NCBI RefSeq assembly: GCF_000092025.1
Contig: NC_003065.3
Coordinates: 1 to 64,000 of the forward strand
From: Agrobacterium fabrum str. C58
GTDB lineage: Bacteria; Pseudomonadota; Alphaproteobacteria; Rhizobiales; Rhizobiaceae
Reading direction: 5' to 3'
Length of the DNA: 64,000 nt
Part shown: piece after piece, positions 1 to 64,000 of the stretch
Layout: every line of letters begins with the position of its first letter
Position numbering within the stretch: the stretch's first letter is position 1
Translations under genes and position numbers: made by a program
Notes under the pieces: model-generated
Database searches by the model: none
What the model was told of the DNA's origin: nothing
Seen by the model: only the letters and a program-made list of their open reading frames with translations

Positions 1-25
1 TGGCAGGATATATTGTGGTGTAAAC
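1..25 (+). repeat. T-DNA left border repeat
   Basis: This is a 25-bp VirD1/VirD2 border. It reads TGGCAGGATATATTGTGG followed by TGTAAAC, the left-border form of nopaline plasmids. It differs from the right border (24812-24836) at the third base and in the TGTGGTG versus TGGCGGG block, and shares the CAGGATATATTG core and GTAAAC end. It marks where T-strand synthesis terminates. Confidence 0.97.
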
Positions 26-386
26 AAATTGACGCTTAGACAACTTAATAACACATTGCGGACGTTTTTAATGTACTGAATTCACATCCGTTTGATACTT
101 GTCTAAAATTGGCTGATTTCGAGTGCATCTATGCATAAAAACAATCTAATGACAATTATTACCAAGCATCAATGAGATGATGTGTGTGTCTATGTGTAAA
201 TATAGCGCGGAGTCATTACAGTTATAATTATTTTACGAGTTATTTAAAGTTATAAATACATTTATATACCAAGATATATAGACTATTATAAAATATGAAA
301 CTTATATAAGTAATTCAATATTGCAGAGGATAGATAGATAACATAAATTGCTTCCTATGTCTGATGTACAGGATTCTATAATAATA
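26..386. other. AT-rich border-proximal non-coding DNA
   Basis: I see no supported gene between the left border and the 3' end of gene a. The stretch is strongly AT-rich, with several ATATAT and AATAT runs. It would contain the 3' untranslated region and polyadenylation signals of gene a, which is transcribed leftward toward the border. Confidence 0.6.
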
Positions 387-1734
387 TCACGGTACAGATT
401 TTCCATCTTGCTCTATAACGTCGAGATGGGGGCAGTGGTGATCAACCCTGCGGGGAACGCCTTTGTTACGCCATTCCCAGAATGACATCTCATCCTCAGA
501 TCGGTCTGATATAACCCAGTCGGCAATCGCTGCTGCATTGCCGGGTATTCCATAGCCACGGCGAATGTACTTTCGTTCATCTGTCTCGCGTGGCATCGGT
601 CTCCCTGTCCTGATGTTAATTGAAAATTCTGCTTTCTCGCCATTTTCTAGTTGAGCGGAGAAATCGTAGCATCTTGTTGCAGTTGCCAGCTTAAGGTGTG
701 GACGCATCTTTCGCACTTCTGGATTGTCCTTCACATAATAGGCAAGGCGTACTGCGGCGTAATCTGCGTTGAAGGCTCTAACGATTTCCGGTTTGTCACA
801 GAGGCCCAGCTGCTCAGGTTTTACCCTGGCCATCACAATGTGAACTGCGACCACTCTCATCGGCTGCCTGAGCATCGAATCGATCCAGATTTTGCCGCCT
901 TCATAAAGGTCCTCGACGGCGATGTCGCTAAGATCGATCAGTTTTGCCAACCTCGGAAGTTCTTGAGGAAAAATCACCGGCATGAGCGCGACGGTTTCCC
1001 TCCAATCAGGCTCAGGGCTAACCTGTTTGACCGCGTCAAAGAACGCTTCGCCGCTGGAGTACTCGAAGGTGTAAAAGAGAAGGACCACACGCTGACGGTA
1101 TTTCGGACGGCGGCTTAGCCAAGCAGTGATAATGTGGGCTTCAAAGTCGCGACCATCTAAAAAGAAGGTTGCGCCCGGATTGACGTCGAAAACCTTATCC
1201 AAAAGAGGCTCAAGAAAAGGGATGATGTCGTTTGTTACGGTGTATGATTCTGTGATCTCACCATTTGAAACCTCTCGAATGATCACCGGTATATTCTTAA
1301 CATCTGCTGAATGGAGTTCTCGGATCAGTCTATCCGGTAACGTGGAAATCCGCCAGGTATTGAAGTCGTGAGACACAACGGGCAAATTGTCAGAAGTTAG
1401 TGTCGTATCCAATTCAGAAAGATTTCGCCGTTCCATCCCTCCGAGGGCAGTCAGTAATGAGGTTTCGGTACACTCCTGTACGCCCTTCCCCAAGTTGTAC
1501 ATGCCCCGGTGTTCTATGACTTGAAAGGCGTTCAAGAAGGTGTGGTACCGAATGACGAGCAAGCACCTCGTCTGAAGTTACGCCTGCTGGGAGATCCCAC
1601 TGGATTTCCCACCTGGGCCATCCCGTACCCTTCACTGGGAAGGGTTTGCGCTGACAGAGTACCTGAAAAAAACCGGTTAAAAACTCGGAATGAACCGGAA
1701 ATCAAAAGAAAGAAAAAGATGAACCTACATCCAT
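387..1734 (-). pseudogene. Gene a: frameshifted agrocinopine-synthase paralogue
   Basis: This is a paralogue of acs (11591-12947) and of the glycerophosphodiester phosphodiesterase (GDPD) fold. It conserves the VIEHRG motif, the ELD metal-binding pair and the SHD motif. The N-terminal part (WDLPAGVTSDEVLARHSV, then ending LLERL) is in one frame down to about 1525. The rest, from FQVIEHRG to the stop, is in another. Alignment to acs shows a net loss of 17 nt between LLERL and QVIEHRG, which causes the shift. The in-frame start of the long downstream frame is only a TTG (1562), useless in a plant. Upstream, the N-terminal frame has no ATG unless a 66-nt intron (1663-1728) is removed, which joins it to ATG GAT at 1734-1729. 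Probably inactive; a sequencing error at the shift is the alternative. Confidence 0.85.
1663..1728 (-). other. Predicted spliceosomal intron in gene a
   Basis: On the minus strand an ATG GAT (1734-1729) is followed by GTAGGT. The 66-nt stretch ends in a run of seven T and CAG, followed by GTACTCTGTCAGCGC. Removing it joins the ATG in frame to VLCQRKP. The acceptor lies exactly nine codons before the GTG (1635) of the conserved N-terminus, the same distance as in acs. The homology between gene a and acs is good downstream of the acceptor and poor inside the interval, as expected for an intron. Confidence 0.6.
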
Positions 1735-2388
1735 ATTTCGAGAAAAGCGTGTGTTCGAAACGTCGGTTCGGGCTAGAGCAGGAGGGTACCGAATGATCGC
1801 AGCCGCACAGAAAGAGCGCGGTTTAGTTTGTTATAGCAAGCGCTACACAGGTCGTTTGCCCAGTTTAAATGTATAAGACAAGACTGCCAGCTGGAAGTTG
1901 AGGAATAGCGTCTTAAATTCATCATGATATAAGCATGCGCGGGAATCCCGCTCCTTTTTTGAAAGCTAAGGTCAGTGTCGGCCGCAATGGCAGTGGATGC
2001 CAGAATTTTCAAATCGTACTGTTCGACGGGTCTGACTTCTTTCAATCTAGGCCGCCGAAAGTATTTCTTATATAGGAGCACGTTTATCATTTGATGTTAG
2101 TACAAACACGTTTTCGCTGTCGGCAGATGGAGGTGCATAATTATAAAAGGATGATGCCTATAAAGAAGAGACTAATATTATAATATCGGCTATTATGACT
2201 AAAGAAATTTCTTGAAATTATTGCGTTATGGTTGAATTATTATTCTAGAGGCCCTGTATTTTTGCCGACATTACTAATTTTTATTATCTGCGGCAGTGTA
2301 TAGAAGCCTCATACTTTACGGACGCGCGCTCTGCAGTTAAAGTCGCTAGATTGGCAGGGGGACCTGGGAAGCACCTCCAAAGTGCAGA
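1735..2388. promoter_or_regulatory. Divergent promoter region of genes a and b
   Basis: No supported gene lies here. A TATA-like CTATAAC (minus strand, about 1830-1836) lies about 100 nt before the predicted gene a ATG. A TATAGAA at 2299-2305 lies about 85 nt before the gene b ATG. Both are placed as in other T-DNA genes. A 105-codon minus-strand frame at 1773-2090 has no recognisable similarity and covers the gene a TATA, so I do not call it. Confidence 0.55.
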
Positions 2389-3072
2389 ATGTACTACGAA
2401 CGACCCGTGTTCGACATAGTCGATACCTGGGAGATAAGAGAACGGGAGGTACTTAAACCCGTCCTGAGCGTAGCTGAAGAAGATTACTGCTATTTCGTGC
2501 AGAACACGGTTGCCTCCGCGCAGCGCTCCTGGGTTGATTTAGTCGCCAATCTTTTTAACTCTCCAGATTCTGACATTGATGACGCGCTGAATCGCTTTGC
2601 AGACGCGCCCTGCTTGCATGGGCCGACACTCGAGCCGATGAACCTGATACTCAAAGGTTCTCCGATGTATGTTTATTGCTCGTTCGAAGAGATGAGAAGT
2701 TGTGCAACCAAACGATTCTATGAGGGCATTTCGAATCGCGGCGTGGTGATTTGCACAGTTCCACCCTATGCTGAGGGGGTAACGAGAGATGATATGAGTG
2801 TCTGGCAAAATCAGGCCTGTGTGAATACCTGCAGCGGGAAGAACGATTTGGATGCATACATTGCATTCTTGCCAACCAGTTCGCTTCAGGAGTCGAGCTA
2901 TTGGCACACGAAGAATGGTATCTATAGTTTCTTGGCACCGTCGCAAACGGATGCCTTTTGCTGCGAAATACTTTGTGTGGGGCGGGCTCTTTTTGAAGAT
3001 AGGAGCCGTAAAGAGAAACTCAGAAATTGTTTGTTGAAGCTTCTCAATTACCGTCTCAAGCTGTTATTTTGA
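2389..3072 (+). CDS. Gene b, plast (RolB/RolC-like) family protein, gene 5 paralogue
   Basis: A 227-residue plast protein. It starts MYYERPVFDI and shares blocks with gene 5: the RPxF start, AQRSW near residue 45, YVYCSF, VPPYAEGVT and DLDAYIAFLPTS, then FLAPS and the IxxVGxALF tail. Plast proteins alter plant growth by largely unresolved biochemistry; none of the motifs seen is catalytic in an obvious way. The ATG follows a TATAGAA at 2299. Its partner on the left is gene a, so the a-b pair mirrors acs-5 further right, which points to a duplicated module. The reading frame is intact, and its C-terminus is basic and hydrophobic. Specific function unknown. Confidence 0.88.
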   Translation: MYYERPVFDIVDTWEIREREVLKPVLSVAEEDYCYFVQNTVASAQRSWVDLVANLFNSPDSDIDDALNRFADAPCLHGPTLEPMNLILKGSPMYVYCSFEEMRSCATKRFYEGISNRGVVICTVPPYAEGVTRDDMSVWQNQACVNTCSGKNDLDAYIAFLPTSSLQESSYWHTKNGIYSFLAPSQTDAFCCEILCVGRALFEDRSRKEKLRNCLLKLLNYRLKLLF

Positions 3073-3527
3073 TGGCAAATGAGTTTACTGGCCCAATATC
3101 TGGGGCTGAAAGGGAGTGAAGTTAAAAGGTCCGAATATATCTAATGGCGCTTACGCTTGGTCGGCTTTTTGCCCGCGGATTCACTATAAATAAATTGTAA
3201 TGTCAGATTTTCAATCTGCGTATTACGATCTGTACGCTGGGCGTTTATTTTATTGTATGTCTTTTGCATATGGATTTTTGTATTGCGTATAACGTTATGT
3301 AATCATAATGAGATGAGCAACGGCCCATAAACAAGACGCTTTTATGCTGATGCAATGACAGTTTCTCTTAGAGAAAGATGTAATGAGCTCCGTATATCTA
3401 AAGTAATAATAGAATCTTTTTAAAACGTGAATGACTGCCGTGATGCTTTTGTGTGAAGATACATTGTGCGGTGGTTTTTTTGGATCACGCGTTTTTCTCC
3501 CTCCAGGTGAAGTGGACCAACAAAATA
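3073..3527. other. AT-rich intergenic region between b and c
   Basis: The 3' ends of gene b (rightward) and gene c (leftward) converge here. I see no gene. Several AATAAT/ATAAAT-type motifs on both strands could serve as plant polyadenylation signals, but none can be assigned. Confidence 0.5.
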
Positions 3528-5099
3528 TTAAGCTCTTGAACGATCATTGAGGAGTCTCGAGCCAACGTACATGAATAGTCTCCCCCAAAGTTTGGGAAAA
3601 AGGCTCAGGAAAAAGATCAGTACGAAGGCTATCCAGAAATGAATGTTGGCGAACCCAGCAAGAAAAGATTTTTTCGTCAGAAGCCAGTAACTCGAATTGC
3701 CCAGCACGAATAAAGTGCTTGGAAAACTTACGCCGGCGGTTGCGGTGAAAAGGCGCAACAGATCGTGCGAGCTTTGCGAATTATCCATAACGTCAACAGC
3801 GGCCCGCGCAGCTAACGGCACAAGATTGGCCGCCGCAATAAGGCCTGAATAGGCATCGGTTGGAAACGTAGAGAGGCATATCAGGCCAGCCATCGTCAGG
3901 ATTGCTACTAGTATGCCTGCTTTGCCTCCCCGAGGACTGCGGTCGTTATCGTCGGCAATATGGCCGACCCACCGGAGAACCCTCAGGGCATCTTCATGGT
4001 CTTGTTTGTGGTAACCGATCTGAATACGGAGACGGTTACTCACCTCAAAGGTGTCGAGCCAGGAATAGATGATGGTGCTGGAATTCCTCAATCTTGTGTA
4101 TTCAGAAGTGAAATCGGAACTCTGAGCTGTAGAAATCCTTTTCATCCGCAAGAAAGAGTATTTTAATAAATCCCGGATGTTCTTCCTGTTCTGCATCAGC
4201 ATTTGCCACAGAATGCATAGTGACGCCTTCCATGCTACATCTTTGGCGGTGTGAAATGTGGTTCCCTCATGTTGGGGCATAGCAATGGCGAATAAGCCAA
4301 AAATTAAAACTGGCAATCCTCCGAGGAAGACTTCGCAAGCCAGGTGAGCGGCGAGCCTCGTGTCCGCCCAAGGATAATCAAAAATCGCAAGCACCATAAG
4401 CTGTGTTTGCAGAGTAATAGGCCCAGAGCGCAAGACGGCAACTTCCGCTCCAAGTGAGGCAGATACTATGTCGGGCAGGACAACCGCCAACTGCATTATG
4501 ACCAACCAAAGCCAGAACAGACCCCTCTCCCAAAGGGGTAGGTGGCATTTTAGTTGCCACCTCATTTCTTGCGTTTGAATGGATTGCGCGCTTCGACGCA
4601 GGTACTTTTTAACTTCTTTGGGCAGGCTGGGGAGTTCAAGAATAACTCGAAAGGCGTCGTCTCTTTCCTTGCGCGCTTGAGTGGCCCAAGCGTTTCGCGT
4701 GGATAGGGGCATGCGCATGAGGATATCCGTCAAGCTGTTCTCCGAACTGGCGAATGGACGATAAGATTTGTCGGCAATATCTTCATCAGGAATGACGGCC
4801 GGTTCCGGTGCTGCTCTTAAAGCAAACGCATCTACATGGTCATGGGCCGCTGGCTGGTGCGTTGAACAAAAGATCTGCTGCATATGATGTGATACCATGC
4901 CTTCATCTTCTGGCAGTGGAGTGACGGAATGGCCTCGAATGCAGTCTGCTTCTTGGCCGACATCGGTTTCCTCAGTGATGTAAGAGTAAGGTCCTCCCAA
5001 GAAGGGTGAAGGGAGGATTTTTCTGACATGGAGGGAGTGAAGCCAGCTGCTTTTGAGCTTTCTTTCTATCGCCTCAACCGGAGTGTTCTGGTTCTCCAT
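3528..5099 (-). CDS. Gene c: predicted multi-span membrane protein of unknown function
   Basis: An uninterrupted frame giving 523 residues from the ATG at 5099 (MENQNTPVEAI). The frame extends 13 codons further to a TTG, which a plant would not use. The context TCAATGG is favourable. The N-terminal ~190 residues are polar. Hydrophobic, membrane-span-like segments follow at about 193-211, 257-274, 393-411, 417-431 (weaker), 449-467 and 479-502. I recognise no catalytic motif or family. It is not a plast protein and not an opine synthase, which makes it unusual among T-DNA genes. A TATA-like CTTATAG lies near 5209 on the minus strand. An upstream out-of-frame ATG overlaps the start. It could be a plant-expressed transporter or permease-like protein; that is only an inference. 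Confidence 0.75.
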   Translation of the reverse strand: MENQNTPVEAIERKLKSSWLHSLHVRKILPSPFLGGPYSYITEETDVGQEADCIRGHSVTPLPEDEGMVSHHMQQIFCSTHQPAAHDHVDAFALRAAPEPAVIPDEDIADKSYRPFASSENSLTDILMRMPLSTRNAWATQARKERDDAFRVILELPSLPKEVKKYLRRSAQSIQTQEMRWQLKCHLPLWERGLFWLWLVIMQLAVVLPDIVSASLGAEVAVLRSGPITLQTQLMVLAIFDYPWADTRLAAHLACEVFLGGLPVLIFGLFAIAMPQHEGTTFHTAKDVAWKASLCILWQMLMQNRKNIRDLLKYSFLRMKRISTAQSSDFTSEYTRLRNSSTIIYSWLDTFEVSNRLRIQIGYHKQDHEDALRVLRWVGHIADDNDRSPRGGKAGILVAILTMAGLICLSTFPTDAYSGLIAAANLVPLAARAAVDVMDNSQSSHDLLRLFTATAGVSFPSTLFVLGNSSYWLLTKKSFLAGFANIHFWIAFVLIFFLSLFPKLWGRLFMYVGSRLLNDRSRA

Positions 5100-6138
5100 T
5101 GATAACTTGGCACAGCTTGAGGCATCCAGGGAATGCAAAAGCTCCTTTATTAATTGTGCTCGAATCCACCGAATAAAAATGCACCGCGTGGGTCTCGGTC
5201 CTGTTTTGGCCTATAAGTCAAAGCAGCGGCGTCGACTAGACGATAGTCAGTTGTTTTTTTAAAGGAAAACGAGTTTTCTATTCGGAAAGAAAATGTGCCG
5301 TTCGCCTAATAATGATGCCAATGACTTAATCTGTACGACGGATCGTGTAATATTATAGAGCCAAGTGCGATTCAATGAATTTCAATTGTTGGTATTTCAG
5401 CGAATTTGTATTTTTCCATTTGGATGGTATAACAGCACGTTCATAACGTTAAAGGAAAGGGGAGGCATATACGCGGAATATTTAACTGTATCAATGAAAT
5501 TGAAATATTCAATCTGGCACGCAGAACCCACATCAACAGTTTAACTCGACTCTCGGAAAGCCAGCTATCATTCGAAAATCTGTCGCTTCCTCTAGCGCCG
5601 CTGTGATTGTAGGGCGAAATGACAAACTGCGCGACGTTGCCTGAATGACTGGCTGTATGGCATGGGACGCGTTCTTGAAAGAGAGTCGCTAAGATAAACC
5701 TCTCCAACCCAACCGAAACATGGTTGCTTCCGTGTTTCGAACACAGCAGTTTCACCTCATTGCGAGACTTGTTGAGAGATTTTCAAATTTGTCGGCAGGT
5801 TCGATTGCTGACTATTGATTTGCACGAAAGTGTGAAAAACAAGTCCTTATCGTGGCAGTTGGTATGATGTTCAGGAGCAACGCAATTCAAAAGTGGACCC
5901 AGGCTGTTTCACGGGTCCCATCGCGGTGCCCAAATATCTGAGTAGCATCAAAGCTCTGGTGACGGTCAAATGAATTCGTCGGTGTTCTGGGAACAAGCGT
6001 TTGAAAATGTTGATATGCTCACTTCCCACTTTGACAAGTGCGGCACGAGCGAAATAGTAACCTAAACTTTCTTTATTGCGATGTTTGACAATCACTGGGC
6101 AGGTGAGTGTTATAATAGAGGGCCATTAGCCTTCGGCC
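5100..6138. other. Intergenic region between c and c'
   Basis: About 1 kb with no gene I can support. Minus-strand frames of 104 codons (5441-5755) and 74 codons (5871-6095) show no recognisable motif. The 5871-6095 stretch is less AT-rich than its surroundings and may be a remnant of something older. The right end carries the c' promoter (TATAATA at 6111-6117), the left end the gene c promoter. Confidence 0.5.
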
Positions 6139-6870
6139 ATGCACACCTCACTAATGTCTTACAATCAAAATATGATACCCTCAGGGGATGATCGCCCCGT
6201 TTTTCCGACAATTGATTTGTTCGCAAACACCTCCCTGGAAGAACTTCAGCAGAGCCTATGCGCGGCGGTCGCAAATTATAGGGATTTCCTCACTCGAAAG
6301 ATTCTCCCCTTCCAGCAATCTTGGGTTGTCCGAGTCCTGTCCGAATCCGGCCTAGACGAAGAGACTCTGCGCGCAATCAAAAGCTGTGTCTTCACGCCGT
6401 GTTGCAGCATTCCTGGCGCCGTCCAGCCAGATAGAATTTGCCAACATGACTCACCAATCTACATCTACACCTCCCTGAATTTATTATCGCAATACGTCGA
6501 AGGAAAAACCCTATTGCGGTGCTATCGCAAATTTGTGCTGGCTTCATCACTCCCACCATACCGAACGGATATTCCAGCAGAGGAGCTCAAGAACGTACTC
6601 AACAGTATCTTGCCAGGCGCCTATAGCATGCCGCATGCCGTAAGCTGCTTCGTGGCCATTTTGCCCAGTAAGAAATTCACGATCAGCATGTCCAAAATCA
6701 CCACCCGTGGTGGCGCGGAGGAGCATTTTGTCGTTTTCAGTAGAGAAGAGAACGACATAATCCCATACGACATCGTCGCAGTGGGGAAGACGCTGTTCTC
6801 CCAGTCGGACGAGGAATTTGGTTTGCCAAATCTCAGCTTCGATGAACTACAGAACCTTATCAGCACTTAA
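6139..6870 (+). CDS. Gene c', plast family protein
   Basis: 243 residues from the first ATG. Plast signature blocks are present: RPVF near the N-terminus, QQSW, SPIYIYTSL, PPYRTDI, VSCFVAILPSKKF and DIVAVGKTLFS near the C-terminus. The TATAATA at 6111-6117 lies only 28 nt before the first ATG. Transcription would start at or after that codon, so the ATG at 6154 or the one at 6172 (MIPSGDDRPVF) is likelier. The latter also puts the RPVF motif at the same distance from the N-terminus as in genes b, d and 5. The product probably acts in the plant cell as a growth modulator; its own activity is unknown. Confidence 0.85.
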   Translation: MHTSLMSYNQNMIPSGDDRPVFPTIDLFANTSLEELQQSLCAAVANYRDFLTRKILPFQQSWVVRVLSESGLDEETLRAIKSCVFTPCCSIPGAVQPDRICQHDSPIYIYTSLNLLSQYVEGKTLLRCYRKFVLASSLPPYRTDIPAEELKNVLNSILPGAYSMPHAVSCFVAILPSKKFTISMSKITTRGGAEEHFVVFSREENDIIPYDIVAVGKTLFSQSDEEFGLPNLSFDELQNLIST

Positions 6871-7577
6871 TCTGTTTTCTATTCGTGGATAGAAAACAAC
6901 CCTAGTGTATGGGATCAATATAACCATGCTAGTGCCACTGTGTATCTCCCGATGAGACATGTAATGATATGGATGCATGTTTCATGCAAGGATAAGAATG
7001 TGATAAAAATAATTTGATAAAAATAAGTCCGTGATGCTTTTCTGAAACATCTTTGAGGAAGTATTATTTATTGAACAGATTTTACACAAATTGAAAATTC
7101 ATCCTGGTGAAACAGCGTATTTTTTTGACAGAATGGTAATGATTCGTGAGACAATGTGGGCCATCGTTTTCGGGCATCGAAAGCTGGCTTCGTCACGAGC
7201 CAAGCGAAGGCACAAGCCTCAATTTTGCGATGAGCCAGGGAGGCACGCTACGTGTCTGTCAGCAATTATAGGACTATGGTGGATGCTTTTTGACAATGTG
7301 GCGATAAGGATCACCTCGATAAGCTCGAGACCTGCTTTATGTCATTCACATGTCAATTATCGAAAAAAACGGCCCTACGCTCATCCAATAGTTAAGTAAC
7401 GGGTCCTGTTTGTAGTTTAACAGACAGGAATGCTGTTTCCAGAAGGTATTTCAACAGTATAAATCCGTAAAATTACTATGATCACCTTCCCTGCACATGC
7501 GTTTTTCAGCTATAAAGCAAGATTCAATCTCTGGGGCTCCAAAGAGCTCCGGATGCTTACACCCCGCATAAAGCTTA
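6871..7577. other. Intergenic region between c' and d with gene d promoter
   Basis: No supported gene. A 102-codon plus-strand frame (7091-7399) has no recognised motif, no family match and no TATA at the right distance, so I leave it out. The gene d TATA box (TATAAAG) is at 7511-7517, about 61 nt before its ATG. Confidence 0.5.
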
Positions 7578-8273
7578 ATGATGGTATATCAGCGTCCTGT
7601 TTTCACGGTGATTAGCCTGCTGCGGATCCGGAACCGCGAAGAGGCCAAGCTCGTGCTGATCGGAGCAGTCGTGGTTTATCGCAATTTTGTGGAACAAACC
7701 TTGGCTGATGCCCAAAAAAATTGGGTCAAGTCACTCGTACTCTACGACGATCCGGGTGATGCTGTGACCGGCATCCTGACATGGTTCAGCAGGTATGCAT
7801 GCTTGCACGGACCAAGGTTGGGGCCGTTGGACACAATCGCCGTGAATGATAATCCGCTCTACATTTACTGTCCTCGTAGGAAGCTTGAGGAATATGCAAA
7901 AGAACGTATTGTGTCTTTTCATTCAGAGATCGGCTCGGTCGTGTGCTCCATGTCACCCTTCGATGCAGGCGTGACGCGTGAGAAGGTCCGCTATGGGCAT
8001 AACCTGATATCCCCAGGGTCTTGCCTCCTTCCGGATGCTTTGGAAGCCTATGTCGCCTTTCTCCCGAGCAAGTCGTTTCTGAAATTGCCATATAGCGTTT
8101 ATGAGGTTCACAATGATCGTTATGTTCATAAGTTCTTTGCGCTGCTCCCAGGATCCCGCTTTCATTTTGAAGTCGTAGCGGTTGGTTTGGCCTATCCCGC
8201 TGCCAAAAAAAGGCCTTCTGGTCTTGGAATTCTGCGTTGTTGCTTCACCGGAAAGACAAACACCTGCCTGTAA
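7578..8273 (+). CDS. Gene d, plast family protein
   Basis: 231 residues starting MMVYQRPVF. It shows the usual plast order: RPVF, AQKNWV near 45, ACLHGPRLGPL, NPLYIYCPR, SPFDAGVTREKVR, LEAYVAFLPSKSF, and FEVVAVGLAYP. It is closest in block spelling to genes b and 5 (CLHGP, YIYC, GVT). A clear TATAAAG at 7511 supports plant transcription. It lies in the tandem rightward plast cluster c'-d-e, probably born by successive duplication. Biochemical role not known from sequence. Confidence 0.87.
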   Translation: MMVYQRPVFTVISLLRIRNREEAKLVLIGAVVVYRNFVEQTLADAQKNWVKSLVLYDDPGDAVTGILTWFSRYACLHGPRLGPLDTIAVNDNPLYIYCPRRKLEEYAKERIVSFHSEIGSVVCSMSPFDAGVTREKVRYGHNLISPGSCLLPDALEAYVAFLPSKSFLKLPYSVYEVHNDRYVHKFFALLPGSRFHFEVVAVGLAYPAAKKRPSGLGILRCCFTGKTNTCL

Positions 8274-8751
8274 GAAACTAAGCGTTGGAATGAAGCCAGA
8301 AGGTCCGCATCGCCGTTTACCGGTTTATTGTGAAATATCTTTTAAGTTATGATAATCTGCTGTTGCACGTCGGCAGCAGATCGTGGGCTATTGCCACTAT
8401 GTACTACGTTCTGTTTTCAAGCACTGTAGCATCTTTCTAAGCGAAATAAATTATCTCGTTTGTTTGTGTTTTTGAAACAAATATTCATACAGAACAGTGC
8501 GATATGTCGTAAAATAGTAAACATGCTGTTCAAAGTTCTTATCCCCAGGCAATTGCCTCGGATACCTATAGTTTTAAAAGAATACCATACATATCACGAC
8601 ATATACGTTTTGATGCCACACAAAGTCAATGAATAGCGGGAAATAGTCGTAAGCGAAAGTTATCTTGTGTGTGACGAACTGTGTAATTGGATGCAGGGTC
8701 TATTTAAAGCCTTTTGAGCGGATGAGGTGAAGACCATTTCTGCAAATAGAT
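8274..8751. other. Intergenic region with gene e promoter
   Basis: AT-rich, no gene seen. TATTTAAAG at 8701-8709 is the likely TATA box of gene e, 43 nt before its ATG at 8752. The left part would hold the gene d 3' end. Confidence 0.5.
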
Positions 8752-9696
8752 ATGATGGTTCCACCACGTCCAGGCTTCGCTCCGCTTAGTCTTGAATCTA
8801 TTAATGACAGAATGGAAATGCATCTATTTTTGACCAGTGCATGCATCCTATATCATATCTATATCCGCGATAATCTCCTGATTTATCAGGAGATTTGGAC
8901 GAAATACTGGCGGGGACGATTGGCAGAGAGCGCGCTAAAAAACGAAATTTCCGCGTTATATCTTCGTCTCCCATTTCCTCGTCCGCCGACGCTTCAGTCC
9001 ATCGCAGAGCAGGAGGTGATCTGTAAAGACGCGGCGCCAATCTATGTTTATTGTTCCCGGGAAGCTATGCTGAGTCATGTGCAGTCTAAGGATCTTTGCC
9101 AATTCGGAAGGGCGAACCTTCTCGCATGCACGTTAGCTCCTTACCGAACCGGAGTTACAATCGAAATGGTGCGATGTTTGTTCAAGCGTTTACGCGATGG
9201 AAATCGCGTCGAAGCTGGAACCGGCGAAGAAGACTTGAGTCATTTTGTGGCCTTCCTTCCCACCACGGCTTTCCGGCGAGGGCCGCGGTTTTACCTGGGT
9301 GGCGAAAATGTCCAATTCTTTCTACGAGAAGGAGGGTTGGAACTCCCTTGCCACATCATCGCGTTCGGTAGAGCGTTGTTCAGCGAAATACTAGCTGATG
9401 GCTCGTCCTGGGACTGGAAAAGCGTCGGGGAGAGTTCTCGTTTGAATCATGTTCGGGCCAGTGTCGAATTGTCACGCAACGTTCCAACGGCGGAGACAAC
9501 TGATAATTGGGCCGAAGCGGCTTTAGGAACCGACGCCGTGTACCCCGTGCGGCCTCCAAATCTGACCCCGACGCAAGATCATCCTTGCAAACCCTTGCTT
9601 TCGGGAAATCGAGTGCCGAATGAACGTCATAGACCTTGGAAGCGCTTCTTCAAGAAGCTCCGATCTGTTTCAAAGCATTTCTACTTTAATCGCTGA
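8752..9696 (+). CDS. Gene e, plast family protein with long C-terminal extension
   Basis: 314 residues, about 85 longer than its neighbours. Residues 1-~215 carry plast blocks: MMVPPRPGF, APIYVYCSREAM, LAPYRTGVT, LSHFVAFLPTTAF and LPCHIIAFGRALFSEI. Beyond that is a ~100-residue tail without plast similarity. It is rich in Thr/Pro/Asn in the middle and strongly basic at the end (RHRPWKRFFKKLRSVSK). That end could be a nuclear or membrane-targeting stretch in the plant, which is inference. The block LSHFVA also occurs in the plast-like N-terminus of IaaM. ATG chosen by the TATA at 8701. Confidence 0.85.
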   Translation: MMVPPRPGFAPLSLESINDRMEMHLFLTSACILYHIYIRDNLLIYQEIWTKYWRGRLAESALKNEISALYLRLPFPRPPTLQSIAEQEVICKDAAPIYVYCSREAMLSHVQSKDLCQFGRANLLACTLAPYRTGVTIEMVRCLFKRLRDGNRVEAGTGEEDLSHFVAFLPTTAFRRGPRFYLGGENVQFFLREGGLELPCHIIAFGRALFSEILADGSSWDWKSVGESSRLNHVRASVELSRNVPTAETTDNWAEAALGTDAVYPVRPPNLTPTQDHPCKPLLSGNRVPNERHRPWKRFFKKLRSVSKHFYFNR

Positions 9697-10287
9697 ATCT
9701 GTATTAATTTGCTGTCTGGTTGTGCTTTCGCTTAAATAATTATCTATGTTCGAGTGCGGTCCTTGTGATGTTGTTGAAACAAATGTTTTATTGGCTGATA
9801 TGGCCATCAATAAAAATTTTAAAATAGCGATCATGCTATATTGATAGAACATGGTTGTTTGCTACAGGTAATCAGATAGGTATTTAATAGGTATTATTTG
9901 TCGAACACAAACCCGATAATTTCGCAGTTCAATTATTGAATATCGAGAATCCGAGCGACTAAGTTTGAAGTGATTTCCCGAAATTATCGCATTTTTGAAA
10001 AAATCGTAAAGACAAATGGACGTGGCCAAGGGTCACCGAGTGCGGCGTGCCGCAAAAATAGAAACCTGGTCTCCAATTATGCCACTGCAATTTTCATTCG
10101 GCACCCTGCTAGGGGAATTATCAATCGAGTACCCCATAGTTGGTGATCAATCCCATTGACTTTTTCATCTTGGCAGATGGTGACTCTCTTCTTGGTTGTC
10201 CTCAACATCCTTATGCGTGGCGTGGGATGTCCTTATAAATTTCCCCCTGATGGTTCGTCAAATGCATCAGTCGTCGCCAGAACAATC
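9697..10287. other. Intergenic region and relic ipt promoter
   Basis: No gene. The left part (9700-10000) is AT-rich. From about 10180 the plus strand resembles the upstream side of an ipt gene, with CTTATAAATTT around 10231-10241 some 50 nt before the ATG of the ipt fragment. It is therefore probably the original promoter that came with the fragment. Confidence 0.45.
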
Positions 10288-10440
10288 ATGGACCTCTACC
10301 TGATTTTCGGGCCGACATGCACTGGAAAAACTGCGGCGGCGATAACTCTCAGTGAGCACACTGGCATCCCGGTCTTGGCTTTGGACCGTATACAATGCTG
10401 CCCCCAACTTTCGACCGGGAGCGGACGGCCAATGGCTGCT
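10288..10440 (+). pseudogene. ipt 5' fragment (N-terminal ~50 codons of isopentenyltransferase)
   Basis: [15 protein letters not shown] opens the fragment. The frame continues through [19 protein letters not shown] before similarity to the intact ipt (19337-20059) stops. The P-loop GPTCTGKT is intact, but four fifths of the enzyme is missing, and the frame runs on into unrelated codons to a stop at 10482. It therefore cannot make cytokinin. The break point coincides with the 3' end of the opposite-strand SDR gene. The fragment and that gene are fused antisense, which records a past recombination within the T-DNA. Confidence 0.9.
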
Positions 10441-11383
10441 GAATACACAGCACCTCAATCTTTGGGACAAAAGCGTTGTTAGGACGCTCGATAGCCTGTC
10501 GAACAAGTTCAGCTATGTGCTCGGGCTGGATCTTACCATCATCCTCAATCTCATCAGTCCAAGCACTCATTTTTGTCGCCACATAGCCTGGGCATATTTC
10601 CATTGTTCTAACGCCGGACTCCCACCCAACATGCTGGGCTGTTTTCGTGAGACCTGAGAGGGCATGTTTTGTCATGTTGTAACCAACGAACGAGTTCAGA
10701 ACCCGCTGGCCTGACATGGAGATGATATTGACGATCCGGCCAGATCCACTTTTCGCGAGCTGAGGCAGGCACAGCATGATCATCCTCAGCGGAGCCCCAG
10801 CGTTGATCTTCCACTGTCTCTCAAGCTGCTCATAGTCAATTCCCTCCGCAAGCGCTACCCGTGTTCCATCCCCAGCATTGTTAACAAGGCCATCTATCCT
10901 CCCAAATTTTATCATGGCCGTCGATACCCACTCCTCCATCGTTTGGAGGTCCTCAGCTTCAAAACGTGCGAAGTGAAGAGATTCATTCTGAAACCCAAAA
11001 GTGGCTTCCAGTTTTTCCACGCTACGCGCTCCTAAGCTCAAACGAAAACCACGCCGCATCAGGTTGTCGTCGATGGCCTTGTCTATGCCTCCAGATGCAC
11101 CAGTGACCAAAATCACCCCGCTGTCTCTAGTGTGGACGTTCCAAGATGAACCATCGAATTTGAAGTGGAGAACACACGCGTTACATCTTTGCATCGCGGT
11201 CAGCTCAACCCCGAGCAGTGTAGCAACTACTGAGAGTACACCGCCATGAGAAACGAAAAGAATATTCGACCGGCGGGCATGAGTCAGTGCTCCCGCCACT
11301 CGAGCGGAAAAGAGTTCAGTTTTTTCACAATCAGGGTAATTTTCAACAAACATTTTCCGTGGACCGAGACCACCCTCATGCAT
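10349..11383 (-). pseudogene. Gene f: truncated histidine-phosphatase/SDR reductase chimera
   Basis: 344 codons from ATG 11383. Residues ~1-85 look like the second half of a histidine phosphatase (phosphoglycerate-mutase-like) domain, with FVENYPDCEKTE and NILFVSHGGVLSVV. The catalytic RHG at its N-terminus is gone, though the frame stays open upstream (GERHFG is readable) without an ATG. Residues ~92-320 are a complete-looking short-chain dehydrogenase: TGASGGI, NNAG, the catalytic Ser in ISMSG and YNMTK. The last ~25 residues come from antisense ipt sequence (10349-10440). From memory, phosphatase plus SDR resembles the mannopine-synthesis reductase Mas1', so this may be a relic of a mannityl-opine gene. 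Loss of the RHG half and foreign C-terminus argue against normal function. The SDR alone could still fold. Confidence 0.7.
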
Positions 11384-11590
11384 GCCAAAGTGGCGCTCGC
11401 CACCAATGAGAATTATTGTAAATCTGGCGCGAAATAACAGAGATTTAACACGTCTAAAGTTATCTTCGAAATGTAGAAAATTACATATTCATTATAATGG
11501 ACGACATACATCTCGAATAAAAAGATAGAATACGCGTGAACACATTGATATATCGAAATTAATAAACATATTGTTTCAATTACGAGACTT

Positions 11591-12947
11591 TTATTTTGAC
11601 GTTTCTATATTAAGATCCAAGTGTGGACTTAGATGAGAAACTTCACGATCGATTCCTTGATTTCGCCATTCCCAGATAGCCATTTCATCTTCAGGTCGAT
11701 CTGAGATTACCCAGTCCGCAATTGTTGCCGAATTTCCTGGTGTTCCTTTTCTCCAACGTATGTGTTTCCGCTCGTCTGTCTCATGACGTCGGGCCCTGCC
11801 TGTTTTAATGTCGATGGAGAACTCACCCCGCTCGCCGGAATCCAGGAGGGCTGCGAAGTCATAGCATCTAGTGACCGCAGCAAACTTCAGGTGAGGGCGT
11901 TTAGCTCTAATCATCGTATCCTCCTTGAGGTAATACGCGAGTCTCACTGCGGCTTGATCTGAATCGAAAGCCAACAAGACATCTTTATCGACAACTTGGC
12001 CCAGCAAATTTCTGGTCACCCCGGAGAAAACAACATGTGCCGCCACGATCCTCATGTCCTGCATTAGCATGGAATCAAACCAGGCTTTGCCTGCCAAATA
12101 CAAATCATCGACTGTGGGTTCAGTAACTTGACGCAGACGGGCCAGTCGGCACAGTTCTTCAGGAAAAAGAGCGGGCATCAGGGCGATTGATTTCCTCCAA
12201 GCAGATGCGGGCTGGGCATTTAAAACTGCATCAACGAAGGCACCGCCGTGTGGGTATTCAAATGTATAGAAAAGTACAACAACTCTTTGATGGTATTCCG
12301 GCCGGTGGCTAAGCCAAGCCACAATCACGTGAGCCTCGTAGTTCCTACCGTCTAGGAAAATGGTGGCATCTGAATTAGCCAAAAATACCTTGCTGAATAT
12401 TTCAGTTAACAAAGGAATATGATCAATGGTTTCAAGATACTTGTCTTGTATTATCCCATTTGATACCTCTCGAATAATAACAGGTACATCCTTGATTTTT
12501 GATGAGTGAATTTCATTGAAAAGCTTATCTCCCAACTTTTCAGACACTCGCCAAGTGTTAAGATCATGAGAAACGATAGCTACATTATCTGAAGTTAAAC
12601 AGACGTCCAACTCGCTCAGATTGCGTCCTCCTTGCCCGAGCGCGGCCAACAATGAGCTCGCGGTGCATTCTTGAATTCGTTTCCCTAAATTGAACATTCC
12701 TCTGTGCTCAATGACCTGTAAGGGCAGGTCTTCCTCGAGCCGCTCTAGAAGCCTTGGGACAGAATGGCGTGCGAGAACCTCGGGGGGAGTAACGTTTTCT
12801 GGTAGATCCCAATGGAGTGTCCAAGCCGGCCAAACGGTTCCTTCCACCTTGAGTGGCTTACGTTGACAAAGGACCTGCGCAAAAAAACGGGAGGTTACGA
12901 CACGACATGGTGAGTAAAATATAAAGTACTCTTACATTCACAGCCAT
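11591..12947 (-). CDS. acs: Agrocinopine synthase (predicted spliced gene)
   Basis: Makes the sugar-phosphodiester opine agrocinopine in transformed plant cells. The fold is GDPD-like: in the predicted 431-residue product HRG is at 61-63, ELD at 92-94 and HD at 107-108. The open frame runs from 12931 to 11591, yet its first usable codon in the conserved region is a GTG (12847) and no in-frame ATG exists upstream. A TATATA at 13033-13038 precedes ATG GCT GTG AAT (12947-12936). That is followed by GTAAG and a 61-nt intron-like stretch ending GCAG. Splicing gives MAVN joined in frame to VLCQRKPLKVEGT. Exons: 12947-12936 and 12874-11591. Without splicing, initiation would need a non-AUG codon. 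Function is well supported; the 5' structure is my prediction. Confidence 0.88.
12875..12935 (-). other. Predicted 61-nt spliceosomal intron in acs
   Basis: The donor is AAT|GTAAGAG. Inside are a TTTACTCACC branch-like stretch and a seven-T tract, and the acceptor is GCGCAG|GTCC. Phase 0. The interval contains an out-of-frame ATG (12908) that opens a 16-codon frame ending in TAA, which would hinder translation of unspliced RNA. Gene a has the equivalent intron at the same codon. At 61 nt it is near the short limit of plant introns. Confidence 0.65.
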
Positions 12948-13460
12948 TTGCGAGCTAAAGCGAATTGCCGGGTGCACGGCGGGAATTGCAGCGATTTCGA
13001 TCTAAAAGTGACAAGCAAAATTTGTCGTGGAGTATATAGATATTGCCAAATGGAGTACTTAAATAATGCACAAATTCTGACAGTTTTAGCTAATATTTTA
13101 TTGTGGGGCATAACTTAGCTGGAATCACTCCACGGATAATCAGTCATTGTTATTTTCGGCGTCAATTTGTCGGCCACTATCCGATTAGTTGCGGAAATCT
13201 TCAAATTTTCGACCTAACATCACACCTTTGTCGGTGTTTTCAGCGAAAGGCAGGCCCCATTTTTGAAAAATCCTCCATCAAGATAAATAGTTTAATAGGG
13301 TAAAAGGACGAAATACTTCGGTGTTGAGATTCGACTCAATTAATTTCAAACCAATCCCGTGATTGATGCTATAGAGTCGCCCAATATAAGTGGCATTGAA
13401 GCGCGTTTAATTATTGACTGTGACTGAAATTTACATTCAAAAATAAGTAACTAGTTCGAT
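12948..13460. promoter_or_regulatory. Divergent promoter region of acs and gene 5
   Basis: The acs TATA (TATATA, 13033-13038, read on the minus strand) lies 86 nt before the predicted acs ATG. The gene 5 TATA (TATAAG, 13385-13390) lies about 70 nt before its ATG. A 66-codon plus-strand frame at 13103-13303 shows no family resemblance and I do not call it. Confidence 0.6.
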
Positions 13461-14126
13461 ATGTATCACAGTCGACCGATATTCAACATTATCGACAGCT
13501 CGAATATACAAGATCGGCGTGAACTTAAACTCGTCCTACGTCACACAGAGATTGCTTATCGCAGCTTTGCACAAGAGGATCTCATACCTGCTCAACGTTC
13601 CTGGATGAATTCCATCATTAATACTGATGTTCCCATTGATCCAGCTATAGATGAAGTGGTCAAGCGCTTTTGCGAAGTTGCTTGCTTGCCAGGCCCAGCA
13701 GGTATACCCCTGAATATTATACTCAATGATTCTCTAACGTACGTTTATTGTTCGTTTCAAGCAATGCGAAAGTACGCACACAAGCGATTTTATGACGGCG
13801 TTTCCGACGAAGGCGTAGTCATCTCCACCGTTCCACCCTATGCGGAAGGAATAACAAAAGAAACTATGAGGTCGTGGCACAACAACGTCTGTCAGAATAC
13901 AAGCAATGAAACACATGATTTGGATGCTTATATTGCTTTCCTTCCTACTTCGCTTCAAAATCCAAGTTTCTCGCATATGAAGATCGGCTGCGATAGCTTC
14001 TTAGCGCCATCCCGGGTTGATCCTTTCTGTGTTGAAATAATCGCGGTCGGCAAAGCCCTCTTTCATGATAACGGGCTGAAAAAGAACCCAAGGTGTGGTG
14101 GTCAATGGCTCCCACCTTCTTGTTGA
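13461..14126 (+). CDS. 5: Gene 5 protein (plast family; indole-3-lactate synthesis)
   Basis: 221 residues, MYHSRPIFNIIDSS at the start. Blocks AQRSW, TYVYCSF, VPPYAEGIT, DLDAYIAFLPTS and FLAPSRVDPF match gene b almost one for one. Position beside iaaH identifies it as T-DNA gene 5. From the literature, gene 5 is auxin-responsive and its product leads to indole-3-lactate, an auxin antagonist. Nothing in the sequence alone reveals a catalytic centre. Intact frame, TATA at 13385. Confidence 0.88.
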   Translation: MYHSRPIFNIIDSSNIQDRRELKLVLRHTEIAYRSFAQEDLIPAQRSWMNSIINTDVPIDPAIDEVVKRFCEVACLPGPAGIPLNIILNDSLTYVYCSFQAMRKYAHKRFYDGVSDEGVVISTVPPYAEGITKETMRSWHNNVCQNTSNETHDLDAYIAFLPTSLQNPSFSHMKIGCDSFLAPSRVDPFCVEIIAVGKALFHDNGLKKNPRCGGQWLPPSC

Positions 14127-14630
14127 AGCGCTTGGTCTAATGCGCAGAGGTGTGTCAGCGGGGATGAAGCAACAGTGTCCGATTGTAACGAAATGTATCG
14201 ATCCTATGTAATGATAATAAAATGCTGTAGCCAGCATTAAGATAATCAGCGTATTTCCCATATGTACTATGAATTCTATGTTGTATTGTTGCGTGCTTTA
14301 TGAGTGATAAATTATTTGCTAAAGATATATATGGTTAATATTTTTGGCTTGGGGCCCCTGTCTAATCCTTGAGCCGTTCTGGCGCTCAAAACAAATTGTA
14401 GGTGCAGCCTACGAAATTCTCTACTTTAATTTTATTTGGGAATCTAATTCACTATTGAGTCAAAAGATAATGCGTATTCTATTCCGTGGAGACGCAATAA
14501 CTGTAGAGTATATGTCAAGTAGCTGTTTTGATTTCGGGAACGACAAGCCTGTCTGAAGAAATTTCTATCACATTCAGATAATGCTAACTGAAGTGCAGAT
14601 TTATTAGACAATAAGTGGCGTGGCATACAG
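14127..14630. other. Convergent 3' region between gene 5 and iaaH
   Basis: AT-rich region where the rightward gene 5 and leftward iaaH transcripts end. No gene seen. Several ATAATAAA-like strings (for example near 14215) are plausible plant polyadenylation signals. Confidence 0.5.
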
Positions 14631-16034
14631 CTAATTAAAAGCATCGGGAAAGGAAGGAAAATTTATGGCTTTTTCTAATGCTGCCCCGATTGCTAACAGA
14701 CGGTGGTCTGACCCCGCTAATCCATCAATTTCCATTCCAACAGGCAAGCGATCAGGTGTAAGGCAGGCAGGAAGGCTCAACCCAGGTAGGCCTGCGTTGC
14801 TGCTTGGGTCCACATTTCGCACGTAGATCTTGAAAGTGTTCATCATTGAGCCATTGTGGATGACTGACGACTCCTGACCTATGGCTTTGGCCGCTAAGGG
14901 TGCAGTTGGGAAAAGGATTGCATCTAACTGATAGAGTCTGAAGTAATTCCGATAAGTGGCCTGGAGCCTTGGCCTGAAGGATTGACGCGCCAGTTCATAT
15001 TCATCGTTGGAAATTTGATGCCCATCAATTTGCGCACTGACAATGTTCGCTACATCGGGGCTACGAATTCCTTTGATAACGTCAGAAAAAGAAACTGTTC
15101 CCACAAAATCGTCGAGATACTTTTTTAGAGCGTGTGGAAATTCGTAAAGCGCAATTGGCAAACTTGCCCCACTATTCAGTTCCTCTAGGTGGGGGATGTC
15201 GGCTTCAACAAAGGTTACGCCTCTGTTGGCTAGCAAGCGAATCGTCGTTTCAGCTGCGAAGGCCACATCAGCATCAAGGTCATCGTAAAAGTAGGTAGTG
15301 GGGAGGCCGATCCGAAGCCCCTTCAGCGGCATGGGTGAAATTTTCGCCGACCGTCCGGAAATCACCTGGTCGAGGATTATAACATCGGCTACGCACTGCG
15401 CTATGATTCCGGCGGTGTCCCGGGTGGGGCTGACCGGTATTATCCGATCTCTTGGATATCGAGCAAGCGTCGGTCGAAATCCTACTACGCCACACAGGGC
15501 TGCGGGTAGGCGAACAGATGCACCGGTATCGGTGCCTATGCCGCCTAACATCAATCGGCTTGCCACCGCAGCAGCCACACCACCGCTTGAGCCTCCTGGT
15601 ATCAGACTTGGATTCCACGGGTTCCGCACCGCACCGGTGGCATAGTTGTTGCTCGTAATTCCAAACGATAACTCATGCATGTTTCCCGAGGCACCCGGCA
15701 GTGCTCCAGCTGAAAAAAGTCTTTCTGCGACGCGGGATGGTATCTTTGGCAAGTGGTTTATCAGCGCCGGAGTAGCAGCGCTTGTAGGAAATATGCCGGT
15801 CGCGATGTTCGCCTTAAAACAGAGTGGAATGCCGCAAAGACCTAATCCGGCGTTTCCATGACGATCAATTTTTTTGGCGCTTCGCCGCAAGCCATCCCAG
15901 TCTGTAGCCAGAAGGGCATTTAATGGTTTTGCAGCTTGGCAACGCGCTATCAGAGTTTCTACTAGTTCTAAGCAGGAGTAGTCTTTCCGTCTCAGGCGTT
16001 CTAGGGTTTGTGCTAACGAGGTAATGGGCACCAT
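14631..16034 (-). CDS. iaaH: Indole-3-acetamide hydrolase (auxin biosynthesis)
   Basis: 467 residues; amidase-signature enzyme that hydrolyses indole-3-acetamide to indole-3-acetic acid in the plant, second step of the T-DNA auxin pathway (tms2, gene 2). The Ser-cisSer-Lys triad is visible: Lys74 in CFKANI, Ser149 in the GGSSGG loop and Ser173 in [10 protein letters not shown]. Length is usual for the family. The gene is divergent from iaaM over a 337-nt shared promoter with a TATATTTATTT box on the minus strand near 16080. Intact frame; ATG at 16034. Confidence 0.97.
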
Positions 16035-16371
16035 TTTTCTGGTTTGGGGATTTCAGGGCCATTTCAGATTAAATAAATATACCGCTTGGACCCAAATTGC
16101 GCGATTATTGGAGGGAATTCCGCAATCACGGCGTATGATACTAATCATTGGAGGCACTAAGGTCGCTTTTTCAAACGGAAACAGTATTGTATCAATCAAT
16201 ATTCAACTTGATTGAGCGGCGAGGTGGACCTGCGTGAATATTGTATTAAAAAATGCCCAAATTGTCGCTTTCCATTGGGATGTCAATGAACAGTATGTTC
16301 CCCGATTTTCAACTTAAATAGAAACGGTTGATGTCGTTAGTTATCTACACAAAGACCAATCTTTTCTAGCA
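16035..16371. promoter_or_regulatory. Divergent iaaH-iaaM promoter
   Basis: 337 nt between the two auxin genes. On the minus strand TATATTTATTT (about 16072-16082) serves iaaH. On the plus strand TTAAATA (16314-16320) serves iaaM, 52 nt before its ATG. No other genes here. Confidence 0.7.
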
Positions 16372-18639
16372 ATGTCAGCTTCAGCTCTCCTTGATAACCA
16401 GTGCGATCATTTCTCTACCAAAATGGTGGATCTGATAATGGTCGATAAGGCTGATGAATTGGACCGCAGGGTTTCCGATGCCTTCTCAGAACGTGAAGCT
16501 TCTAGGGGAAGGAGGATTACTCAAATCTCCGGCGAGTGCAGCGCTGGGTTAGCTTGCAAAAGGCTGGCCGACGGTCGCTTTCCCGAGATCTCAGCTGGTG
16601 AGAAGGTAGCAGCCCTCTCCGCTTACATCTATGTTGGCAAGGAAATTCTGGGGCGGATACTTGAATCGGAACCTTGGGCGCGAGCAAGAGTGAGTGGTCT
16701 CGTTGCCATCGACCTTGCACCATTTTGTATGGATTTCTCCGAAGCACAACTTCTCCAAACCCTGTTTTTGCTGAGCGGTAAAAGATGTGCATCCAGCGAT
16801 CTTAGTCATTTCGTGGCCATTTCAATCTCTAAGACTGCCCGCTCCCGAACCCTGCAAATGCCGCCTTACGAGAAAGGCACGACGAAACGCGTTACCGGGT
16901 TTACCCTGACCCTTGAAGAGGCCGTACCATTTGACATGGTAGCTTATGGTCGAAACCTGATGCTGAAGGCTTCGGCAGGTTCCTTTCCAACAATTGACTT
17001 GCTCTATGACTACAGATCGTTTTTTGACCAATGTTCCGATAGTGGACGGATCGGCTTCTTTCCGGAAGATGTTCCTAAGCCAAAAGTGGCGATCATTGGC
17101 GCTGGCATTTCCGGACTCGTGGTGGCAAGCGAACTGCTTCATGCTGGTGTAGACGATGTTACAATATATGAAGCAAGTGATCGGGTTGGAGGCAAGCTTT
17201 GGTCACATGCTTTCAAGGACGCTCCCAGCGTGGTGGCCGAAATGGGGGCGATGCGATTTCCTCCTGCTGCATCGTGCTTGTTTTTCTTCCTCGAGCGGTA
17301 CGGCCTGTCTTCGATGAGGCCGTTCCCAAATCCCGGCACAGTCGACACTAACTTGGTCTACCAAGGCCTCCGATACATGTGGAAAGCCGGGCAGCAGCCA
17401 CCGAAGCTGTTCCATCGCGTTTACAGCGGTTGGCGTGCGTTCTTGAAGGACGGTTTCCATGAGGGAGATATTGTGTTGGCTTCGCCTGTTGCTATTACTC
17501 AAGCCTTGAAATCAGGAGACATTAGGCGGGCTCATGACTCCTGGCAAACTTGGCTGAACCGTTTCGGGAGGGAGTCCTTCTCTTCAGCGATAGAGAGGAT
17601 CTTTCTGGGCACGCATCCTCCTGGTGGTGAAACATGGAGTTTCCCTCATGATTGGGACCTATTCAAGCTAATGGGAATAGGATCTGGCGGGTTTGGTCCA
17701 GTTTTTGAAAGCGGGTTTATTGAGATCCTTCGCTTGGTCATAAACGGATATGAAGAAAATCAGCGGATGTGCTCTGAAGGAATCTCAGAACTTCCACGTC
17801 GAATAGCCACTCAAGTGGTTAACGGTGTGTCTGTAAGCCAGCGTATACGCCATGTTCAAGTCAGGGCGATTGAGAAAGAAAAGACAAAAATAAAGATAAG
17901 GCTTAAGAGCGGGATATCTGAACTTTATGATAAGGTGGTGGTTACATCTGGACTCGCAAATATCCAACTCAGGCATTGTCTGACATGCGATACCACCATT
18001 TTTCGTGCACCAGTGAACCAAGCGGTTGATAACAGCCATATGACAGGCTCGTCAAAACTCTTCCTGCTGACTGAACGAAAATTTTGGTTAGACCATATCC
18101 TCCCGTCCTGTGTCCTCATGGACGGGATCGCAAAAGCAGTGTACTGCCTGGACTATGAGCCGCAGGATCCGAATGGTAAAGGTCTGGTGCTCATCAGTTA
18201 TACATGGGAGGACGACTCCCACAAGCTGTTGGCGGTTCCCGACAAAAAAGAGCGATTCTGTCTGCTGCGGGACGCAATTTCGAGATCTTTCCCGGCGTTT
18301 GCCCAGCATCTAGTTCCCGCCTGCGCTGATTACGACCAAAATGTTGTTCAACATGATTGGCTTACAGACGAGAATGCCGGGGGAGCTTTCAAACTCAACC
18401 GGCGTGGCGAGGATTTTTATTCTGAAGAACTTTTCTTTCAAGCGCTGGACATGACTAATGATACCGGAGTTTACTTGGCGGGTTGCAGTTGTTCCTTCAC
18501 CGGTGGATGGGTGGAGGGCGCTATTCAGACCGCGTGTAACGCCGTCTGTGCAATTATCCACAATTGTGGAGGTATTTTGGCAAAGGACAATCCTCTCGAA
18601 CACTCTTGGAAGAGATATAACTACCGCAATAGAAATTAA
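16372..18639 (+). CDS. iaaM: Tryptophan 2-monooxygenase (auxin biosynthesis)
   Basis: 755 residues (tms1, gene 1). Converts tryptophan to indole-3-acetamide using FAD and oxygen, first step of the T-DNA auxin route. Residues ~1-235 are a plast-like domain, recognisable by AYIYVGKEI, LSHFVAISISK, PPYEKGTTK and FDMVAYGRNLM. The FAD-binding monooxygenase follows with VAIIGAGISGLVVASELL near 238 and an acidic IYEAS at the end of beta-2. A glycine-rich R-VGGK follows, and the C-terminal FTGGWVEGAIQTA closes the flavin site. The fusion is known in Agrobacterium iaaM and is absent from shorter bacterial homologues. Intact; ends just before an AT-rich 3' region. Confidence 0.97.
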   Translation: MSASALLDNQCDHFSTKMVDLIMVDKADELDRRVSDAFSEREASRGRRITQISGECSAGLACKRLADGRFPEISAGEKVAALSAYIYVGKEILGRILESEPWARARVSGLVAIDLAPFCMDFSEAQLLQTLFLLSGKRCASSDLSHFVAISISKTARSRTLQMPPYEKGTTKRVTGFTLTLEEAVPFDMVAYGRNLMLKASAGSFPTIDLLYDYRSFFDQCSDSGRIGFFPEDVPKPKVAIIGAGISGLVVASELLHAGVDDVTIYEASDRVGGKLWSHAFKDAPSVVAEMGAMRFPPAASCLFFFLERYGLSSMRPFPNPGTVDTNLVYQGLRYMWKAGQQPPKLFHRVYSGWRAFLKDGFHEGDIVLASPVAITQALKSGDIRRAHDSWQTWLNRFGRESFSSAIERIFLGTHPPGGETWSFPHDWDLFKLMGIGSGGFGPVFESGFIEILRLVINGYEENQRMCSEGISELPRRIATQVVNGVSVSQRIRHVQVRAIEKEKTKIKIRLKSGISELYDKVVVTSGLANIQLRHCLTCDTTIFRAPVNQAVDNSHMTGSSKLFLLTERKFWLDHILPSCVLMDGIAKAVYCLDYEPQDPNGKGLVLISYTWEDDSHKLLAVPDKKERFCLLRDAISRSFPAFAQHLVPACADYDQNVVQHDWLTDENAGGAFKLNRRGEDFYSEELFFQALDMTNDTGVYLAGCSCSFTGGWVEGAIQTACNAVCAIIHNCGGILAKDNPLEHSWKRYNYRNRN

Positions 18640-19336
18640 TCTACGGATCCTGTTACAAGTATTGCACGTTTTATAAATTGCATATTAATGCAATCTTGAT
18701 TTTTAACAACGAAGGTAATGGCGTAAAATAAAAAATGTATGTTATTGTATTGATCTTTCATGATGTTGAAGTGTGCCATAATATGATGATGTATAATTAA
18801 AATATTAACTGTCGCATTTATTGAAATGGCACTGTTATTTCAACCATATCTTTGATTCTGTTACAATGACAACGACTGAAAAAAGTAAATAATAGACGCC
18901 GTTGTTAAAGAATTGCTATCATATGTGCCAAACTAGAGGGAAATTTACGTCAATTGTGAAATAGTCGCCCTTATTTTGACGTCTCACCTAATCAAATATT
19001 ACAAAAGATCTCACTCTGTCGCCAGCAATGGTGTAATCAGCGCAGACAAGTGGCAGTAAAGTGCGGAAAAACGTCCCCGAGTGGCATGAATAGCTGCCTC
19101 TGTATTGCTGATTTAGTCAGCCTTATTTGACTTAAGGGTGCCCTCGTTAGTGACAAATTGCTTTCAAGGAGACAGCCATGCCCCACACTTTGTTGAAAAA
19201 CAAATTGCCCTTTGGGGAGACGGTAAAGCCAGTTGCTCTTCAATAAGGAATCTCGAGGAGGCAATATAACCGCCTCTGGTAGTACACTTCTCTAATCCAA
19301 AAAGTCAATTTGTATTCAAGATACCGCAAAAAACTT
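18640..19336. promoter_or_regulatory. 3' region of iaaM and ipt promoter
   Basis: About 700 nt, left half very AT-rich (iaaM 3' end). The right half is the ipt promoter: AATATAACC at about 19263-19271 is the TATA box, ~70 nt before the ipt ATG. Further upstream two TGACGT-type or ACGTCA motifs (near 18950 and 18978) may bind plant bZIP factors. No gene. Confidence 0.65.
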
Positions 19337-20059
19337 ATGGATCTGCGTCTAATTTTCGGTCCAACTTGCACAGGAAAGACGTCGACCGCGGTAGCTCTTG
19401 CCCAGCAGACTGGGCTTCCAGTCCTTTCGCTCGATCGGGTCCAATGTTGTCCTCAGCTGTCAACCGGAAGCGGACGACCAACAGTGGAAGAACTGAAAGG
19501 AACGAGCCGTCTATACCTTGATGATCGGCCTCTGGTGAAGGGTATCATCGCAGCCAAGCAAGCTCATGAAAGGCTGATGGGGGAGGTGTATAATTATGAG
19601 GCCCACGGCGGGCTTATTCTTGAGGGAGGATCTATCTCGTTGCTCAAGTGCATGGCGCAAAGCAGTTATTGGAGTGCGGATTTTCGTTGGCATATTATTC
19701 GCCACGAGTTAGCAGACGAGGAGACCTTCATGAACGTGGCCAAGGCCAGAGTTAAGCAGATGTTACGCCCTGCTGCAGGCCTTTCTATTATCCAAGAGTT
19801 GGTTGATCTTTGGAAAGAGCCTCGGCTGAGGCCCATACTGAAAGAGATCGATGGATATCGATATGCCATGTTGTTTGCTAGCCAGAACCAGATCACATCC
19901 GATATGCTATTGCAGCTTGACGCAGATATGGAGGATAAGTTGATTCATGGGATCGCTCAGGAGTATCTCATCCATGCACGCCGACAAGAACAGAAATTCC
20001 CTCGAGTTAACGCAGCCGCTTACGACGGATTCGAAGGTCATCCATTCGGAATGTATTAG
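19337..20059 (+). CDS. ipt: Adenylate isopentenyltransferase (cytokinin biosynthesis)
   Basis: 240 residues (tmr, gene 4). Transfers an isoprenoid side chain to AMP, making cytokinin in the plant cell; with iaaM/iaaH it causes undifferentiated tumour growth. The P-loop is GPTCTGKT at residues 8-15; [17 protein letters not shown] and [11 protein letters not shown] are family blocks, and the protein ends HPFGMY. The frame opens earlier (19310) but the ATG at 19337 gives the family N-terminus MDLRLIFG. This is the only intact one of three ipt-derived sequences in this T-DNA. Confidence 0.97.
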
Positions 20060-20574
20060 TTTGCACCAGCTCCGCGTCACACCTGTCTTCATTTGAATAA
20101 GATGTTCGCAATTGTTTTTAGCTTTGTCTTGTTGTGGCAGGGCGGCAAGTGCTTCAGACATCATTCTGTTTTCAAATTTTATGCTGGAGAACAGCTTCTT
20201 AATTCCTTTGGAAATAATAGACTGCGTCTTAAAATTACGATGTCTAGATATAGATATGATTGTAAAATAACCTATTTAAGTGTTCATTTAGAACATAAGT
20301 TTTATGAATGTTCTTCCATTTTCGTCATCGAACGAATAAGAGTAAATACACCTTTTTTAACATTATAAATAAGTTCTTATACGTTGTTTATACACCGGGA
20401 ATCATTTCCATTATTTTCGCGCAAAAGTCACGGATATTCGTGAAAGCGACAAAAACTGCGAAATTTGCGGGGAGTGTCTTCAGTTTGCCTATTAATATTT
20501 AGTTTGACACTAATTGTTACCATTGCAGCCAAGCTCAGCTGTTTCTTTTCTTAAAAACGCAGGATCGAAAGAGC
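20060..20574. other. ipt 3' region and 6a promoter
   Basis: AT-rich; small plus-strand frames (20093-20368, 20308-20502) have no recognisable content. AATAA-type polyadenylation motifs occur after 20080 and again around 20330-20370. No clear single TATA for 6a; AATATTTAG near 20493 is a weak candidate. Confidence 0.5.
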
Positions 20575-21135
20575 ATGACTCGGCAAGGTTGGCTTGTACC
20601 ATGCCTTTCTCATGGCAAAGATGATCAACTGCAGGATGAACTCTCGGAGCTTTCAAAAGCTTATCGAAAAAAGTTCCAAACCGATCTGCACACTAAGTCT
20701 GGCGACATCATCGATCCTAGCGGGGAATTTCTGTACGTCTATCTCGATGAAGAGAATTATCGGATATGCCGGCAAAGCATGGTTCTAGTTTCAAATGCTC
20801 CTGATGGATTGATTGCCACGACGTTGGAGCCCTATTCTGACAGTTATACATTCCGGCAAGTGAGGGAGCAACTGCAAGCCTTCAGCGGAGACGGTGGTCG
20901 GATCAACTACAGCAGAAATGAACACTCATCCTCGTACTTTCTAACAATTCAGGCCAGCAACGAGTTCAAGCACGTAGGAGCCGTCCGGAACACTTTTGGT
21001 CAAAGCAAGGACATTTGGAAAAGGAGAATGCCAGACGCCAGCCAACCGTTGGATTATCACTTGATCGCTGTGGGCTGTTCAGCTTTCCTCCCTGAGGCTG
21101 CTCTTGATGACGTGGAGTCAGATGGTGCTGTCTAG
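20575..21135 (+). CDS. 6a: Gene 6a, plast family protein
   Basis: 186 residues. Plast blocks are present but diverged: EFLYVYLDEENYR, TTLEPYSDSYTFRQVR, SSSYFLTIQASNEF and DYHLIAVGCSAFLPEA. It is closer in style to 6b (VYVYLREDIAR, PIIALGSCHLSA) than to the b/5 group. Name taken from its place between ipt and 6b in nopaline T-DNA. From the literature 6a has been linked to opine secretion from tumour cells in octopine plasmids; the sequence itself does not show this. Confidence 0.87.
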   Translation: MTRQGWLVPCLSHGKDDQLQDELSELSKAYRKKFQTDLHTKSGDIIDPSGEFLYVYLDEENYRICRQSMVLVSNAPDGLIATTLEPYSDSYTFRQVREQLQAFSGDGGRINYSRNEHSSSYFLTIQASNEFKHVGAVRNTFGQSKDIWKRRMPDASQPLDYHLIAVGCSAFLPEAALDDVESDGAV

Positions 21136-21617
21136 TTTTAATGGCGCCGGGTTTCGAAGTCTATGTCATTCTAGTAGTTGCATCATAGAGGTGCTTATAA
21201 AATCTATTATTATGTCAAGGTGTGTCTGAGAACCTCGTTGTATTGAGTATTAAAGGAATAAGGCAATAGTATTGAACTTGTAGTTCTTGTCATATTCAAT
21301 CGAACCCGGAAAAACCTAGAGATAATTATATTCTTATTTAAGAGTAATGATGTTAAGTTGTTCATTGAATTAATTCAAATCACAATCTCACGGTATGGTT
21401 AGAAATAGACGCCCGTTAGATTGTTACCAGGCTAGATTCGAAAACTGCAAGCAACACCCATGATGGGTGGTGATGTTTTCCGAAAAAATTCCCTGCTTTT
21501 AGACGAAGATAACGTATTTATTTCGTTACTAGATGACATTGGAAACACGAAAAATAACAGAGATCCAAAGCACACTCTCATAGATTATGCGACTTTATTA
21601 GGAGTCGTCGACGGGAA
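21136..21617. other. Convergent 3' region between 6a and 6b
   Basis: AT-rich 3' ends of the two converging genes. A 66-codon plus-strand frame (21460-21660) overlaps the 3' end of 6b and shows nothing recognisable. Confidence 0.5.
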
Positions 21618-22241
21618 TTATGCCGAAAGATGGCATGACCCTAAAGCAATGATCGGATAATTGATAAGGTTTCCTGTCTGAGAATCTCTTGTTTCCGCTC
21701 CGCCAGTCTCGTCTTCATCGTCCATCTCATCGTCGTCATCTTCTCCTTCCTCAGTGTAATTTCCTCCCCGGGCATAAAAACCGTAGTTTTCATTGTTGAT
21801 TACGTCGGTCCCGAACCGAACAAAGCAGTTGCTTGGCATGATCGCTAAAAAGAACTGATTTGTATGCGGGCCTTGATAGTAGTGGACGAGGCCACCTTGA
21901 TCGCACCTTTCCTGCATAACTCGATTCAGCCTGCGTGCATCCATCAACCACGGCGGTATTGCAGTTGCCATTATTCCGGAGTTAGAGGAGTTGGACGGTA
22001 GGTGTCGACGCAAGGCGCATTGGCGTGCAATATCTTCACGAAGGTAAACATAGACCAGCTCTTGTCGAGTGAGGATGTACTCATCATCAAACTCACCAAG
22101 TCTAATCGCGGAAGGCTGAAAGTATACAGTTTCGGGAAGTAAAGCTCCGAAATCCGTTCTCGCCTGTTCCAAGCGACTCTGCATCTCGCCGGTGCGCAGG
22201 ATAAGCGTCAAATCTCGAACCTGCCAATTAGCTACCGTCAT
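21618..22241 (-). CDS. 6b: Oncoprotein 6b (plast family)
   Basis: 207 residues; induces tumours or cell-growth changes in some hosts and is reported to act in the plant nucleus. Residues 62-70 LVYVYLRED and 129-138 QFFLAIMPSN are plast blocks. Residues 164-178 form the diagnostic acidic stretch (EEGEDDDDEMDDEDE). The protein ends NYPIIALGSCHLSA. The sequence matches my memory of the C58-type 6b apart from a few substitutions. Minus-strand TATA (CAATATAAG) at about 22298-22306. Intact frame. Confidence 0.95.
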   Translation of the reverse strand: MTVANWQVRDLTLILRTGEMQSRLEQARTDFGALLPETVYFQPSAIRLGEFDDEYILTRQELVYVYLREDIARQCALRRHLPSNSSNSGIMATAIPPWLMDARRLNRVMQERCDQGGLVHYYQGPHTNQFFLAIMPSNCFVRFGTDVINNENYGFYARGGNYTEEGEDDDDEMDDEDETGGAETRDSQTGNLINYPIIALGSCHLSA

Positions 22242-22474
22242 CGCAGTTTTGGATGTACTACAAAATACCTGCCGCTGGTAAATCTGAGCCGTTGGTTCTT
22301 ATATTGACCTGGGAAGCCCATTGACGCCATTGGTGACCGTTTGATGCCGTGTGAAAACACGACAGATTGATAGCATTGATTAGCGCTTTTGAATTTTCAG
22401 CTGCTGAGCCCCGACACGCTGTCGCAAAAGTCGCCCTAGGCCCGCCTAACGATTTGTCGTCACTTGGCAAGGTG
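22242..22474. promoter_or_regulatory. 6b promoter region
   Basis: Minus-strand CAATATAAG at about 22298-22306 lies ~60 nt before the 6b ATG. The right part merges into the decayed ipt copy. The 101-codon minus-strand frame 22258-22563 is a shadow over these elements. Confidence 0.55.
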
Positions 22475-22895
22475 TGTGACCTGCACCTCATTTGTGGGCT
22501 CGCATGCACCGAAAAACTGCTGCATAATTGACCGCAAGCTTCATCAACGCAAGACATGCGCACGACCGTCTGACAGGAGAGGAATTTCCGACGAGCACAG
22601 AAAGGACTTGCTCTTGGAGGTAGGCCTATTTCTCAGGCACATGTATCAAGTGTTCGGACGTGGGTTTTCGATGGTGTATCAGCCGCCGCCAACTGGGAGA
22701 TGAGGAGGCTTTCTTGGGGGGCAGTCAGCAGTTCATTTCACAAGACAGAGGAACTTGTAAGGAGATGCACTGATTTATCTTGGCGCAAACCAGCAGGACG
22801 AATTAGTGGGAATAGCCCGCGAATATCTAAGTTATGCCTGTCGGCATGAGCAGAAACTTCCAATTCGAAACAGTTTGGAGAGGTTGTTTTTGGGC
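22475..22895 (+). pseudogene. Decayed third ipt copy
   Basis: The pieces of an isopentenyltransferase lie in order on the plus strand in shifting frames. CDLHLICGLACTEK (22475-22518) corresponds to the P-loop start, with the key Gly and Thr changed. LGDEEAFLGG (about 22694-22723) matches the LADEETFM or LGDSDAFL region. DELVGIAREYLSYACRHEQKLP (about 22796-22861) matches the C-terminal [17 protein letters not shown]. Total span is ~420 nt instead of 723, so there are internal deletions, stops and frameshifts. It is clearly non-functional and more diverged than the fragment at 10288. Some spellings look nearer to tzs than to T-DNA ipt. Confidence 0.75.
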
Positions 22896-22957
22896 ATACC
22901 TTTTGTTAGTCAGCCTCTCGATTGCTCATCGTCATTACACAGTGCCGAAGTTTGATC

Positions 22958-23210
22958 GATCTAGTAACATAGATGACACCGCGCGCGATAATTTATCCTA
23001 GTTTGCGCGCTATATTTTGTTTTCTATCGCGTATTAAATGTATAATTGCGGGACTCTAATCATAAAAACCCATCTCATAAATAACGTCATGCATTACATG
23101 TTAATTATTACATGCTTAACGTAATTCAACAGAAATTATATGATAATCATCGCAAGACCGGCAACAGGATTCAATCTTAAGAAACTTTATTGCCAAATGT
23201 TTGAACGATC
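22958..23210 (-). terminator. nos 3' polyadenylation region (NOS terminator)
   Basis: This matches, on the minus strand, the nopaline synthase 3' region known from plant vectors: it begins GATCGTTCAAACATTTGGC at 23210 and ends at the GATC of 22958. An AATAAA hexamer is at 23191-23186, about 40 nt after the nos stop. The region directs cleavage and polyadenylation in plants. Confidence 0.95.
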
Positions 23211-23230
23211 TGCTTCGACGCACTCCTTCT

Positions 23231-24472
23231 TTACTCCACCATCTCGTCCTTATTGAAAACGTGGGTAGCACCAAAACGAATCAAGTCGCTGGAACTGAAG
23301 TTACCAATCACGCTGGATGATTTGCCAGTTGGATTAATCTTGCCTTTCCCCGCATGAATAATATTGATGAATGCATGCGTGAGGGGTATTTCGATTTTGG
23401 CAATAGCTGCAATTGCCGCGACATCCTCCAACGAGCATAATTCTTCAGAAAAATAGCGATGTTCCATGTTGTCAGGGCATGCATGATGCACGTTATGAGG
23501 TGACGGTGCTAGGCAGTATTCCCTCAAAGTTTCATAGTCAGTATCATATTCATCATTGCATTCCTGCAAGAGAGAATTGAGACGCAGTCCACACGCTGCG
23601 GCAACCTTCCGGCGTTCGTGGTCTATTTGCTCTTGGACGTTGCAAACGTAAGTGTTGGATCCTTCACCATAAAAGAAAAAGCCCTTCTCGGCTCGTGGGG
23701 TTCGCTCGTCTAGTTCAAGAAGCCACTTCTCAGCTCTTTTAGTAAGAGAATTGGCTGGGTCGCGGAGTCTTCCGATGTTCATGACTGCCGGAACCGCATG
23801 AGTGATATAGTTGGAAAAGAATAGCACTTGCAACGGCGGGATGCAGATGATTCTAGCGGAAAATAGCTGGGCAAAGATGTTCTTGGTATCTTCGGGTAGA
23901 TCAATCACGCCAGCATCATCGCGATGAATTGGGAAACATGACAGTCCGAAAGACGCTTTCATTTCCTTGATGTTGACGTTACATTTTTTTTGATCCGATA
24001 GCTTAGACGTTATGGGCGAATTATCCGTCTCGAATATTCGCTTGAATCGCAGCTGTCTCTCGTACTTGATGGAGAAGCCATGGCCGCACACGACGACAAT
24101 ATCCTTTGTTGCGAGTTCGCCGTTGAAGTTGGCGAGTTCGTTGACGAAGCTGTCGTGAACGTCCGCACGGGTTACAATAATCAGTACACGGCTGGAGCGA
24201 ATAACTGCGGCAAGGTCATCACAGGCTGAGACCCTAAATGGACCGTTAATCATTCCCTCGGTGGTGATAACTCCTTCACTGGCCTTGATTGCTGAGATCG
24301 ATCCTGGATGATCTGCTGGTGCCCACAGCGCCGTGGGAACGTGCCGGGAGGCGAACCAAGCCGCTAATGCAGTCCCCGCGTGACCAGAACCGAGGACACC
24401 TACGGTCAAGGGAAGCGGATGGTGATCTGCGGCGGAAATAGGTAAAGAAGTTGCGGATAAGGTAATTGCCAT
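23231..24472 (-). CDS. nos: D-nopaline synthase
   Basis: 413 residues. Reductive condensation of arginine and 2-oxoglutarate with NADPH to nopaline in transformed cells. The N-terminal Rossmann motif VGVLGSGHAGTALAAWF has its GSGHAG at about 28-33. The rest is the octopine/nopaline dehydrogenase fold. The conserved NYITHAVPAVMNIGR block lies centrally and HACPDNMEHRYFSEEL toward the C-terminus. It is the rightmost T-DNA gene, next to the right border, and its product is the substrate of the noc genes that follow. Promoter and terminator are both recognisable. Confidence 0.98.
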   Translation of the reverse strand: MAITLSATSLPISAADHHPLPLTVGVLGSGHAGTALAAWFASRHVPTALWAPADHPGSISAIKASEGVITTEGMINGPFRVSACDDLAAVIRSSRVLIIVTRADVHDSFVNELANFNGELATKDIVVVCGHGFSIKYERQLRFKRIFETDNSPITSKLSDQKKCNVNIKEMKASFGLSCFPIHRDDAGVIDLPEDTKNIFAQLFSARIICIPPLQVLFFSNYITHAVPAVMNIGRLRDPANSLTKRAEKWLLELDERTPRAEKGFFFYGEGSNTYVCNVQEQIDHERRKVAAACGLRLNSLLQECNDEYDTDYETLREYCLAPSPHNVHHACPDNMEHRYFSEELCSLEDVAAIAAIAKIEIPLTHAFINIIHAGKGKINPTGKSSSVIGNFSSSDLIRFGATHVFNKDEMVE

Positions 24473-24770
24473 TGCAGATTATTTGGATTGAGAGTGAATA
24501 TGAGACTCTAATTGGATACCGAGGGGAATTTATGGAACGTCAGTGGAGCATTTTTGACAAGAAATATTTGCTAGCTGATAGTGACCTTAGGCGACTTTTG
24601 AACGCGCAATAATGGTTTCTGACGTATGTGCTTAGCTCATTAAACTCCAGAAACCCGCGGCTCAGTGGCTCCTTCAACGTTGCGGTTCTGTCAGTTCCAA
24701 ACGTAAAACGGCTTGTCCCGCGTCATCGGCGGGGGTCATAACGTGACTCCCTTAATTCTCCGCTCATGAT
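24473..24770 (-). promoter_or_regulatory. nos promoter
   Basis: Identical in my recollection to the widely used NOS promoter. The leader is short and AT-rich. A TATA-like CATAAATTCCCC lies on the minus strand at about 24524-24535. The wound/auxin-responsive element TGAGCTAAGCACATACGTCA, with two spaced TGAC-like half sites, is at 24640-24621. It spans to about the GATCATGAGCGG end at 24770. Confidence 0.93.
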
Positions 24771-24811
24771 CAGATTGTCGTTTCCCGCCTTCGGTTTAAA
24801 CTATCAGTGTT

Positions 24812-24836
24812 TGACAGGATATATTGGCGGGTAAAC
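24812..24836 (+). repeat. T-DNA right border repeat
   Basis: This 25-bp border reads TGACAGGATATATTGGCGGG followed by TAAAC, the nopaline right border nicked by VirD2. The flank to its right is the one seen in many binary vectors. No clear octopine-type overdrive follows. Confidence 0.98.
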
Positions 24837-24979
24837 CTAAGAGAAAAGAGCGTTTATTAGAATAATCGGATATTTAAAAGGGCGTGAAAAGGTTTATCCG
24901 TTCGTCCATTTGTATGTGCATGCCAACCACAGGGTTCCCCTCGGGAGTGCTTGGCATTCCGTGCGATAATGACTTCTGT

Positions 24980-26044
24980 TCAACCACCCAAACGTCGGAA
25001 AGCCTGACGACGGAGCAGCATTCCAAAAAGATCCCTTGGCTCGTCTGGGTCGGCTAGAAGGTCGAGTGGGCTGCTGTGGCTTGATCCCTCAACGCGGTCG
25101 CGGACGTAGCGCAGCGCCGAAAAATCCTCGATCGCAAATCCGACGCTGTCGAAAAGCGTGATCTGCTTGTCGCTCTTTCGGCCGACGTCCTGGCCAGTCA
25201 TCACGCGCCAAAGTTCCGTCACAGGATGATCTGGCGCGAGTTGCTGGATCTCGCCTTCAATCCGGGTCTGTGGCGGGAACTCCACGAAAATATCCGAACG
25301 CAGCAAGATATCGCGGTGCATCTCGGTCTTGCCTGGGCAGTCGCCGCCGACGCCGTTGATGTGGACGCCGGGCCCGATCATATTGTCGCTCAGGATCGTG
25401 GCGTTGTGCTTGTCGGCCGTTGCTGTCGTAATGATATCGGCACCTTCGACCGCCTGTTCCGCAGAGGTGCAGGCCTCGATCTGAAACCCGAACCGCTGGA
25501 GATTGCGGGAGCAGCGAGCAGTAGCCTCGGGGTCGATGTCGTAAAGTCGTATCCGATCGACGCCGATCAGCGCCTTGAAGGCCAAAGCCTGGAACTCACT
25601 TTGGGCACCGTTGCCGATCAGCGCCATCGTGCGCGAATCTTTACGGGCCAGATACTTTGCCGCGATCGCGGAGGTCGCGGCCGTTCGCAAGGCCGTCAGG
25701 ATTGTCATTTCCGACAGCAGCAGCGGATAGCCGCTATCGACATCGGAGAGCACGCCGAACGCGGTCACCGTCTGCCGTCCCGACTTCGTGTTTTTCGGAT
25801 GCCCGTTGACGTATTTGAAGCCATAGAGCGTTCCGTCGCTCGTCGGCATGAGTTCAATCACGCCGTCCCGCGAATGCGAGGCGATGCGTGGAATCTTGTC
25901 GAAGCTTTCCCAGCGCCGGAAATCTTCTTCAATGTAGCCGGCCAGTTGAACAAGGAAGTTCTCGATCCCGGTGCTGACCGCCAGATCCATCATGTTTTCA
26001 ACACTGATGAACGGAACGATGTTGAGGTTGGCAAGTGCAGGCAT
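24980..26044 (-). CDS. ocd: Ornithine cyclodeaminase
   Basis: 354 residues. Converts ornithine to proline plus ammonia with NAD+, the last step of nopaline breakdown in the bacterium. NAD-binding fold MALIGNGAQSEFQALAF near 140-156; ornithine-binding region with EMTILTALRTAATSAIAA and GVGGDCPGKTE. The frame runs back to 26095, but the ATG at 26042-26044 is preceded by AAGGGGG and gives the length known for pTiC58 Ocd. Last gene of the leftward noxB operon, 135 nt from the right border. Confidence 0.96.
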   Translation of the reverse strand: MPALANLNIVPFISVENMMDLAVSTGIENFLVQLAGYIEEDFRRWESFDKIPRIASHSRDGVIELMPTSDGTLYGFKYVNGHPKNTKSGRQTVTAFGVLSDVDSGYPLLLSEMTILTALRTAATSAIAAKYLARKDSRTMALIGNGAQSEFQALAFKALIGVDRIRLYDIDPEATARCSRNLQRFGFQIEACTSAEQAVEGADIITTATADKHNATILSDNMIGPGVHINGVGGDCPGKTEMHRDILLRSDIFVEFPPQTRIEGEIQQLAPDHPVTELWRVMTGQDVGRKSDKQITLFDSVGFAIEDFSALRYVRDRVEGSSHSSPLDLLADPDEPRDLFGMLLRRQAFRRLGG

Positions 26045-26091
26045 CTTTTGGCCCCCTTTATTGGTTTGATAGGCTGCCGGACGAGCCCCGA

Positions 26092-27174
26092 TCACACGGG
26101 TTCGGCCGTGATCGCGTACCCGGTAACTACCCGTTTCTTGAGCGTGGGCAGATCCAGCGGGCCGAGGTCTGGAAGCAGGTCGTTTTCTTCGGAGAAGTCG
26201 CGTCCGTAGCAGGCGCTTAAGATCCGCACGCCGCTTTCATGCAAGGGTGCAGACAGGCCGGCTGCTTTTGCCAGATGCAGGGTGGGGATCAGACCAAAGG
26301 GAACGTCCTCGAGCACGTAGCGCGTATCAAGGCTCTTCGGGCCTGCCGGATCGCTTCCGCGATCGACGAGGATCGATGATATTTCCGAGACGGATTGGCC
26401 GGATATGTCGAACGACAATCGGAAGTGATCGAAGGTCGACCGGACCGTTTTGCCGAAGGCTGACGCGATTGCCAGCCTTTCCAGATCGAGCGCCTCAAGG
26501 AACCGCCCGACGGCAGGCGTGACGTTGGTGTTCTGACCCCATTCCTCGGCCCGCTCGATACGCGACAGATTGCACAGCGCGATCCCCATGTGGTCCTGGG
26601 GATTGAGATTGCTCAATGCGATCGTAAGGACGTCGTCCTTCACGTCGAAGCGATCGCCGAACAGGGCGACACAGGTTTCGTGCGCCCGTTCTGCGAAACG
26701 GGCCGGTACCGTCGCCATATCGACCTTTGCCCGGATGGCGCCGATGTTGAACGTATCCGCCGCCCGCGGCTTGCAGGTCAGCACAGTCGTGCTCCATGCC
26801 GTGATCGGGATCTCGATTCCACGCTCGGCCAGTCCCTTGGCGAGATAAAGCGCCGCAAAGGAAAGATGAGCGCTGATAATCACCGAATGACGTGCGCTGA
26901 GGTGCGGCAGAAGAGCGTCGAGAACAAAGCGGTGGCCATAGGCGGGCAGTGCCAGTACGATCACATCGGCTTCGGTCAATTCCTCGGCGTTCGTGCAGAT
27001 ATGCGGGTGGAACTCTGTGCTGATCGCACCCGTGATCTTCACCGGTGCGCCGGCAGAGAAAGCAGCAGTTCTTTCGCGTGAACGCGACCAGATCAATGGC
27101 TCATGGCCATTCTGTAAGAGGAACGCCGCATACCCAATGGCGATCGATCCTGCTCCGGCTATTCCTACCTTCAT
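26092..27174 (-). CDS. NAD/NADP octopine/nopaline dehydrogenase family protein
   Basis: 360 residues from the ATG at 27174, preceded by an excellent AGGAGG. N-terminal Rossmann motif [19 protein letters not shown], then a central block [24 protein letters not shown] that corresponds to the NYITHAVP-type block of opine dehydrogenases. It lies between arcA and ocd in the nopaline-degradation operon with tight spacing, so it is co-expressed. The exact substrate is not evident. It could reoxidise an opine or an intermediate, or act on another amino acid-keto acid pair. It belongs to the same broad family as T-DNA nos on the other side of the border, but with bacterial signals. Confidence 0.85.
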
Positions 27175-27250
27175 CCTCTTCCTCCTGGTTTCGAAGGGTT
27201 TGTCTCGGTGCGAGAGGCAAACCTCGATCGCACCGGGCAACACCCGGTGA

Positions 27251-28225
27251 TCAAAATGCTGTTGTCACCCTGTCGAACACGCGCCGGCCGAATAGGCTCG
27301 AGGCAAGATCGGTTATGAGGCGGGCAGTGCGCCCCCTCTCATCCAGAAACGGATTGAGCTCCGCCAGGTCGAGTGACGTGACAAGGCCGCTGTCATGGAG
27401 CATCTCCATGATGAGGTGCGCTTCCCGGAAGGTCGCTCCGCCAGGAACGGTCGTGCCCACTGCTGGCGCGATCGCGGGATCGAGGAAATCGACATCAAGG
27501 CTGACGTGCAATCTGCCGCTGACCTTACTCACGCGGTCAAGAAAAGCTTCGAGCGGGCGTACGACCCCTTGTTCGTCCAGAACCCGCATGTCAGCGACTT
27601 GAACACCGATCTCGGCAACCCGTCGCCTCTCTTCCGGATCGACTGAGCGAATCCCCATCATGGATACGTTGCGGGGATTTACAGGCGCGGCCAGCGGCGG
27701 CAGCCCTTCGAAGCCGGATTGGCCCGTATAGTAGGCTACGGGTGTGCCGTGGAGATTGCCGCTCGCGGTCGTGTGGAGGGTATGCAGGTCCGTATGCGCG
27801 TCCAGCCAAAGGACGAATTGCTCCTTGCCAAGCTCGGCTGTACGTTGGGCCACACCTGAGACGGTGCCAGCAGACATCGAGTGATCGCCGCCGAGAAAGA
27901 CCGGAAGATCGCAGCTGCGGGCCATCTCCAGAGCTTTCTGGGACAGACTGCGCGTCCATCCCACCAGAGCATCGAGGTTCTTCACCGCGGAATTGGGGTG
28001 GCTGAGTTCGGGTTCGACCGTTGGTGTCGCATCTCCGAGATCGGTGACAGCCCAGCCCAGCTCCGTCAGAACTTGCGTCAAGCCGGCAGTCCGAAACGCA
28101 TCAGGTCCCATCAGGCATCCGGGTTGGGATGCGCCACTTTGAACGGGAGCTCCCAGGATTTGGCACGTCTTCAACTCATTCTCCTTGCGATGCCGCGAAG
28201 CGTTGATTTCGCCAGCACCGTTCAT
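27251..28225 (-). CDS. arcA: Arginase
   Basis: 324 residues. Hydrolyses arginine, released from nopaline, to ornithine and urea. The Mn2+ site is evident: [19 protein letters not shown] (DAHTD) and SLDVDFLDP (DVDFLDP). The frame opens at 28276, but the ATG at 28225 gives the arginase length I recall for pTiC58. No strong Shine-Dalgarno precedes it, so coupling to noxA upstream is likely. The order nox-arc-ocd follows the pathway order. Confidence 0.95.
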
Positions 28226-28272
28226 TTCTTGACTGCAACTTTGGTCACCGCACAGTTGCGATGGCCGAACGA

Positions 28273-29691
28273 TCACTCATGTGTCGACGCTGAAACGACT
28301 TCCTCGGCCTGCTGAGCTGCCAGCATCGACACCGTTAATGGAACGAAGGGAGGCCGCGGATTGAACAGGCCGACCTCGCCGGCGGTCAGCCCGGCGACTG
28401 ACTTCACCAGCTCGTGCACCGGGTAGCCGCACTGCCTTCCCTGACAGGGACCCATGCCCGCGCGCGTAAAACTCTTCAGCTGGTTGGGGCCTCGGCAAGC
28501 GCCACGGACAGCAGCTTCCCTCAACACGCCCGCGCTCAACTCCTCGCACCGGCAGACGATCGTTGCGTCGTCCGGCGGGGTCCGCGCAATATTCGGCGGG
28601 TAGGCCCCATCCAGAAATCGCCGGAACGACTTTTGCCGGCCATGCTGCGCTCTCAGCGGTTTTGTCTCGGTATCCGCCTGAGCGGCCGTCAGGGCGCCGT
28701 CACGAAGAAGGACGCCGATCGCGGCGATCTCTCCCTCGATCTCGGCATTGACGGCGCCTCCGATCCGCGCACCGTCCCCGGCTATGTATAGTCCGTCCGG
28801 ACCTGCGTTCATCCACTCGTCGCGCTCAAGCCGGAACGCTGACTGGCCGACATCCCACATCAGTTGCGCGCCGGCCGACACCGCCAACTGATGGCTTGGC
28901 ACCAGCCCCTCGTGAACAAGAAGGGATTTGACCTCCAATCTGTCGGACCTTCCGCTTGAAGTTTCGAACCGTACAGTTTCCAGTCGTCCGCTTCCCTTGG
29001 CGCTGATTTTGACCACGTTGCGTACGTGCCGAACGCCACTGAACTGCGGTAACCAGGCAATCCCTTTCAGGATTTGGCCAGGCTCCTGCAGTGCTCCGCG
29101 AAAACCGCGCAGCGAACGGCTGATGAGACCCCGAGGGGTCGTATCGAGATGAGCGACCGGCTTTGCCCCCGCGAGCCGCATCTGCTGCATATATAGCAGC
29201 GGGAGAGGCCCGCTGCCGACGACGGCAACGGGGCCTCTCGGCAACTGACCTGCCGTTTTCAACAGGATCTGTGCGGCGCCAACCGTCATGACGCCGGGTA
29301 GCGTCCAGCCGGTGAACGGAACCGGGCGTTCCTGTGCGCCCGTAGCGAGCAAGAGATGCCGTCCCCTGACGGAGCGAATTTCTCCGCCCCAGACGTATTC
29401 CACCGTCCAACCCTGGCTGAGCCTGCTTACCTGAGCATCCGGGATGTAGTCGGCGCCACAGGCCAGAAATGCTTCGACTTGCCGGACGCCGCGTCGATAT
29501 TCCGCCCCCAGAATGTTTATGATTGGGCTTGTAGCGTTGCGGCCGGCATTGCGCCAGATCTGACCTCCAGGCTGTGATTGCGAATCCAGCACGATGACGG
29601 ACAGACCGCCGCGTACAGCGCGCCTCGCTGCGGCCATGCCAGCGGGGCCGGCTCCGACGATCAACAGGTCGGCGCTCGAATGATGGTTCAT
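28273..29691 (-). CDS. noxA: Nopaline oxidase subunit A
   Basis: 472 residues. With NoxB it oxidatively cleaves nopaline to arginine and 2-oxoglutarate. FAD motif LLIVGAGPAGMAAARRAVRGG at 8-28, second nucleotide-binding motif VAVVGSGPLPLLYMQQM near 160. The C-terminal BFD-type iron-sulfur segment has Cys pairs in VCRCEEL and PCQGRQC. Its ATG overlaps the noxC stop as ATGA. The membership resembles hydrogen-cyanide synthase HcnB and the octopine oxidase OoxA. Confidence 0.95.
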   Translation of the reverse strand: MNHHSSADLLIVGAGPAGMAAARRAVRGGLSVIVLDSQSQPGGQIWRNAGRNATSPIINILGAEYRRGVRQVEAFLACGADYIPDAQVSRLSQGWTVEYVWGGEIRSVRGRHLLLATGAQERPVPFTGWTLPGVMTVGAAQILLKTAGQLPRGPVAVVGSGPLPLLYMQQMRLAGAKPVAHLDTTPRGLISRSLRGFRGALQEPGQILKGIAWLPQFSGVRHVRNVVKISAKGSGRLETVRFETSSGRSDRLEVKSLLVHEGLVPSHQLAVSAGAQLMWDVGQSAFRLERDEWMNAGPDGLYIAGDGARIGGAVNAEIEGEIAAIGVLLRDGALTAAQADTETKPLRAQHGRQKSFRRFLDGAYPPNIARTPPDDATIVCRCEELSAGVLREAAVRGACRGPNQLKSFTRAGMGPCQGRQCGYPVHELVKSVAGLTAGEVGLFNPRPPFVPLTVSMLAAQQAEEVVSASTHE

Positions 29692-29981
29692 TTCAGCCTC
29701 TTCGGATGGTCATGGCGTTCGACCCTCATGCCGGCGTGAACCGTTTGCTGACAGCTTCGGATCGTGCCGATGTCTTCGACGTGCACGACACATTCGAAAC
29801 AGACGCCCATCATGCAGTAGGGCGCCCGGGGCTGGGCGGAAGGAAAGGAGGTCCGCGTATGGATGTCGTCCAGACGCAGAAAGACGGCGGCCAGAGGCTC
29901 TCCATCGCGAGCGGTCACGAGACGACCGTCGACGGTGATTTCCACGGCTTGGCCGGAGGGAAAGAGAATTTCACTCGTCAC
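29688..29981 (-). CDS. Small [2Fe-2S] ferredoxin-like subunit of nopaline oxidase
   Basis: 97 residues from a GTG at 29981-29979. That GTG overlaps the noxB stop as GTGA, and the noxC-like stop overlaps the noxA start as ATGA. Both junctions are translationally coupled, which fixes the start. A longer frame to 30191 merely runs antiparallel through noxB. Motif YCMMGVCFECVVHV plus a later RSC gives CX4CX2C...C, a plant-type ferredoxin cluster. It corresponds to HcnA in the HcnABC architecture, and I infer that it transfers electrons between the two flavin subunits NoxA and NoxB. Confidence 0.85.
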   Translation of the reverse strand: MTSEILFPSGQAVEITVDGRLVTARDGEPLAAVFLRLDDIHTRTSFPSAQPRAPYCMMGVCFECVVHVEDIGTIRSCQQTVHAGMRVERHDHPKRLK

Positions 29982-31096
29982 GCCGCGATCCCCATCTTGA
30001 ATCTGCTGCCGCGGAAAGCGTCGTAGGATGGCTCCCTTCCACCGGCTGCCAACCATTCGGCAAAAGGACCTGCATGCAGAGCGGCAAGGGTGACGCCGGA
30101 ATGGCATGCGACGACGTGGATACCTGGGTATCGCCGCGACCGATCGTAGACAGGCACCCCGTCCGGGGTCAGCACGCGTAGTCCCGCCCACTGCCGTATG
30201 ACACGCAACGCGCCGACGTCAGGCATCACATTGATCGCGCGATTGGCGATATGACGTGCGCCGGCAGCTGTCACGTCGGTAGACCGGCCCACACGTTCAT
30301 TCGTAACGCCGAGCTGAAACGTGCCCGTCATGGTCTGACGGATACCGCTGGCGGCGTAAGGGAAAACCGGGGCGACCCGTTCCGTGATGAGAAGCTGCCC
30401 CTTTTCCGGGACGAGCAGAAGCGGAAGGTCCAGGCTCTTGGCAAAAGCCATGGAGTCATTTCCCGCTGCAATAATCACCCGCTCCGCCTCTATCGTGAGG
30501 CCATCCGTCGCCAGTCGGAAGCCGCCAAGCGTGGGCGCGATGCTGTCGACGTGTTCGCCCGTCATCAAGGTTCCACCGAGGCGCACAAATCCGTCCAGCA
30601 TAGCGCGAAGGACCAGCAGAGGATTGACGTCACCGTCCATATGACTGAACGACGCTGAACACACCTTCGGCCCGAGACGGATGTCGGGAAGCATGCGCTC
30701 GATGCGCGAGCGCTCCAGCATCTCGAAGCGATAGTCAGGATGAATGGCAGCCATCTTCTCGCCGATCGCTTTTTCTTCTTCTGCCTGAGCTTCCGACGCA
30801 CAGAAGAGCAAACCACCGTTGCGGCGGTACTCCACGTCGACACCCGTCAGTTCTTTCAACTCGGATGCAAAACCGGGCCACAGCTCAGCGCTTTGCCGCG
30901 TGATGCGATGATATGCAGGATATTCGTCGCCCTTGCCCTGAACCCAGATCAGGCCGAAATTCGTTCGGGACGCACGCAGCGCATCGTCCGCGCCATCGAT
31001 GATGATCACCCGGCGCCCCAACTTGGCTAACCCGTATCCAATTGCGGCGCCCACTACACCGCCGCCAACAATGGCTGTCTCGAACTCGTGATCCAT
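29978..31096 (-). CDS. noxB: Nopaline oxidase subunit B
   Basis: 372 residues. FAD-dependent amine oxidase (DAO/GlyOx type) that carries out the oxidation of the opine. Dinucleotide motif TAIVGGGVVGAAIGYGLAKLG at 8-28; C-terminal FAD block GIHVVACHSGVTLAALHAGPFAEWLA. First gene of the leftward operon noxB-noxC-noxA-arcA-odh-ocd, transcribed from the 607-nt region shared with hyuA, which holds a NocR-like element. Confidence 0.94.
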   Translation of the reverse strand: MDHEFETAIVGGGVVGAAIGYGLAKLGRRVIIIDGADDALRASRTNFGLIWVQGKGDEYPAYHRITRQSAELWPGFASELKELTGVDVEYRRNGGLLFCASEAQAEEEKAIGEKMAAIHPDYRFEMLERSRIERMLPDIRLGPKVCSASFSHMDGDVNPLLVLRAMLDGFVRLGGTLMTGEHVDSIAPTLGGFRLATDGLTIEAERVIIAAGNDSMAFAKSLDLPLLLVPEKGQLLITERVAPVFPYAASGIRQTMTGTFQLGVTNERVGRSTDVTAAGARHIANRAINVMPDVGALRVIRQWAGLRVLTPDGVPVYDRSRRYPGIHVVACHSGVTLAALHAGPFAEWLAAGGREPSYDAFRGSRFKMGIAA

Positions 31097-31703
31097 TTAA
31101 CCTTCTCACAATACGAAGGCTTCCGTGCCCGGGCGAAACGTTCGATCCGTGGCCATTAGCCTCCAGTGAGCCAGACGCATCCTTCAATCCTCGTGCGGTC
31201 GGCTATACAGTGTGTCCAGCTGTCGCCGTTTTACGGCCAAGTTTTGAGGACCTTCTTTGCTTCGATTTCATCAGTCTTGAACAGATGATCACCATGTGAA
31301 GCGGGTCTATTGCAGATCTGGCTATCTTGGAATTCTTGCCTTCCAGCTTAGGGATAAGGCGTTGCCGCCCATGCTACAAGGGCAGTAATAGGCATACGGC
31401 GATGTTCAAATGTTATGAAGGCGGCACGGTTCTAGGGCCGTCGCGAGCCACAGGACGCGACCGGTTAATCTCAGTCACCTTCGTCGCCCTCAGTTTCTAT
31501 AAGCAGGCGAGTCTCATCCGTTCCGATTGATTGCCGTTGCCAATCAATCGGTGGGATATGCAAATTCTCCAAACAGAGTGAGCAGCGTATTCATCGCTGA
31601 AATATCGCGAATCATTCCAGGACGGAGACAGGTTTCATGAAGATCAGAGTAGATCGAAATATCCCGCAGGCCGACCAACTGAAGAAGCGAGGGTAAGTGG
31701 CAG
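31097..31703. promoter_or_regulatory. Divergent noxB / hyuA control region
   Basis: 607 nt without a supported gene. It contains the 59-bp element at 31362-31420 shared with the nocP-nocR region. noxB starts ~265 nt to the left and hyuA ~284 nt to the right. The hyuA start has a Shine-Dalgarno GAGGG at about 31690-31694. Literature on the nopaline noc region describes two opine-inducible promoters under NocR; this fits one of them. Confidence 0.7.
31362..31420 (+). promoter_or_regulatory. Putative NocR operator, copy 1
   Basis: A 59-bp element aligned without gaps to 40243-40301. It has TTGCC, two variable bases, CCAT, four variable bases, then the fully conserved CAAGGGCAGTAATAGGCAT, and a tail with ATGT and GTTATG. 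It contains an imperfect TTGCC-N14-GGCAG dyad, as expected for a LysR-type activator. Same orientation relative to the leftward target operon as copy 2. Confidence 0.7.
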
Positions 31704-33740
31704 ATGCTTAGAATCGGCGTTGATATCGGTGGGACGTTCACAGATTTTTGCGGGTGGCGTGAAGGAGAGGACAGGATCGTCACTCTGAAGGTACCTTCGA
31801 CTCCTCCCGCTTTCGAAAACGGTTTCCGCGAGGGATTCGAAAAACTACTGGAACGGCTCGCGCCCGAGCCGGGCGAGGCAGCCTTCCTCATGCACGGCAC
31901 CACGGTCAGCACGAATGCCGTAATCGAGCGAAAAGGCCCGAAGATCGCGTTCTTCGTAACGAAGGGATACAGGGATCTGCTCGAACTGCAGCGGATCGGC
32001 GTCCGCAACCCTCTGAACCTGTTCGAGACCCGAACCAGGCCGCTGATCGATCGCGAGATGGTTTTCGAGGTTGAGGAACGCCTGCTGCGCGGCGGCTTGG
32101 TTCGAACCTCGATCGACGAGGCCGCAGTCGAGGCACTTGCCCGTCGTGCAGCCGACGCAGGTGCTGCCGGCTATGCGGTCGCGCTGCTTCACAGCTACGC
32201 CAACCCGCAGCATGAACAAGCGGTCGCGCGGGCTATCCGTAAAGCGGTCGGCGAAGATGCCGAGGTCAGCCTGTCCAGCGAGATCTGGCCGCGGATCGGA
32301 GAATACGAAAGAGCGATCGTCAGTGTGCTCAACGCTTTCGTGAAGCGCCGGATGAACGAGTATATCGGTGCGGTCGAAACTTATGTGGCTGAACGGTTGC
32401 CAGGGTCGCAACTTTTCGTCACACGCTCGAACGGTGGTGCGATGGCCGCCAGTGAGGCGCGCAACTTCCCCGTCCATACGCTTCTGTCGGGTCCGGCGTC
32501 TGGCGTGACGGCTGTGCAATATCTCGGCCGCGCCTTGGGCGAACACAACATCCTCACCATGGACATGGGTGGCACCAGCACTGACATCTCGCTCGTGCGC
32601 GATGGCGAAGCTCTGACCTCGACTTCGGCCGAGGTGGGTGAGTTTCCGGTTGTCATGCCAGTTACCAGCATCGAGGCGATCGGCGCAGGCGGCGGTTCGG
32701 TCGTCACGATTGATGGCGGGGTGTTGCGTATCGGCCCGCGCAGTGCTGGGTCCTATCCTGGTCCTGCCTGCTTCAGCCGAGGCGGCACGGAACCCACGCT
32801 GACCGATGCCTTTTTACTTGCGGGCTATTTGCCTGAAGCCCTTCTTGGCGGCGATATGCAGCTCGATCGTCATGCCGCCGAACGCGCTATGGCGCCGATT
32901 GCGGAGACTCTCAAGACGGACGTGCTCAGCGCCGCGGAAATGTGCGTCACCGTCGCAAGCTCGAACATGGTGGCCGGTGTCTTGCCCTATCTCGCACGCC
33001 AGGGCGTCGATCCCGAAGATCTGACGGTGCTCGTTTACGGCGGAGCTGGCGCGATCCAGGGGCCGCTCCTTGCGGCCGAGATCGGCGTGAACCGCGTTCT
33101 TGTGCCGGCGACACCTTCCGTATTCTGTGCCCTCGGGGGCCTTGTCTCTGATTTGAGCAACGACGCGCTCGAAACCGTCCACGGCCTTGATATCGATGGT
33201 TCTCTCATCGCGAAGAAGTTTCAGGTCCTTCGCGAGCAGGGAGCCGAATGGTTATCGCGACAGGCACCGCCGGAGCGTCTCGTGTCGAAAACGTTCGAGT
33301 GCTGGGCCGAGATGCGCTACGTCGGGCAGTCCTTCCAGGTTGACGTGCGGCTGCCGGATACGGCGATCGAAGCGCACGACATTGCCGCAATGCATGCCGC
33401 CTTCCACCAAGAGCACGAACGCATCTACAGCCATGCCGACAAAGCGGCGCCAGTCGAATTCGTCGACCTGCGCATGCGCGTGCGTGGATCGATGTCGATA
33501 CCTCAGCCCTCTACACCTGAAACGTCCGGGGCTGGCGGTGCGCTCAAAACGGTGCGTTCGATGCGCTTCCACAACAAACTCATTCCTGAGGTACGCGTCT
33601 TTGATCGCGCATCTCTCACCCCCAACGATGCGATCCAGGGGCCGGCCGTCATCGAGCAGCGTGATGCGACGATCGTCGTTCCGCCAGAGTTCGTTGCCCG
33701 CGTCGGAGCCTTTGGCGCAATCCTCATGACCCGGAGCTGA
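31704..33740 (+). CDS. hyuA: Hydantoinase/oxoprolinase family subunit A
   Basis: 678 residues. ATP-binding subunit of the N-methylhydantoinase/5-oxoprolinase/acetone-carboxylase family, which opens lactam or hydantoin rings using ATP. Actin-like phosphate motifs GVDIGGTFTDF at 5-15 and TMDMGGTSTDISL near 286; HGTTVSTNAVIERKG and GPASGV are family blocks. hyuB follows 3 nt after the stop. Setting between the nopaline oxidase and nopaline importer suggests an opine-related lactam as substrate. Confidence 0.92.
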   Translation: MLRIGVDIGGTFTDFCGWREGEDRIVTLKVPSTPPAFENGFREGFEKLLERLAPEPGEAAFLMHGTTVSTNAVIERKGPKIAFFVTKGYRDLLELQRIGVRNPLNLFETRTRPLIDREMVFEVEERLLRGGLVRTSIDEAAVEALARRAADAGAAGYAVALLHSYANPQHEQAVARAIRKAVGEDAEVSLSSEIWPRIGEYERAIVSVLNAFVKRRMNEYIGAVETYVAERLPGSQLFVTRSNGGAMAASEARNFPVHTLLSGPASGVTAVQYLGRALGEHNILTMDMGGTSTDISLVRDGEALTSTSAEVGEFPVVMPVTSIEAIGAGGGSVVTIDGGVLRIGPRSAGSYPGPACFSRGGTEPTLTDAFLLAGYLPEALLGGDMQLDRHAAERAMAPIAETLKTDVLSAAEMCVTVASSNMVAGVLPYLARQGVDPEDLTVLVYGGAGAIQGPLLAAEIGVNRVLVPATPSVFCALGGLVSDLSNDALETVHGLDIDGSLIAKKFQVLREQGAEWLSRQAPPERLVSKTFECWAEMRYVGQSFQVDVRLPDTAIEAHDIAAMHAAFHQEHERIYSHADKAAPVEFVDLRMRVRGSMSIPQPSTPETSGAGGALKTVRSMRFHNKLIPEVRVFDRASLTPNDAIQGPAVIEQRDATIVVPPEFVARVGAFGAILMTRS

Positions 33741-33743
33741 TCA

Positions 33744-35699
33744 ATGGATGCCGTTCGTACTGCCGTCATGAACAATCGCTTCAACGCGATTGTCGAAGAA
33801 GCCTCTGCCGCGATCTACCGCACCGCCCATACGACTTTTGTTAAGATCGTCCAGGATTACCAGTGTGCGATTGCGACTGCCGAAGGCGAAATGTTCGCTT
33901 ATCCGATGTTGTCTGGCGTCAATGTCTTCGTCGGCTCCCCGTTGAAGCCGACGCTGGATGCCATCGGCCGGGAGAACCTGAAGCCAGGCGATATCATCAT
34001 CACCAACGATCCCTTTGCCACGGACGGTCTGGTGACGCACCTGATGGACGTTACGCTGCTTTATCCGATCTTCTTCGACGAGAAGCTGATCGCGATCGGC
34101 TGGGCATTTGTCCATGCGTCCGATATCGGCGGCGCCGTTCCGGGAAGTATCTCGCCAGCCTTCACGGAAGTATTCCAGGAGGGCCTCCGTGTCAGGCCAA
34201 TGAAGCTCTACGAAGGAGGGGTGTTGAACGAAGCGATCAAGTCGATCTTCCAGGACAACAGCCGAATTCCGACCGAGTTGTGGGGCGACATTCAGGCCAT
34301 GATCTCGGGCCTGAAGAGCATGGACCGGCGCGTGAGCGAGCTTTGCGAGCGATATGATCGTGAGAGTGTCGAGGAGGGGATGCAGGACGTCATCAACTAC
34401 GCGGAGACCAAGGCCCGCGCGGTGATCAGGACGATTCGAGACGGTGTCTATACCTTCTCGGACTATCTTGAAGGGATCCATGATGGTCAGCTGGCCTATT
34501 TCAGCGTGACCATGACGGTGAAGGACAGCGAGATCGAGGTTGATTTTACCGGCACGGATCCGCAATTGGCGGCCGCCTACAACCTGGTAACGGGGGCAAC
34601 CACCCACCCCTACATTATCCAGTGCCTTTACGCCTACATCCTGACCGTTGATCCGCTGACGCCGCGCAACTCCGGTATCTTGCGGGCGATCCACGGCCAT
34701 GCTCCGCGTGGCACGGTTCTCAACGCGGTCTATCCCGCTTCCGGCGGGTCTCGTGCTGCATCAGCGACACGCGCCTACGACGTTATCCTGGGGTGCCTCA
34801 ATCAGGCACTACCGGAGGGCCTTGCCGCAGCCGGTGGCGGTATGAGCGGGGTTATCGTCGTTTCGGCTCCCGATCCTCGTACAGGCCGTGACCGTGTCAA
34901 CGTGGTGGGTACGATCGACGGCGGCGGCGGTGCCCGCCGTGGCGTTGACGGCCTGGACGGATCGGAAGTACGCTACTCACAGCGCAGCGTGCCAGTCGAA
35001 GTCATCGAGATCGAAACGGTGCTAGTCATGCGGGCGCTCCGCCTCGTGCCGGACAGTCGCCGCGCGGGAAGGTTCGCCAGCGGCGCCGCGCTCGAAATTG
35101 AAATGGAAAACACGTCAAATCGCGCGGTCATAACGGTCAGAAACCTGAACCGGTTTGTGTTCGCGCCGTGGGGCTTCAAGGGGGGAGAGATCGGTCTTCT
35201 GGGTAAGGCAGTCGTCAATCCTGGCCGACCCGATGAGCGATCGGTCGGCAAGATCTCGGTGCTGGAGCTCGGACAGGGCGATATTCTCAGGATCACCAGT
35301 TCCACAGGCGGGGCGTTCGGCGAACCTCTTGAGCGGGATGTGGCGGCGATCGCGCGCGAGATCGAAAACGGCATGCTTTCCCCGGAGCGGGCCGCCGACG
35401 TCTATGCTGTCGTCTTCGACCGGGACAGTAAGATCGACGAGGCGGCGACCGCAGAACATCGCCGCGAACGCGCAAACCGAAAGTCAGACGACTTTAATTT
35501 CTGCATCGTACGCCAGCGTCAGGACCAGGTGTGGTCGCAGCAGACACGCAGGGAACTGGCATCGCGGGCGTTGACCTATGAACAGCGCATCCGCAGCCAG
35601 CTCGTCGATCGCGTTCATCACCGCCTGTTGGCGAAAGGTGAGCGGGTTGATGCCGGGAAACTGGATCAAGTCATTGCCGAAGAAGCCGGCCGGTTGTAG
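33744..35699 (+). CDS. hyuB: Hydantoinase/oxoprolinase family subunit B
   Basis: 651 residues; partner of HyuA. Typical blocks: FNAIVEEASAAIYRTAHTTF at the N-terminus, DIIITNDPFATDGLVTHLMD, HASDIGGAVPGS and the YPASGGSRAAS region. The last ~110 residues (from about AADVYAVVF) include a charged tail, RRERANRKSDDFN, longer than in many HyuB proteins. Shine-Dalgarno GGAG lies just inside the end of hyuA, so the genes are coupled. A hairpin at 35767-35794 follows. Confidence 0.92.
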   Translation: MDAVRTAVMNNRFNAIVEEASAAIYRTAHTTFVKIVQDYQCAIATAEGEMFAYPMLSGVNVFVGSPLKPTLDAIGRENLKPGDIIITNDPFATDGLVTHLMDVTLLYPIFFDEKLIAIGWAFVHASDIGGAVPGSISPAFTEVFQEGLRVRPMKLYEGGVLNEAIKSIFQDNSRIPTELWGDIQAMISGLKSMDRRVSELCERYDRESVEEGMQDVINYAETKARAVIRTIRDGVYTFSDYLEGIHDGQLAYFSVTMTVKDSEIEVDFTGTDPQLAAAYNLVTGATTHPYIIQCLYAYILTVDPLTPRNSGILRAIHGHAPRGTVLNAVYPASGGSRAASATRAYDVILGCLNQALPEGLAAAGGGMSGVIVVSAPDPRTGRDRVNVVGTIDGGGGARRGVDGLDGSEVRYSQRSVPVEVIEIETVLVMRALRLVPDSRRAGRFASGAALEIEMENTSNRAVITVRNLNRFVFAPWGFKGGEIGLLGKAVVNPGRPDERSVGKISVLELGQGDILRITSSTGGAFGEPLERDVAAIAREIENGMLSPERAADVYAVVFDRDSKIDEAATAEHRRERANRKSDDFNFCIVRQRQDQVWSQQTRRELASRALTYEQRIRSQLVDRVHHRLLAKGERVDAGKLDQVIAEEAGRL

Positions 35700-35766
35700 C
35701 GGCGATGGTCCTGTGATCGTAATCAGTTAGACTAGTGTGAACGGTCGTCTGAAAGTGCGGCTATTG

Positions 35767-35794
35767 GGATGCCTCCTCCAGGGGCATCCTTTGT
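35767..35794 (+). terminator. Rho-independent-type terminator after hyuB
   Basis: Seven-bp perfect stem GGATGCC (35767-35773) / GGCATCC (35783-35789), followed by TTTGTT. It lies between the converging hyuB and the LysR gene, and could act on both. Confidence 0.65.
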
Positions 35795-35818
35795 TCATTC
35801 AGGATTTCAAAAGCGCCG

Positions 35819-36739
35819 CTATTTTCGTGCTGAAATCAGGTTTTGCGCAGCCAACGTCGCAAACTCGACGAAAGGCAGTATCCCTGGAACCGGGCAATCT
35901 GGATTCCAGCCCACGGCCATCGAAATTTCGACGGACATATCGTCCACAACCCGGGTAACAACGCCGTCAGGGGCCATCGCAGACACCCACTCCGGCAGGA
36001 ACGTGATCCCGGCGCCGGCAGTCACCAGGGCCAGAGCTGTATTGGTGTCGGAGACCGCTATGTCGTTCTCGATCAGCAGGCCGGCGCCGGAAAGTTGTTC
36101 GTATACAGTCTCAAAACACGATAGCTCGAAGCGCTTCAGCGCAAAAACACCGTGCCCGGCGAAATCTGACAATCTCAACGCCGGTTTCCTCGCAAGCGCC
36201 GATTGGCGAGGCATGACGGCGACAAATCGTTCCGAGAGCAGGTGGCGAAACCGCACGAGATTGCTGTTGGATGGCGGTCGCATCAACCCGACATGGAAGT
36301 CACCGCGCTCGATCCCTCGCAGAAGCTCGATAGAATCGACCTCTTTGATGGCAAGCCTTGTCCTGGGAAACCTTTGCCGGAAACGGCTCAAGATCAAGGG
36401 GAGCAATTGACTGGTGGCCGGGCTGATCGCTCCGATGATCAGCTCTTCTCCGCCGGGACTGAGACCGCCGGCTTCCAGCTTGGCATTGAGGATCGCCTCG
36501 TCGATTTTCAAAAGGATATCTCGCGCGTGATCAAGGAATGATGCCCCCGCACGCGTCAGATCCACGCGCCGCGTAGAACGGATGAACAGTTGCACCCCCA
36601 TAAGCTCTTCGAGCCGCTTGATCTGCTGGCTGAGCGTTGGCTGCGACATGTTCAGTCGGATCGCGGCCCTGCGGAAATGTAGTTCTTCAGCGGCAACGAC
36701 AAAGCAGCGGATGCTTCCGATCTCTATTTGATACGACAT
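35819..36739 (-). CDS. LysR-type transcriptional regulator
   Basis: 306 residues. N-terminal helix-turn-helix with FVVAAEELHFRRAAIRLNMSQPTLSQQIKRLE, then a LysR substrate-binding domain (GELIIGAISPAT, FLPEWV near the end). It lies 115 nt downstream of nocM on the same strand, and converges with hyuB. It is distinct from NocR in sequence. It may respond to a catabolic intermediate or to the hyuAB substrate; its target cannot be read from the sequence. Confidence 0.9.
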   Translation of the reverse strand: MSYQIEIGSIRCFVVAAEELHFRRAAIRLNMSQPTLSQQIKRLEELMGVQLFIRSTRRVDLTRAGASFLDHARDILLKIDEAILNAKLEAGGLSPGGEELIIGAISPATSQLLPLILSRFRQRFPRTRLAIKEVDSIELLRGIERGDFHVGLMRPPSNSNLVRFRHLLSERFVAVMPRQSALARKPALRLSDFAGHGVFALKRFELSCFETVYEQLSGAGLLIENDIAVSDTNTALALVTAGAGITFLPEWVSAMAPDGVVTRVVDDMSVEISMAVGWNPDCPVPGILPFVEFATLAAQNLISARK

Positions 36740-36853
36740 CTCCGCTCACCAATACAAAGCAACGTAACATTCAAACCCGAAGATTTGAATGCTACGTCGA
36801 CATTCGCCTGAGCGCACTCTTTCGATCGCTAATCCAACGGGGATTTCCAAGTT

Positions 36854-37579
36854 CTAATGCGTCTCCGCGGCCTTCGGAGCCGTTCCGCCCACCCGGGCGC
36901 GCATGTGCGGATTCAGCCACCACTCCGCCAGCATGACCAGACGGCTGACAACGAACGTGATAAACAGGTAGATCGCACCGGCGACGATGAACACTTCGAC
37001 CGGGCTGTAGGTGGCCGAGATGATCTGCTTCGCCAGACCGGTCACTTCGACAATGGTGATTGTCGAAGCAAGCGACGTCGATTTGATGATGAGCATCACT
37101 TCGTTGCCATATGCCGGCAATGCTTGCCGAATGGCGATCGGGAACACGATCCTCCGGAATTGAAGAAAGGTCGACATTCCGACTGCACGCGCTGCTTCGA
37201 TCTGCCCGAGCGAAACCGACTGGATGCCGCCCCGGATGATCTCGCTGGTGTAGGCTGCGGTATTGAGGGCCAGCGCCAGGATCGCGCAGAACCATGGCTC
37301 GCGGAATGACGACCACAAGCCAACTTCGGAGAGAACGCCCCTGAACTGAGCGGAGCCGTAGTAAATCAGGAACATCTGCACCAGAAGCGGCGTCGATCTG
37401 ATGATGTAGACGTAGCCGTATGCCAATGAAGAAACGATACGGTTCTTCGAAAGCCGCATCAGCGCAACAGGCACAGAAACAACAAACCCGATGAGGAGCG
37501 ATATGAACGCGAGGGTGAGCGTCGTGGGGACGGCGGCGAGCAGTTTCGGGAACGACTCGATGATGAGTTGAATATCCAT
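36854..37579 (-). CDS. nocM: Nopaline ABC transporter permease M
   Basis: 241 residues, inner-membrane permease of the polar-amino-acid ABC family. Contains about five hydrophobic spans and the EAA loop RAVGMSTFLQFRRIVFPIAIRQALP. Partner permease NocQ ends one base before its start. Imports nopaline (and related opines) with NocT, NocQ and NocP. Confidence 0.95.
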   Translation of the reverse strand: MDIQLIIESFPKLLAAVPTTLTLAFISLLIGFVVSVPVALMRLSKNRIVSSLAYGYVYIIRSTPLLVQMFLIYYGSAQFRGVLSEVGLWSSFREPWFCAILALALNTAAYTSEIIRGGIQSVSLGQIEAARAVGMSTFLQFRRIVFPIAIRQALPAYGNEVMLIIKSTSLASTITIVEVTGLAKQIISATYSPVEVFIVAGAIYLFITFVVSRLVMLAEWWLNPHMRARVGGTAPKAAETH

Positions 37580-37580
37580 A

Positions 37581-38291
37581 CTATTGGCTCCTCACACCGC
37601 GGTTCGCCCATTTTTCAGCTTTGAGAAAGCCCCGGTTTGAGACGGAGGAAAGCAGAAGGAATATCACGAAGGCGGTGATGTAGAAGGTAAATGGCTGTTT
37701 CGTCGAACCCGCACCCATGGCCGCTGTCCGCATGATCTCGACTAGACCGACGACAGAGATCAGCGAAGTGTCCTTGAGGGTGAACTGCCAGACATTTCCC
37801 AGCCCGGGCAGCGCGAATCTGGCGGCTTGGGGGATCAACACCCGGCGCAGGCGCAGCCACGGACCCATTCCAATGGATTTCGCTGCTTCGATCTGTCCGG
37901 GTGGAACAGCGAGAACGGCTGCGCGAATGACTTCTGTCGCATACGCTCCCGCACTCACGCTGATGCAAAGCACACCGATCACGAAGATCGGAGGCTCGAT
38001 GTAGCCCTCGTATCCGAAAAGCCCGTTGGCGATTGTCCGCAGCAGTGTCCCACCGCCGAAGAACACCAGAAAGATGATGAGCAGTTCGGGGACACCGCGA
38101 ACAACTGTCGTATAGACGTCGCCGAGCAAGCGTAGTGACCAAAAACGGGAAAGCTTTGCCGCAGCAAAGAGCGAACCGAAGATGATTCCGAAAAAGTACG
38201 AACAGGCTGCAACGACAACGGTCATCATCGCCCCTCGCGCCAGTTCATCGCCCCAGCCGGCATCCCCCCATTGAAGTAGTGTTAAATCCAT
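37581..38291 (-). CDS. nocQ: Nopaline ABC transporter permease Q
   Basis: 236 residues, polar-amino-acid ABC permease. EAA loop AAKSIGMGPWLRLRRVLIPQAARFALPGLG; hydrophobic spans at about 20-45, 62-80, 92-115 and near the C-terminus. Second permease of the nocPTQM operon; 73 nt after nocT. Confidence 0.95.
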   Translation of the reverse strand: MDLTLLQWGDAGWGDELARGAMMTVVVAACSYFFGIIFGSLFAAAKLSRFWSLRLLGDVYTTVVRGVPELLIIFLVFFGGGTLLRTIANGLFGYEGYIEPPIFVIGVLCISVSAGAYATEVIRAAVLAVPPGQIEAAKSIGMGPWLRLRRVLIPQAARFALPGLGNVWQFTLKDTSLISVVGLVEIMRTAAMGAGSTKQPFTFYITAFVIFLLLSSVSNRGFLKAEKWANRGVRSQ

Positions 38292-38364
38292 GGCCTACGC
38301 CTCAAGCTTTGCAAAACGCAAAGAGCGCGGCCGAATAAATGCCGACGCTCCGATTGAAAGAGAA

Positions 38365-40054
<1,690 letters not shown>

Positions 40055-40307
40055 TCGCGTTCCCTTGTTTATCATTCCCAATCTCTTGCGATGCAGCGCA
40101 AAACCGTGAGGACGGGACAGCCGAAAATGACGCCGCTGGCAATCTGCCCAGCATTCATTCTCAACGGTGCAGCACGTGTTGACGTGACCGCCGCAGTGCA
40201 TTCTTCGAGAGTAGGACCCAGTTTTCTATTGTTACTAAAAGCTTGCCTTCCATATCGCAAGGGCAGTAATAGGCATGCGCCCATGTGTATTTGTTATGGA
40301 GAAAGCA
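40055..40307. promoter_or_regulatory. nocP-nocR divergent promoter region
   Basis: 253 nt shared by the importer operon and its activator gene. The right end carries the second copy of the 59-bp element, abutting the nocR ribosome site; this is the classic arrangement for a LysR regulator controlling itself and a divergent target. Confidence 0.75.
40243..40301 (+). promoter_or_regulatory. Putative NocR operator, copy 2
   Basis: Gap-free counterpart of 31362-31420 with the common core CAAGGGCAGTAATAGGCAT at 40258-40276 and GTTATG at 40293-40298. It overlaps the nocR leader (GGAG at 40298-40301), so occupation could also repress nocR. Confidence 0.75.
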
Positions 40308-41210
40308 ATGATTCAATCGCGTCAGTTAGAAGCGTTCCGGGCAGTCATGCTGACAGGAGGTATGACGTCAGCAGCGAATCTGGTGAGGATCACGCAGCCC
40401 GCGATCAGCCGGCTGATCAGGGATCTCGAAGAGGAAATTGGGATCAGCCTCTTCGAAAGAACGGGCAACCGGTTACGTCCTACGCGGGAGGCCGGTATTC
40501 TGTTCAAGGAAGTGTCGCGACATTTCAACGGGATTCAGCACATCGACAAAGTCGCGGCTGAACTGAAGAAGTCTCATATGGGGTCCCTAAGGGTCGCCTG
40601 TTATACAGCGCCAGCTCTGAGTTTTATGTCCGGCGTCATTCAGACGTTCATCGCCGATCGGCCCGACGTGTCGGTCTACCTCGACACAGTTCCTTCCCAG
40701 ACGGTCCTCGAATTGGTCTCGCTCCAGCACTACGATCTCGGAATATCGATATTGGCTGGCGACTATCCTGGTCTCACCACCGAACCTGTCCCTTCCTTTC
40801 GTGCGGTCTGCCTGCTGCCGCCGGGGCATCGTCTCGAAGACAAGGAAACTGTTCATGCGACGGACCTTGAAGGAGAGTCATTGATTTGCCTCTCTCCAGT
40901 GAGCCTTCTACGGATGCAAACGGACGCCGCACTGGACAGCTGCGGCGTCCACTGTAATCGCAGGATAGAAAGTAGTCTGGCGCTGAATCTCTGCGATCTG
41001 GTAAGCAGGGGAATGGGGGTTGGTATCGTCGACCCCTTCACTGCCGACTACTACAGTGCAAATCCGGTTATTCAGCGCTCCTTTGATCCGGTTGTCCCCT
41101 ACCATTTTGCTATAGTTCTTCCGACCGACAGCCCACCGCCGCGCTTGGTTAGCGAGTTCCGGGCAGCGTTGCTTGATGCTTTGAAAGCCTTGCCCTATGA
41201 AACCATTTGA
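40308..41210 (+). CDS. nocR: Nopaline-responsive LysR activator
   Basis: 300 residues from the ATG at 40308, six bases after GGAG. Helix-turn-helix MTSAANLVRITQPAISRLIRDLEEEIG at 20-46, then the LysR inducer-binding domain. Activates noc promoters when nopaline is present. An ATG twelve bases earlier (40296) would add four residues but lies in the operator-like element. Confidence 0.94.
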   Translation: MIQSRQLEAFRAVMLTGGMTSAANLVRITQPAISRLIRDLEEEIGISLFERTGNRLRPTREAGILFKEVSRHFNGIQHIDKVAAELKKSHMGSLRVACYTAPALSFMSGVIQTFIADRPDVSVYLDTVPSQTVLELVSLQHYDLGISILAGDYPGLTTEPVPSFRAVCLLPPGHRLEDKETVHATDLEGESLICLSPVSLLRMQTDAALDSCGVHCNRRIESSLALNLCDLVSRGMGVGIVDPFTADYYSANPVIQRSFDPVVPYHFAIVLPTDSPPPRLVSEFRAALLDALKALPYETI

Positions 41211-41213
41211 TCG

Positions 41214-41573
41214 TCAGGATCGCAGCAAGTTGTCAAAGATATCGGGTTCAGCCCGGTGTCGTGGTCGAAAGGCTGGCGAACCCGGCTTATCCCGTTCTAG
41301 AGGCCCCCAGTCGGCGAGATTTACCTGCACGAAAACATCGTTGCTGGTATCTCCGTCGGCTCGGTATTTGCTTGGGATGCGATAGGCAGCGGGACCGGCG
41401 CGCAGCTCGTCGAAATCACGGCTCGACGAAGATTCTGTGGCGACTGCAGACAGAAAGATTCCTCCGAACACCGTGATTCCCGGAACGCTGTAATTCGAGC
41501 GGTTGGGTACTTTCGACACGGTGTTGTTTTGCCCGAACACAGCAGACATGTTGGGCCGGGGCACGTGTCTCAT
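41214..41573 (-). CDS. Small protein coupled to trbI
   Basis: 119 residues, ATG overlapping the trbI stop as ATGA (41573-41570). The overlap and shared strand suggest it is the last gene of the trb operon. The N-terminal half has no signal peptide; I recognise no domain. It ends just 3 nt from the nocR stop (convergent). Either an accessory conjugation protein or a fortuitous frame; the coupling favours the former. Confidence 0.5.
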   Translation of the reverse strand: MRHVPRPNMSAVFGQNNTVSKVPNRSNYSVPGITVFGGIFLSAVATESSSSRDFDELRAGPAAYRIPSKYRADGDTSNDVFVQVNLADWGPLERDKPGSPAFRPRHRAEPDIFDNLLRS

Positions 41574-42886
41574 CGATATGCTCCCGGGAAAACAATGTCC
41601 TGATCGACCAGCACATTGAATTTGTAACCAGGCCGGATCTCGAGCGTAGGCTGCACGTCCATGTTTCTCTGGATGGTCCGGTCAGCGACGCGCCCGAAAG
41701 TCTCTGCGAAATTCCTCCGCGCCGCATCTGATGCCGTATCCTGCGTCGCGAGTGTCGAACTCTCAGGCACGGCCATGTCGATCCCCGTGCCGATCACCGC
41801 AATAAGGATGGCCGAACCAAACGTCTGGAGCCAGTTCCGATCCACCTTATCGCGGGAACCGCTGTAGCCCTGCGCGTCCGTCCCGGCCATGCCGCCGATC
41901 TGAAGCGTCGAGCCGTTCGGGAAGATGATGTCCGTCCAGACGACAAGGACGCGGCTCTGGCCGAACGAGACCTTGCTGTCATAGCGGCCAAACAGCTTCG
42001 TTCCCTGCGGGATCAGAAGCAGATGTCCCGTCGCTGAATCGTAGACGTTCTGGCTCACCTGAGCGGTGATCCGGCCGGGAAGGTCGGAATTAATCCCGGT
42101 AATCAATGTCGCGGGGATAACAGAGCCACGCTTGAGTTCGTAAAGCGACTGTTGGGGGACGACACGGTTGGGAAGGTAGCCGAGCTCCTTGAGGTCGGCA
42201 TTGAAGAAATCCTCCTTGGATTTCTGGCCGTTCGGATCACCATTCTGTCCACCGAGACCAGCACGAAGAGCTGCGGCGTAGAGGTCCGACGCGCCAGGTG
42301 TCATTGCGGTGGAAGCCCCGCTGGTCGTAGCGGCGGCTGTGTCGTTCGTGTTCGCTTCGCGCTCGTTGAACTTGCCGCGATCGACCGCGATTGGCGAGTC
42401 ATAAGCGGCGTCATTGGCCTGCAGCCGGGCCATTCTCTGGCGCTGCCGCTCGCGAAGATATTGCTCTTCCTGCTCGCGCTGCAAACGGGCGCGCCATACT
42501 TGTTCGGATTCCAGTTGCGCTTCCGGCCGCGCCTCTTCTCTTTGACCAGGCTGCGGTGTGAACGGATTGACCGCTCGCTTCTCTCCCTGCGTCTCGACGG
42601 GCGTCGGCTGCAGCGTCGTCACCTGCTGTGGCTCGCCAATGATGCCGTCCGAGACACCGCGCTTGATCTGGTCGGCGAAGGTCGAGGCCGGATTTCCCGA
42701 ACTTGTGTCTGGACCTTCGTCCCCCCGAAAATACAGACCACGCGAGGTTAGACCATAGAAGATGACGCCCAGGAAGGCGACGACCAGCACGACCACGATA
42801 ATGATTGGCAGCCGGTTGATCCGGCGCATGCCGGAGACTGCCTCCTCCTCTTGGGCAGTACCGCCAAGCTTGAGCGACTGAACCAT
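41570..42886 (-). CDS. trbI: Conjugal transfer protein TrbI (VirB10-like)
   Basis: 438 residues. Core-channel protein of the Ti mating-pair type IV secretion system. Short cytoplasmic N-terminus, one transmembrane helix LPIIIVVVLVVAFLGVIFYGL at ~27-47, proline/glutamine-rich periplasmic linker, and the C-terminal VirB10 beta-barrel domain (LKRGSVIPATLITGINSDLPG, LLIPQGTKLFGRYDSKV). Lies 12 nt after trbH. Confidence 0.95.
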   Translation of the reverse strand: MVQSLKLGGTAQEEEAVSGMRRINRLPIIIVVVLVVAFLGVIFYGLTSRGLYFRGDEGPDTSSGNPASTFADQIKRGVSDGIIGEPQQVTTLQPTPVETQGEKRAVNPFTPQPGQREEARPEAQLESEQVWRARLQREQEEQYLRERQRQRMARLQANDAAYDSPIAVDRGKFNEREANTNDTAAATTSGASTAMTPGASDLYAAALRAGLGGQNGDPNGQKSKEDFFNADLKELGYLPNRVVPQQSLYELKRGSVIPATLITGINSDLPGRITAQVSQNVYDSATGHLLLIPQGTKLFGRYDSKVSFGQSRVLVVWTDIIFPNGSTLQIGGMAGTDAQGYSGSRDKVDRNWLQTFGSAILIAVIGTGIDMAVPESSTLATQDTASDAARRNFAETFGRVADRTIQRNMDVQPTLEIRPGYKFNVLVDQDIVFPGAYR

Positions 42887-42898
42887 GTCTGCCCTCCC

Positions 42899-43378
42899 CT
42901 AACCGCGCTTCATGACTGCGAGCGCGCTCGCCGGCTGCGCACCACTCGTGGTGACGATATAGGCGCGGCCGAGCTCGATACTGTTGGTCGACAGACGTGT
43001 GAGTACCTGGCCCTCAAAGGGAATGACGACATAGGCGAGGGGTACAATCCGCGAGACGCCATCGGTCTTCTGGTCAGTCACGACAGCATAGCCCCATCCC
43101 TTGAGGGCAGCTTCCAACGCTTGCCCGAAGGGCGAGTTGTCCTGCTTCAGCGAGACGGTCGCCGTGCCGGGGCCGATCTGCTCGGCGAGCCTGCCCACCA
43201 TGTCACCGGCGATGGCGCTCGCCGCCGGTCCCGATATCTCGGCCGGGGCGTTGCTGGCGGTCAGTCCATCCGTTCCGAGCGACTGGCATCCGGAAAGGAA
43301 GAGGGCAAGGGCGCAGGCTGCGGCAGGGCTGCGGATGGCGTGCGACGGCTGTGGGTGGGAGAGCAAGCTTCGCATCAC
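42899..43378 (-). CDS. trbH: Conjugal transfer lipoprotein TrbH
   Basis: 159 residues. Signal peptide with lipobox LFLSGCQS (Cys at about 31), so probably an outer-membrane lipoprotein, functionally like VirB7. Its start overlaps the trbG stop (43375-43378). Confidence 0.9.
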
Positions 43379-44241
43379 CGCCCTCCCCGTCGGATCGTCA
43401 CTTTCTCCTGTTTCCAGCCGACGCCGGAGACGAGGACCGCACGGTCGACGTTATAGTCAACGATCATCATATCTCCCTTCATCCGGTAGTTGACGATGCG
43501 GTTCTGCCCACCGGAGACCACGAAGAGGACCGGCGCGTCCTGGCCGGAGATCGAGCGCGGGAACTGGATGTAGGTCTTCTCCCCGTCCGAATAGAGGCGC
43601 GTCGGCCGCCAGCCGGCGCTGCCTGAGACGGAATAGGAAAAACTGAGCTGCTCAGCCGGAACGCCGGCGCCTGGAATGGTGTTCGCCTCCATTCGCGCAT
43701 TGATGTCGGCGAGCCTGGCGGAGACGTCTTCCGGATATTCGAAGCCGACGCGCGCCATATATTGGTTTGCATGCGACTTGAGCTGGATGTGATAGGTGCG
43801 CCGCGAGGTCGTCACCACCATAGAGGTGACGAGGTTTGGCTCCGACGGCTTGACGATCAGGTGGATCGCCTGCCCGCCGGCAGCGCCCGAGGTTGCAGGC
43901 TCGACCTTCCAGCGAACCGTGTCGCCGACCAGCACGTCGCGGACCACCTCGCCGCCCTGAAGCTCGATGTCGCAAACCTGCAAGGGCGAGCAGACCACGG
44001 ACGGCTGCACTTCTCCATAGAGGAAGATCACCTTTCCGTCCGGTCCTTTCGTCACGAGGCCGCGACTGCCGCGCCACTGTCCGGATATCCCCATGCCCTT
44101 CGCTTCGTTGGCTGTGACGCCATCGGCCGCGAGCGCGCGGGAGGAAAGAGAAGCCGAAAACGGCACGATGACGGCGACGATCGTTGCAGCAGTCAGCGTG
44201 GCCGAAAAACGTCTGAGTTGAATGTTCATGTTGGGGGCCAT
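43375..44241 (-). CDS. trbG: Conjugal transfer protein TrbG (VirB9-like)
   Basis: 288 residues from ATG 44241 (AAAGGC just upstream) or 284 from ATG 44229, which begins the signal peptide [20 protein letters not shown]. Periplasmic/outer-membrane core component. VirB9 blocks: [48 protein letters not shown], and the C-terminal [17 protein letters not shown]. The frame's formal first codon at 44250 is a TTG and less likely. Confidence 0.93.
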
Positions 44242-44246
44242 GCCTT

Positions 44247-44909
44247 TCAAAGCTGCGCGGTCCAGTCGAGATCCCGGAGATAGAGACCGATCGGGTTCAG
44301 TCGGATGACGCCCTCGTCCTGCGGCGGCGTGAGTGTTACCGTGGCGATGCTGCGGAACCGGCGTGTTGCGGTCTCCTTGCCGCGGCGATCGCGCTCGAAC
44401 TCCGTCCAGTCGATCTGGTAGCTCTGGTTCGACAGCGCGACGATGTTGTTGACCTCGACGGCGACGGTCGCGTTCTTCGCCTTCTCGAACGGCGAGGAGG
44501 AGCGGAACCAGGCGTTGACCTTTTCGGTCGCGGGATCCGAGGTCCGAAGCAGCGCATAGGTGCGGTCGATATATTGCTTCTGCACCACCGCATCCGGCGT
44601 AACAGACCGGAAGTTCGAAACGAAACTGCCAAGCGTGGCGCGCACCACGCGCGGATCGGCATATTCGATCTGCTGAGGGAAGCCGGCGTTGGAGGCAGTC
44701 CCAAGCTTGTCGACCTCGACGATATACGGCACCAGCTTGACCTGCGTGCTCTGGTAGAGCGCGTAGCTGAAACCGATCACCGCCATGATCATCCCGGTGA
44801 CGCCGACCAGACGCCAGGCTGCCGCCGCCTTCACATAGGAGCCATAGCGCTCATTCCATTCGGTTCTCGCAGCAATATAGGGATTGTCGGGCGGGGTACG
44901 TCCGGCCAT
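44247..44909 (-). CDS. trbF: Conjugal transfer protein TrbF (VirB8-like)
   Basis: 220 residues. Bitopic inner-membrane protein: one helix [23 protein letters not shown] near 32-54, followed by a periplasmic NTF2-like VirB8 domain. The [22 protein letters not shown] strand region is typical. Confidence 0.94.
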
Positions 44910-44923
44910 GAGCGGTCAGCCTC

Positions 44924-46120
44924 TTATTTGTTTTCGTTGACGGGTGGAGGCGGAGGAGGCGCCGAGGGCCTGCCGGATTGCCGCGTCTGGTCGAGCTTGG
45001 CGTTGGCGAGACCGAGCAGCGAGCCGGCATAGGCACCGGGCGAGGCAATCGCCTTCTCCTTTGCTGCCGAGCCCGCCGCCCATCCGGCGTTGCCGATGCC
45101 GGACGCCATGCCACGGAGCGCCGCCCCGGCCATCGATGAGCCCTCAGCCCTCGCCGTACTTGCCGATTGCGCCCCTTTCATCGCGGCGCCTGCGCCAAGG
45201 AAAGCGCCGCCGGCGGCGAAGGCGGCCGTCTGACCACCGTGGCGGATTGCCTCCATGCCGCCCGAGACCGATGCACCCTGGACGACGCCCTGGATGATCG
45301 GCGGCACGTACATGGCGATGACGAACACGACGACCGATATGCCGGCGATGGCAAGTGTCGTGATAAACTGGTCGGAGGTTGCCGTCGGCGCCTCGGCCAG
45401 TCCGATCAGGATGTCCGAACCGATCTTGGCGATCATCACCAGAGCCATCAGCTTCATGCCGACCGAGAAGGCGTAGACGAGATACCGGACCGCAAAATCC
45501 TTGGTGTAGGACGAGCCACCCAGCCCGAGCATGATCATTCCTGCCAGAAGCCCGACATACATCTCCACCATGACCGCCACAAAGATTGCGGCCACCAATG
45601 AGAAGGAGACGACGACCACGACCATCGCAAAGACCGCCGCGATGGCGAGCGCGTTGTCCTCGAACAGGCCGAACTTCGCCTGCTCGGACATTTTCGAGGC
45701 GACGCGGATGCCGGCATCGAAGATGTTGGCGGGCGAGGCCGAGCCGCCACCGGCGCCGATCTGGAACAGGCTGTCGACCACCGCCTTCGCCAACGCCGGG
45801 CCGCGCTCGAGGATAAAGGCGAAAAGGCCGATGAACATGATGCGGCGGACAAGCTCGGCGAACCAGGCATCAAGCGACGCGGCGTTGATTGCGAGCCAGA
45901 CGGCGGCGATGCCGATCTCGATTCCGGCGAGGATCCAGAACAACGATCGGGCCGCGTTCAGGATCGTCGTCTCCCAGCCCTTGGCGGCGGTGACCACCTG
46001 GTTTTCCAATGTGGTCAGGACCGTGCCTTGCTGGGCGAAGGCCGGCGCGGTCGCAAGCAGTACGATTGCCATCACGATGAAGGTCATTTCCAGGCGGCGA
46101 GAGGGACGAACGACTACCAT
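44924..46120 (-). CDS. trbL: Conjugal transfer protein TrbL (VirB6-like)
   Basis: 398 residues, polytopic inner-membrane channel protein. An N-terminal signal-like helix, then about six spans between 40 and 290 (for example LFWILAGIEIGIAAVWLAI, AIAAVFAMVVVVVSFSLVAAIFVAVMVEM). The C-terminal ~100 residues are Ala/Gly/Ser-rich and low in complexity, ending with a run of seven prolines (APPPPPPPVN). Start overlaps the trbK stop. Confidence 0.94.
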   Translation of the reverse strand: MVVVRPSRRLEMTFIVMAIVLLATAPAFAQQGTVLTTLENQVVTAAKGWETTILNAARSLFWILAGIEIGIAAVWLAINAASLDAWFAELVRRIMFIGLFAFILERGPALAKAVVDSLFQIGAGGGSASPANIFDAGIRVASKMSEQAKFGLFEDNALAIAAVFAMVVVVVSFSLVAAIFVAVMVEMYVGLLAGMIMLGLGGSSYTKDFAVRYLVYAFSVGMKLMALVMIAKIGSDILIGLAEAPTATSDQFITTLAIAGISVVVFVIAMYVPPIIQGVVQGASVSGGMEAIRHGGQTAAFAAGGAFLGAGAAMKGAQSASTARAEGSSMAGAALRGMASGIGNAGWAAGSAAKEKAIASPGAYAGSLLGLANAKLDQTRQSGRPSAPPPPPPVNENK

Positions 46121-46332
46121 CGTGGCTTCATCTCCTGCCCGCCGCGCACGTCGCGATCCGGATCGCCGCCGAAGAAGCGCTCCCGTTGCTCGCGTCGCGC
46201 CTCTCCCGAGCCCGACGTCCCGGTTGGTGTTTCAATCGCAGCATCCGGCTGGACGACCACCCAGAGGATCGTGCCGCCCGCGATCGCGACGAGGCCGGCT
46301 ACGGCAAGGGCGATGAGGATGCGCGGGCTCAC
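46114..46332 (-). CDS. trbK: Entry-exclusion-like protein TrbK
   Basis: 72 residues from a GTG that overlaps the trbJ stop as GTGA. One N-terminal hydrophobic helix (ILIALAVAGLVAIAGGTILWVVV), then a charged tail ending DVRGGQEMKPRW. Position trbJ-trbK-trbL matches the operon in IncP and Ti plasmids, where TrbK excludes entry of a like plasmid. The C-terminal ~25 residues resemble the C-terminus of TrbJ. Confidence 0.85.
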   Translation of the reverse strand: MSPRILIALAVAGLVAIAGGTILWVVVQPDAAIETPTGTSGSGEARREQRERFFGGDPDRDVRGGQEMKPRW

Positions 46333-47132
46333 CAGCGCGGCTCCATCGTCTGGCCGCCGCGGATGTCATTGGTCGGCGCGTTGAAGAACTGTTCACGCCG
46401 GGCCTGGGCCAGATCCTTCTGTGCCTGCTCGGACTGGAACCATGTGCCCATCATCGTCATCTGCTGCGAGACGAGCCCGCGCAGCTTTTGCATCTGCGCC
46501 ACCTGCTGCGTGGCGATCTGATGCCCGACCTGCAGGGCCTTCATCTGGCCGTCGGCGCTCTCCGACAGAGAGCGCAGCGAGGACATGGTGGATTCCTCGC
46601 TGGAAAACTGCTCGGCTGTCAGATTCGCCGCCTTCAACGTGCCGGCGATCGTGTCGCGATTGGTGTCTGACCAGCCTTGATAGGTCGACGAGAAGCTCTG
46701 GCCGTCGGGCAAGTTGGTCTTCATGTCTGCGAAGCTCTGGAAGCGTTGCTTCAGGACGTCGTCGATATTGCCCATCGAGAATGCGACGCCCTGCCCCTGC
46801 GCGACGATATTCTGCAGCTTGCTGAGGTCATTCTCGACCTGACCCCAGATGTGGTTCGGTAGCTGCGCGGTGTTTTGCAGCAGGTTCTTGTAGATGTTGA
46901 TCTGGTTCTGGATCTGCTCCGCAAGCTGGCTGATCTGCGTGATCTGGTTATTCACCTGCTCGGCCGACTTGCCGACGAGGCTGATAAGCTCGGCATTGTT
47001 GGCAAGCTGCGTCCATTCGGTCGCCTGACCGGTGACGCCGCCAGCATATGTTGGGAAAGCGACCAGGATAACGATGGCCGTGATCATAGCAACGCGCGCC
47101 GCTTCAAGCGGCCGGGAAAAGTGTCTCGGCAT
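46329..47132 (-). CDS. trbJ: Conjugal transfer protein TrbJ (VirB5-like)
   Basis: 267 residues with a signal peptide (VAMITAIVILVAFPTYA). Helical periplasmic minor-pilus protein; Gln/Asn-rich coiled-coil regions (AEQVNNQITQISQLAEQIQNQ written in part here). Ends NDIRGGQTMEPRW, a tail echoed in TrbK. Start overlaps the 3' end of trbE. Confidence 0.93.
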   Translation of the reverse strand: MPRHFSRPLEAARVAMITAIVILVAFPTYAGGVTGQATEWTQLANNAELISLVGKSAEQVNNQITQISQLAEQIQNQINIYKNLLQNTAQLPNHIWGQVENDLSKLQNIVAQGQGVAFSMGNIDDVLKQRFQSFADMKTNLPDGQSFSSTYQGWSDTNRDTIAGTLKAANLTAEQFSSEESTMSSLRSLSESADGQMKALQVGHQIATQQVAQMQKLRGLVSQQMTMMGTWFQSEQAQKDLAQARREQFFNAPTNDIRGGQTMEPRW

Positions 47133-49572
47133 GGGCGATCCCCCTTTGCTGGAGCCAGTGAATGGGCCAATCCGCCCCGTTTTCAGAATGAAGGGCGCGG
47201 ATGCTCTTCAGATCCTCCTTGCCGGACGCACCGACGAAGGAGAGCGCCACGGGACCGAGCGACATATCGAAGAGCCTGCGACCCTCCGGCGAGGCGACGT
47301 AATATTCGCGCTTCGGCATGGCGGTTGCGACGATCTCGATCTGCCGCTCGTTGAAGCCGATCCGCTCATAAAACTCGCGTGTCCCTGGTTCGCGTGCCGC
47401 GCCGTTGGGCAGGCATATCTTGGTCGGGCAGGACTCCTTGAGCACGTCGATGATGCCGGAGCGCTCCGCGTCCGAGATCGATTGCGTGGCGAGTACGACC
47501 GCGCAATTGGCTTTTCGCAGGACCTTCAACCATTCGCGGATCTTGTCGCGGAAGGTCGGATGACCGAGCATCAGCCAGGCTTCGTCGATGATGATCAGGC
47601 TTGGAGCGCCGGTCAGACGCTTCTCGACACGCCGGAACATATAGAGCAAGACCGGTACGAGGTTGCGCTCGCCCATGTTCATCAGCTCCTCGACCTCGAA
47701 GCACTGGAAGGCGCCGAGCGCCAGTCCGTCCTCTTCGGCATCGAGCAACTGACCCATCGGCCCATCGACGGTGTAGTGGTGCAGCGCGTCTTTTATCTCG
47801 CGCATCTGCACCCCGGAGACGAAGTCCGAGAGCGAGCGGCCGCGCGATTCCGCCATCAAGACCAACTGTCTGGAAATGGCGTTGCGATAGTCAGGCGTGA
47901 CAGTGACGCCCTGCAGCGCGACAAGTGTCTCGATCCACTCGGCTGCCCAGGCGCGGTCGCCATCGGTCGAGAGTTCGGCGAGCGGGCAGAAGGCCAGTCG
48001 TGGCGATGCTCCCTCCCCTTCTCCGGCCGCGTCGCCGTCGATCTCGTAGTGATCGCCGCCGATGGCGAGCGTCAGCGGCAGCATGGAGCGGCCCTTGTCA
48101 AAGGCGAAGATCTGCGCGCCGGCATAGCGGCGAAACTGCGCGGCGATCAGCGCCAGCAGGGTGGACTTTCCAGAACCCGTCGGACCGAAGACGAGCGTGT
48201 GGCCAACATCGTCGACGTGGAGGCTAAGGCGGAATGGCGTCGATCCGCTGGCGACCTGCATGAGTGGCGGTGAGCCGGCCGGATAGAACGGGCACGGTGC
48301 GACCGGGTTTCCGGACCAGACCGAGTTCAGCGGGATGAGGTCGGCGAGATTGCGGGTATTGACCAGCGGCTCGCGGATGTTGGCATAGGAAACGCCCGGC
48401 AGGCTGCCGAGAAAAGCGTCGGTTGCGTTGAGAGTTTCGATCCGGGCGCCAAAGCCCTCGGCCTGGATCAGGCGGCGGATCGCCTCGCACTTTTCCTGAA
48501 GGCGTGGCTGGACTTCGTCGAACAGGATGATGGCCGGCGTGTAGTAGCCGTAGGCGACGAGCTGCGAGGCGGCTTGAGCGATTGCATCCTCGGTCTCGGC
48601 CACCATCATCATGGCGTCCTGATCGACCGAGCGGCTCTGCGTCTGGAAAAGCTGGTCGAAAAACGGCCTGACCTTCTGCTGCCACTTCTTGCGGGTGCGC
48701 TCCAGCCTCGAGCGTGCCTCCTGCTCATCGAGAAAGACAAAGCGCGACGACCATCGATAGGTGAGCGGCATCAGGTCGAGGCTGTTCAGGATTCCCGGCC
48801 AACTCTCCGCCGGCAGGCCGTCGATGGCGACGACACCGAGGAAACGGTTCTCGATGGTCGGCGTCAGGCCGTGCTGGAGCTCAGCGGTGACCAGCCAATC
48901 GAGATACATCGGGATATCCGGCAGGCGGATGGGGTGGTTCTCGCCAGTGATGCAGAAGCGAATGAACTGGAACAGCTCGTCGTAGCGCGCGCGGCGGAAA
49001 CCGCCACGCTCTTGCGTCTCCTGGGTCATCATGCGGCGTATGGAGACGACATTGGCAAGATATTGCTCCACTTCGCGGATCGAAGTGCGGAAGGAATCGA
49101 GCGCCGTATCCGCGTAGGTGGCAGAACGGCTCCCTGCATCGGCATAGACGTAGCGCGTCAGCCCCGATCGCCTTGGCTCGGGGGGCCGCCAGGTCAGGAT
49201 CAGGGCGTGTCGGCTCTCGAAATGTCCGCTCTCCCTCTCAAAATGAGATCTGCGCTCGGCGTCAATCGCACGCGTCACCGGATCGGGGAAATGGCAGGCG
49301 TCCTCTGCCGGATAGTCGATCGTCGGGACGCGCAACGCTTCGACCTGTATCATCCAGCCCGAGCCCAGCCGGGAGAGGATCATATTGATCTGCCGGCTGA
49401 CCTCATTGCGCTCGGCGTCGGTCGAACTTTCGCTGTCCGGCCCGGCAAAATACCAGCCAGCCATCAGCGAGCCGTCCTTCAGCAGGATCACGCCGTTGTC
49501 GACCAGTCCAGCATAGGGAACCAGGTCGGCGAAGGACGGGCCGGAGTGTCGGAACTGTTTCAGTGCCACCAT
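47104..49572 (-). CDS. trbE: Conjugal transfer ATPase TrbE (VirB4-like)
   Basis: 822 residues from ATG 49572, which has GAGG upstream and lies 10 nt after the trbD stop; the frame itself runs back to 49638. CagE/TrbE/VirB domain in the first half; Walker A VFGPTGSGKSTLLAL near 465, Walker B LIIIDEAWLML near 685, and the VVLATQS motif. Energises pilus assembly and transfer. Confidence 0.96.
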   Translation of the reverse strand: MVALKQFRHSGPSFADLVPYAGLVDNGVILLKDGSLMAGWYFAGPDSESSTDAERNEVSRQINMILSRLGSGWMIQVEALRVPTIDYPAEDACHFPDPVTRAIDAERRSHFERESGHFESRHALILTWRPPEPRRSGLTRYVYADAGSRSATYADTALDSFRTSIREVEQYLANVVSIRRMMTQETQERGGFRRARYDELFQFIRFCITGENHPIRLPDIPMYLDWLVTAELQHGLTPTIENRFLGVVAIDGLPAESWPGILNSLDLMPLTYRWSSRFVFLDEQEARSRLERTRKKWQQKVRPFFDQLFQTQSRSVDQDAMMMVAETEDAIAQAASQLVAYGYYTPAIILFDEVQPRLQEKCEAIRRLIQAEGFGARIETLNATDAFLGSLPGVSYANIREPLVNTRNLADLIPLNSVWSGNPVAPCPFYPAGSPPLMQVASGSTPFRLSLHVDDVGHTLVFGPTGSGKSTLLALIAAQFRRYAGAQIFAFDKGRSMLPLTLAIGGDHYEIDGDAAGEGEGASPRLAFCPLAELSTDGDRAWAAEWIETLVALQGVTVTPDYRNAISRQLVLMAESRGRSLSDFVSGVQMREIKDALHHYTVDGPMGQLLDAEEDGLALGAFQCFEVEELMNMGERNLVPVLLYMFRRVEKRLTGAPSLIIIDEAWLMLGHPTFRDKIREWLKVLRKANCAVVLATQSISDAERSGIIDVLKESCPTKICLPNGAAREPGTREFYERIGFNERQIEIVATAMPKREYYVASPEGRRLFDMSLGPVALSFVGASGKEDLKSIRALHSENGADWPIHWLQQRGIAHAETLFPAA

Positions 49573-49582
49573 GCCCGCGACC

Positions 49583-49882
49583 TCAAAACTTGCGCCAGGG
49601 CGTCGAGGTCGGCCGATAGTGGGACCGATAGGAGACATGCCGCAGATAAACGCGGCGCATCAGCGGGTCGGATTTCGCCATCATGCGAAGGGCCGCGACC
49701 GCAACGAGCCAGATCGCGACGCCGAACAATGCGGCGTACCACGTCAGCACGACGAAGATCAGGATCACGGCGGCAAGCCCGGTGAGCAATACCAGCTCGC
49801 GGTCGGCGCCCATCAGCAGGTTCGGGCGCGACAGCGCCCGGTGGACCCGAGAACGCGCAAGGTTGGAACCCGGCTCAGCCAT
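49583..49882 (-). CDS. trbD: Conjugal transfer protein TrbD (VirB3-like)
   Basis: 99 residues, two adjacent hydrophobic spans ([24 protein letters not shown] and IWLVAVAAL). Start overlaps the 3' end of trbC by 8 nt. Usual place before trbE. Confidence 0.92.
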
Positions 49883-50276
49883 GGGCCCCCTCCCCTTGCG
49901 CGCGAAGCATTACCGGTTCGATGATCCCAGGCCCGGTTCGAGCCTCCATCTCGCCAATCGAAGCGCCAGTTGCGCCGAACAGGGCGATGATCTGTGTCGC
50001 GCCGAGCAGAACGCCGCCAACGAGGGCGACGTAGCAAAGCCGCCTTGCGAAATCATTCAACTCGCCCCCGAAGATCAGCATGCCGCCGGCGATCGCGACT
50101 GCGGCGAGTGCGATGAAGCCGGCAACCGGCCCGGTGATCGATTGCTGGATTTGCTGAAGCGGGGATTCCCACGGCAGACTGCCGCCTGAAGAGGCGAAGG
50201 CCGGATCCGCCAAACCGATGAAAGAGCCGGCGGCGAATGCCGCAAGCGCGATGGCAATCCTGATCTTATGCGACAT
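49875..50276 (-). CDS. trbC: Conjugal pilin TrbC (VirB2-like)
   Basis: 133 residues from ATG 50276, preceded by GAGGA; the frame extends back through trbB to 50354 but without reason. Signal peptide ([18 protein letters not shown], cut after AFA), then two membrane spans with a short loop, the VirB2/TrbC pilin plan. Overlaps trbB's 3' end. Confidence 0.93.
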
Positions 50277-51237
50277 GACTATCCTCATCGATCTGCGCGT
50301 AGTGCTCGGTTCGGTAGCGGGCGTTTGCGAAACCCTCGACATGGATGACCTCACGGACCCGCCTCCCCTTCCCCGTTCGTTCTATCGAGACGATCAGGTC
50401 CACCGCCTCGCCGATCACTTCCTGCATGGGCTGCTGGCTCACCTCCGCGGTCAATTGTTCGAGCCGGCGAAGCGCCGACATCGCCGTGTTCGAGTGGATG
50501 GTGGTGACGCCGCCCGGATGCCCGGTGTTCCAGGCCTTGAGTAGCGTGAGGGCCGCCCCGTCGCGCACCTCACCAACGATGATCCGGTCGGGCCGCAGAC
50601 GCATGGTGCTCTTGAGAAGCCGGGCCATATCGATCGTGTCGCTCGTGTGGAGCGCGACCGCGTTCTCGGCGGCGCATTGGATCTCCGCCGTGTCTTCGAG
50701 AATGACGATCCGATCGTCCGGCGCATTCGCTACGATTTCGGCAATGACCGCGTTGGCAAGCGTCGTCTTGCCCGAACCGGTGCCGCCAGAAATCACAATG
50801 TTCATGCGAGAAGCGATCGCGCTGCGCAGAACCGATACCTGCGCCGCCGTCATGATCTTATGCTTCACATAGTCGTCGAGCGGGATCAGGCGCGAGGCCC
50901 GCCGCCGGATAGTGAAACTCGGTCCGGAAACCACTGGCGGCAGCAGGCCCTCGAAACGATGGCCGCCGATCGGCAATTCGCCGGAGATGATCGGTTGCTC
51001 GTCGTCGGCTTCTGATTGCAGTGCGTGCGCGACGCTGCCAATGATAACTTCTGCCGCGGCCGGGCTGAGCAAACCTGCAGGGGCCACGCCATGGCCCAGG
51101 CGCTCGATGAAGAGCTTACCATCGGGGTTGAGCATGATCTCGACGACCGTCGCGTCATCGAGCGCGACGCAGAGCTGGTCGCCGAGTGCGTCCTGGAGTT
51201 TGCGGACGAGACGGGAGTGAGAGCGCAGCTGGGTCAC
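50266..51237 (-). CDS. trbB: Conjugal transfer ATPase TrbB (VirB11-like)
   Basis: 323 residues from a GTG at 51237-51235 that overlaps the traI stop (GTGA). Hexameric traffic ATPase: Walker [17 protein letters not shown] near 150, Asp box [13 protein letters not shown], Walker [17 protein letters not shown]. The longer frame to 51297 lies inside traI. Confidence 0.95.
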
Positions 51238-51869
51238 GCGGCACTCCTGATCGCTGCCACGTCGATCCGGGGGATAGAATAGTAGCCCGGAGGGCAAACC
51301 TGCTCGAAGCTGGCACGATCGGCTGGCAGTCTTCCGGCAATGGCAATGGTGTTGCCGATCGCGGTGGGTTCACCAAGCCGGCGCATCGGCCATCCAGCAC
51401 GCTTCAGGATGCGCTCGAAACGAAGATCGGTCGCCGTGACGATCTCCGTGTAGCCGCTGGCCATCGACCATTCAATGATACCGGCGAATAAGGTAAGAGT
51501 CGCCAGGTGCAGCTGGCTCGCATCTCTCCGTGAGACGAGGGAGGTGTCGACGCAGAAGCGAGAGCTCTCTACCATTCCGGAATGCGCTGCGAGCGAGCCC
51601 ATTTCGAGGAGTTGCGAAAAAGTCTGCTCCAGCATCGTAGGCCCGCAAGCCGGAAGAAGTCTGACGCATCCGGCGACCCGCCCACTGTCAGTAATCGCCA
51701 GAAGGTAGCTCGGCTTGAAATTATCGTATTGGTCGCGCTCTTCCCCAGCGATGATGGAGACGTCCCATTCGAGACGGCCACCGAACACCGTCGCGCGAAG
51801 GCGGTGCATCTGTTTGAGGAAGCTTCGATACCGTTCGTATTGGTCCGGCGAAACTGTGAGTATCCGCAT
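51234..51869 (-). CDS. traI: N-acyl-homoserine lactone synthase
   Basis: 211 residues, LuxI family; makes the 3-oxo-octanoyl autoinducer that with TraR turns on conjugation in Ti plasmids. Family residues: RATVFGGRLEWDV (R and W), VAGCVRLLP, ESSRFCVD (E...RF). First gene of the traI-trb operon; two tra-box palindromes lie upstream. Confidence 0.96.
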   Translation of the reverse strand: MRILTVSPDQYERYRSFLKQMHRLRATVFGGRLEWDVSIIAGEERDQYDNFKPSYLLAITDSGRVAGCVRLLPACGPTMLEQTFSQLLEMGSLAAHSGMVESSRFCVDTSLVSRRDASQLHLATLTLFAGIIEWSMASGYTEIVTATDLRFERILKRAGWPMRRLGEPTAIGNTIAIAGRLPADRASFEQVCPPGYYSIPRIDVAAIRSAA

Positions 51870-51927
51870 CGTAATCTCCGCATGAACAGGTCATGCGAAC
51901 AGAAATCATCTCACGGTGCGTTTGCCT

Positions 51928-51945
51928 ACGTGCAGATTTGCACCT
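51928..51945. promoter_or_regulatory. tra box (TraR site), copy 1
   Basis: 18-bp dyad ACGTGCAGATTTGCACCT, close to the TraR consensus (GTGCAGATCTGCAC core with one mismatch). Nearest traI, ~58 nt before its ATG. Confidence 0.85.
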
Positions 51946-52018
51946 CAGGTGATTCTACCGAGTCGGTGTTCCAAGGCGCGAAATGCGAGCGGGTGAGGCC
52001 GACCAGACGCCGACAAGG

Positions 52019-52036
52019 TTGTGCAGATCTGCACTT
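52019..52036. promoter_or_regulatory. tra box (TraR site), copy 2
   Basis: 18-bp dyad TTGTGCAGATCTGCACTT with a perfect GTGCAGATCTGCAC core. It lies toward repA. In Ti plasmids this region lets TraR-autoinducer raise both conjugation and rep copy number. Confidence 0.88.
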
Positions 52037-52232
52037 GGTGCCACGTCGCACAGAAGAAGGGAATCGGTCTAACTCACAGATAGCATTTGAAGAATCGGGA
52101 TTTAGTGTGATTTCGATTGAAACGCGCGTAACCGTTCATTAACCAAAAACGTCTTGCAACCTCACCCGCATTAGGTAATCGTCACGGATAAATGGCAATA
52201 CGCGCCAATTAACCGTGACAAGAGATAACACC

Positions 52233-53450
52233 GTGAGCAAAGCCGCTGCCATATCCCGAAATGATCGCCCGTCGGTAGATGTTACCATTGGTGAGCATGC
52301 TGAGCAGCTCAGCTCTCAGCTTCAAGCGATGAGCGAGGCTTTGTTTCCTCCGACGTCGCACAAGAGCTTGCGCAAATTCACCTCGGGTGAAGCCGCACGC
52401 TTGATGAAAATATCTGACTCAACTCTTCGAAAGATGACACTGGCTGGCGAAGGGCCGCAACCTGAACTCGCCAGCAACGGACGGCGCTTTTACACCCTCG
52501 GTCAGATAAACGAAATCCGGCAGATGCTTGCCGGCTCGACTCGAGGACGTGAAAGCATTGATTTTGTGCCTCATCGCCGAGGTTCTGAGCATTTGCAAGT
52601 CGTTGCTGTAACCAACTTCAAAGGTGGCTCTGGGAAGACGACGACGTCCGCTCATCTTGCACAGTATCTGGCGTTGCAAGGTTACAGGGTTCTCGCAGTC
52701 GATCTCGATCCGCAGGCTAGTCTTTCAGCACTCCTCGGCGTTCTGCCAGAAACTGATGTCGGTGCAAACGAAACGCTCTATGCGGCTATTCGGTACGACG
52801 ACACACGTCGTCCGTTGCGAGATGTGATCCGACCGACGTATTTTGATGGTCTTCACCTTGTTCCTGGAAATCTCGAGCTTATGGAGTTCGAGCATACCAC
52901 CCCGAAAGCATTGACTGACAAAGGTACGCGCGACGGATTGTTCTTCACTCGCGTGGCCCAAGCCTTTGATGAGGTCGCCGACGATTACGATGTCGTGGTC
53001 ATCGACTGCCCTCCTCAGCTTGGGTTTTTGACTCTCAGCGGGTTGTGTGCTGCAACATCAATGGTAATCACCGTACATCCTCAGATGCTGGATATCGCTT
53101 CCATGAGCCAGTTTCTCCTCATGACACGCGACCTTCTGGGTGTCGTGAAAGAGGCGGGGGGCAATCTCCAGTACGATTTCATACGCTATCTCTTGACGCG
53201 CTATGAGCCCCAGGACGCGCCGCAGACGAAAGTGACGGCACTGCTGCGCAACATGTTCGAGGATCACGTCCTTACAAATCCTATGGTCAAGTCGGCAGCG
53301 GTATCTGATGCCGGTTTAACCAAGCAGACGCTCTATGAGATAGGGCGAGAGAACCTTACGCGATCGACATACGACCGGGCGATGGAATCTTTAGATGCGG
53401 TGAATTCGGAGATCGAGGCTTTGATCAAGATGGCGTGGGGGCGGGTCTAA
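52233..53450 (+). CDS. repA: Plasmid partition ATPase RepA (ParA-like)
   Basis: 405 residues from the GTG at 52233; another GTG at 52215 gives 411, and neither has a strong ribosome site. N-terminal helix-turn-helix (SGEAARLMKISDSTLRKM); deviant Walker A NFKGGSGKTTTSAHLAQ near 130-146; DYDVVVIDCPPQLGFLT. Drives segregation with RepB and represses the rep operon. Confidence 0.95.
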   Translation: MSKAAAISRNDRPSVDVTIGEHAEQLSSQLQAMSEALFPPTSHKSLRKFTSGEAARLMKISDSTLRKMTLAGEGPQPELASNGRRFYTLGQINEIRQMLAGSTRGRESIDFVPHRRGSEHLQVVAVTNFKGGSGKTTTSAHLAQYLALQGYRVLAVDLDPQASLSALLGVLPETDVGANETLYAAIRYDDTRRPLRDVIRPTYFDGLHLVPGNLELMEFEHTTPKALTDKGTRDGLFFTRVAQAFDEVADDYDVVVIDCPPQLGFLTLSGLCAATSMVITVHPQMLDIASMSQFLLMTRDLLGVVKEAGGNLQYDFIRYLLTRYEPQDAPQTKVTALLRNMFEDHVLTNPMVKSAAVSDAGLTKQTLYEIGRENLTRSTYDRAMESLDAVNSEIEALIKMAWGRV

Positions 53451-53683
53451 TGAAAGGCTTTGCGTTCCTCACAGATCTGTTGGGAGCTCCCAACAGACAG
53501 GTGTTGATTCGCCCCCTGGACATGGGGCACTGGAGAAGCCGGGGTAATTTGAGACGACGACGCACGCCCATCGCTAATTGGCCAGGGTGCAGTTGTCTTG
53601 TCTTGTTGGGAGCTCCCAACCAAGCGCATTTGCAATCAAAAATGCGACGCCACGACGCCAAACCCAAGAGGCCGATATCATGA
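53450..53683 (+). CDS. repD: Small ORF RepD between repA and repB
   Basis: 77 codons; ATG overlaps the repA stop (TAATG), and the frame overlaps the repB start. Both parS palindromes lie within it, each read as LLGAPN. RepD has been described as a small translated frame in Ti plasmids; its product may matter less than the DNA sites it carries. Confidence 0.65.
   Translation: MKGFAFLTDLLGAPNRQVLIRPLDMGHWRSRGNLRRRRTPIANWPGCSCLVLLGAPNQAHLQSKMRRHDAKPKRPIS
53479..53494. promoter_or_regulatory. parS centromere site 1
   Basis: Perfect 16-bp palindrome GTTGGGAGCTCCCAAC, the RepB-binding type for repABC plasmids. Confidence 0.9.
53605..53620. promoter_or_regulatory. parS centromere site 2
   Basis: Second identical copy of GTTGGGAGCTCCCAAC, 126 bp from the first (twelve helical turns). 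Confidence 0.9.
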
Positions 53684-54690
53684 GCCGCAAAGACGCAATC
53701 GATACTTTGTTCCTCAAGAAGCAACCTGCGACCGATAGAGCAGCAGTCGACAAGTCGACCGCTCGTGTTCGTACCGGAGCGATTTCGGCCATGGGTTCGT
53801 CTTTGCAAGAGATGGCTGAGGGCGCAAAGGCTGCAGCTCGGCTGCAGGATCAACTGGCTACAGGCGAAGCCGTCGTGTCCCTGGATCCATCCATGATCGA
53901 CGGGTCGCCGATCGCGGATCGGCTGCCCTCAGACGTGGATCCGAAATTCGAGCAGCTTGAGGCGAGCATTTCGCAGGAGGGGCAGCAGGTGCCGGTTCTT
54001 GTCAGACCGCACCCTGAGGCTGCCGGTCGATATCAGATCGTATATGGAAGGCGGCGGCTGCGCGCGGCAGTAAATCTGCGGAGAGAGGTTTCTGCCATTG
54101 TTCGAAATCTCACGGACTGTGAACTGGTCGTGGCCCAGGGCCGCGAAAATCTTAACCGCGCTGACCTCTCGTTCATTGAGAAGGCTCTCTTCGCCCTGCG
54201 CCTCGAAGATGCGGGTTTTGATAGAGCCACCATCATTGCCGCGCTATCCACTGACAAGGCCGACCTCAGCCGCTACATAACTGTAGCAAGGGGCATACCG
54301 CTGAACCTCGCCACACAAATCGGCCCAGCGTCGAAAGCGGGTCGATCGCGTTGGGTCGTACTTGCCGAGGGGCTTGGGAAGCCTAAGGCAACGGACGCAA
54401 TCGAAGCGATGCTTGGGTCAGAGCAGTTCAAGCAATCTGATAGCGATACCCGCTTTAACCTCATTTTCAACGCCGTTTCAAGGCCACCTGCGAAGACTCC
54501 AAAAAAGGTAAGGGCCTGGAGCACGCCAAAGGGGAAAAAGGCAGCGACGATCCGACAAGAAACTGGACGAACGGCGCTGGTTTTCGACGAGAGACTGGTG
54601 CCAACTTTTGGCGAATATGTCGCTGACCAGTTGGACAGTCTGTACGCCCAGTTCATTGAAACCAACGGAGGAGGCAAGCTCGACCAATAG
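53680..54690 (+). CDS. repB: Plasmid partition protein RepB (ParB-like)
   Basis: 336 residues from ATG 53680 with AGAGG upstream; the frame opens earlier at 53578 inside repD. ParB N-terminal nuclease-like fold (QEGQQVPVLVRPHPEAAGRYQIVYGRR, written in part), helix-turn-helix around DRATIIAALSTDKADLSRYI. Binds parS. Confidence 0.95.
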   Translation: MSRKDAIDTLFLKKQPATDRAAVDKSTARVRTGAISAMGSSLQEMAEGAKAAARLQDQLATGEAVVSLDPSMIDGSPIADRLPSDVDPKFEQLEASISQEGQQVPVLVRPHPEAAGRYQIVYGRRRLRAAVNLRREVSAIVRNLTDCELVVAQGRENLNRADLSFIEKALFALRLEDAGFDRATIIAALSTDKADLSRYITVARGIPLNLATQIGPASKAGRSRWVVLAEGLGKPKATDAIEAMLGSEQFKQSDSDTRFNLIFNAVSRPPAKTPKKVRAWSTPKGKKAATIRQETGRTALVFDERLVPTFGEYVADQLDSLYAQFIETNGGGKLDQ

Positions 54691-54904
54691 TCAGGGTTTC
54701 ATCCAATTTAAAGCTCCGCTCGACTGAGATGGACTGGCTCTCACCGCAAAAGAAAAAGGCCCCCGAAACGGCGTTCCGGAAGACCTTCTCTGTAGTCTCG
54801 CAGCTAAGAGAATCGCATTTCCAGGAATCGTAGTCAAGGGTCCCGTAAGGGAAAGCGTCATTTCGACGGGCGGATTTCAATTGCCTAACAAAAGGTAAAA
54901 GGAA
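54691..54904 (-). ncRNA. repE: Counter-transcribed RNA between repB and repC (RepE/ctRNA)
   Basis: In repABC plasmids a ~50-nt antisense RNA here limits repC expression. On the minus strand I see a GC-rich hairpin (CCGGAACGCCGTTTCGG, 54780-54764 with one G.U pair), followed by GGGCC and a T-run (54759-54754). That fits its intrinsic terminator. The RNA's 5' end must lie to the right (about 54800-54850); I cannot place it exactly. Confidence 0.7.
54754..54780 (-). terminator. Intrinsic terminator of the antisense RNA
   Basis: GC-rich imperfect stem-loop ending in CCTTTTTC on the minus strand. Confidence 0.65.
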
Positions 54905-56224
54905 ATGCAGACGCATATCTCAACGACGTCCTTTGGGCGGCGGCCGATGACACTCGGCCATATTGCAAGCCAGATGGCAGCAAAAGCGGTCGCATCAGAC
55001 ACTGTCGCCCACAAATGGCAGGTCTTCCAGCACATCCGTGAATCCCGGGGACTGATCGGAGCCACGGACCGCTCACTCTCGATCCTGAACGCGCTGTTGA
55101 CGTTTTACCCGGAGACCGCCTTGACTGGTGGTGCCGAACTGGTCGTATGGCCTTCTAACGAACAGCTGATGGCTCGCGCCAACGGCATGCCCGCCACGAC
55201 ACTGCGCCGGCATCTTGCCATACTGGTTGATTGCGGGCTCATCATTCGCCGCGACAGCCCCAATGGCAAGCGGTTCGCCCGCAAGGGAAGGGGAGGGGAG
55301 ATTGAGCAGGCCTATGGGTTCGATCTGTCGCCGATCGTCGCGCGGGCCGAGGAGTTCCGAGATCTGGCCCAGACAGTGCAAGCTGAAAAAAAGGCCTTCC
55401 GGGTGGCCAAGGAGCGCTTGACTCTTCTTCGTCGTGACATTGTCAAAATGATCGAAACTGGCGTCGAAGAGAGCGTTCCTGGAAACTGGGGAAGAGTTAC
55501 CCAGACCTATCAGGGGATCATCGGCCGCCTGCCACGCTCGGCACCTCGGCAGCTTGTCGAGAGTATTGGGCAAGAGCTTCAGGAACTCTGCATCGAGATC
55601 CGTGACGTATTGGAATCTTTCACAAAAACGATGAATCTGGACGCCAATGAGTCCCATATCGGTCGCCACAAACAGAATTCAAATCCAGACTCTAAATTTG
55701 AATCTGAATACAGCTCTGGAAAAAAAGATGAAGCGGGCGGCAGCGTTGCGGAAACCGACAATGTACGGAGCTTGCCGAAACGCGAGCTGCCTTTGGGAAT
55801 CGTGCTGGATGCCTGCCCCGAAATGCGGGAATTGGCCCAGGGAGGTCCAATTCGGCATTGGCGCGACTTGCTGGCGGCGGCTGAGCTTGCCCGGCCGATG
55901 CTGGGGATTAGTCCGAGCGCCTGGCGGGAGGCCCGCGAAACCATGGGCGATCAACACGCGGCGATCACGCTGGCTTCGATCTATCAGCGGGCCGGTCAGA
56001 TCAATAACGCTGGGGGCTATCTGCGCAGCCTGACCGACCGGGCCAAGGATGGGAAGTTTTCGACCTGGCCGATGGTCATGGCGTTGCTCCGGGCAAAGCT
56101 GGACGAGCAGAAGAATGCAGTTGGCGCTGGAAAGCCGCGAACTGCTGAGGAGGTCGAGGATGACAGCCGCCTCCACGTATCGGAATCGCTGCTCAAAAAC
56201 CTGCGAAAGCCGAGATCTTGGTGA
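54905..56224 (+). CDS. repC: Replication initiator RepC
   Basis: 439 residues. Essential initiator of repABC plasmids; the origin lies within the gene itself. Features: winged-helix region LTGGAELVVWPSNEQLMARA with TTLRRHLAILVDCGLI, a variable Asn/Ser linker around 240-275, and the C-terminal AAITLASIYQRAGQINNAGGYLRSL. ATG follows AAGGAAATG at 54898-54906. Confidence 0.96.
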   Translation: MQTHISTTSFGRRPMTLGHIASQMAAKAVASDTVAHKWQVFQHIRESRGLIGATDRSLSILNALLTFYPETALTGGAELVVWPSNEQLMARANGMPATTLRRHLAILVDCGLIIRRDSPNGKRFARKGRGGEIEQAYGFDLSPIVARAEEFRDLAQTVQAEKKAFRVAKERLTLLRRDIVKMIETGVEESVPGNWGRVTQTYQGIIGRLPRSAPRQLVESIGQELQELCIEIRDVLESFTKTMNLDANESHIGRHKQNSNPDSKFESEYSSGKKDEAGGSVAETDNVRSLPKRELPLGIVLDACPEMRELAQGGPIRHWRDLLAAAELARPMLGISPSAWREARETMGDQHAAITLASIYQRAGQINNAGGYLRSLTDRAKDGKFSTWPMVMALLRAKLDEQKNAVGAGKPRTAEEVEDDSRLHVSESLLKNLRKPRSW

Positions 56225-56232
56225 TCCTCTCG

Positions 56233-57174
56233 CTATTCAGCCGCGGCGATGTCGACGTCGGTGATCAACCCGGAACGTCGGGCGCGGTCGATCAGGTTCT
56301 TGACGGACGAGGGCGCCCATTTGGATCCACCGCGCGGCGTGCGCTCGTGCAGTCTTTCAAGCTGGCCGGCGATCTCGCGGAGCTTCAGGTCTGGGTTCGA
56401 AGAATGGATGCCGGCCACAAGCGTCATCAGGCGATCTTCGGGAAGACGGGGAGGAGATTTTTTCAGGAGCGCTGCATCCACCAGGCGTTCCGTCACCATC
56501 CACTTCACGGCTCGGCGAAGACGTTCTGGCGTCCAGTCGAGGCCCCGCTGCTTGAGCATTCGGGCGATGTCGTCCCATGTGTGATCCGGTCGCATGCGAC
56601 GAACGGTAGGAAGCCATTGGTTCGCGGACGCCTGAATCCTATCGCCATATGCCGCTTTCTGGGCCGCGGTCATCCTTGCCAGCGCCTCCGGGCGCTTTTC
56701 CCGGATGCCCGGGTTGCCGGAAAGCTTTCCTTTGGACTTGGCTGCGCGGATACCCGCCTTCGTTCGTTCGGAAATGAGCGCGCGTTCGAGCTGCGCCACG
56801 GCGCCGAGAACCTGGAGGGAAAACATTCCTTGCGGCGTCGACGTGTCGATAGGATCGCGCAGCGACCGGAAATGCGCGCCCTTCGCCGTCATATCCTCGA
56901 TTACCTCGAGCAGATGACTGACCGAGCGCGCCAGGCGGTCAAGTCGTACCACAACAAGCGTGTCGCCAGCGCTAATCTCCCGAAGCAGTTTGGAAAGAGC
57001 AGGGCGGGCACGCGCCGCGCCGGAACCATGTTCTTGAACGATAATGTCGCAACCGGCCGACCTGAGTTCGATCTCCTGCGCATCCGTCGCCTGTTCGTCC
57101 GTCGAAACGCGGGCATAGCCGATTATACGGCCCTGAGGCCGACCGGAACGTTGATTTTGCGTGTTACGAGCCAT
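56233..57174 (-). CDS. Serine recombinase (resolvase/invertase)
   Basis: 313 residues from ATG 57174; a GTG at 57279 would add 35. Catalytic serine in IIGYARVSTDEQ; RLDRLARSVSHLLEVI and the GAVAQLERALISERTKAG helix are Tn3-resolvase/Hin family. The C-terminal ~120 residues after the usual helix-turn-helix are unusually long and contain a second such segment (SVKNLIDRARRSGLI). Convergent with repC, 8 nt away. Could resolve plasmid multimers or be a relic of a transposon. Confidence 0.88.
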   Translation of the reverse strand: MARNTQNQRSGRPQGRIIGYARVSTDEQATDAQEIELRSAGCDIIVQEHGSGAARARPALSKLLREISAGDTLVVVRLDRLARSVSHLLEVIEDMTAKGAHFRSLRDPIDTSTPQGMFSLQVLGAVAQLERALISERTKAGIRAAKSKGKLSGNPGIREKRPEALARMTAAQKAAYGDRIQASANQWLPTVRRMRPDHTWDDIARMLKQRGLDWTPERLRRAVKWMVTERLVDAALLKKSPPRLPEDRLMTLVAGIHSSNPDLKLREIAGQLERLHERTPRGGSKWAPSSVKNLIDRARRSGLITDVDIAAAE

Positions 57175-57229
57175 TTGCAGCGCCTGAGGAGTGTTGAAGG
57201 GCAGTTTTCCAAACGCAGAGGATAAGGAT

Positions 57230-57241
57230 AAACGATCGTTT
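57230..57241. repeat. Palindrome upstream of the recombinase
   Basis: Perfect 12-bp inverted repeat AAACGATCGTTT with a related GTAAACG immediately right. Position before the recombinase gene suggests an operator or recombination half site. Confidence 0.45.
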
Positions 57242-57456
57242 GTAAACGTCTCTTGGTCCTTTGGAGTCAAAGTAAACACGTCGCAAGTGGCTGGAAAACA
57301 GTGGTTTTCATCGATGTCACGTCCATCGGCGCTAATCCTGTACAGTTCGAACGCCTTGGCAGCTCTAAATAGTACGCGCGCGAGAAAAAGTATCTGCTAT
57401 GATTGAAGTGTATGCTATTATAGCTTCAAGATGGTCTAAATAGATACGTTAAAACA

Positions 57457-58566
57457 ATGAGATATGAAATTGGCGATTTGCCTTTGACAGTGCTGCTTCC
57501 GGCTATCGCAAGGGCAGAAGATCAAATCGCGCGTCTGGACGAAATTGTTCGTCGCAGCCCCGTCAGGCAGGGCTTTACCGAAAGGTCTCACTTCACCGAG
57601 GCGGCCGCAAGCATGTGGATCGCAGGCGAGCTTGTCCACATCGAGGATCTCGTTCTCCACGACGCAAATCGGGATGTGCGTACCCCGACCCACGAAATCA
57701 CCATCGCACATTCGATCCTGAGAGCGCGGCGGCGCATCGAAAAAGCTGACCCTGACTGGGCGACGAGCAGGGCTGGGATCGTAAACCTGGTGGGGCGGTC
57801 AGAGGGCTCTGCGGAACGAGAGTCGGTAGGGAAGGGGAGATCGCCCTTGCCCGCCGAACTGACGCTGAACGAAGAGGACAACTGTTTCGCCGCGGAGATG
57901 GCCGAAATCGATGCAGTTCTTGATCGGTCGACCCGCGCACTCGAAGCGGTGGTAACGGTGGAGGGCAGCAAGGCGGATCCTCTGATGGTCGGTGAGCTCG
58001 TTGTCCGGGATCCGGGATGGGACGAGGAAGGGCGCCTTTCGGCTTGGAGAGCGGTTCTGGCTCAGGCTGACGCCTTGCCGACTACCTTGGCGGCCGCAGT
58101 GATATGGGACGCATGGGAAAGCATGGAGCCATTGCAGCGGCAGCATTGGCTTGGTACCCAACTCGTGAATTCATATTTCCGGGTGCGCGGAAAGGTGTCC
58201 TCGCACCTGTTTGGCATCTGCTCCGGTCTTAAAGCTGTGCCGCGGGAACGGCGGCGATCACACAATCGCGCTTCACGAATGCTTGCCGGGCTGGATGCAA
58301 TGGCGAGCAGCGCTGAACTGGCCATGAAGGAAGTCATTCGGCTGGGACAGGCGAGGGAGCACCTCGAGCGAAAACTGAAGGGAAAGCGCTCGTCCAGCAG
58401 TTTGCCGCGCGTTGTGGACTTGCTGATGGCGCGACCGATCGTGTCCTCGTCGATGATAGTCAAGGAATTGAAGGTTAGCCATCGTGCGGCGCTCGATCTC
58501 GTCGCCGAACTCGGCGTTCGGGAAGTGACGGGGAGAGGAAGCTTCCGTGCATGGGGTTTGATTTGA
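57457..58566 (+). CDS. DUF1612-type helix-turn-helix protein
   Basis: 369 residues. The block SPVRQGFTERSHFTEAAASM and the adjacent ELVHIEDLVLHDANRDVRTPTHE (quoted in part) are typical of a family common on rhizobial plasmids near repABC (RHE_PE00001-like, DUF1612). C-terminal winged-helix: PIVSSSMIVKELKVSHRAAL. Likely a DNA-binding regulator; target unknown. Confidence 0.8.
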   Translation: MRYEIGDLPLTVLLPAIARAEDQIARLDEIVRRSPVRQGFTERSHFTEAAASMWIAGELVHIEDLVLHDANRDVRTPTHEITIAHSILRARRRIEKADPDWATSRAGIVNLVGRSEGSAERESVGKGRSPLPAELTLNEEDNCFAAEMAEIDAVLDRSTRALEAVVTVEGSKADPLMVGELVVRDPGWDEEGRLSAWRAVLAQADALPTTLAAAVIWDAWESMEPLQRQHWLGTQLVNSYFRVRGKVSSHLFGICSGLKAVPRERRRSHNRASRMLAGLDAMASSAELAMKEVIRLGQAREHLERKLKGKRSSSSLPRVVDLLMARPIVSSSMIVKELKVSHRAALDLVAELGVREVTGRGSFRAWGLI

Positions 58567-58746
58567 TGTGAAGGCAGCAAACATGGTCGGTGCGAGAATT
58601 GAACGAATTGAGGCGGTCGGGTCCTCGCGCGTTTAGATGTTTCTGGTCATAGAATTCCTTTTGTTTCGCGCTCGTTCGTGGCGACGCATGTCGCAAACGA
58701 CAGCGCATTCGCCGCAGTCAAAATCCGCGGGAGAGGGCGGCAACGT

Positions 58747-61257
58747 TCATTTGAACTCAGTTAAATAGATCGTCTTGATGCCGTCCGGCGTTAGGCCAGT
58801 ACGGCGCAGTTCAGCCTCACAGCGCTCTTGAAGAACGTCCCTGTCTCCGGGTTGCCCAATTAGATAGACATAGAGATTCCGGACCGCTCCGACGAGCTTT
58901 GTCACTTCCTCCAATTTAAGGGCGTACGTTCCCTGGGTGCTTGCTTTCCGATCGGCGATGGGCTCCGGAAGCGCCGAAACCCGCAAAGACTGCCTTCCGG
59001 GATAGCATCGCCTGAACCATTGCTCGGCTTCTAGGAGTTGAGCATGGTCGTTCTTGTAGAGCGGGTTGTCCTTCTCCTTGTCGCTTTTGGCTTCTATGAC
59101 GAAATCGAACAAACCGCTCGTTCGCCACAATACATCAGGCCCTGTTTTGTGCACTGCTTCCGGCCGCTCGGCGTCAAAACCAAGATATGCTCCAAGGTTC
59201 TTTAACGCCTCCTCATATTGGAATGGGGAGGCGTCGGGCACTAGAGCCGAGACCGCTTCGTTATAAGCAGGAATGAGCGATCCACGACGTTGATATTCGA
59301 GGATTCGGCTAACAATCGCCATGGATTGTGGACCTGCCATTGGTCGCGGAATATAGGCGGGTCGGATGCGAGGTGGGATATGGTTGTTGTTGGTTGCGAA
59401 AGCTGACGTCTGAAGTCGCTGACCCTTGTGATCGTCATTCATATGGAAAGCGATGCGAGCTGCCAACGAGGAAAGCCATGCCCTTCTCTGACCATCCTGG
59501 ACTAGGTCTGGTGAGGAAATCAGGTGTTCGAGTTCTTGAATGGCGCTTTCATACTGTCCCACTCTTTCCAGCCGGAAAGCCCTGCGCTCAGCACCGGCGA
59601 CCTTCAGCGACAGTTCGTCGATCCCCGGGGGCCGGGTGGCGGCTGCCAACTCTGACGCATGGTAGGCAACCCAATCCGGATCCCTGTTCAAACACTTGAG
59701 CATCGTTTCGCCAATTTCCTGATAGCTGGCGACAGCCTCACTCACTTCCTGTCCCACGTTGAGTTGTACGCGGCTGCTCGCGGTCAGATGCTCAAGGTTC
59801 TTCTTGCGTCCGATCCATGCAACCAAGTCGCTTCCCGTCAGGACGACCACGCAGAAATCGCCGCCACCCCTGGAGCCGCGCCCTAGGCCCTGCTCGATCC
59901 GCTGGGCCAACAACGAGTTGACCGCGGAATCTGCAAGGACATTCGTCCGAAACATATCGTAGTCGGTCGTACCCTGTGGCAGGCCATCCATAATCAGCAG
60001 GCGGCAAGACTGACCAGCCAAATCAATGCCGTCGTACCGGTTAGCAAGAACGATCGGACCCTTGAACGATCCGGCCTGCATATCTTTTATGCGGTGGCTA
60101 ACCGCTTCACTTGTCTCTGGATATTCCGCAGTATCCAACCATCCTTTCGCAACGGTCCCGGACGGCGCCAAAATCGCGACGCCGGCGTAACCGGCAATCC
60201 ATTTCGCGATCTGTTTAACCATCGGTGTGATAGCGACATTGCCGAGCGGCATCAGCTCGGGCACCAAGATCATGCGCTCGCCTACACCCGCGAGCGATGA
60301 AGACTGAATCGGTCTGCCAACTGCAGCAGGGGAGGCACCGAATGTGCGAACAATCTCGCTGTCGTCCGAAATCGTAGCAGACATGTAGATCCGGCGTTTA
60401 GCGTCATCGAACGTCGGAAGAAGATCAACCGGCGGAAAGGTGGGGGTGATCGTCACCGATTTGCGGCTGAAGAGGCAGTGGCACATGGCCAGATTGTCAC
60501 GTAGGAGAGGCCATATGTAGGGATCGACGCCCTCGACATGCTGTGAAAGAAATTCCCGAACTTCGGGGACCTTGGACAGCCAAGCCCAGCTGGGGACCTC
60601 GATCACGCCGAAGTCCTTCCCCCTCGTGATGTCAGCAAAGGCGCCGCCTCGTCCGACCTCGTCGAACGCGCCCCTGAAACGATCCGCCATCTCCTGATAG
60701 ACCTCGAGGTGGTCTTTCGATGTGATCGTCAGGCTGAATGCTTTACGAACAGAGGAAAGCGCGACGTGCGCGTCGTCTAAGATGATGCCTCCGACTTTCA
60801 CTGCCGGTTTGGCGGAACCTCGAACACCAAATTTGCTGCGACCACTGAAAAGGCTCTCGTAGGCCCCCACGAGAACGGCGTTACCATCAAGAAACTCGGA
60901 GGCTAAAGGCTGCCCCCTCGTGTAGGGCACCGCGCGGATTCCATATTCAGTCGCTTTGGCAATAACCTGTTCGACGAGCTGGGTAGTTGGTGCGAGATAA
61001 AGAACGGGTTCACCGAGTTCATTCATGGTTGATTGTGCCATGAGAAGCGCAACCAGGGTCTTTCCTCCCCCCGTATGCAGTTTTACAACGACATCCTTGT
61101 CGTTTCTCCGGGATGGATACCAAGCATCGAGAGCTTCGGCTTGGCTAACATAAAGGTCATTGATCCCGACGGCTTTCGGCAGGGAATGAAAGATATCTCG
61201 TGGGGCGACGGGCTTCGGCTTTGCCTTGTCCTCGCGAAGCTTTTTGAAATCGACCAC
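58747..61257 (-). CDS. DEAD-like helicase fused to a PD-(D/E)XK nuclease
   Basis: 836 residues from a GTG (61257). Superfamily 2 motor: Walker A KLHTGGGKTLVALLM at 59-73, motif Ia APTTQLV, motif II as DDAH (161-164, ILDDAHVAL), motif III YMSATIS near 290, and the arginine-finger region LGRGSRGGGDF near 470. In the C-terminal part GPDVLW (Asp708) and FDFVIEAKSD (Glu722-Ala-Lys724) form the D-X13-EXK signature of restriction-like nucleases. Helicase-nuclease proteins of this kind are frequent in anti-phage systems. A metallopeptidase gene lies upstream on the same strand (202-nt gap). Confidence 0.82.
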   Translation of the reverse strand: MVDFKKLREDKAKPKPVAPRDIFHSLPKAVGINDLYVSQAEALDAWYPSRRNDKDVVVKLHTGGGKTLVALLMAQSTMNELGEPVLYLAPTTQLVEQVIAKATEYGIRAVPYTRGQPLASEFLDGNAVLVGAYESLFSGRSKFGVRGSAKPAVKVGGIILDDAHVALSSVRKAFSLTITSKDHLEVYQEMADRFRGAFDEVGRGGAFADITRGKDFGVIEVPSWAWLSKVPEVREFLSQHVEGVDPYIWPLLRDNLAMCHCLFSRKSVTITPTFPPVDLLPTFDDAKRRIYMSATISDDSEIVRTFGASPAAVGRPIQSSSLAGVGERMILVPELMPLGNVAITPMVKQIAKWIAGYAGVAILAPSGTVAKGWLDTAEYPETSEAVSHRIKDMQAGSFKGPIVLANRYDGIDLAGQSCRLLIMDGLPQGTTDYDMFRTNVLADSAVNSLLAQRIEQGLGRGSRGGGDFCVVVLTGSDLVAWIGRKKNLEHLTASSRVQLNVGQEVSEAVASYQEIGETMLKCLNRDPDWVAYHASELAAATRPPGIDELSLKVAGAERRAFRLERVGQYESAIQELEHLISSPDLVQDGQRRAWLSSLAARIAFHMNDDHKGQRLQTSAFATNNNHIPPRIRPAYIPRPMAGPQSMAIVSRILEYQRRGSLIPAYNEAVSALVPDASPFQYEEALKNLGAYLGFDAERPEAVHKTGPDVLWRTSGLFDFVIEAKSDKEKDNPLYKNDHAQLLEAEQWFRRCYPGRQSLRVSALPEPIADRKASTQGTYALKLEEVTKLVGAVRNLYVYLIGQPGDRDVLQERCEAELRRTGLTPDGIKTIYLTEFK

Positions 61258-61459
61258 CTCTTGCCCCCCATTTTACCGACAGTTCTGCTTTAACAGATGT
61301 ATGCCCAAGAGAGAGGCATTGAAAATACCTACTACTTAGAAAGACGTGTTGCAGGTTATTTTTTCGGCGGGCGTTACTGACGCCTAACGATATGGCAGGA
61401 GCAGGATGACAAACCATGTTTTCTGCATCCACTAATTCACAGACGTCCAAGGTTGAAAG

Positions 61460-62647
61460 TCAGAAATCAATTCTGTCCTCTCGCATTTCACCACCAAGGC
61501 CAAATAAATACATGGAGCCATAAAATGACAACAGATCGCTCCGCGGCGCACCGTCGATTCGTTGTGTTAGCGCCTCGGCCACCACGCCGACGTGCTTTAC
61601 GAGTGCGTCCAGATGTTGCTTTGTTGGTTGGTTCCTATCTCCAAGCGCTGCCTTCAGCGCATACAGCCGTTCAAGCGGCGCTGGATGGGTCTCGGATACC
61701 GAAAACCGAGGTATGTCGAGAAATCGGGAGCCCAAAAGTTCAATTAAGTGGAGGAAGAGAAATATGTGATAGGCGCCGTTGGAAAGGCGGAGTTTTGCAT
61801 CTTTATCCGACCCGATGGCTGTAATCGCGTGGAGGTCAGCACTGAATTCTAGATCGTGGTTATAGGTTTTTAGATCCTCCAGATTTTCGGTCGAAGATGC
61901 TTCTTCCATATGACCTAGAAGCAAATGACTAAACTCATGCCCGAATGTGAATTCGAGCATGTCGTCTACATCGCGCTTGATAGCAGCGTCCACACTCGCT
62001 GGAAGTTTAGCTCGCGGATCGATGTCAAAGTCCTGGGCTTCTGACCCTATCATCGTCCGCAGGGCGATTAAGGCTGCATCAATCCGGTCGCCCATCGGAA
62101 ATTCATAGTGTGCGCCATGAAAACATACAGTCATGAAATAGAGGAAGTAGCGCAACGCTTCGGAGACGATGATCACCTCGCCTACCAGGGACTTTAAGCA
62201 AGCGGCGTTCACTTCCAGGGTTGGGACGTAGCCATAGGGGATTGAGCGAGCGGATTTTCGTAAGGCCTTCGGCAGTCGCTCAAGATAGCGTCTCGGAGCC
62301 AAATTGACGGTTTCGTAGTAGGATGTCAGAGTCCAAGGGCGACCGTTCTGCTGAAATGCACGCTTCCGGTGGGCAAGCACCCTCGTAACTCGAGGAGAAT
62401 CGGCAACGGAGTTAGCCCGAATTCGCAGCAAGTAGTCATGCGCGCTTCTCAACGACCTCAGCCGGAGAATCTCATTCTTAGAGCAGAAGGGCGCATAAAC
62501 CAGTTCTTCATTGCTGAGATCTGGATCGAGTGGTTCGATCCCTGTGACGTAGAACTCGCCACGTTCATCGCCGATGAAGAAACCATTCGCGGCGCGGCGC
62601 GCCCCGGGAAATTCCTTCAGCCATTTCTGTATTTCGTGCTCTTCCAT
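61460..62647 (-). CDS. M48-like zinc metallopeptidase of unknown role
   Basis: 395 residues. HEFSH at 237-241, HDLEFSADLHA with Glu267 as third zinc ligand, and HPAPLERLYA at 321-330, all in the spacing of M48-type gluzincins. Two hydrophobic segments (VSEALRYFLYFMTVCF near 161-176 and HIFLFLHLIELLG near 294-306) may be membrane-associated. The N-terminal 150 residues are unfamiliar. Same strand as, and upstream of, the helicase-nuclease. Confidence 0.72.
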   Translation of the reverse strand: MEEHEIQKWLKEFPGARRAANGFFIGDERGEFYVTGIEPLDPDLSNEELVYAPFCSKNEILRLRSLRSAHDYLLRIRANSVADSPRVTRVLAHRKRAFQQNGRPWTLTSYYETVNLAPRRYLERLPKALRKSARSIPYGYVPTLEVNAACLKSLVGEVIIVSEALRYFLYFMTVCFHGAHYEFPMGDRIDAALIALRTMIGSEAQDFDIDPRAKLPASVDAAIKRDVDDMLEFTFGHEFSHLLLGHMEEASSTENLEDLKTYNHDLEFSADLHAITAIGSDKDAKLRLSNGAYHIFLFLHLIELLGSRFLDIPRFSVSETHPAPLERLYALKAALGDRNQPTKQHLDALVKHVGVVAEALTQRIDGAPRSDLLSFYGSMYLFGLGGEMREDRIDF

Positions 62648-62880
62648 TGCGAAACGACAACCCTCGTGCCAAGTAGAAAAATACGCAAACTAAAAAGTCC
62701 GATAGTAATACGCGAATAAGCCTAACTGCCCGTCTGTAAATCAGGTCGATAAAAAGAGGGTAAGTTCGCCATCAAATCTCTAAGGGCCTCAGTGCTGGCC
62801 GCTCCCGAATCTGAGGGCAACAATCTGGACAAATCGGACAATCCGCATTATCTTGGCTGTAGTCAAGAAGGAAGACGAAG

Positions 62881-63597
62881 ATGGTTGCTGTCACCCGTAA
62901 ATCGCAGATGCGCGCAAAGCTAGAAGTCAATCCGGCTGCGGTAGCCGATGTTCTCAAGGTTTTGGCCCGACACAATCCAGGCCTTTCAAAGCCGGCGCTT
63001 GCAGCGACTGGCAAGGTCATGGCCGTGGTCTCTGCGGTGGCAGCGCGCCTTTCTGTCGAGCAACAGCATCGGATTGCCGACGATGAAACGGAACTCGCCC
63101 ATATTGTGGAAGCCGCCGTCGCCGAACTGGCTGCGAAGCCAGGTCATGTACTCGCGGAGGTATCGGTCGAAAAGCCTGTGGAGGTCAGCCGAGGTGCTGG
63201 TCTGGGGCAATCGGTAGACATGGAGGAAGGGCGCCGCAGGCTCGACGAATTTGCGACGCCAACCCGCATCGAAGACTGGGCCGGTCCGGTCGCTGGTCCG
63301 GGCGATATCGAGAAGAAGTTCGGCACGAAGCGATCGACCTTGCACGACTGGCACAAGCGCGGAGCTGTCGTCGGTCTGCTCAAGGGCGAGCGAAAGCATG
63401 TCTTTCCCCTGGCTCAGTTTGTCGATGGCCGGCCGGTCGAGGGCATGCCTCAGGTCACCAAAATCATCCGCAATCCGCGTGTGGCGTGGCAATGGCTGAT
63501 CCAGCCGAAGCCGAGCATTGGCGGAACGCCGCTCGACAATCTCAAAATGGGCAATCTAGACGAAGTTCTGGATGCGGCCGAGCGCGATTTTGGTTGA
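62881..63597 (+). CDS. Antitoxin of the Xre/MbcA/ParS type
   Basis: 238 residues, longer than usual for the family (~150). The C-terminal half has a helix-turn-helix-like EKKFGTKRSTLHDWHKRGAV and the toxin-binding region with NPRVAWQWLIQPKPSIGG and PLDNLKMGNLDEVLDA. A RES toxin gene starts 8 nt downstream. Likely represses its own operon and neutralises the toxin. Confidence 0.8.
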   Translation: MVAVTRKSQMRAKLEVNPAAVADVLKVLARHNPGLSKPALAATGKVMAVVSAVAARLSVEQQHRIADDETELAHIVEAAVAELAAKPGHVLAEVSVEKPVEVSRGAGLGQSVDMEEGRRRLDEFATPTRIEDWAGPVAGPGDIEKKFGTKRSTLHDWHKRGAVVGLLKGERKHVFPLAQFVDGRPVEGMPQVTKIIRNPRVAWQWLIQPKPSIGGTPLDNLKMGNLDEVLDAAERDFG

Positions 63598-63605
63598 GCT
63601 GAATC

Positions 63606-64000
63606 GTGAAACTTGATCCCCAAACGGTTCGGGAGCTCGCGCTTGCCTTTCTCCCGCAATCTTATGTCCGCATTATACCTGTAGCCCACATGTCGACCCC
63701 GCTTGGCATGGGTTTCGGCCAATCGCGATTCTCGAGCCCCAACCAGATGTTCCGACTGCTTTATGCCGCATATGATCTCGCGACCGCGATTGCGGAGACG
63801 ATTGTGCGCGACCGCTTCGAGGGGACCCAGGAGCGAGTGCTGGATGAGAGCGAAATCGAGGACTGGTCGGTCACTGAGGTGACGGCCACGGATGCTCTCA
63901 TTCTTCTCGACCTGCGCACGACCGGCCTCCTGAGGTTGGGCGTCAGCACGGACGCAGCCCGGGGCAAGGAACATCAGGAAGGGCAGAGACTGAGCGAGTC
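63606..64000 (+). CDS. RES-domain toxin (cut by window end)
   Basis: GTG at 63606 and an open frame to the last base; 131 codons are visible. SYVRIIPVAH (Arg22) with SRFSSPNQMFRLLYAAYDL and AIAETIVRDRF (Glu64) are the first two of the R-E-S residues. RES toxins act on NAD+ in known cases. The 3' end, with the serine, lies outside. Confidence 0.82.
   Translation, partial: MKLDPQTVRELALAFLPQSYVRIIPVAHMSTPLGMGFGQSRFSSPNQMFRLLYAAYDLATAIAETIVRDRFEGTQERVLDESEIEDWSVTEVTATDALILLDLRTTGLLRLGVSTDAARGKEHQEGQRLSE

Follow-up and report, generated by a model that had tools for sequence, protein, structure and literature searches.

The agrocinopine synthase gene acs (GDPD family, PF03009) lies on the minus strand of the T-DNA of pTiC58, and its 5' end raises a simple question: where does the start codon of this protein come from? 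The window that we analysed is a stretch of 64,000 nucleotides covering the T-DNA side of this plasmid, with coordinates identical to those of NZ_KY000040.1. The long acs frame (427 codons, VLCQRKP..., plus stop; 11591..12874, minus strand) opens with GTC CTT TGT CAA CGT AAG CCA from 12874, and none of the 19 open codons upstream of its first valine (V1) is an ATG, a GTG, a TTG or a CTG. A preliminary description of this DNA had noted the lack of an ATG ahead of the conserved N-terminus, and had proposed that splicing in the plant would restore one. On re-reading, the layout that it gave (ATG, donor, CTCAC, T-tract, GCAG, 61 nt and fusion of the frames) turned out to be exact to the base, and the TATA box that it placed upstream is there as TATATA at 13033..13038, also on the minus strand, a candidate plant TATA box for acs. 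The coding part of the putative exon 1 reads ATG GCT GTG AAT (M-A-V-N; 12936..12947, minus strand), with only one of its 12 columns variable among five close relatives. Next to it lies the predicted 61-nt GT-AG intron of phase 0 (12875..12935, minus strand), with the donor AAT/GTAAGA (GTAAGAG when read from 12935) and the acceptor TTTTTTTGCGCAG/GT, in which seven Ts precede GCGCAG and the last base is 12875. A weak branch-point-like motif, CTCAC (12910..12914, minus strand), is found about 36 nt from the acceptor, and T makes up 44% of the intron interior vs 22% over the 150 nt that open exon 2. When the 61 nt are cut out, the junction becomes AAT/GTC, the ATG comes into frame and the predicted N-terminus is MAVN-VLCQRKPLKV, whereas in the unspliced RNA the frame of the same ATG ends after 29 codons. 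From this sequence and the comparison with relatives described below, we consider it very probable that acs carries a conserved, phase-0, GT-AG spliceosomal intron that would be needed for its full N-terminus.

A tblastn search of plasmid records with the 427 codons of exon 2 as the query matched 144 records, of which 126 have full-length homology (at least 80% of the query) to the T-DNA acs and hence belong to the acs family. Among the matches listed, the full-length ones reach down to 37.5% identity and all of them start at residue 1. We read acs 5' ends from 24 of these plasmid records and from loci in genome collections; the remaining records are mostly near copies by their listed identity, or fall outside the matches listed (84 records). 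The N-terminal motif is present in 59 of 73 loci, which reduce to 18 distinct leaders, or 17 forms when L058 (the C58 leader with a single changed base) is dropped; the 14 loci without the motif comprise one 3'-end fragment (L067) and 13 weak matches of the GDPD type. The corresponding protein search scored the best 8000 candidates, and a genus search around one genome (G270) yielded zero acs genes among 16 genomes. A search of solved structures returned just weak phosphodiesterase matches for Acs (E 0.22-0.6). In most of the plasmid records fetched, a rolB-family gene lies upstream of acs.

The intron is present in 13 of these 17 distinct 5' ends, with its acceptor always at one and the same codon boundary, before [VI][LI]xQR. 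The 13 forms are those of C58, the A. rubi TR3 type, vitis CG118, K1/93, AR125, Q15/94, CFBP2407, pTiBo542, FPH-AT4, AB2/73, AF3.44, the second acs of nopaline-type plasmids and Sinorhizobium meliloti M270. Exon 1 consists of the ATG and one codon in eight forms, and of the ATG and three codons in the five forms of the C58 group. The donor is GTA in 12 forms and GTT in one, the acceptor is CAG in all 13, and the two bases that follow are GT in 12 and AT in one. The lengths are 61, 62, 61, 62, 58, 72, 70, 65, 62, 69, 58 and 66 nt, with 73 nt in M270; this range of 58-73 nt is at the short end of plant intron lengths and spans all three classes modulo 3, yet the phase is 0 throughout. In none of the 13 forms does the acs frame contain an ATG from its last stop onward to exon 2. 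The intron interior is rich in T (41-58% vs 19-29% over the opening 150 nt of exon 2) at 12 of 12 loci, and each of the 13 forms has a YTNAY, a weak motif, 15-50 nt from the acceptor. The signals are not uniformly strong: the T-rich tract before the acceptor is poor in AF3.44 and the Bo542 group; some donors are weaker than the textbook site (GTAGAG in the pTiBo542 group, GTATTC in AF3.44 and GTTAGC in S. meliloti); the exon base preceding the donor is T in seven of the 13 forms; and no stop interrupts the acs frame across the entire intron in pTiBo542 and S. meliloti. The preliminary description had recommended comparing other acs 5' ends for conserved splice sites, and in these 13 of 17 forms the position, the phase and the signals are indeed kept.

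The GT-AG pattern itself served to recognise the intron forms, and the weight of the argument is carried by shuffles, a position scan and a codon-position test. In dinucleotide shuffles of the 190-nt leader (4000 for each locus), the pattern of an ATG, up to four codons, a GTA and a YAG at the junction occurred in 20 of 4000 for C58 (85 of 4000 when every GT donor is allowed) and in 2-48 of 4000 across 13 loci (12 forms, with the second acs counted twice and S. meliloti left out). In the real sequences it marks the junction of all 13 intron forms and of none of the four intronless ones, and occurs elsewhere at 289 of 84,660 plus-strand positions of the 13 loci, though these loci are not independent events and five of them are close kin of C58. 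The pairwise differences tell a similar story: over exon 2 codons 1-6 they number 91, 56 and 198 at codon positions 1, 2 and 3 (66 pairs from 12 loci; the pairs share history, so the counts are not independent), while in the two 18-nt blocks that precede exon 2 they are flat over the same 66 pairs (206, 193 and 183; 292, 302 and 294). A third-position bias from exon 2 onward, with none before it, indicates that coding evolution begins at the acceptor. Among the five close relatives of the C58 group, 48% of the columns vary in the promoter region and 34% in the intron, which has five gap columns, and in exon 2 codons 1-9 the variable positions are 0, 2 and 2 of 9 at codon positions 1, 2 and 3; in the Bo542 group (three sequences) the intron is 35% variable with 18 gap columns, and exon 1 varies in two of six columns as aligned. 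Since the promoter of the C58 group is even more variable than its intron, intron variability by itself proves little. It is the conservation of position, phase and splice signals, while the interior drifts, that argues strongly for splicing.

Could the leader instead be plain non-coding DNA, with no intron at all and translation starting from GTG 12847 or another start in the open frame? That GTG (12845..12847, minus strand), nine codons into exon 2, is the NCBI annotated start of C58 acs (WP_010974821.1); codon 10 is a GTG or an ATG in five of the 12 intron loci listed, and it is the annotated start in seven of 23 annotated acs genes. However, codon 10 is neither ATG nor GTG in the other seven of the 12 loci, the codons upstream of the GTG show conservation of the coding type, Q4 and R5 being the same in all 15 of the proteins aligned, and the four intronless relatives carry an ATG ahead of the motif. 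The predicted first strand of the protein, residues 4-8, also lies upstream of the annotated GTG (in a confident model with a mean pLDDT of 89.6, the first ten residues averaging 69), so that a start there would exclude Q4, R5 and this strand. The annotated starts of the 23 genes scatter over nine offsets, from -15 to +74 codons, all inside or near exon 2 and none at the exon-1 ATG (the PLSDB tables omit joins); this count leaves out L043 and L051, which are frameshifted, and L017 and L046, which are unannotated, but includes L015 and L053, which look broken downstream. An intronless acs translated from some open-frame start thus seems very unlikely in C58, and GTG 12847 in particular is rejected on the conservation upstream of it. 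A start at exon-2 codon 1 was rejected as well: in 13 loci this codon is variously GTC, GTG, GTT, GTA or ATT, and there is no fixed start codon. No Shine-Dalgarno-like 4-mer was found at -16 to -7 of GTG 12847, nor close to ATG 12947, but 13 of the 14 annotated T-DNA coding sequences lack one at their annotated start, so its absence at the GTG says little. Among these 14, acs has the sole annotated start that is not an ATG. Probably, then, the annotated GTG is wrong and bacterial gene-finders have misplaced the start of acs; an intron just behind the start codon would account for the nine different offsets.

Two other readings dispense with the spliceosome. Ribosomal frameshifting, or slippage on the T-tract, might link the upstream ATG to the acs frame, and a run of seven or eight Ts does stand directly ahead of that frame, with the C58 ATG frame off by one. 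Yet the shift that would be needed varies among the relatives (lengths of 0, 1 and 2 modulo 3), the frame of the upstream ATG ends at varying places (after 5-113 codons), and no such T run directly precedes the junction in CFBP2407, AF3.44, Bo542 or S. meliloti. Moreover, the near kin of C58 have one T more or less (61 or 62 nt), a difference that keeps the spliced frame but changes the unspliced one. The occurrence of all three length classes, along with this one-T difference between near-identical plasmids, does not fit frameshifting or slippage, to which we give scarcely any credence. No more credible is the idea that this conserved leader works as a bacterial RNA element, structured or self-splicing, which has its position in a leader in its favor and nothing else. 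The interior drifts in both length and sequence, and across positions 11000-14000 Rfam gave zero matches at E up to 1. Group I and group II introns were rejected on that search, which found nothing of their conserved catalytic RNA core; 61 nt is in any case far too short for either. The spliceosomal reading is the one that we retain.

Four of the 17 forms have no intron: those of pRi1855, pRi2659 (a partial gene), CFBP4996 and C16/80. All belong to the same enzyme family as the intron-bearing acs and share the N-terminal CQR core but, in contrast to them, have no GT...AG intron and instead an in-frame ATG 6-45 nt upstream of the homology start (at -33, -12, -6 and -45 nt). The annotated protein P0012 of R. 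rhizogenes NBRC 13257, known here by its protein alone, also reads through from a methionine. The preliminary description had counted against splicing any acs relative with a genuine in-frame ATG and no splice signals. Such relatives do exist, but we take them as support rather than refutation because they lie outside the C58 group and start near the splice-predicted N-terminus: the intronless MENDILCQRKP and MQLVCQRKP resemble the predicted MDVLCQRKP, MEVICQRKP and MKILCQRRA. In pTiCFBP4996 the start ATGCAG (L012 2995-3000) occupies the place of the acceptor TGCAG of the others; possibly, the intron was lost there when a start codon arose inside the old 3' splice site. The pRi1855 leader (L010 2968-3000) holds GTAAGG...CTGCAG within 22 nt, inside the translated sequence, perhaps a shrunken and exonised intron. 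Both leaders look like routes of intron loss. In sweet potato, Acs P0006 and P0010 start with a methionine at exon-2 codon 1 (MLCQRKP and MLCHRKP, P0010 carrying H in place of Q4), where an ATG may have arisen, and consequently the splice is not visible in any plant gene model examined.

The window contains a second copy of acs next to the left border (387-1734, minus strand). Its exon 1 would be ATG GAT (1729..1734), followed by a predicted 66-nt intron (1663..1728; GAT/GTAGGT ... TTTTTTTCAG/GT) and an exon 2 (387..1662) that is frameshifted in C58 but unbroken on some other nopaline-type plasmids. Both acs copies are within the T-DNA borders, the left repeat being at 1..25 (plus strand, 0 mismatches) and the right one at 24812..24836 (plus strand, 3 mismatches). 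Upstream of acs in L012, L013, L014 and L045 there is a GTAAGCGCTTACG-like sequence, which we take to resemble the plant ocs enhancer element and which would be fitting for expression in plants. The acs of S. meliloti M270 is in a different setting, on accessory plasmid B (L073 2925-3004; L074), and was fetched after the hypothesis had been set. It has a predicted intron of 73 nt, and no T-DNA border with up to 3 mismatches was found in the surrounding 48 kb. The available part of PMC5994717 infers that this strain is able to synthesise agrocinopines and reports that the T-DNA transfer genes are missing. With an intron in its acs and no border in 48 kb, this inference deserves a test, as the intron puts in question whether a Sinorhizobium carrying acs itself makes agrocinopine.

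How might such a gene work? The transformed plant cell would transcribe the T-DNA acs, presumably from about 30 nt downstream of the candidate TATA box; the plant spliceosome would then remove 12935-12875 as a small U2-type GT-AG intron, and translation from ATG 12947 would give MAVN-VLCQRKP..., an agrocinopine synthase of 431 residues. In the bacterium, the same ATG on unspliced RNA would lead into the dead-end frame of 29 codons, and full-length Acs should not form. That acs needs plant splicing, as the preliminary description claimed, finds support in the comparison, but its further claim, that the protein is made only in eukaryotic cells so that opine synthesis is blocked in the bacterium, goes further than the comparison does, and acs genes that lack the intron survive on both Ri and Ti plasmids. 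A bacterial lock is therefore not essential, and silencing of acs in the bacterium is a plausible purpose of the intron, though not a proven one. The intron may guard against expression in bacteria, may raise expression in plants (intron-mediated enhancement) or may bring no benefit, and enhancement is an equal candidate to the lock as the reason for its retention. Enhancing introns in plants act near the start codon, and this one adjoins it. We see an even chance that the intron is real but that its main value lies in enhancement, or that it is a neutral relic, and not in the lock. Mapped on a protein tree with 23 rows (13 intron-bearing, the second acs being counted twice, four intronless and six unknown; the root is not known), the intron needs four changes, of which well-supported branches impose at least three. 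Shuffled labels perform equally well in 500 of 500 cases, so intron presence is not clustered and, again, the lock appears dispensable. That six lineages (the C58 group, the second acs, CFBP2407, the Bo542 group, AF3.44 on a long branch and S. meliloti) have kept the intron at one exact position argues, on the other hand, against pure neutrality. As for the enzyme itself, the available parts of the sources state that the T-DNA acs gene is known to make agrocinopine (PMC4124706) and that Acs of N. noctiflora expressed in E. coli makes agrocinopine A (PMC10674353).

The simplest reading of one exact position in all the intron forms is a single ancestral intron with several losses, and by this sequence comparison the intron probably dates back to the ancestor of the T-DNA acs genes. 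An ancestral intron would suggest either that acs has passed through a eukaryotic genome or that it gained the intron while in bacteria. The most far-reaching version would be that a spliceosomal intron has been fixed family-wide since the common ancestor, that start codon and protein are united nowhere but in a eukaryotic nucleus and the gene is thereby plant-locked, and that it arose through a eukaryotic passage or a gain in bacteria by selection in plant cells; this we put forward tentatively, as rather less likely than a more modest history. Acs-like proteins have been reported in fungi, according to the part of PMC5606197 available. Our literature search found no mention of an acs intron in what it covered; the original acs paper (Paulus and Otten 1993) falls outside that coverage, and an earlier mention is possible. 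The word "intron" is absent from the main text, as far as it was available, of PMC10674353, PMC8554961, PMC5606197, PMC9763466 and PMC4124706; the introns mentioned in the available parts of PMC6715720, PMC12568777 and PMC11351324 belong to other genes, and other introns are likewise meant where such partial texts name agrocinopine synthase alongside introns. The novelty of the acs intron is hence provisional. If the splicing reading is right, the start codon of a textbook Ti-plasmid gene moves, and the proteins derived from most acs annotations are without their conserved N-terminal residues. The intron-plus and intron-minus acs alleles on bacterial plasmids would also form a natural set for testing how a bacterial replicon gains, loses and makes use of a eukaryotic intron.

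The known system with which acs can be compared is rolA, the intron of which sits in an untranslated leader; that of acs, by contrast, would set the start codon apart from the main part of the protein, and it recurs across a family. In Agrobacterium rhizogenes (Magrelli 1994 and Pandolfini 2000, as cited in PMC1878477) the rolA intron of the T-DNA, according to the available part of that source, measures 85 bp, is removed by splicing in plants and also works as a promoter in bacteria. The predicted acs intron may differ in this respect too: a scan for the consensus found no sigma-70-like site in 12875-12935. The preliminary description had invoked rolA as a precedent for a T-DNA intron spliced in plants, and in this it agrees with PMC1878477: in both cases a T-DNA gene on a bacterial plasmid carries a short intron, spliced in plants for rolA and predicted to be so for acs.
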